From positions 1 to 20,396 of IMG/VR virus record IMGVR_UViG_3300027648_000004: a stretch of 20,396 bases of DNA, one strand, 5' to 3'. The first letter of the stretch is position 1; every line of letters begins with the position of its first letter. The notes beneath the pieces are model-generated. The model was not told the DNA's origin and ran no database searches. It saw only the letters and a program-made list of their open reading frames with translations. The translations under genes and the position numbers were made by a program. Of the stretch, positions 1 to 20,396 are shown one piece after another. The DNA comes from a virus.

Positions 1-1
1 G

Positions 2-595
2 AGCCACTCCACGGGCATCGTCCCGGATCCGGGAGCGACTGCTGGCGTGACCAGGTTCTTGCGTGAGGACGCCACGTTCGCCGTTCCCGCCGGCGGAGGA
101 GGAGGCGGCGGGGCCGCGATGAACACGTACTACCACGGTCCCAACAGCACAACGCAGTTGAACATCGGCGCGTATCTTTTCGGCGCGGGGATTCTCACCT
201 TCCAGTTCTATCTGCCCGCGAGCCTCGCGACCGGCCATGTTTATTTGCCGATCTACGGCGGCGACGGCGGCAACAGCTACGACTTCGGTGTGATCGACGT
301 GAACGGGAACCTGGTGCTGAACACGGGTCCGGTCGTGGTGACCGCCTCGGGTGCCATTGCCTGGCTGCAGGGTCTGACCACACTTCCACCGGGCCAGTAT
401 TATTTTTGCATCGCGGCTGCCAACGGATCATCGACGCTGCAGATCGACGGTTTTAATCCCGGCTTCCCGGCGTCGCACCCGGAATCCGGCACGGCTCCGA
501 GCGCGGGTCCGACTCTGCCGGGGACGGTCGTGCCCTACAACGCGATCGGATTCGGAGCCACGATCATCGCGCCGAACTTCGTGCTTCAGACGTGA
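2..595 (+). CDS. Tail fibre/receptor-binding protein, C-terminal part (5' end outside window)
   Basis: The frame is open to the left edge, so this is the end of a longer gene; the GTG at 47 lies inside it. The first residues read SHSTGIVPDPGATAG, then FLREDATFAVPAG, then a run of seven glycines. A segment of the type FLRxDxTxxxPxGGG is common in phage tail-fibre and tail-collar proteins just before the receptor-binding tip. The last 150 residues are rich in Gly, Thr, Asn, Ala and aromatic residues, as expected for a beta-sandwich tip, with no recognisable catalytic motif. It lies directly upstream of the lysis genes, the usual place for a fibre gene. Fibre assignment is by motif and position; the receptor is unknown. 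Confidence 0.72.
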   Translation, partial: SHSTGIVPDPGATAGVTRFLREDATFAVPAGGGGGGGAAMNTYYHGPNSTTQLNIGAYLFGAGILTFQFYLPASLATGHVYLPIYGGDGGNSYDFGVIDVNGNLVLNTGPVVVTASGAIAWLQGLTTLPPGQYYFCIAAANGSSTLQIDGFNPGFPASHPESGTAPSAGPTLPGTVVPYNAIGFGATIIAPNFVLQT

Positions 596-617
596 TGTGT
601 AAACAAAAGTTTTCATC

Positions 618-629
618 GAACTTAAGTTC
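618..629. repeat. 12-bp perfect palindrome between fibre gene and lysis cassette
   Basis: GAACTTAAGTTC reads the same on both strands and is AT-richer than its surroundings. It sits 22 bases after the fibre stop codon and just before the GGAGGAG ribosome site of the next gene. It could be an operator; as a hairpin it would have only a 4-bp stem, too short for a terminator. Confidence 0.35.
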
Positions 630-643
630 TCATCGGAGGAGCG

Positions 644-919
644 ATGAACGGTCGAATCAAGAGCGAGGCCAGTCCAGAAGGCAGGCTTGCCGCAGTCGCG
701 AGATCCGTGGCGCTGCGGATGAAAGACGGAAAGCAGGGAGACCCGGACTACGCGGATCTGCGAGACGCGCTCCGGCCATACGTTATGCGCGAGATCCTGC
801 TCGCTCGAATCGAGGAGGCGCGGCATGTGGCGTCCGACTGCCTCACGTCTCGAGTGAAGCAACTCGCCGCCGAGCTGGTCGAGGTGAACGAGCTGATTGC
901 GAAGGAGGACGTGCTTTGA
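644..919 (+). CDS. Small hypothetical protein of the lysis cassette (91 aa)
   Basis: ATG at 644 has a strong GGAGGAG ribosome site four bases upstream. The product is charged and mostly helical by composition, with no membrane segment and no motif I recognise; the C-terminal half (LAAELVEVNELIAKED) suggests a short coiled coil. It is the first gene after the tail fibre, and its stop overlaps the TTG start of the next gene. By position it belongs to the lysis or late-accessory set, but no specific function can be given. Confidence 0.7.
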   Translation: MNGRIKSEASPEGRLAAVARSVALRMKDGKQGDPDYADLRDALRPYVMREILLARIEEARHVASDCLTSRVKQLAAELVEVNELIAKEDVL

Positions 920-1155
920 ACCCGCAACTTCTCTACTCGCTGCTGTGCCTCGCGTTCGGCGCCGGCGGCGTGTATTTCCTCATCAAGCAATCGAGGAAGG
1001 ACGTCACCGGACTCGGCAAAGTCGTGCGCGGTGAAACGAAGAAGAACAATTCCCGCCATCAGAACGTGATGCTGGCGCTCATGCTCCTGGCTCCGCCGGA
1101 GCAGCGCGAAAAAATCGCGGAGCTGCTCAGGGATGTGCGCGAGGACTCGGAATGA
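916..1155 (+). CDS. Small single-span membrane protein (79 aa), TTG start
   Basis: The start chosen is TTG at 916, overlapping the upstream stop; AAGGAGG lies a few bases before it. The frame is open further upstream, but that part is out of phase with the well-started 644 gene. Residues about 4-23 (LLYSLLCLAFGAGGVYFLI) form one membrane segment, followed by a basic stretch (KQSRK, KKNNSR) and an acidic helical tail ending in LRDVREDSE. Being directly upstream of the endolysin, it may be a holin, antiholin or accessory membrane protein; the sequence does not decide which. Confidence 0.65.
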   Translation: MNPQLLYSLLCLAFGAGGVYFLIKQSRKDVTGLGKVVRGETKKNNSRHQNVMLALMLLAPPEQREKIAELLRDVREDSE

Positions 1156-1733
1156 ACTTTCCGCTCTCGGTCGAGACGATCTCAGAGGCCCTCGGGCCTT
1201 TCGGTCCGATCGAGAACGTTCGCGCGAACTGGCCGCTGGTGGAGTCGGCGCTCGACGCCTGCATGATTTATTCGCCGCTCTGCGCCGTCGGCGTCATCTC
1301 GACGATTGCGGTCGAGACCGGATGCTTCACTCCGATCAAGGAGCGCGGCGGTCCGGCGTATCTCACGAATCTGTACGAAGGCCGGAAGGATCTCGGCAAC
1401 ACGCAGCCAGGCGACGGCGCGCTCTTTCGCGGCCGTGGCTTCGTGCAAATCACCGGGCGCGCGGACTACATGCGCTACGGACAGCTCATCGGGCGCGACA
1501 TCGTCTCGAATCCCGACCTCGCTCTGGATCCGTCCGTCGCCGCAGCGATCCTCGCCACTTATTTTTTCGAGCGCAAGATCCGCGCGTACGCGGACGCTCA
1601 GAACTGGGAGATGGTCCGGCGCCGTGTGGACGGCGGACTGAACGGCTGGCCCAGGTTCATCGACGCGGTCTCGAAACTGACCGCAGCTCTTTCCCCGCAG
1701 GGTGCGGGCAATTCAACGGAGGTGTCACCATGA
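1152..1733 (+). CDS. Endolysin, GH19 chitinase-like muramidase
   Basis: This 193-aa protein carries the signatures of family GH19 lysozyme-like endolysins, which cut the glycan strand of peptidoglycan. The first acidic residue is Glu55 in the segment VETGCF and the second candidate is Glu64 in KERGG; then come NLYEGRKDLGNTQPGDG and the family's most conserved block, FRGRGFVQITGRADY (residues 92-106). The C-terminal helices contain GGLNGWPRFIDAV, also typical. There is no signal peptide or SAR segment, so export should depend on a holin; the neighbouring small membrane genes fit. Its ATG overlaps the upstream stop, and its own stop overlaps the next start. Confidence 0.92.
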   Translation: MNFPLSVETISEALGPFGPIENVRANWPLVESALDACMIYSPLCAVGVISTIAVETGCFTPIKERGGPAYLTNLYEGRKDLGNTQPGDGALFRGRGFVQITGRADYMRYGQLIGRDIVSNPDLALDPSVAAAILATYFFERKIRAYADAQNWEMVRRRVDGGLNGWPRFIDAVSKLTAALSPQGAGNSTEVSP

Positions 1734-1939
1734 TTCACTTTTGGATTTACGTAGGGCTGTTCGTCGGAGGAGCAGTGTTCGGTGTGCTCGGGCACGTGAT
1801 GCTCGAGGAGAAGGCGGCTGTCACGAAGACGGACATCACGGGATGGGTGCAACGGTTGCGCAACGCCGTAGTCGCGGACGAAAAGACGGCGAAGACCTCG
1901 GTGTCGAATCTCATCACCGACATCGAGAAGAAGCTCTGA
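1730..1939 (+). CDS. Small membrane protein downstream of endolysin (69 aa), holin candidate
   Basis: ATG at 1730 overlaps the endolysin stop as ATGA, with ACGGAGG upstream. Residues about 4-24 (FWIYVGLFVGGAVFGVLGHVM) form one membrane helix; the rest is charged and helical, ending in DIEKKL. Small N-terminal-anchor proteins like this are frequent in phage lysis cassettes as class III-like holins or accessory proteins. No family-specific motif is visible, so the holin label is from topology and position only. Confidence 0.65.
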   Translation: MIHFWIYVGLFVGGAVFGVLGHVMLEEKAAVTKTDITGWVQRLRNAVVADEKTAKTSVSNLITDIEKKL

Positions 1940-2199
1940 TGGTTTGGATTCGAGAACAGATCCACAAAGTTTTACAGATCACCCACGGACGCTCGACGGC
2001 GTTTTTCATTTTGTTTTTCATCACCGGGAACGTGATGGCGGTCAGGCATCTACTGACGCCGGTGTACGTCGGTTTCATGGGCACGCTGGGCGGTCTGGTG
2101 CTCGGGCATTCGATCAAGGAGGACTGGGCTGAAAAAATGAACGGGCCGCGACCCGACGGCGGTCCAGATCTTCCTCCGCCAGGAGGTCCGAAATGTTGA
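1939..2199 (+). CDS. Putative holin with two membrane segments (86 aa)
   Basis: ATG at 1939 shares its A with the preceding stop (TGATG). Two hydrophobic segments are seen, about residues 19-41 (STAFFILFFITGNVMAV) and 43-60 (VYVGFMGTLGGLVLG), separated by a short polar turn. The C-terminus is hydrophilic and proline-rich (NGPRPDGGPDLPPPGGP). Two helices, a charged tail and a place in the lysis cassette make this the best holin candidate in the window. The last bases overlap the next gene, pointing to translational coupling. Confidence 0.65.
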   Translation: MVWIREQIHKVLQITHGRSTAFFILFFITGNVMAVRHLLTPVYVGFMGTLGGLVLGHSIKEDWAEKMNGPRPDGGPDLPPPGGPKC

Positions 2200-2843
2200 C
2201 CACCAGAGTGAAGTACGAAATCGCTGGCGGAGCAGTTGCTTTAGTCGTGATCGTGCTGGTCGTTGCCTCGTGGGTCGGAGCCCGCGAGGACGCGGTCCGC
2301 GCGAAGGCCACGGTCGATGCGCAACAGACGGTCATCGCTGCGGCGGAAAAACAGCGAACGGATCTTGTGGCGGCGGAGACGGAACGCGATCGTCTCACCG
2401 CAGTGAACGTGGCGGCGCTGCAGGCCGCAGCCGCGAAGCAGGTATCGCCGGCTCAAATCGCGGCGTGGATTCCGAAGCAGCTCCAGCAGATCCCCGGAAC
2501 TCCCATCACGCTCAACATTCCGGCCGCGACCGCAGCAAACCCGACGCCGAACGCGATAGCGTCGATTCCGCAGGCGGACCTCCCCGGTCTCCGGGATCAG
2601 ATCGAGAAGTGCCAGGAATGCGGAGTAAAGCTGGCTACGGCGCAACAGGACGCGACGTCCAAGGATCAGCAACTCCTGCTCGCAGGTCAGCAGCTCTCGG
2701 CGGTCAGCGTCGAACGGGACGCCTACAAACAGGCCGCGAAGGGCGGTCCCTTCTGGTCTCGGGTGAAGTCGAAGGCGAAATGGTTTGCGATCGGCGGCGC
2801 GGTCGTGGCTGGCGCGCTCTGTGGGACGGGCCACTGCAAGTAG
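2193..2843 (+). CDS. Coiled-coil membrane protein, spanin-like (216 aa)
   Basis: An N-terminal membrane anchor (about residues 10-29, GGAVALVVIVLVVASWV) is followed by a long Ala/Gln/Glu-rich helical region (30-90) with coiled-coil character, a Pro/Ala/Asn-rich linker, a second helical stretch (135-185) holding the cysteine pair CQEC, and a C-terminal hydrophobic segment (FAIGGAVVAGALCG). This resembles Rz-type inner-membrane spanins, which join the membranes in the last step of lysis, though it is longer and has hydrophobic segments at both ends. No lipobox-bearing o-spanin partner was found nested in it or next to it. It is the last gene of the rightward lysis run. Confidence 0.6.
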   Translation: MLTTRVKYEIAGGAVALVVIVLVVASWVGAREDAVRAKATVDAQQTVIAAAEKQRTDLVAAETERDRLTAVNVAALQAAAAKQVSPAQIAAWIPKQLQQIPGTPITLNIPAATAANPTPNAIASIPQADLPGLRDQIEKCQECGVKLATAQQDATSKDQQLLLAGQQLSAVSVERDAYKQAAKGGPFWSRVKSKAKWFAIGGAVVAGALCGTGHCK

Positions 2844-2871
2844 GGAATCTGATTCGCTAGGGTCAGATCCA

Positions 2872-2891
2872 GTGGCACTTCTGGTGGCACT
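2872..2891 (+). repeat. Arm-site-like direct repeat pair A
   Basis: GTGGCACTTCTGGTGGCACT contains GTGGCAC twice, 12 bp apart. It differs from pair B on the other side of the core at one base in 20. I read the two as the P and P' arm sites bound by the integrase N-terminal domain; the repeat is seen directly, the binding role is inferred. Confidence 0.6.
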
Positions 2892-3008
2892 CAGAAATTA
2901 CTTTACCGCTCCGTGCCGTACCTCTCCGGAACTCGGTTTGCTTTGTTTTCAGGTGGTTGGAGGCTGCCCGCGCTCTGCCGTGACTCGCCGTAAGCTGGGT
3001 TAATCGTT

Positions 3009-3046
3009 TCCAGAATCTGATGTCCTGCCAATTGGACGACCTCCCA
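3009..3046 (-). other. 5' half of tRNA-Gln(CUG): probable attP core
   Basis: Read on the minus strand from 3046: acceptor strand TGGGAGG, TC, D-stem GTCC, loop AATTGGCA, D-stem GGAC, A, anticodon-stem strand TCAGA, anticodon loop TTCTGGA with CUG at 34-36. The match to a tRNA stops there: the next bases, AACGA, do not pair with TCAGA, and no T-arm or acceptor 3' strand follows. It is therefore half a tRNA, beginning 11 bases after the integrase stop codon. On the plus strand the anticodon is at 3011-3013. It cannot work as a tRNA by itself; recombination with a host tRNA-Gln gene within or near the anticodon loop would complete it. Confidence 0.78.
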
Positions 3047-3057
3047 TCCGGTTGAAA

Positions 3058-4242
3058 CTATGAGGCTTTCGGGGACCTCACTCTCGCCCGCTTAACCCTG
3101 GTGGCACTTGTGGTGGCACTCCGGAGTCCGCCGATCCGCTCCGCCGGCACGAGCGTTGGTGGCACTTCGGAGGGTACCATCTTCGGGTCCAGCAGCAGGA
3201 CCGCGCGCATCTTGTGATCCGGCGAAAGGTGCGCGTACTTCATGGTCATCTCGATCGACTTGTGCCCCATCAGGTCCTGGACCGTTCGCATGTCCACGCC
3301 GGCCATCGCGAGGCGCGACGCGAAGGTGTGCCGCAGGTCGTGCCAGCGGAAGTTCTCGACGCCGGCGGCTCTCACGATTCCGGTCCACCACTTGTGCGAC
3401 CAGCCGGGGTTGACGAGCGTCGCGCCGTTTGAGATCTTGTAAAGTTTTTCCAGCAACGTGCGCGTGGAGTTGTTTATCGAAATGTGCCGGCGTCCGGTCT
3501 TGCCGTGGACCGTCAGCAGGCCAAGCTCGAGCGAAACGTTTTCCCACGTCAGCGTGAGCTGCTCGCCCAGGCGCATGCCGGTGTTGAGGGCAAGGTCCAT
3601 GCTCGCTTCGCGCTCGGGAAACTCCGACGCGAGGATGGCTCTGCGCAGCGCGAGTTCCTCGGCCTTGTCGAGGAAGCGGATCCGGTGATCGGTCTCGCGG
3701 TAGCGTTCGACCGCGGCGACCGGGTTCACCTTGACGTGGCCGTGGCGCACGCCGTACCTGAAAACGCTGCTGATGAACGAGCGGTAGCGATTCACCGTCG
3801 AGCCGCTGAGCGGCGGGCGCGGTTGCGCATCTTTCGCATCCGGCTCTGGTTCCTTCCGGTTGCCGGGGCCGTCGAGCTGGAGCTGGCGCAGCGTGCTTTC
3901 GATCATTTCTGCGGTCACTTCCACGGCTGCGATCTTGCCGAATTTTTTTAGGCGCTCGGCTCGCACGGAATCGTTCGCGCAGGTCCTGCGTGACAGCCGC
4001 AAGGCTTTGCTCTCCATAGCCAGGTCCGCCAGCGCGCGAAACGTGATTTTCACTTTGCGAGTCGGCGCGACAAAGGTTCCTTCCCGGATCTCGCGCTTGC
4101 GGTTGATGTAGGCTTCGACCGCGACCGACCGGCGCCCGATTTTTTCTCGGTGCCGCGCGCCGGCAGTGTCCTTGTAGCAAATCCACCAAATCCCGGAGCC
4201 GGGCACGCGCTCGTAAACTCCCCGCATTTTTTCTTCAATCAT
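3058..4242 (-). CDS. int: Tyrosine site-specific recombinase (phage integrase), 394 aa
   Basis: The full catalytic set is present: Arg224 in TGMRLGE, Lys248 in HGKTGRRH, His301 and Arg304 in HDLRHTFASRL, His327 in GHKS and the nucleophile Tyr336 in MKYAH. The N-terminus (SGIWWICYKDTAGARHREK) is the arm-binding type of many phage integrases, followed by a SAM-like core-binding domain with a Pro/Lys-rich insertion at about 124-146. The 50-residue tail after the catalytic domain is Ser/Thr/Arg-rich and its DNA contains repeat pair B. ATG at 4242 overlaps the upstream stop as ATGA. The stop codon is 11 bp from the tRNA-Gln half, which strongly supports its role in integration there. It is related to the second recombinase at 8843-9943. 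Confidence 0.95.
   Translation of the reverse strand: MIEEKMRGVYERVPGSGIWWICYKDTAGARHREKIGRRSVAVEAYINRKREIREGTFVAPTRKVKITFRALADLAMESKALRLSRRTCANDSVRAERLKKFGKIAAVEVTAEMIESTLRQLQLDGPGNRKEPEPDAKDAQPRPPLSGSTVNRYRSFISSVFRYGVRHGHVKVNPVAAVERYRETDHRIRFLDKAEELALRRAILASEFPEREASMDLALNTGMRLGEQLTLTWENVSLELGLLTVHGKTGRRHISINNSTRTLLEKLYKISNGATLVNPGWSHKWWTGIVRAAGVENFRWHDLRHTFASRLAMAGVDMRTVQDLMGHKSIEMTMKYAHLSPDHKMRAVLLLDPKMVPSEVPPTLVPAERIGGLRSATTSATRVKRARVRSPKAS
3101..3120 (+). repeat. Arm-site-like direct repeat pair B, inside the integrase 3' end
   Basis: GTGGCACTTGTGGTGGCACT again has two GTGGCAC copies 12 bp apart, in the same orientation as pair A. It lies in the region encoding the low-complexity SATTSATR stretch of the integrase C-terminus, beyond the catalytic domain, so the coding sequence may be shaped by its role as a binding site. 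A further single GTGGCACTT lies at 3159-3167. Confidence 0.6.
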
Positions 4243-4511
4243 GCGACGATCAGCTTTTTGTGGAAGCTCGCCGAGCGCATGCCAGGCTCGACCTGGACAC
4301 CACGCTCGAGGTTATGCCGAATCAGGAAGCGTTTCTGTTTAATTGCCTTATCGAGCTCCCGCCTTTGTTTTCGCAACACGGCCAACTCTGCGAGATCCGC
4401 TTGCGTGATGATGCCGGGACCGTCCACTGGATACTGGTATTCGATATCGAGTTGCTCCGGCTCTTTGGCGTCGACGATCTTAAGCTTGTGTTCACGAATC
4501 TCGCGTCCCAT
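4239..4511 (-). CDS. Small coiled-coil protein cotranscribed with integrase (90 aa)
   Basis: The start chosen is ATG at 4511, which has GGAGG nine bases upstream; the frame runs on upstream but that stretch overlaps the next gene and is arginine-rich nonsense. Residues about 35-70 (ADLAELAVLRKQRRELDKAIKQK) form a strong amphipathic, coiled-coil-like helix, preceded by an acidic Tyr/Pro-rich part. Its stop overlaps the integrase ATG, so the two are probably translationally coupled. Its size and place would fit a recombination accessory factor, but no known excisionase motif is present and the function is unknown. Confidence 0.7.
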   Translation of the reverse strand: MGREIREHKLKIVDAKEPEQLDIEYQYPVDGPGIITQADLAELAVLRKQRRELDKAIKQKRFLIRHNLERGVQVEPGMRSASFHKKLIVA

Positions 4512-4533
4512 TGTGGGGTCCTCCGAGTGTGAT

Positions 4534-4818
4534 CTAGCTCGCCTTCCGTTTCTTTTTGACGCCCTCAGATGTGTCCCGGTGTTTCTCACTCGCGTCGCGT
4601 TCGAGATCGACTTGGCGCTTCGCTTCTTCCGCCGCCTCGACGCGAAGGCGCAAAGCAAGGAGCGATCCTACGGTCTCAAACAGCCTGAATCCAGAGCGGA
4701 AAATCTTTCTGACAAAATCGGCCAGGGCGAGATCTTCCGCTTTCGCGGCCGACTCGATTCGTGCGGCGAGCGCTTCTTTTTCCCTGAATGATATCTGCCT
4801 CGATTTTCCTCTCGCCAT
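4534..4818 (-). CDS. Ribbon-helix-helix-like regulator, leftward copy (94 aa)
   Basis: The start chosen is ATG at 4818, preceded by GAGGCGTGGGA; an earlier TTG at 4899 would run into the control region. The N-terminus (SRQISFREKEALAARI) has the beta-strand then helix pattern of Arc/MetJ-type RHH proteins, followed by EDLALADFVRKIFRSGF as the second helix. The C-terminal third is a charged helix ending in a very basic KKKRKAS. It shares a clear pattern with the 5385-5636 product (SFR, ADFVRK, the GSL-ALR-RV block). As the first gene of the leftward integrase operon and facing the divergent promoter, it is a candidate repressor of the lysogeny switch. Confidence 0.7.
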   Translation of the reverse strand: MARGKSRQISFREKEALAARIESAAKAEDLALADFVRKIFRSGFRLFETVGSLLALRLRVEAAEEAKRQVDLERDASEKHRDTSEGVKKKRKAS

Positions 4819-4884
4819 TTCCCACGCCTCAGAAGTCGAAAGGCGACGCGGAGTTTTGCACAGGTTCTTAATAATTGCAAGAAG

Positions 4885-4942
4885 TCTACTTGACACCAAG
4901 TGGAGTCTCTAAGTATAAGTACCAATGCATAGAAGTGGAGTC
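4885..4942 (+). promoter_or_regulatory. Divergent control region: sigma70-type promoter in a palindrome with flanking direct repeat
   Basis: TTGACA (4890-4895), an 18-base spacer and TATAAG (4914-4919) form a good rightward promoter. The -35 hexamer lies inside an inverted repeat, TCTACTTG-ACAC-CAAGTGGA (4885-4904), seven of eight positions matching. A 10-bp direct repeat, AAGTGGAGTC, occurs at 4898-4907 and 4933-4942, on either side of the -10. RHH proteins are encoded on both sides and proteins of that class bind short tandem or inverted sites, so this is a likely operator. No convincing leftward -10/-35 pair was found, only weak ones. Confidence 0.6.
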
Positions 4943-4963
4943 AGATGGAGGCAGTGAAATTCA

Positions 4964-5152
4964 ATGACAACCAAAAAAAGAACTCCGAAAGCGGAGCGCG
5001 GTCCTCGGGAACTTCCCTGCTCGTTCGCGGCGAGCGCCGAGCTGAAGGCCAGGCTCGAAGCGATTGCCCAGAAGGAAGAACGCTCAGTCAGCTTCATCGT
5101 GCGCAGGGCGGTCGAGAAATATCTCGAGACCAGTCCCGAGGCCGCCGCCTGA
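4964..5152 (+). CDS. CopG-like ribbon-helix-helix protein (62 aa)
   Basis: After a basic arm (TTKKRTPKAERGPR) the sequence PCSFAASAELKARLEAIAQKEERSVSFIVRRAVEKYLE is a typical RHH fold: one beta-strand, helix A, a turn with Glu-Arg-Ser-Val-Ser and helix B. The protein should dimerise and bind DNA with its strands. It is the first gene behind the rightward promoter and its stop shares bases with the next start (TGATG). There is no toxin next to it, so I read it as a phage regulator and not an antitoxin. An ATG at 4945 starts a different frame and is rejected. GGAGG lies 12 bases before the chosen ATG. Confidence 0.8.
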   Translation: MTTKKRTPKAERGPRELPCSFAASAELKARLEAIAQKEERSVSFIVRRAVEKYLETSPEAAA

Positions 5153-5388
5153 TGGACCTCGCTCCGAAACTTCTCTACACCCGTCCCGAGGCCGCCGGCA
5201 TGCTTTCGATCTCGGTTTCCTCGCTGGACGTCTTAATCGGCCGCGGCATGCTTCGCGCCGTTCGCAAAGGTCGCCGCGTGCTGGTCCACAAAACTGAACT
5301 CGAACGAATTGCCCGCCAAAACATCCCGACGATCTGGCCAGCGAAAGAACACGGAAAAACCGTCAACCGTCCCGAGGCTCACTCATGA
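5152..5388 (+). CDS. MerR/excisionase-type winged-helix DNA-binding protein (78 aa)
   Basis: The core LLYTRPEAAGMLSISVSSL, then LIGRGMLRAVRKGRRVLV, then HKTELERI is the standard small HTH_17/excisionase fold: helix-turn-helix, a basic wing (KGRRVLV) and a final helix. Proteins of this kind act as excisionases (directionality factors) or as small regulators. Here it is the second gene of the rightward operon, near int and attP, so it is the best excisionase candidate in the window; a purely regulatory role is equally open. Its start overlaps the previous stop, and its stop overlaps the next ATG. Confidence 0.8.
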   Translation: MDLAPKLLYTRPEAAGMLSISVSSLDVLIGRGMLRAVRKGRRVLVHKTELERIARQNIPTIWPAKEHGKTVNRPEAHS

Positions 5389-5636
5389 CCACGAGAAGAA
5401 CTCAGCAGGTCTCATTCCGAGCGAAACGGCCCGAATACGACCACATAGCGGAAGCCGCTAAGGTCGAGGAACTCACCGTTGCCGATTTCGTGCGCAAGCT
5501 TGTCCGCCTGGTGCTGAAGGAATACGAGGTCGAGGGGTCGCTTCACGCTTTGCGTGTGCGCGTCACAACCGACGGCGGCTTATGGCCCGGCCACGGGGAG
5601 AACCCAAAGCGATGCAAGTCTGCCTCACGAAAGTAG
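5385..5636 (+). CDS. Ribbon-helix-helix-like regulator, rightward copy (83 aa)
   Basis: ATG at 5385 overlaps the preceding stop (ATGA). The layout matches the leftward 94-aa protein: QQVSFR strand, helix to about residue 25, EELTVADFVRKLVRLV as the second helix, then EGSLHALRVRV. After that the two diverge; this one ends in a Gly/Trp- and Lys-rich tail that overlaps the next gene. Paralogous DNA-binding proteins on both arms of a divergent promoter suggest competition for, or co-occupancy of, the same operator. This is inferred from sequence pattern only. Confidence 0.7.
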   Translation: MTTRRTQQVSFRAKRPEYDHIAEAAKVEELTVADFVRKLVRLVLKEYEVEGSLHALRVRVTTDGGLWPGHGENPKRCKSASRK

Positions 5637-5797
5637 ACGGGACAGAGATTGCCCGACTCGACGTGTTTTCGTCGGTTGACGTGATCGTGTGGGGAAAAGA
5701 AAAGCCACGGCCGCGGTACTTCGTCCGCATCGGCACCGACACGTTCCGCGAGGCGGTCGTCGCATTTGTGAATCCGCCGAGCGAGAAGGAGGGCTAA
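5612..5797 (+). CDS. Small hypothetical protein (61 aa)
   Basis: The start is uncertain: ATG at 5612 (GGGGAG 11 bases upstream) gives 61 residues, while ATG at 5582 adds MARPRGEPKA and overlaps the previous gene more. The product alternates hydrophobic and charged residues (CLTKVDGTEIARLDVF, DVIVWGKEKPRPRYFVRI), suggesting a small beta-rich protein. No cysteine pairs, membrane segment or known motif is seen. It follows the regulator genes in the same operon; function unknown. Confidence 0.6.
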   Translation: MQVCLTKVDGTEIARLDVFSSVDVIVWGKEKPRPRYFVRIGTDTFREAVVAFVNPPSEKEG

Positions 5798-5839
5798 GTG
5801 TGTAGTCGACCTAAAAAACAAAAAAGGAGAAAAAAGCAA

Positions 5840-6115
5840 ATGAACACTCAAGCTTCACCGCCATCGCAGGCTCCGTGGGTAACCGCTCTCGTGAATCAGG
5901 CGCAACAAAACGAGGACGCCGAAGACTCCGCGACTCTAGTGATCAATGGAATCGCGACGCAGCTCCAGACCGCAATCTCGAACGCCAGCAGTTTGTCCGC
6001 GGCTGACGCGGCAACTCTGCAGGCTCTGGCCGCTCAACTGAAGGCGCACTCGGATCCGCTCTCGGCCGCAATCGTAGCCAACACGCCGGCAGCCGACGAG
6101 GCCGCAACGAGTTAA
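5840..6115 (+). CDS. Small Ala-rich helical phage protein (91 aa)
   Basis: The start chosen is ATG at 5840, preceded by AAAAAGGAGAAAAAAGC; an earlier GTG would add only a Lys/Arg-rich leader that includes that ribosome site. The protein is rich in Ala, Gln, Ser and Thr, with helical repeats (ATQLQTAISNASSL, LQALAAQLKAHSDPL) and no Cys. Small proteins with this 'Ala-Ala-Gln-Leu-x-A-x-x-D-x-L' character are common in phage genomes, sometimes near structural genes, but I know no assigned function. The very A-rich leader (5809-5839) suggests strong translation. Confidence 0.65.
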   Translation: MNTQASPPSQAPWVTALVNQAQQNEDAEDSATLVINGIATQLQTAISNASSLSAADAATLQALAAQLKAHSDPLSAAIVANTPAADEAATS

Positions 6116-6131
6116 CACCAACAAGGGCCGC

Positions 6132-6160
6132 CGGCAGACCGTCCCGACAAATGTCTGCCG
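6132..6160. promoter_or_regulatory. Inverted repeat over the methyltransferase start
   Basis: CGGCAGAC (6132-6139) and GTCTGCCG (6153-6160) are a perfect 8-bp inverted repeat around a 13-base loop. The right arm begins two bases after the A of the ATG at 6151, so in RNA the hairpin would hide that start codon, and in DNA the site could be an operator. No Shine-Dalgarno site precedes 6151. The element may control methyltransferase synthesis, or the true start may be the GTG at 6181. Confidence 0.45.
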
Positions 6161-7455
6161 AAAAAACGGGGGCACGGCGTGTGGCTCATTCCGGTTTCTT
6201 TATCCTCAGCGTTTGCTCTGGAACGGCGATGCTCGATGAAGGAGTTCGCGTCGCTGTGCCAGAGGCGCGGACTGTGGGTTACGTCGAGCGGGAAGCCTAC
6301 GCTGAAGCCGTTCTCCTGGCGCGGATGGGCGAAGAAGCGCTGGAGCCGGCACCTGTTTGGTGCGGACCTCTTGAAGATCTCAAATTCGGGGAGTGGCGTG
6401 GAGCAGTGGACTGCCTCACTGCGGGCTTCCCGTGCCAGCCGTGGAGTGCTGCCGGCCAGCAACGCGGCGAAGCGGACGACCGATGGCTCTGGCCCGCGAT
6501 CCGCGACGGGATCCGCGAGTCCGGCGTGCCCATCGTTTTCCTTGAGAATGTGCCAGGGCTCGTTTCTGGATGCGGACTCAATCGCGTACTCGGAGATCTT
6601 GCCGCGCTCGGGTTCGATGCGGAGTGGTGTTCTATTTCCGCAGCCGACGTGGGAGCCGCCCATCTTCGCGAGCGAATTTTCATTCTGGCCGTCGGCTCGA
6701 GCGGAGGACGCGGAGTCCTGCGGGAATCATCCCAAGGGCGGCTCATCGCACTCGGGCGACTCGCTGACGGGAGTGACTCGGCTGTGGCAGACGCCAGCGA
6801 GCGATTCGTTCCGCTCACGCGGCGGGGACCGGAAGGAGGAAATGGGTCTGGACCAGCAGGCGCGGATCCTGTGGCCGACGCCGGATGCGCAGAGCGGAGG
6901 CGCGACGGTTCCGTCGACGGAGCGCAAGAGCCAGATGAATCTGAAGGAGGCGGCGGAAAAACTCTGGCCGACGCCGGACTCCATGAGCGGCGGACCGGAG
7001 AGTGCGGAGCGGAAGCAGGAGCTGGGCCGGATGGAATCGGGCGGGAGCGATCTCTCGGCCACGGCACAGATCTGGCCGACGCTTCGCCCGTGCTCGGGGT
7101 TGCGCTCGAGCGGAGCGAACGCGACGGAGTTCTATCGGCGCTGGCCGACGAGCGGAGCGAACGACTGGAAGGGCAGCGCGGCGACGGGCCAACGCAGGGG
7201 CCAGCTCGACGAAGCGACGGAGCAGATATTTTCGCACCCGGTCCCACCGATCCCCGATGGCCAGCCATCCTCGACGAAAGACCTTTCCTTGCGCCGGCGA
7301 TTGAATCCGGGTTTTGCCGCGTGGCTTATGGGGATGCCGTGGTTTTGGACGAATCCCGAATCGATCAGCTCCGCGCGATCGGAAACGGAGTTGTGGCGCT
7401 GCAGGCTGGCGTCGCGTTCGCAGTTCTTGCTCGGCGAATTCTCGAAGGTGGGTGA
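6151..7455 (+). CDS. DNA (cytosine-5) methyltransferase, 434 aa
   Basis: C5-methyltransferase motifs occur in order: motif I around residues 17-31 (FILSVCSGTAMLDEG, a variant of the usual FxGxGG), motif IV with catalytic Cys95 (GFPCQPWSAAG), motif VI at 131-136 (LENVPG), motif VIII at about 172-178 (LRERIFI), and motifs IX-X at the end (IDQLRAIGNGVV). The part between about 185 and 395, the target-recognition region, is low in complexity with several ADA(G/S)..ERR repeats. The start is uncertain (ATG 6151 or GTG 6181). The stop overlaps the next gene. No restriction enzyme is nearby, so it is probably an orphan enzyme protecting phage DNA. It is overlapped by another long frame. Confidence 0.85.
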   Translation: MSAEKTGARRVAHSGFFILSVCSGTAMLDEGVRVAVPEARTVGYVEREAYAEAVLLARMGEEALEPAPVWCGPLEDLKFGEWRGAVDCLTAGFPCQPWSAAGQQRGEADDRWLWPAIRDGIRESGVPIVFLENVPGLVSGCGLNRVLGDLAALGFDAEWCSISAADVGAAHLRERIFILAVGSSGGRGVLRESSQGRLIALGRLADGSDSAVADASERFVPLTRRGPEGGNGSGPAGADPVADAGCAERRRDGSVDGAQEPDESEGGGGKTLADAGLHERRTGECGAEAGAGPDGIGRERSLGHGTDLADASPVLGVALERSERDGVLSALADERSERLEGQRGDGPTQGPARRSDGADIFAPGPTDPRWPAILDERPFLAPAIESGFCRVAYGDAVVLDESRIDQLRAIGNGVVALQAGVAFAVLARRILEGG

Positions 7456-7474
7456 CGTTGCAGCGGAGAGCTGA
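6179..7474 (+). CDS. Long overlapping frame in the methyltransferase gene, 'WPTP-repeat' protein (431 aa)
   Basis: This frame, one base ahead of the methyltransferase phase, stays open for almost 1.3 kb from GTG 6179. Its product contains SEILPRSGSMRSG, FWPSARAEDAESCGNH and repeated (L/I/R)WPTx blocks, ending in LNPGFAAWLMGMP. From memory, proteins with such WPTP repeats and the PRSG-MRSG and WLMG segments are annotated as stand-alone hypothetical proteins in many phages; I cannot check this here. The repeats correspond exactly to TGGCCGACG copies read in the methyltransferase frame as LADA. It may be a real overlapping gene or a frame that follows passively from methyltransferase constraints and high GC. 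Confidence 0.4.
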   Translation: MWLIPVSLSSAFALERRCSMKEFASLCQRRGLWVTSSGKPTLKPFSWRGWAKKRWSRHLFGADLLKISNSGSGVEQWTASLRASRASRGVLPASNAAKRTTDGSGPRSATGSASPACPSFSLRMCQGSFLDADSIAYSEILPRSGSMRSGVLFPQPTWEPPIFASEFSFWPSARAEDAESCGNHPKGGSSHSGDSLTGVTRLWQTPASDSFRSRGGDRKEEMGLDQQARILWPTPDAQSGGATVPSTERKSQMNLKEAAEKLWPTPDSMSGGPESAERKQELGRMESGGSDLSATAQIWPTLRPCSGLRSSGANATEFYRRWPTSGANDWKGSAATGQRRGQLDEATEQIFSHPVPPIPDGQPSSTKDLSLRRRLNPGFAAWLMGMPWFWTNPESISSARSETELWRCRLASRSQFLLGEFSKVGDVAAES

Positions 7475-7691
7475 AAACTGGGATTCCGAGTTTGGACGCT
7501 TCGTGAAGTCCTACGGAGTGCTCCTGCTCGCCACGCGGCTGCACGTGGATCCCTCGGCTGTCTATCACTGGATTGCGGGTAGCTCGAGCCCGCATCCGTC
7601 GAACGCTTTCGCGATTCAGCGGCTCGCCAAGCGCCGCCACATCGCGCTCTCGCTCGACAAAATTTACGAGCGTTTTCAATCCGCACGCTAG
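7452..7691 (+). CDS. Small helix-turn-helix protein (79 aa)
   Basis: GTG at 7452 overlaps the methyltransferase stop (GTGA), with GAAGG just upstream. Residues about 15-55 (FGRFVKSYGVLLLATRL, then VDPSAVYHWIAG) have the spacing of a Cro/C1-type helix-turn-helix, with HVDPSAVYHWI as the recognition helix region; the remainder is basic and helical. Being coupled to the methyltransferase, it could be a controller of that gene or part of the phage regulatory circuit. The size suits a Cro-like repressor. DNA-binding is well supported; the target is unknown. Confidence 0.7.
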   Translation: MTLQRRAENWDSEFGRFVKSYGVLLLATRLHVDPSAVYHWIAGSSSPHPSNAFAIQRLAKRRHIALSLDKIYERFQSAR

Positions 7692-7700
7692 GAGGAATCG

Positions 7701-8045
7701 ATGGTGGAGCAGGAGCAGGTCAGTCTGGGAAATCTCTGCAACGGTGCGATCGAGGAAGTTTTTCAGCGGGAGTTCGCAACCGTTCTCGCCAACATCGGCG
7801 ACGTCAACACGGATCCCGAAGCGAAACGCAAAATCACGCTCGAGTTCACGCTCGAGCCGTTTGCGGACCGCTCCGGCGCCGAGGTCACCTTCGCCTGCAA
7901 GTCGAAGACGATCCCGGTGAACTGCGTTAAAGGCACGGTGTTCCTGCAGCGGAAAGGCCTGGTGATGGTCGCGATCCCTCACGACCCTCGGCAGGTTCGG
8001 ATGTTCGACGGCAAGCTCGCCGGGGCAGGCGACAAACCGAGCTAG
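7701..8045 (+). CDS. Conserved phage early protein, often labelled 'replication terminator protein' (114 aa)
   Basis: AGGAGGAATCG precedes ATG 7701. The start LGNLCNGAIEEVFQREFATVLANIGDVNTDPEAKRKITLEF follows a pattern I know from a widespread family of small phage proteins: an N-terminal helix with NGA..E.F..E...V..NI.D.NTDP...RKIT, then beta-strands (LEFTLEPFADRSGAEVTFACKSK). The database name 'replication terminator protein' is traditional and has little support. It pairs with the next gene, an arrangement also seen in other phages. Function remains unknown; family recognition is from memory. Confidence 0.75.
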   Translation: MVEQEQVSLGNLCNGAIEEVFQREFATVLANIGDVNTDPEAKRKITLEFTLEPFADRSGAEVTFACKSKTIPVNCVKGTVFLQRKGLVMVAIPHDPRQVRMFDGKLAGAGDKPS

Positions 8046-8082
8046 GGCCATGCAGCAAAAATTAAAACCGGAGGAACCAGCG

Positions 8083-8835
8083 ATGCTCAGTGAATTTGTT
8101 TCAAAGATTTTGACTCTGGCATTGCCGAATCAGGTTGAACTGGGAGGGCTCACTTACGTCGACAAACAACTGACGCCTGTGAAGCCTCCAGTTGCGGATT
8201 CGGTCGAAGTGTCCACTCTGCAGGGCCTAGCCGATCTGTACAACGGCGATCTCGGCACGGTGAAATCGAAGGGCGATGTCCTGATTCACATCACCAGTCC
8301 CACCACGGTCGAGATCATTTCACGCCTAACCGACGACTGGAAGCGCGAGCAAGTCTACGCGCGCGCTACCTATCCCACAAAAATCGAAGGCTTCCCGTTC
8401 GGCCAGTGGCTGAACCTGGAGAACTTCATCATCATGTGCCAGTCCCGGATCCAGCGCGCGATGATTCAAAACGACGACGGGACGATGGCGAAGGACCTCG
8501 ACTACGTTCTGCAAATCGCTTCGGCGATCTCGGCGGAAGCGATCGAGACCTCCGACGACGACGGGATCTCTCAGAAAGTTGCCACGCGTCGCGGCATCGT
8601 GCTGAAAGACCAGACCAACCTCAAATCGCGAGTCACGCTCGCTCCCTACCGCACGTTCGCAGAGGTCGACCAGATCCCGTCGACGTTTGTGTTCCGTGCT
8701 CGGAAGGCAGCCAACGAAGAGATCAACCTCGCGCTGTTCGAGGCCGACGGCGGTCGCTGGCGTATCGCAGCGGTCGCCAACATTGCAGCGTGGCTCGGCG
8801 GAGGGAAATTCGGCGACTCGCCGATCATCAGCTAA
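8083..8835 (+). CDS. Conserved phage protein of unknown function (250 aa)
   Basis: The start chosen is ATG 8083, with GGAGG eight bases before it; ATG 8050 in the same frame lacks a ribosome site. The product is a soluble alpha/beta protein with segments such as VEVSTLQGLADLYNGD, HITSPTTVEII, PTKIEGFPFGQWLNLENF and RVTLAPYRTFAEVDQIPS, ending in a globular stretch with RWRIAAVANIAAWL. The last part is reminiscent of DUF2303/YfdQ-type phage proteins, but I hold that only as a possibility. It forms a pair with the 7701 gene and ends just before the second recombinase. Confidence 0.7.
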   Translation: MLSEFVSKILTLALPNQVELGGLTYVDKQLTPVKPPVADSVEVSTLQGLADLYNGDLGTVKSKGDVLIHITSPTTVEIISRLTDDWKREQVYARATYPTKIEGFPFGQWLNLENFIIMCQSRIQRAMIQNDDGTMAKDLDYVLQIASAISAEAIETSDDDGISQKVATRRGIVLKDQTNLKSRVTLAPYRTFAEVDQIPSTFVFRARKAANEEINLALFEADGGRWRIAAVANIAAWLGGGKFGDSPIIS

Positions 8836-8842
8836 AAAACGA

Positions 8843-9943
8843 ATGCCCAAAATTCCCGGCATCTTCGAGCGTCCGGCGAAGAGCGGCGTCTGGTGGATCT
8901 CGTACTGTGACACGGAGGGAATGCGTCACCGCGAGAAAATCGGCAGGCGCTCTCTGGCTCTGGACGCAGTGTCGCGCCGGAGGTTGGAAGTGAAGGACGG
9001 GCGGTACATTCCGCCCACCAAGGGAGCGCGTCTCACGTTCCGCGAACTCGCCCAGGCAGCGATGACGCAGAAGAAATTGAGACTCGCTCCCCTCTCTTAC
9101 GAAACGGACCTGATGCGGCTCGCAAAACTATTACCGCTCATCGGCAACGTGCCAGCGGACCGGCTCACGCCGGACCGTGTGGAGGAGACGCTCGCAGGTT
9201 TGCGATCGACGGTGTCGGGATCCACGGCCAACCGCTATCGCTCGCTCATCAGCAGCATCTACGCGTTCGCTCTGCGGTCCGGTCGCATCGCGGTCAACCC
9301 GGTTTCCCGCGTGAAGAGGTATCGCGAGAACGACTCTCGGATCCGATGGTTGAAGCCGGCGGAGGAGGCGGCGATCAGGAAGACCATCGACCATCTGGCG
9401 CACGAAGCAGAGTTCGATCTCGCGCTTCACACGGGAATGCGGCGCGGCGAGCAGTTTCTACTTAAATGGAAAGATTGCGACCTCGAGACGGGAATTCTGA
9501 CGGTCAAAGGGAAAACGGGACGGCGTCACATCGTGGCGAATCGCTCGGCGCTCCGGGCGCTGCGCACGCTAAAGGCGCTCACGCCCGAGGATGCTAGGTT
9601 CGTTTCGCCCGACGCGACCGACGACGTGCGGCGGGACTGGCGCCGCTGGCTCGAGGATGCGGTGAAGAAGGCGAAGGTCGAAGACTTTCATTGGCACGAT
9701 CTGAGGCACACGTTCGCTTCGCGCCTGGTGATGCGCGGTGTCGACATCCGAACGGTGCAGGAACTTCTGGGCCACAAATCAATCGTCATGACGATGAAGT
9801 ACGCGCACCTCGCGCGTGATCATCGGCAGGCGGCGGCCGAGAAGATGAACGACAAGGAGGCAACACCGATGACGGACACAAAAAAGGGCGGCGACAAAGG
9901 CAGTGGCGGGAAGGACAAAGGCGGGAAGGACGGCGGTAAGTAG
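8843..9943 (+). CDS. Second tyrosine recombinase (integrase paralogue), 366 aa
   Basis: The start chosen is ATG 8843, 8 bases after the upstream stop, giving an N-terminus that lines up with the first integrase (SGVWWISYCDTEGMRHREK against SGIWWICYKDTAGARHREK). Catalytic residues are complete: Arg200 (TGMRRGE), Lys224 (KGKTGRRH), His285 and Arg288 (HDLRHTFASRL), His311 (GHKS) and Tyr320 (MKYAH). It lacks the 25-residue insertion of the first and ends in a Lys/Gly/Asp-rich tail of about 24 residues. It is on the other strand, in the early operon, with no tRNA-like core beside it. Possible roles are integration at another site, excision, dimer resolution, or a captured integrase. Confidence 0.93.
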   Translation: MPKIPGIFERPAKSGVWWISYCDTEGMRHREKIGRRSLALDAVSRRRLEVKDGRYIPPTKGARLTFRELAQAAMTQKKLRLAPLSYETDLMRLAKLLPLIGNVPADRLTPDRVEETLAGLRSTVSGSTANRYRSLISSIYAFALRSGRIAVNPVSRVKRYRENDSRIRWLKPAEEAAIRKTIDHLAHEAEFDLALHTGMRRGEQFLLKWKDCDLETGILTVKGKTGRRHIVANRSALRALRTLKALTPEDARFVSPDATDDVRRDWRRWLEDAVKKAKVEDFHWHDLRHTFASRLVMRGVDIRTVQELLGHKSIVMTMKYAHLARDHRQAAAEKMNDKEATPMTDTKKGGDKGSGGKDKGGKDGGK

Positions 9944-9952
9944 GCTCGGGCC

Positions 9953-9999
9953 GCGAGCAGCTCGAGCGAACTGCGGATCTCGGGCTGCTCGCCAATTTT
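9953..9999 (+). terminator. Terminator-like hairpin after the second recombinase
   Basis: GCGAGCAGCTCGAG (9953-9966) pairs with CTCGGGCTGCTCGC (9979-9992): 14 bp with one G-U, 12-base loop, followed by CAATTTT. It begins 9 bases after the recombinase stop. The stem is strong but the T-tract short, so termination may be partial; the next gene starts only 4 bases later. Confidence 0.55.
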
Positions 10000-10002
10000 C
10001 CG

Positions 10003-10122
10003 ATGAGCGTGATGATTTGCTGCCGATGCTCGAAGCGCACGACGAGGTTCACCTGTCCGCGATGCCGGCACCGGATCTGCGGGTCCTGCAAAAGAGTTCG
10101 TCCGATCGAGAGGGCGGCATGA
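10003..10122 (+). CDS. Six-cysteine zinc-ribbon-like microprotein, copy 1 (39 aa)
   Basis: From ATG 10003 a 39-residue frame encodes C6xxC9, C18xxC21, C26xxC29 with a CPRCRHR core and a basic content (KRTTR, CKRVR). This is C-x2-C-x8-C-x2-C-x4-C-x2-C. Its stop overlaps the ATG of a second, clearly related microprotein, which is strong support that both are real. No clear ribosome site precedes it; the terminator-like hairpin lies directly upstream and translation may depend on readthrough. Likely a structural zinc-binding protein; partner unknown. Confidence 0.6.
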   Translation: MSVMICCRCSKRTTRFTCPRCRHRICGSCKRVRPIERAA

Positions 10123-10235
10123 AGTCGACGGTGTGCTGCAAATGTTCGCGCCGGATGTTCAAGCTCACGTTTATCTGTCCGCGTTGCGGGCATCGGCTCT
10201 GTGAGTCGTGCAAAGGAATGAAGCGAGGACTGTGA
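10119..10235 (+). CDS. Six-cysteine zinc-ribbon-like microprotein, copy 2 (38 aa)
   Basis: ATG 10119 overlaps the previous stop, preceded by GAGAGGGCGG. Cysteines are C6xxC9, C20xxC23, C28xxC31, with the core CPRCGHRLCESCK nearly the same as CPRCRHRICGSCK of copy 1, so the pair looks like a tandem duplication. The C-x2-C-x4-C-x2-C half resembles the inner part of RING/FYVE cross-brace domains, which normally need eight ligands; here only six cysteines and a histidine are seen. The role is unknown. Confidence 0.65.
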   Translation: MKSTVCCKCSRRMFKLTFICPRCGHRLCESCKGMKRGL

Positions 10236-10537
10236 AGCTCACCGATTTGAATCCGGTGTGGACGACGCCGCTCGGCGGGCGCGAGCCGAACGGCGTACGG
10301 ATCCTGGTGATCGACTGCCCGTGTCTTCGTGGCCATCGTCGGCGGATCCCGCTCGGGCAACCGGGCATGAGTTCGTTCACCGACGGCGACACCGGCGTGT
10401 ACGTCTGGCAGTGCAGCTCCTACGATCTCGCCAGCATGACGCTCTACCCGTCGCTCGACTTCGGTTGCTGGCACGGCCACATGAAGAACGGCGCAACGAT
10501 TCGCGTCGGCGGGACGGAGCCGGTGAAACCATCGTGA
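10232..10537 (+). CDS. DUF6527-like metal-binding phage protein (101 aa)
   Basis: GTG 10232 overlaps the previous stop (GTGA). The segments IDCPCLRGHRRRIPL, VYVWQCSSYDLASMTLYPS and GCWHGHMKNGATI match the pattern I know for DUF6527: Cys-Pro-Cys...His near the start, Trp plus a Leu-Tyr-Pro-Ser turn, then CxWHGxxxNG. The cysteines and histidines probably bind a metal. Members are frequent in phages and have sometimes been mislabelled as ammonia monooxygenase; no function has been shown to my knowledge. Family placement is from memory of the motif. Confidence 0.7.
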   Translation: MKLTDLNPVWTTPLGGREPNGVRILVIDCPCLRGHRRRIPLGQPGMSSFTDGDTGVYVWQCSSYDLASMTLYPSLDFGCWHGHMKNGATIRVGGTEPVKPS

Positions 10538-10680
10538 TCAACGCTCGCACTTTCGATTTCATCCTCGCGTGTCTCGCGCTGATAGGTTTCTTTTTCTCGG
10601 TCGCTCGATGGATGTGGCCGGCGGCAGTGTGCATGGTGCTCGTCGCTTTTCTGACGCTCTGGAGGATGGCCTATGACTGA
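10534..10680 (+). CDS. Two-span membrane microprotein (48 aa)
   Basis: GTG 10534 overlaps the previous stop (GTGA). After a short start (INARTFDF) almost the whole product is hydrophobic, with two possible membrane segments (about residues 9-22 and 28-43) separated by RWMWP. Small membrane proteins of this size in early regions sometimes act in superinfection exclusion or membrane remodelling, but nothing here points to one role. The stop lies inside the start of the next gene. Confidence 0.55.
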   Translation: MINARTFDFILACLALIGFFFSVARWMWPAAVCMVLVAFLTLWRMAYD

Positions 10681-10891
10681 CAAAGAATACGACCGCGAAT
10701 TGGTGGCGCATCTTCGCGAGCTGAGTAGTCGGCGTCCCTGGCTCACGTACGACCAGGCGTTCGATATCGCGTGGCGGCGGATGCAGAAGAAGGACGGTCT
10801 CACTCGCGTGGAAATCGCGCGCCAGGCGGCTGAGTACCGAGAATATCAAGCCAAAAGTCGTGGCACTGGTAGTGGCACCGGACGGGAATAG
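10673..10891 (+). CDS. Small basic helical protein (72 aa)
   Basis: ATG 10673 overlaps the previous gene by 8 bases and has GGAGG about 10 bases upstream. The product is hydrophilic and helical (DRELVAHLRELSSRR, YDQAFDIAWRRMQKK), with a possible helix-turn-helix-like part at DGLTRVEIARQAAEY, though too short to assign. The C-terminal SRGTGSGTGRE is low complexity because the DNA contains a GTGGCAC repeat pair like those at attP. Function unknown. Confidence 0.65.
   Translation: MTDKEYDRELVAHLRELSSRRPWLTYDQAFDIAWRRMQKKDGLTRVEIARQAAEYREYQAKSRGTGSGTGRE
10860..10879 (+). repeat. Arm-site-like direct repeat pair C, distant from attP
   Basis: GTGGCACTGGTAGTGGCACC carries two GTGGCAC copies at the same 12-bp spacing and orientation as pairs A and B, matching pair B at 17 of 20 bases. 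It lies about 0.9 kb downstream of the second recombinase and 8 kb from attP. It may be a binding site for either recombinase or a chance repeat in a Gly-Thr coding stretch. Confidence 0.45.
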
Positions 10892-10995
10892 CATTTTTGA
10901 CGCTGTGTAAGTCGTGCGCTGTGAGTGGGCTGGAGGCGCACAGTTCTCACACGCAGGACTACGTGTCCTGTGGATTTTGGCCGCTGGAGGCAAAA
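10892..10995 (+). other. Short gap with a small hairpin
   Basis: The gap holds an 8-bp imperfect hairpin whose core is CAGGAC (10954-10959) and GTCCTG (10965-10970), followed by GGATTTTGG, and the Shine-Dalgarno site GGAGG of the next gene. An in-frame TTG at 10897 would add 33 residues (containing LCKSCAVSG) to the next protein. I see no convincing promoter or tRNA. Confidence 0.35.
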
Positions 10996-11421
10996 ATGGA
11001 CGGGCCGAAACGGGACCTCTCGCAGGACGAACTGGACTCCGCGCTCGCGCGCGGCAGGGCTTTTCGTGATGCCGTCTACGGCGCTCCCGCTGCGAAGGAA
11101 GGCGAGCCTGAAGCGACCGGATGTCCGGTCTGCGGCTTGAAGGATTGCTGGTGGTGGAAGAGCGACTCCGTTCATCCCGAGCATTCCGTGCGCAACGTCG
11201 TGTTCGTGAAGAACGAAGGCGTGCTTGCCGAGGCGCTCGGGATCTCGCCGGCCACGATCACAAGGTGCGAGCGTCTGGTCGAGCACGCGGTCAAAAAGAA
11301 CTGGCCCCTCCGCCGTCTCGTCGAGTTTGCGAACTGCATGGGCTTGGACGACGCGGAGTGGACGGTGTTCATGTACACGCTCGGCTGGTGGGATCACGCG
11401 AGGCGCGCGGATGAGCCGTGA
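10996..11421 (+). CDS. Zinc-knuckle and helical-domain phage protein (141 aa)
   Basis: The start chosen is ATG 10996, with GGAGG six bases upstream. The N-terminal 45 residues are acidic and helical; then comes a cysteine cluster CPVCGLKDCWWW, and a C-terminal helical part containing ALGISPATITRCERLV, which has helix-turn-helix spacing. It may therefore be a small DNA-binding protein with a zinc knuckle, but neither part matches a family I can name. It opens a new set of small genes after a 104-base gap, and its end overlaps the following gene. Confidence 0.65.
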   Translation: MDGPKRDLSQDELDSALARGRAFRDAVYGAPAAKEGEPEATGCPVCGLKDCWWWKSDSVHPEHSVRNVVFVKNEGVLAEALGISPATITRCERLVEHAVKKNWPLRRLVEFANCMGLDDAEWTVFMYTLGWWDHARRADEP

Positions 11422-11656
11422 GGTCACGATCACGTGCATGTACTCCTGCAATCTGTGTGGTCTGTCGAAGGTCAAAGTCGAGGTTCCCGCGCGCGGCAGC
11501 GACGAGGACGTCAGGCATTACCTCGAGCAAGTTGCGGCGACGTGCCTGTCTGAGGATCACGCAAAACGGAGCCCGCACTGCAGGCCGACAACTCTGAGCG
11601 AGGTCTACATTCCGGTCACGGGCGCCAAATATATCGGCGGACCCATCGAGAACTGA
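11411..11656 (+). CDS. Conserved zinc-binding phage protein (81 aa)
   Basis: ATG 11411 overlaps the previous gene by 11 bases. The pattern is one I recognise from a widespread family of phage hypothetical proteins: CNLCGL near the start, VEVPARG, a helix with EDVRHYLEQV, a D-H pair before KRSPHCRPTTL, then SEVYIPV and IGGP at the end. The CxxC pair with the later Cys and His residues probably holds one zinc ion. Function is unknown. Followed by AGGAGG for the next gene. Confidence 0.75.
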   Translation: MSREVTITCMYSCNLCGLSKVKVEVPARGSDEDVRHYLEQVAATCLSEDHAKRSPHCRPTTLSEVYIPVTGAKYIGGPIEN

Positions 11657-11666
11657 GGAGGCGGTC

Positions 11667-11864
11667 ATGAACGACAGGGTCTGGCCGGAAGTAACGATGC
11701 AGCAGTTGCTCGATGCCGGCTTCAATGCGTTCGGGCTGCAACTTTTCATCGAGTCCATCGCGGACAAAAAAGACGCGAAGGACTTCAAGGCGATTTCTAT
11801 CAGGTTCCGCGGAATCAAAATCACGTTTGAGCCAGATGGGGAGATCGATACGCGGCATCACTGA
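11667..11864 (+). CDS. Small hypothetical protein (65 aa)
   Basis: GAGGAGGCGGTC precedes ATG 11667. The product has an amphipathic helix (TMQQLLDAGFNAFGLQLFIESIADKK), then a beta-hairpin-like stretch (FKAISIRFRGIKITFEPDGEI) and a His-rich end. No cysteine, membrane segment or known motif. It lies between two zinc-like small genes in the same operon. Confidence 0.65.
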   Translation: MNDRVWPEVTMQQLLDAGFNAFGLQLFIESIADKKDAKDFKAISIRFRGIKITFEPDGEIDTRHH

Positions 11865-11874
11865 GGAGGCGGAA

Positions 11875-12000
11875 ATGGCGAAGCAACGCGAGTGCGAGGA
11901 CTGCGGTGATCCCGTTCCCGGTCGGAGGTTCCGCTGCCGCGATTGCCGGAAGCTCGTTTGCGCCTGGTGCTCCGGCCACGTTCACCGGACTCGGAAATGA
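11875..12000 (+). CDS. Six-cysteine zinc-ribbon-like microprotein, copy 3 (41 aa)
   Basis: TGAGGAGGCGGAA precedes ATG 11875. Cysteine layout C7xxC10, C21xxC24, C29xxC32 is the same as in the 10119 product (spacings 2-10-2-4-2), again with basic residues (GRRFRCRDCRK) and histidines near the end (GHVHRTRK). A third copy 1.7 kb away from the tandem pair supports a small family used by this phage. Its stop overlaps an in-frame ATG (11997) of the next frame. Confidence 0.7.
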   Translation: MAKQRECEDCGDPVPGRRFRCRDCRKLVCAWCSGHVHRTRK

Positions 12001-12092
12001 GCCGCGGCGGTGATGGGTCTGAGTCCGCTCTGCGGACACGGAATGCAAGACGCGCCGCCGAAGTTCCCACGGCGGATTCTAAGGAGGCAGTC

Positions 12093-12221
12093 ATGATTAA
12101 ACCAAGCATCGGTCGCATCGTTCACTTCGTCGCAAGCAACAGCGTCCACCACGCCGCCATCATCACCGCCGTTCGCGGCGAGGCGGTCGAAGGAATTCCC
12201 GGCGTCGAACAAATTTCTTGA
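12093..12221 (+). CDS. Short conserved phage protein, probably truncated (42 aa)
   Basis: The start chosen is ATG 12093, with AAGGAGGCAGTC upstream; ATG 11997 in the same frame would add a 32-residue arginine-rich leader. The sequence KPSIGRIVHFVASNSVHHAAIITAV matches the beginning of a common phage family of about 90-100 residues that opens with GR-VHY and AAI(V/I). Here the frame stops soon after, with EGIPGVEQIS. It may be a decayed C-terminus or a short natural form. A 27-aa frame at 12013-12096 (MGLSPLCGHG) overlaps its start and cannot be excluded. Confidence 0.55.
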   Translation: MIKPSIGRIVHFVASNSVHHAAIITAVRGEAVEGIPGVEQIS

Positions 12222-12397
12222 GCGGTCCGAAGCAAACGTGGGACGCCGACGAGCTGCAGGCTCTGCTCGATGTCTTCGAGCGGCTGGCGATGGAGCCGAT
12301 TGAACTCTATGTCCAGACCAAAACCGAACGCGCTGCGCTCGCCAAGCTCCGAGAGGGAGCCAAGTTCTACGAGGGAAGTTGGTGGAGGCCGAGATGA
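12218..12397 (+). CDS. Small helical protein, TTG start (59 aa)
   Basis: TTG 12218 overlaps the previous stop (TTGA), the same kind of coupling used by its neighbours, but no ribosome site is obvious. The product is amphipathic and helical (DADELQALLDVFERLAMEP, then TERAALAKLREGAKFYEG) and ends in WWRPR. It fills what would otherwise be a 170-base gap, and its stop overlaps the next ATG. Function unknown. Confidence 0.5.
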   Translation: MSGPKQTWDADELQALLDVFERLAMEPIELYVQTKTERAALAKLREGAKFYEGSWWRPR

Positions 12398-12855
12398 TTG
12401 CGGAAGTCGTGCCCAGTTTGGCAGGTCCTACTCTAAAAATTTTTGGGATCCCGGTGCAGACGTGGCTCGGCACGCAGTACGACCGTGAGTGTCACGCTCT
12501 CGCGCGGAAGATCAACGCGGCTCCGGCTGAAATCGGTTTGGTGCTCGTGAACGCGCGCAAGGTGGACGCGCTGCAGGTTTGGTACGCGATCTTCACCGCG
12601 CTGCTCGACATGCCGGAAGCCGGCGAGACCAACGATCAGCTCGTGGGCAAGATGCGATTGCTCCGCGAGCGGATCCGCGCGGAGATCCCGGACGAGGAAC
12701 AGCCACAGAGAAAGCCGCGGTTGCTCGGCGAGCCGGCTGAGTACGGCGATCGGCTCCGAACGACGGACCGCAGGATCTGCCACGACCGCAGGCATTCAAA
12801 GACGGACCGCCGCGCGTCGCATCCGGGCGCTGGCCGAAAGGAAAGGAGTCGCTGA
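12394..12855 (+). CDS. Hypothetical protein with basic tail (153 aa)
   Basis: ATG 12394 overlaps the previous stop (ATGA), with GGTGGAGG upstream. The first 110 residues look globular and helical (YDRECHALARKINAAPAEIG, VDALQVWYAIFTALLDMP, VGKMRLLRERIRAE). The last 45 are extremely rich in Arg, His, Asp and Lys and probably disordered or nucleic-acid-binding. No motif recognised. The stop shares bases with the next start (TGATG). Confidence 0.65.
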   Translation: MIAEVVPSLAGPTLKIFGIPVQTWLGTQYDRECHALARKINAAPAEIGLVLVNARKVDALQVWYAIFTALLDMPEAGETNDQLVGKMRLLRERIRAEIPDEEQPQRKPRLLGEPAEYGDRLRTTDRRICHDRRHSKTDRRASHPGAGRKERSR

Positions 12856-13085
12856 TGCCGTGCTCGTGGATAAAACTTCCCGGCGGCGAAGTCGCGATCG
12901 TGAAGCACGCGAAAGGTCGAACGCGGAAGTGCGGTTTCTGTTCGCTGTCCAGCACGAAGCTCTGCGACGCCATCGTGGGCAAGACTCTCGCTGGCGATCC
13001 GATCACTTGCGACACGCCGATGTGCGACTCGCACGCGCGCCAGGTGGGACCGGATAAGGATTTTTGTCCGAAGCATTCGATGTGA
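12855..13085 (+). CDS. Conserved multi-cysteine phage protein (76 aa)
   Basis: ATG 12855 follows AAAGGAGTCGCTG. The order MPCSWIKLPGGEVAIVKHA, then a basic stretch and CGFC, LCD, ITCDTPMCDSHA, VGPDKDFCPKH is a pattern I know from many phage hypothetical proteins. Eight Cys and several His allow two zinc sites. Its function has not been established to my knowledge; a nucleic-acid or protein-binding adaptor is possible. Confidence 0.75.
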   Translation: MPCSWIKLPGGEVAIVKHAKGRTRKCGFCSLSSTKLCDAIVGKTLAGDPITCDTPMCDSHARQVGPDKDFCPKHSM

Positions 13086-13095
13086 GGAGGAGCTG

Positions 13096-13311
13096 ATGCC
13101 GTGGAAGCGCAGTCCGTTGAAACCGGTGTGGAGCTGCGGTTTGCCAGGTTGCGAGCATCGCTACTGGATTTTCGCCTGGCTTCACGGTCGCCTGGTGCCG
13201 CGACCCGATGCGCGGGCGAAGGTCGACATCAATCCGTCGGCGCCGCCGGATCCGTCGCCGAGACGCTCTGACATCGATGAATTTTCACGGCGAGTGCGAG
13301 GTCCGAAATGA
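13096..13311 (+). CDS. Small phage protein with Cys pair (71 aa)
   Basis: GAGGAGGAGCTG precedes ATG 13096. The N-terminal part (WKRSPLKPVWSCGLPGCEHRYWIFAWLHG) has a CxxxxC-x-H group and many aromatic residues; the second half is Pro/Arg/Asp-rich and looks disordered. No assigned family. Its last bases overlap the next ATG. Confidence 0.65.
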   Translation: MPWKRSPLKPVWSCGLPGCEHRYWIFAWLHGRLVPRPDARAKVDINPSAPPDPSPRRSDIDEFSRRVRGPK

Positions 13312-13517
13312 ACAAAAAAAATCGAGCGCCGAGAGTTCGGTTGACAAGTAATCGGCCGCGGCCGAAGCAAGGCGTCTGCAGGATCTGCGGTTGCACGGAG
13401 AACAAAGCGTGCGTGCTTGAAGATACCGAGGCGGACGGAATTCTCACCTGTTTGTGGGCCGATGGGACGAAGACACTTTGCACCAACCCGAAATGTCTTG
13501 CGGAGGCGAGGTCGTGA
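13308..13517 (+). CDS. CxxCGC zinc-finger-like phage protein (69 aa)
   Basis: ATG 13308 overlaps the previous stop (ATGA). After a basic leader comes CRICGCTENKACV, then CLWAD, then LCTNPKC: the arrangement CRxCGCTxxxAC...CxWxD...LCxxxxC is widespread in phage and plasmid small proteins. It should bind one or two zinc ions. Function unknown. The stop overlaps the GTG of the next gene. Confidence 0.72.
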   Translation: MNKKNRAPRVRLTSNRPRPKQGVCRICGCTENKACVLEDTEADGILTCLWADGTKTLCTNPKCLAEARS

Positions 13518-13816
13518 GAGCGCTAGAAAATCTGAAGCAACACATGACCGCAGCGACGATGAACAACCGTTGGGAGACGCTGGGTGAAATCGTTGAGGCG
13601 ATGCGGAGAAACTACGGCATGAAATTCACTCGAATCGACGCCGTCACGTGGCTGCAGGAGCTGGCGAAGGATGGAACACGAACACTCGCGTCTCGCCTTC
13701 GTCCTGGTGCTGGCAACGTGAAAGAGTTCCGGCTCTACGTGAAGGAGATCGAGGCGATGAGCAACACTTCCCTGCCTCATCAGGAATATCTGGTCAAGCC
13801 CCGGAGGTCTCGTTGA
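13514..13816 (+). CDS. Hypothetical protein, winged-helix-like (100 aa)
   Basis: GTG 13514 overlaps the previous stop (GTGA), with CGGAGGCG upstream. The central part (RWETLGEIVEAMRRNYGMKFTRIDAVTWLQEL, then LASRLRPGAGNVKEFRLYV) has helix-helix-helix then strand-turn-strand order, compatible with a small winged helix. I recall similar phage proteins without an assigned role. It directly precedes the nuclease and replication genes and is coupled to them. Confidence 0.62.
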   Translation: MRALENLKQHMTAATMNNRWETLGEIVEAMRRNYGMKFTRIDAVTWLQELAKDGTRTLASRLRPGAGNVKEFRLYVKEIEAMSNTSLPHQEYLVKPRRSR

Positions 13817-14352
13817 ACAAGACGACGCCGGTTTCGTGGCCGTTCCCGTTTCGCTTCGATAGCGCTCGCTACTCCGATCTGTACCTGATGAGTCAGCTCA
13901 CCGAGGCGCTGGTGCAGTCGCAGATCCTTGAGTTGCTTCGCGTCTATCGCGTCGACGCGGTGCCCATCGATGCCGGCGGACGGCGACAACGAGGGAGGAT
14001 GATGGCTGCGGCGAAAGCTGCAGGCGTCTCTCTGTCTGGCGTGCAAAGCGCAAAAACCGGATCTGCGATTCCATCCGGCTTTTCAGACATCGAGGCCACG
14101 CTCGCGCCGCACGGCCGCGCGGTCTACATCGAGGTCAAAGCTCCGGCGTGGATTGACAGCCGAAAACGAATTGTGCGCGAGGCTGGCAAACCGTCTGCCG
14201 AGCAACTCGATTTTCTTCTCCAAAAATATCAGCGTGGCGCGTTGGTGATGGTTGCCTGGTCATCGATCGACGTGGAGGGATTTTTAGGCGGAGAGCTGGA
14301 AGTGAATCGGAGCGTGCTCACAAAATCGCGGGGCACGAATGAGGACTTCTAA
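13813..14352 (+). CDS. VRR-NUC domain nuclease (179 aa)
   Basis: TTG 13813 overlaps the previous stop, preceded by CGGAGG. The C-terminal half carries the VRR-NUC catalytic pattern: GFSDIEATL (Asp), AVYIEVKAP (Glu-x-Lys), then GKPSAEQLDFL (the conserved Gln after S-x-E). VRR-NUC proteins are PD-(D/E)XK-type, structure-specific nucleases. The N-terminal part is about 60 residues longer than the bare domain, with an Arg/Ala-rich linker. Next to the replication gene, a role in resolving replication or recombination intermediates is likely. Confidence 0.8.
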   Translation: MNKTTPVSWPFPFRFDSARYSDLYLMSQLTEALVQSQILELLRVYRVDAVPIDAGGRRQRGRMMAAAKAAGVSLSGVQSAKTGSAIPSGFSDIEATLAPHGRAVYIEVKAPAWIDSRKRIVREAGKPSAEQLDFLLQKYQRGALVMVAWSSIDVEGFLGGELEVNRSVLTKSRGTNEDF

Positions 14353-15049
14353 GTTCCGGTATGTCGCCATCGATCCCGCGCGCGCTGACGGCGAACACAT
14401 CCGAGCGATCGGCAAGGCTGCAGGTCTGTTCGATTTTTTGATTGATCACCAGACCGATTCGGAGGGTTGGGTGAACTACGGAAAGCTCATCAGCTATTCG
14501 TGGATTGAACGCCGGCTCCCGAACTGCCAGCCGCAGCGAACGCTGAGGCGTTGGATGGCTCGGCTCCGCGATGGCGGCTATGTCGACGTCATCGTGCGCC
14601 GATCCGCGCACGGGATGCACGTCCGAATCCTGAACCAGTTCAAGTTCCCGAAAGTGCAACTCTCTCTATTCCCGCAACCGAAACCCAGGACCATCACCAG
14701 TGGAAAGCCTGTGAAAAAGCCTGTGGAAAAGCTGTGTGAGCCGAGTACTAGCCTCCGGCCACAAGTGGCCGCAGCCTCCGGCCAGAAGTGGCCGGTCTCT
14801 TACTTATTGTACGAAAGGTTCGAGGAAAAGAGATCCGGCGGCTCCGCCGCCGAATACCCCAACACCGGAGGTGTAGCTGTGGAAAACGACGACGAATTTG
14901 AAGGGATCCTTAAGAGGCTTGCTGCTCTGAAGTCTCTGAGCAGCAAGCCACAGCTCGTCGAAATGTCCGACGAGCAAAAGCAAAAAAGACTCGACCTGCT
15001 CCACGAGCAGGGTCGAGCCTGTCAGGAAAAACTCAAAGCCTCCGGTTGA
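14339..15049 (+). CDS. Replication-initiator-like winged-helix protein (236 aa)
   Basis: Overlaps the nuclease gene by 14 bases. The first 100 residues (AAGLFDFLIDHQTDSEGWVNYGKLISYSWI, then RTLRRWMARLRDGGYVDVIV) form a winged-helix domain like those of phage replication initiators: helices covering a 'start-up' region and the GGYV turn before the wing. Middle residues 100-180 are disordered, Pro/Lys/Ser-rich; the C-terminus (residues 185-236) is acidic then helical, a possible helicase-loader contact. As in lambda O, the gene contains a repeat cluster. The initiator role is inferred from domain type, position and the repeats. Confidence 0.62.
   Translation: MRTSKFRYVAIDPARADGEHIRAIGKAAGLFDFLIDHQTDSEGWVNYGKLISYSWIERRLPNCQPQRTLRRWMARLRDGGYVDVIVRRSAHGMHVRILNQFKFPKVQLSLFPQPKPRTITSGKPVKKPVEKLCEPSTSLRPQVAAASGQKWPVSYLLYERFEEKRSGGSAAEYPNTGGVAVENDDEFEGILKRLAALKSLSSKPQLVEMSDEQKQKRLDLLHEQGRACQEKLKASG
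14704..14794 (+). other. ori: Iteron-like repeat cluster within the replication gene: candidate origin
   Basis: Three AAAGC(C)TGTG units start at 14704, 14716 and 14728 (12-bp period; the third lacks one C). Then two 22-bp copies (14750-14771 and 14773-14794, 23-bp period, one mismatch) each contain CGGCCA-(c/g)aag-TGGCCG, an inverted repeat. An AT-rich stretch, CTTACTTATTGTACG, follows at about 14799. TGTGGAAAA, one base off a DnaA box in reverse, occurs at 14722-14730 and again near 14877. The repeats are seen directly; origin function is inferred. Confidence 0.5.
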
Positions 15050-15056
15050 GGAAAAA

Positions 15057-15287
15057 ATGCCACTTCCAACATCTCGCGCGGACCTGGTCGCCTTCGGCTA
15101 CCAGCATCTCATCGACACCAAACCAGGCGGAGCTCACTGCTCCGCCTGCAATGCTCCGATCGAGTGGTGGCAAACCCCGCGCGGCAAAAAGATGCCGTTC
15201 AGAGCCATCGTGACCGATGGCGTTGAACGACTGATTCCGCACTTCAGCGATTGTCCGAAAGCCGATCAGTTCAGGAAAAAGAAGTGA
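15057..15287 (+). CDS. Conserved zinc-binding phage protein (76 aa)
   Basis: ATG 15057; the upstream region holds GGTTGAGGAAAAA. The sequence RADLVAFGY, then CSACNAPIEWWQTPRGKKMPF and PHFSDCPKADQFRKK follows a recurring phage pattern: CxxC, WW-TP-GKxMP, then H-x-x-x-CP..-(D/E)-F. The two CxxC cysteines with the later His and Cys likely bind zinc. Function unknown. The stop overlaps the next GTG. Confidence 0.75.
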   Translation: MPLPTSRADLVAFGYQHLIDTKPGGAHCSACNAPIEWWQTPRGKKMPFRAIVTDGVERLIPHFSDCPKADQFRKKK

Positions 15288-15364
15288 GCTGGCGACTCTA
15301 CGTTCTGCTTTCGTTGGTGATCGTCTGCGGTGCGCTGTTCAAAAAGGAGAATCGAAAATGGTAA
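15284..15364 (+). CDS. Membrane microprotein (26 aa)
   Basis: GTG 15284 overlaps the previous stop (GTGA). The product is one hydrophobic segment (LYVLLSLVIVCGALF) with a basic end (KKENRKW), and its last bases overlap the next start. The frame could be only a coupling leader for the following gene, whose ribosome site lies inside it. Too short for family assignment. Confidence 0.4.
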   Translation: MSWRLYVLLSLVIVCGALFKKENRKW

Positions 15365-15525
15365 CAGTCAAATTCACTCCGCTCTTGCTGTCGATTCCGC
15401 TCATCGCCATCATCCTCGGCCTGGTGATCTATTTCGGCACCAAAGAGGGCAAGGCGTCAGCGGTCGGTTACGCGATTTTCGTCTGCGGTCTGTTTTTGAT
15501 GCTGTGGATTGCGACGTTCCACTAG
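15358..15525 (+). CDS. Two-span membrane protein (55 aa)
   Basis: AAAAAGGAGAATCGAAA precedes ATG 15358. Two membrane helices are clear: about residues 9-27 (LLLSIPLIAIILGLVIYF) and 37-53 (GYAIFVCGLFLMLWIA), joined by a short charged loop (GTKEGKAS). No motif. Position, between replication and minor-tail-like genes, says little about the role. Confidence 0.6.
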   Translation: MVTVKFTPLLLSIPLIAIILGLVIYFGTKEGKASAVGYAIFVCGLFLMLWIATFH

Positions 15526-15528
15526 CCA

Positions 15529-16164
15529 ATGAAGATCAACGTCGATGTCGACATCAACGATCTCGTGAAGCTGGTTTCGCTGACGCTCCGCCAGCTCCCA
15601 TACGCCACAAACAACGCGATCACTCGAACTGCGAAGGAAGCCGTCTCTGCAGGTCAGAAGGAACTCGAGGCGCATCTGCAGATCCGCAAAAACTTCATCT
15701 TGAAGCGCGTGAAGATTTTGCAGTACTCGAAGGTCGGAAATCTGACGGCGATCATCGGCATCGATTCCAAGGTTCAAGGTTCACCGCTGATTCTCGGTTT
15801 CCTCGAGGAAGGCGGCACCAAAGAGCCGACTACTGGCGAAGGCATCGCGATCCCGATCACTGGCGAAGCAGCGCGGCCGTCTTTCGCACAGAGCATTCCC
15901 ACAGGACTGAAATACGCGAATCTCGCGTTCGCAAACAACAAAGGAAAAAAGCGGACGTTCATCATTCCCGACGTCGGCGTTTTTCAGCGCATCGGACCAG
16001 GTAAAGATGGAACGGTTTTGATCTATTCGTTCAAGCCGTCCGCTCGACTGCCGGCACATTTCAGATTGCGCGACGCGATGATTGCGGTTATCGGTCAGCG
16101 TTTTTCCGTGATCTTCAGCGAGGAATTCACGAAAGAAATCCTAGCGAAGGCGGCGCGATTGTGA
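15529..16164 (+). CDS. Minor tail/Z-like phage protein (211 aa)
   Basis: The N-terminal third (LPYATNNAITRTAKEAVSAG, then RKNFILKRVKI, then NLTAIIGIDSK) is the pattern of phage minor tail Z-like proteins: 'LP.A...A.(T)xTAK.....', a helix, an arrival at (R/K).FI.KR, then a beta-strand beginning NLTA.IG. The rest is mixed, with a basic RTFIIPDVGVFQRIG portion. The 4-residue spacing to its ATG (only CCA after the previous stop) is tight. Tail-like genes before terminase are unusual but known; the assignment is by pattern only. Confidence 0.5.
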   Translation: MKINVDVDINDLVKLVSLTLRQLPYATNNAITRTAKEAVSAGQKELEAHLQIRKNFILKRVKILQYSKVGNLTAIIGIDSKVQGSPLILGFLEEGGTKEPTTGEGIAIPITGEAARPSFAQSIPTGLKYANLAFANNKGKKRTFIIPDVGVFQRIGPGKDGTVLIYSFKPSARLPAHFRLRDAMIAVIGQRFSVIFSEEFTKEILAKAARL

Positions 16165-16403
16165 CTGACCATCTTTTATCGACTCCACTTCAAACGATTG
16201 GACCTGCTCACGCGCTCGGAAAGAAGATCCGCTCGAGTGGTGAACGCCCAAAAATCGCCATCGTGTTTGTGATCGAGCGAATTGCTGACAATCTCTGCGT
16301 TCGTCGACTGTACGTGCATCGGGAAGCCGCCGAAAAAATCGTTGCGGAGAAATACGGCGCTGGATGGCACGTCGTCGAATTCGCGCGCGAAGGAAATCGA
16401 TGA
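16161..16403 (+). CDS. Small hypothetical protein (80 aa)
   Basis: GTG 16161 overlaps the previous stop (GTGA). After a 30-residue polar leader, KIAIVFVIERIADNLCVRRLYVHREAAEKIVAEKYG forms a strand followed by a helix, then GWHVVEFARE. No known family. The stop overlaps the next ATG. Confidence 0.6.
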   Translation: MTDHLLSTPLQTIGPAHALGKKIRSSGERPKIAIVFVIERIADNLCVRRLYVHREAAEKIVAEKYGAGWHVVEFAREGNR

Positions 16404-16858
16404 GCGAATCTTGGAAGTGTTTTTTGGTCGAAGCAACTGGCGAAACCTACAAAGCTCCGTGTCTCTGCAGTCCAGGTTGCACGGAAGTCATCGAACGACG
16501 AGTTTTTCGACGAACGGACACTGGCGAAGTGGCGAACATTTATCCGTGGAACTTTCCTGTCGGTGCGATGTGGTTTGTCGAACACGATCCTGGCGAATGC
16601 TTCGCTGGCTGGTCGAACTGTGACGGCAAGCATTTGCATGTGAAGACTCCTGGCAACCACTGGGATATCGACAGTCGTGCTTCTAACTGTGGTTTGAAAT
16701 CTGACAACGTTCATCGCTGTTGGATCCGTCACGGTGTTCCGCCAAACCTCACGGTCGATAAAGACGGAAAGACTTGTTCTGCTGGTGCAGGTTCGATTCA
16801 AGCCGGCAAGTGGCACGGTTTCATCACGAAGGGAGTTCTCAGTGATCGACGACAATAA
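16400..16858 (+). CDS. Conserved phage protein with a Cys-rich core (152 aa)
   Basis: ATG 16400 overlaps the previous stop (ATGA). A recognisable phage-family pattern is present: PWNFPVGAMWFVEHDPG, then DGKHLHVKTPGNHWDIDSRASNC, then HRCWIRHGVPPNLTVDK, then CSAGAGSI and KWHGFI. The family is common in phages of many hosts and its role is not known to me. Base composition is less GC-rich than in the neighbouring genes, and TGGCGAA-type words recur, which may mean separate acquisition. Confidence 0.7.
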   Translation: MSESWKCFLVEATGETYKAPCLCSPGCTEVIERRVFRRTDTGEVANIYPWNFPVGAMWFVEHDPGECFAGWSNCDGKHLHVKTPGNHWDIDSRASNCGLKSDNVHRCWIRHGVPPNLTVDKDGKTCSAGAGSIQAGKWHGFITKGVLSDRRQ

Positions 16859-16898
16859 CTTGTCTATGTGTCTGATGGCGTGCTCTTGGAGGTGAAAC

Positions 16899-16979
16899 GT
16901 GGCGACGCTCTTACTGTGGCTCAGCAGTTCACTCTGGACTGGGACGGACCGATCTGTTCGATGGTTCATGGTGCGGTGA
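16899..16979 (+). CDS. Possible membrane microprotein (26 aa)
   Basis: GTG 16899 has a strong TTGGAGGTGAAAC site. The frame encodes VATLLLWLSSSLWTGTDR and ends in MVR; its stop overlaps the ATG at 16979. It is in competition with a longer frame from GTG 16868, which has no ribosome site. The overlap chain is like that of neighbouring genes, but the frame is very short. Confidence 0.35.
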   Translation: MATLLLWLSSSLWTGTDRSVRWFMVR

Positions 16980-17128
16980 TGACTCCCGCTGTCAGCAAGC
17001 GTGTCACACCAAGTCCTTGTCCGCCAACGCGCCACGAGCTATTGATTGCGTGCATCGTCTTCGCTGTTGTGTTCGTTCTCGGCGCGCTCGTCGGTCTTGG
17101 CATGGCGAACGTCCTGCGAAAGTGGTGA
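16979..17128 (+). CDS. Small single-span membrane protein (49 aa)
   Basis: ATG 16979 overlaps the preceding microframe's stop. The N-terminal 20 residues are polar with several prolines; HELLIACIVFAVVFVLGALVGLGM is one strong membrane helix, ending in a basic RKW. A longer version could start at GTG 16868 (86 aa). The last gene before a 131-base gap that contains a terminator-like element. Confidence 0.5.
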   Translation: MTPAVSKRVTPSPCPPTRHELLIACIVFAVVFVLGALVGLGMANVLRKW

Positions 17129-17173
17129 CCGCTTTTTCTTCGCCCTGGTTTGGGTCCTGCCGGGGGGACGCCG

Positions 17174-17225
17174 CCAGTGCGGGTCACGGCGAGGCCGAGG
17201 GGTGTCCTGCCACTGGAGTTTTTTT
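17174..17225 (+). terminator. Possible rho-independent terminator before the packaging genes
   Basis: CCAGTG (17174-17179) and CACTGG (17211-17216) can pair around a 31-base, GC-rich structured loop, followed by AG and seven T residues (17219-17225). The outer stem is short and the loop long, so this is tentative. It would separate the early region from the packaging operon. A TTGACT lies just beyond (17232-17237) but no -10 accompanies it. Confidence 0.4.
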
Positions 17226-17259
17226 ACCGACTTGACTTTTGTTTTTCGCGGAGGCGGTT

Positions 17260-17490
17260 GTGGACGACCCGAAGACTAAGGAGCTCGAGGCTCACGTGGT
17301 GAGCTGCAGCGTCTGCTCGGTTGCAAACAAGCGGGTCAACGATTTTTGCGAGACCGGGCAGCTACTTTTTTTTGTGTGGGCGGAGGAGCACCCGCCGCGC
17401 GCAGCGGCGTTGGTCGAACTCACGCCGGAGCAGTACGAGCAGCTCGTGCAAGCGGTGCTCCGCCGGGCGCGGAATGCCGAGAGGAACTGA
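17260..17490 (+). CDS. Small protein with HxxxCxxC motif (76 aa)
   Basis: The start chosen is GTG 17260 with GGAGGCGGTT before it. HVVSCSVC (residues about 11-18) is the HxxxCxxC motif of anti-sigma-type zinc fingers and of many small phage proteins, with another Cys at NDFCETG. A helical C-terminus (LTPEQYEQLVQAVLRRARNAE) follows. No anti-sigma partner is visible, so regulation is only a possibility. First gene of the packaging operon. Confidence 0.65.
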   Translation: MDDPKTKELEAHVVSCSVCSVANKRVNDFCETGQLLFFVWAEEHPPRAAALVELTPEQYEQLVQAVLRRARNAERN

Positions 17491-17494
17491 GCCG

Positions 17495-18805
17495 ATGAAA
17501 ATTCAGATGTGGAGCATCGATCGAGTCATCCCGTACAAAAGAAATCCGCGGCGCAACGAGGACGCCGTCGCAAAAGTTGCAGCGTCCATCAAGGAGTTCG
17601 GTTTTAAGCAGCCCATCGTGGTGGACAAAGAGTCGGTGATCATCGTCGGCCACACGCGACTGCTCGCTGCGCTCCGGCTCGGCATGAAGGAAGTCCCGGT
17701 CCACGTCGCGAGCGATCTCTCGCCGGCGCAGGTGAAGGCTTACCGCCTGGCCGACAACCGAGTCCACGAAGAAGCGGAGTGGAACGAGGAGCTGCTCGCG
17801 CTCGAGCTGGGCGATCTGTCCAAGCTCGGATTCAATCTCGAGGCGACCGGCTTCGACGCCGACGAAATCAACGAGCTGCTGAACCTCGAGCAGGGCGGTC
17901 TGCTCGCCGGCGCCGACGAGGACGCGGTACCGGAGACGCCGGCGAAACCCACGGCGTTCACTGGCGAGCTCATCACGCTCGGGAAGCACCGCGTGATCTG
18001 CGGCGACTCCACGGATCCCTACATCATCGAGAAACTTTTCGCCGGCGCGAAGGCCGACGCCATCTTCACCGATCCGCCGTACAACGTGAACTACGAAGGT
18101 GGCGCGGGGAAAATAAAAAACGACAACATGGCTGACGACAAGTTCCGGCAATTCTTGCGGCGCGCGTTCGGCGTGATGTTCCGTGTGCTGAAGGACGGCG
18201 GCGCCGTCTACGTTTGCCACGCTGACACCGAGGGACTCAATTTTCGCGGCGCGTTCACCGAGGCTGGTTTCAAACTCGCTGGCTGCCTCATCTGGTGCAA
18301 GGACTCGCTGGTGCTCGGGCGCTCCGACTACCAGTGGCAGCACGAGCCGATCCTCTACGGCTGGAAGCCCACGGGATCTCACAAGTGGTACGGCGACCGG
18401 AAGTCCACGACCATCTCGGAGTTCATGCTGCAGGCTCCGCTCACCCAGGTGGAGCCGAATCGCTACCGGCTCCGGCTCGGCGATCAGTGGTTTGAAATCC
18501 GCGGCGAGAAAATAGCGATCGAGGAACTCGAGACCACGGTCGTGAAGATGCCGAAGCCGAAGCGCTCCGACGAACACCCGACCATGAAGCCCGTCGCGCT
18601 CATCGACAAGTTCCTGAAAAATTCCACACGGAAAAAGGACCTGGTGTTCGACGCGTTCGGCGGATCCGGCTCGACGCTCATCTCGTGCGAGAAGCTCGGG
18701 CGCACCGCGTACCTCTGCGAACTCGAGCCGAAGTTCGTTGACGTCATCGCGCTCAGGTGGGAGGAAGCCACGGGGAAAAAAGTAAAACGCAATGCCTCTA
18801 ACTGA
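17495..18805 (+). CDS. ParB-domain/DNA methyltransferase fusion (436 aa)
   Basis: The start chosen is ATG 17495 (GAGGAACTGAGCCG upstream), giving MKIQMWSIDRVIPYKRNPR, the usual opening of ParB/Srx-like domains; GHTRLLAA at 52-59 is the conserved motif. After a linker (about 95-155) a class beta-type DNA methyltransferase follows: catalytic DPPY at 193-196, the MKP segment at 364-366, and the AdoMet-binding FGGSGST at 388-394. DPPY enzymes methylate adenine N6 or cytosine N4. No matching nuclease is nearby; in phages such fusions next to terminase are common and probably protect DNA or mark it for packaging. It overlaps the small terminase gene by 14 bases. Confidence 0.93.
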   Translation: MKIQMWSIDRVIPYKRNPRRNEDAVAKVAASIKEFGFKQPIVVDKESVIIVGHTRLLAALRLGMKEVPVHVASDLSPAQVKAYRLADNRVHEEAEWNEELLALELGDLSKLGFNLEATGFDADEINELLNLEQGGLLAGADEDAVPETPAKPTAFTGELITLGKHRVICGDSTDPYIIEKLFAGAKADAIFTDPPYNVNYEGGAGKIKNDNMADDKFRQFLRRAFGVMFRVLKDGGAVYVCHADTEGLNFRGAFTEAGFKLAGCLIWCKDSLVLGRSDYQWQHEPILYGWKPTGSHKWYGDRKSTTISEFMLQAPLTQVEPNRYRLRLGDQWFEIRGEKIAIEELETTVVKMPKPKRSDEHPTMKPVALIDKFLKNSTRKKDLVFDAFGGSGSTLISCEKLGRTAYLCELEPKFVDVIALRWEEATGKKVKRNASN

Positions 18806-19301
18806 TGTGGGCCGCGTCGCGCAGGCGCTCAACCTCACGGAGGCGCGCGTCCACCAGCTCGTGAAGGAAGGCCTGCCCAAGGAAGGCCGCGGTCAATACG
18901 ACCCCGTGAAATGCATGCTCTGGTACATCCGGTACCTGCAGGCGGTGATCGAGAAGAAGGCCGTCAATCTCGCCGAGCCGGGCGGCGCCGTGTTCGCCGG
19001 CGAGCGCGAGGAGCGCGTCCGGTTGCTCCGGGCCGACGCGGACATGCGCGAGATCGAGCTCGCCAAAGAACGCAGCCAGCTCATCACGCTCCCGGAGGTC
19101 GAGGTCGCGATGACCGACCTGGTGCTCACCACGAAGGCTCGCATGATGGCGATCCCGCCGCGGCTGGCGCCGGAACTCGTGGGCGAAACGTCGCGCGTGA
19201 TGATTCAGGCAAAGATGGAGAAGGCCATCAAGGAGGCGCTGTCTTACTTGGCGAAAGCTGCACCCGATGGAAGTTCAGAGTCACCAAAGCGCACGGGCTA
19301 A
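18792..19301 (+). CDS. Terminase small subunit, Nu1-like (169 aa)
   Basis: The N-terminus (LTDVGRVAQALNLTEARVHQLVKEGLPKEGRGQYD) is a winged helix-turn-helix of the Nu1/gpNu1 type, used to recognise the packaging site. LWYIRYLQAV and a long coiled-coil helix (REERVRLLRADADMREIELAKER, about 75-100) follow, and the last part (MMAIPPRLAPELVG) is typical of this family. It overlaps both the methyltransferase gene and the large terminase gene, so the three are translationally coupled. Confidence 0.85.
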   Translation: MPLTDVGRVAQALNLTEARVHQLVKEGLPKEGRGQYDPVKCMLWYIRYLQAVIEKKAVNLAEPGGAVFAGEREERVRLLRADADMREIELAKERSQLITLPEVEVAMTDLVLTTKARMMAIPPRLAPELVGETSRVMIQAKMEKAIKEALSYLAKAAPDGSSESPKRTG

Positions 19302-20396
19302 TTTCGTCGGAGTCATCTCGCGCTCGCGCGCGCACTTTGATCCTCCGCCCGATATCACCATTTCGGAGTGGGCGATCCGCAACCGGATCCTGCCGAAGGG
19401 AACGACCTCGAGGCCTGGTCCGTTCAAGCCTGAAAAATTCCAAATCGAAATGATGGACTGCATCCTCGACCCCAACGTCCACGAGGTCGTGATCATGAAG
19501 TCCACGCAGGTGGGCTACTCCGACGCCGTCATCAACAATCTTGCGGGCTATTTTATATCCGCCGATCCCAAACCGATCATGCTCGTTCAGCCCACCATCG
19601 ACAACGCGAAGGACTACGGCAAAAAAAGAATCACGCCGATGATCGAGTCCTGCCCGGCGCTGCGAGATAAAATCCGGCCGCCGACGTCGCGCCGCGCGGG
19701 GAACACTCTGGCGCTGAAGGAATTTCCGGGCGGCTTCCTGAAGCTCACGGGCGCGAACTCCGGCGCTGGCTTGCGCTCCGATCCCGTGCCCATCGTCCTG
19801 TTCGACGAGGTCGACGGCTATCCCATCGACGTCGAAGGCGAAGGCGATCCCATCGCCATCGGCACGCGCCGCACCGACTCGTTCGCCGATTACAAAATCG
19901 TGAAGGGATCCACGCCGGCCAAACCCAAGGGCATCTCGCCGATCGAGCGCGACTACTTGCGGTCCGACATGCGGCGCTTCTACGTTCCGTGCCCGCTCTG
20001 CGGACTCGAGCAGGTGCTGTGGTGGAGGGACCCGCAGTCGAAGGAGTACCGCCTCTACTTTGAAACCAACTCCGACAACCAGGTGGACCCGGCGACCGTC
20101 GCGTTCGTTTGCGCCGGCTGCAAAGGGAAAATTCCCGAACGCTTCAAACAGCAGATGCTCAACGCCGGCAGATGGATTGCGGAGTTCCCGGACCGCCCGG
20201 TCGTGGGCTTCCACTTGAATGCGCTCTACTCGCCGTGGCGCGAGAACTGGTTTCAGCTCGCGCAGGAATGGCACGAGGCCAACCTCGAAAAAAATCCCGA
20301 GAAGCTGAAGGCGTTCATCAATCTCCGGCTCGGCGAAACGTGGGAGGAGCAGGGCGACTCGGTCGAAGCCATCACGCTGAAGAGCCGGCTCGAGCC
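19267..20396 (+). CDS. Terminase large subunit, GpA-type, N-terminal part (3' end outside window)
   Basis: The frame opens at ATG 19267, overlapping the small subunit by 35 bases, and is still open at the right edge (376 codons seen). The ATPase motifs are present: a Walker-A-like KSTQVGYS (78-85) as in lambda GpA, Walker B IVLFDE (176-181), and the coupling motif KGSTP (213-217). A zinc-binding pair, CPLCG (242-246) and CAGC (282-285), is typical of the GpA family. The nuclease domain lies beyond the window. It drives DNA packaging into the prohead together with the small subunit. GpA-type terminases usually belong to cos-packaging phages. Confidence 0.93.
   Translation, partial: MEVQSHQSARANFVGVISRSRAHFDPPPDITISEWAIRNRILPKGTTSRPGPFKPEKFQIEMMDCILDPNVHEVVIMKSTQVGYSDAVINNLAGYFISADPKPIMLVQPTIDNAKDYGKKRITPMIESCPALRDKIRPPTSRRAGNTLALKEFPGGFLKLTGANSGAGLRSDPVPIVLFDEVDGYPIDVEGEGDPIAIGTRRTDSFADYKIVKGSTPAKPKGISPIERDYLRSDMRRFYVPCPLCGLEQVLWWRDPQSKEYRLYFETNSDNQVDPATVAFVCAGCKGKIPERFKQQMLNAGRWIAEFPDRPVVGFHLNALYSPWRENWFQLAQEWHEANLEKNPEKLKAFINLRLGETWEEQGDSVEAITLKSRLE

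Follow-up and report, generated by a model that had tools for sequence, protein, structure and literature searches.

Integration of mobile elements into tRNA genes is usually thought to be harmless, with the host promoter and the 5′ half of the tRNA gene staying where they were. In the standard case, as in mycobacteriophages, attP carries the 3′ half of the tRNA gene (PMC10865867). The opposite arrangement, the 5′ mode, is known but rare: in the Islander collection 159 of 3919 islands have a 5′ tDNA fragment versus 3760 with a 3′ fragment (PMC4383910), and in S. meliloti nine of 88 elements match the tRNA 5′ end (PMC11476347). The initial annotation of the DNA studied here was right that most phages carry the 3′ part, yet the 5′ mode is not unheard of. 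For archaeal pTN3/TKV4-like elements of Thermococcales, attB is the 5′ half of a tRNA gene, with 41 bp shared and the anticodon loop involved (PMC5495485, PMC8371274); the anticodon loop has been described as the overlap region, and the pTN3-type situation as one seldom encountered in bacteria (PMC8371274). A literature search found no description of a bacterial integrase family with a dominant 5′ mode, a promoter-bearing int end and polarity switches, nor of a bacterial clade built on the 5′ mode.

We analysed a 20,396-nt stretch of DNA from a soil phage (IMG/VR virus record IMGVR_UViG_3300027648_000004, positions 1 to 20,396), referred to below as the window. Very probably, positions 2872–3167 are the attP of a temperate Terriglobales phage whose integrase, int1, targets the anticodon loop of tRNA-Gln(CTG), the 5′ half of the tRNA gene being supplied by the phage and the tRNA being transcribed from phage DNA. 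This reading is carried by the half-tRNA itself, its position, the arm-type repeats around it, and the same layout with displaced 5′ halves in 10 relatives.

A tRNA 5′ half directly behind the integrase gene

The minus strand from 3046 to 3009 (TGGGAGGTCGTCCAATTGGCAGGACATCAGATTCTGGA) corresponds to nt 1–38 of a tRNA-Gln(CTG), comprising the 5′ strand of the acceptor stem, the D-arm, and the 5′ strand of the anticodon stem with the loop, in which the anticodon CTG occupies 3011–3013. The match ends at nt 38, the final base of the anticodon loop and its 3′ edge, and the bases that follow (AACGA; AACGATTAACCC) are unable to pair with the anticodon stem. As the initial annotation had said, the 38 bases are followed by a break in the match and lie 11 bp past the integrase stop codon on the same strand; the int1 stop TAG is at 3060–3058 and the spacing is exactly 11 nt.

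Alignment with tRNA-Gln(CTG) genes of candidate hosts, a check proposed at the outset, gave identity at 37 of 38 positions to the tRNA-Gln(ctg) of an Acidipila-like MAG, L017 (Acidobacteriota, Terriglobales; BLAST E 5e-13 in the tRNA set). The lone mismatch to this gene is G7, a base shared with nearly all other Terriglobales tRNA-Gln(CTG) genes. When a full tRNA-Gln(CTG) pattern was run against 84,980 species genomes, a single entry agreed in D-arm and D-loop length, and this was again the Acidipila MAG. Exact 36–37-mer searches of the half-tRNA in viral and bacterial collections returned nothing, and a host with a 38/38 tRNA match was not found in the bacterial collections searched.

ARAGORN called no tRNA in the whole 20-kb window, so the window holds no complete cognate tRNA gene, and a complete phage tRNA was rejected as a candidate. 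The tRNA 3′ part is absent from the window, which is not the composition of a standard 3′-half attP. A chimera of phage nt 1–38 and host nt 39–75 was called by ARAGORN as tRNA-Gln(ctg), while the phage sequence alone was not called. Two further candidates were discarded: a mascRNA-like Rfam match on the other strand (E 0.34, well under the gathering score) was attributed to chance, and a special fold 3′ of the half-tRNA was rejected, its folding being no better than that of shuffles.

The half-tRNA is flanked on both sides by near-identical 21-bp blocks, each consisting of two AGTGCCACC-type repeats with a 12-bp period (Table 1); all repeats on the integrase side fall within the coding end of int1. 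These putative sites look like integrase arm-type sites. In the window, arm repeats of both sides surround one core, the arrangement of an attP that has not been integrated. The range 2872–3120 given for the attP in the initial annotation fits the outer repeats at 2872–2892 and 3101–3121, of which it made no mention. The motif A[GC]TGNCACC, a pattern defined from the window and other loci and present in six of 10 elements tested, occurs at 3.3/kb near element ends versus 0.07/kb inside, on both sides and mostly in 12-bp tandem pairs. On the integrase side of relatives such tandem pairs lie at about −98/−86 from the tRNA start and correspond to the pair at 3101–3121; the far-side pairs, which correspond to that at 2872–2892, follow the displaced half at ∼+169/+181 and keep the same orientation. 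The locus therefore has an identity block made of one tRNA end, broken at the anticodon loop, with putative arm-type repeats on both sides, as in tRNA-targeting attP sites; the repeats and the same layout in relatives support the earlier proposal of an attP that contains the 5′ part of the tRNA gene in place of the 3′ part. An inverted repeat (GGGTTAATCG / CGCTTAACCC, 90%) at 2997–3006 and 3089–3098, 82 nt apart around the half-tRNA, may be due to chance.

Table 1. Features of the window and displaced tRNA 5′ halves of integrated relatives
Feature	Position	Strand	Remarks
int1, tyrosine integrase, 394 aa	3058..4242	-	PF00589 E 4.6e-26; catalytic R-K-HxxR-H-Y present
int2, second integrase of int1's family	8852..9943	+	PF00589 E 4.3e-30; ~47% identical to int1
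Third integrase-side arm-type repeat (putative; AGTGCCACC)	3159..3167	-	
Integrase-side pair of arm-type repeats (putative; AGTGCCACC type)	3101..3121	-	12-bp period; within int1 3′ coding end
Putative −10-like site CATAGT, weak	3057..3062	-	Overlaps int1 stop, before half-tRNA; window p ~0.05
tRNA-Gln(CUG) 5′ half	3009..3046	-	nt 1 = 3046, nt 38 = 3009; attP identity block
Anticodon loop TTCTGGA, nt 32–38	3009..3015	-	Probable 7-bp overlap for strand exchange; cleavage position presumed
Far-side pair of arm-type repeats (putative)	2872..2892	-	95% identical to 3101–3121, same orientation as other pair
Displaced half, G085			CAT-anticodon tRNA nt 1–46
Displaced half, G057			Leu-CAA nt 1–41
Displaced half, G054			Leu-TAA nt 1–41
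Displaced half, G077			Lys nt 1–40
Displaced half, G038			Ser-TGA nt 1–39
Displaced half, L131			Phe nt 1–39
Displaced half, L132			Leu-CAA nt 1–40
Displaced half, L134			CAT nt 1–39
Displaced half, L140			Leu-TAG nt 1–40
Displaced half, L144			Leu-TAG nt 1–40

The two integrases of the window

The catalytic residues of int1 fall among the invariant alignment columns. The second integrase gene, int2, is intact, has the opposite orientation and lies 4.6 kb from int1; together with two preceding genes (7701–8835) it makes a cassette that also occurs in the Terriglobales genome G037 (62, 56 and 75% identity). Comparison with the 165 tRNAs used revealed no tRNA half beside int2, and there was none at the G037 copy of the cassette. 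It is less likely that int2 owns the attP, which abuts int1, there being no tRNA match beside int2. Paired integrases of the same family are also present on two other viral contigs of ∼40 kb (L181/L194 and L187/L188) and may be common in such phages. Elsewhere in the window, 17489–18805 encodes an N6/N4 DNA methylase with a fused ParB-N domain, and a C5-methylase has a frame of its own at 6151–7455.

Integrated relatives in Terriglobia

Relatives of int1 (up to 50% identity) were detected in 36 of 95 genomes of the order (threshold 1e-15) and in 88 of 399 genomes of the class (1e-25). At tRNA-adjacent loci in Terriglobia the intact tRNA gene is downstream of int on the same strand in 37 of 45 cases and on the opposite strand in eight, where the 45 distinct loci, some of them from related lineages, do not represent as many independent events. 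The same-strand tRNA, mostly 0–64 nt after the int stop, may have a CAT anticodon or be of type Leu, Lys, Arg, Asn, Ser, Phe, Ile or SeC. In integrated relatives the rebuilt tRNA lies behind int, as was anticipated for the window's phage, and apart from its own promoter, which is left with the host 5′ half at the far end. In these relatives int is whole.

Ten integrated elements carry at the far end, on the same strand, a displaced tRNA 5′ half extending from nt 1 to 39–46 with 97.5–100% identity (Table 1); element lengths range from ∼5 to 37 kb. In each of the 10, one end holds the intact tRNA and the other, in the same orientation, the displaced 5′ fragment, the signature of a 5′-fragment island. 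The lysogen search suggested by the initial annotation was successful for these relatives but not for the window's own phage, a lysogen of which was not found in the collections searched. At L124 no displaced half was found within 50 kb, and at a few contig-limited loci none was found in the DNA available up to the contig edges. The opposite-strand locus L125 has the displaced 3′ part expected for it (nt 29–87), hence both polarities occur in one integrase family.

Two loci have unusual structures. In G054 (C41:29699–33014, L094) two tRNA-Leu 5′ halves, nt 1–33 and nt 1–41, stand in a row, as if by tandem integration of two elements at a single tRNA, and in G038 (C46:75165, L054) the int frame extends 14 nt into the tRNA-Ser gene, making the two genes overlap. 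A relative from the first scan (L002) and cultured phages were too distant to be informative.

Other viral loci and the integrase tree

Scanning IMG/VR with the integrase family alignment revealed seven further distinct phage loci at which int is followed by the 5′ half of a tRNA gene (tRNA-Met, Leu-TAG or Cys). These halves end at nt 39–44, and the near-copies L199 and L200 are counted once. At an additional locus, L189, a complete tRNA-Leu follows int at a distance of 10 nt, which is the layout of an integrated form. The other 64 integrases (from the IMG/VR scan and controls, int2 included) showed no match to the 165 tRNAs used. At L181 (4041–4318) a complete tRNA-Leu(TAG) is situated 6 nt behind int, and nt 30–85 of another tRNA-Leu(TAG) 179 nt past the stop.

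In a tree of 76 integrases, built by a quick search, int1 grouped with int2, the 5′-mode prophage G085 and G037 (SH-aLRT 99). The 5′-mode label is strongly clustered on the tree, with seven changes versus 24.5 for shuffled labels, and at least four changes are required between the 5′ mode and the other tRNA-adjacent types. Among tRNA-adjacent members, reversed polarity is the rule in the integrase family of int1. The 5′-mode element G057 (Leu-CAA) falls together with the opposite-strand Leu loci L123 and L125 (support 91). The attP would be behind int in both polarities, and inversion of the near-palindromic anticodon core would decide which half is carried. Opposite polarities on one tRNA type in such close relatives make the evolution of integrase target polarity testable in this family.

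Proposed mechanism and transcription of the rebuilt tRNA

In the proposed mechanism int1 would recombine attP with the host tRNA-Gln(CTG) gene at its anticodon loop. The integration product would read int1, phage upstream DNA, and an intact tRNA made of the phage 5′ and host 3′ halves; the 5′ half native to the host would be moved, together with its promoter, to the far prophage end. Transcription of the rebuilt tRNA would come from phage DNA; its most likely source is a short promoter that overlaps the 3′ end of int1, the alternative being read-through from int. That int1 is active, where exactly the crossover falls and that such a promoter is present are inferred.

By its predicted place the rebuilt tRNA would follow phage DNA and be parted from its native promoter. 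In a list of all 39 tRNA genes detected in G057 and G085, the rebuilt Leu(CAA) tRNA and the rebuilt CAT tRNA (for its sequence type), respectively, were the only copies found, a status that is provisional, the genomes examined being mostly drafts. If the rebuilt tRNA is indeed the sole copy in these two genomes, its transcript must originate within phage DNA. The 70 nt before rebuilt tRNAs frequently contain −10-like sites overlapping or following the int stop (e.g. TATAGT, TATGAT and TATAAT). Their scores are above those of int-internal DNA (p 1.5e-10, in part an effect of the higher AT content near the junction) and, for the family, above those of dinucleotide shuffles (Stouffer z 3.9, Fisher p 0.003), and they are about equal to those of host DNA before displaced halves (mean 5.2 versus 4.6 bits). 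Near the window site a scan for consensus sigma-70 promoters gave no match, and a terminator scan found none. Because of the sole-copy tRNAs and the enrichment of −10-like sites upstream, the likeliest driver is a small putative phage promoter overlapping the int 3′ end, rather than read-through of the int operon.

The same attP could be combined with transcription of the rebuilt tRNA by read-through from the integrase promoter only, in which case the tRNA supply would follow int expression. The gap of merely 0–64 nt on the same strand, with no terminator between, would allow it, and the tRNAs of archaeal pTN3-like elements have been described as expressed from the integrase promoter (PMC8371274), yet many rebuilt tRNAs have −10-like sites directly upstream. 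We regard transcription by read-through alone as unlikely. Integrases are usually silent in lysogens, and yet in two hosts the rebuilt tRNA is the sole copy found. The dependency of the host tRNA on the phage, suggested in the initial annotation, gains support from these two hosts; the integrase operon to which it was ascribed is unlikely to be the whole story given the −10-like sites upstream.

Another possibility is that the half-tRNA is a relic, either a degraded phage tRNA gene or an old recombination scar, which no longer serves as an attachment site. Such an origin would agree with the presence of only half a gene, and int2 could then be the integrase in use, but it is made very improbable by the clean edges at nt 1 and nt 38, the 37/38 identity, the arm repeats on both sides, the intactness of int1, and the recurrence of an identical layout in integrated relatives and on other viral contigs. 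Similarity by chance, or else an independent tRNA-like RNA, has nothing but the short length (38 nt) to recommend it and is practically negligible at E ∼5e-13 versus the tRNA set, the recurrence of both position and break point in relatives refuting chance.

On the reading of an attP that brings a tRNA 5′ half and a promoter, a wider proposal can be made, in which we place about even confidence: int1 would belong to a widespread integrase clade of Acidobacteriota phages and islands that has reversed polarity, takes over the promoter and 5′ half of many kinds of host tRNA genes, often single-copy ones, by means of a promoter at the int 3′ end, and has switched polarity repeatedly by core inversion. 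Phage-borne sequences would in that case control host translation, and a host in which the element was lost or decayed would be deprived of a tRNA.

Comparison with known systems

Contrary to the usual view of tRNA-gene integration as harmless, here the element would supply both the promoter and the 5′ half. Lysogens would need phage DNA for a tRNA that is often the sole one of its kind in the genome; such dependency could act as an addiction-like stabiliser and would let the element set the host tRNA level.

The family resembles the 5′-tDNA-fragment islands (PMC4383910, PMC11476347) in that the displaced fragment is the tRNA 5′ end and the element supplies the 5′ part, and a class with crossover in the anticodon loop exists among those islands. 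They are, however, scattered cases, whereas here the tRNA-adjacent members of one Acidobacteriota family are mostly of the 5′ mode, the attP following int directly and −10-like sites lying at the junction.

In pTN3-like elements, as here, the rebuilt tRNA is parted from its original promoter and is downstream of int sequence. The pTN3 att site is inside int, and its integration is suicidal, splitting the gene; in the present family int survives integration whole, with a stop codon that comes before the tRNA or overlaps it slightly, the half-tRNA of the window starting 11 nt after the int1 stop.

Standard 3′-half integration likewise employs a tyrosine integrase and arm-type sites around an anticodon-loop core, and the tRNA is rebuilt, but the host keeps its promoter; the polarity seen here is reversed, although some members of the family use the standard one (L125).

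In the tRNA-dependent lysogeny of Fionnbharth-type phages (PMC10865867) the lysogen relies on a phage-supplied tRNA promoter, as proposed here. Those phages bring a complete tRNA gene, which is absent from our 20-kb window, and the host gene is destroyed, whereas in the present family a chimeric gene is rebuilt from the phage 5′ half and the host 3′ half.
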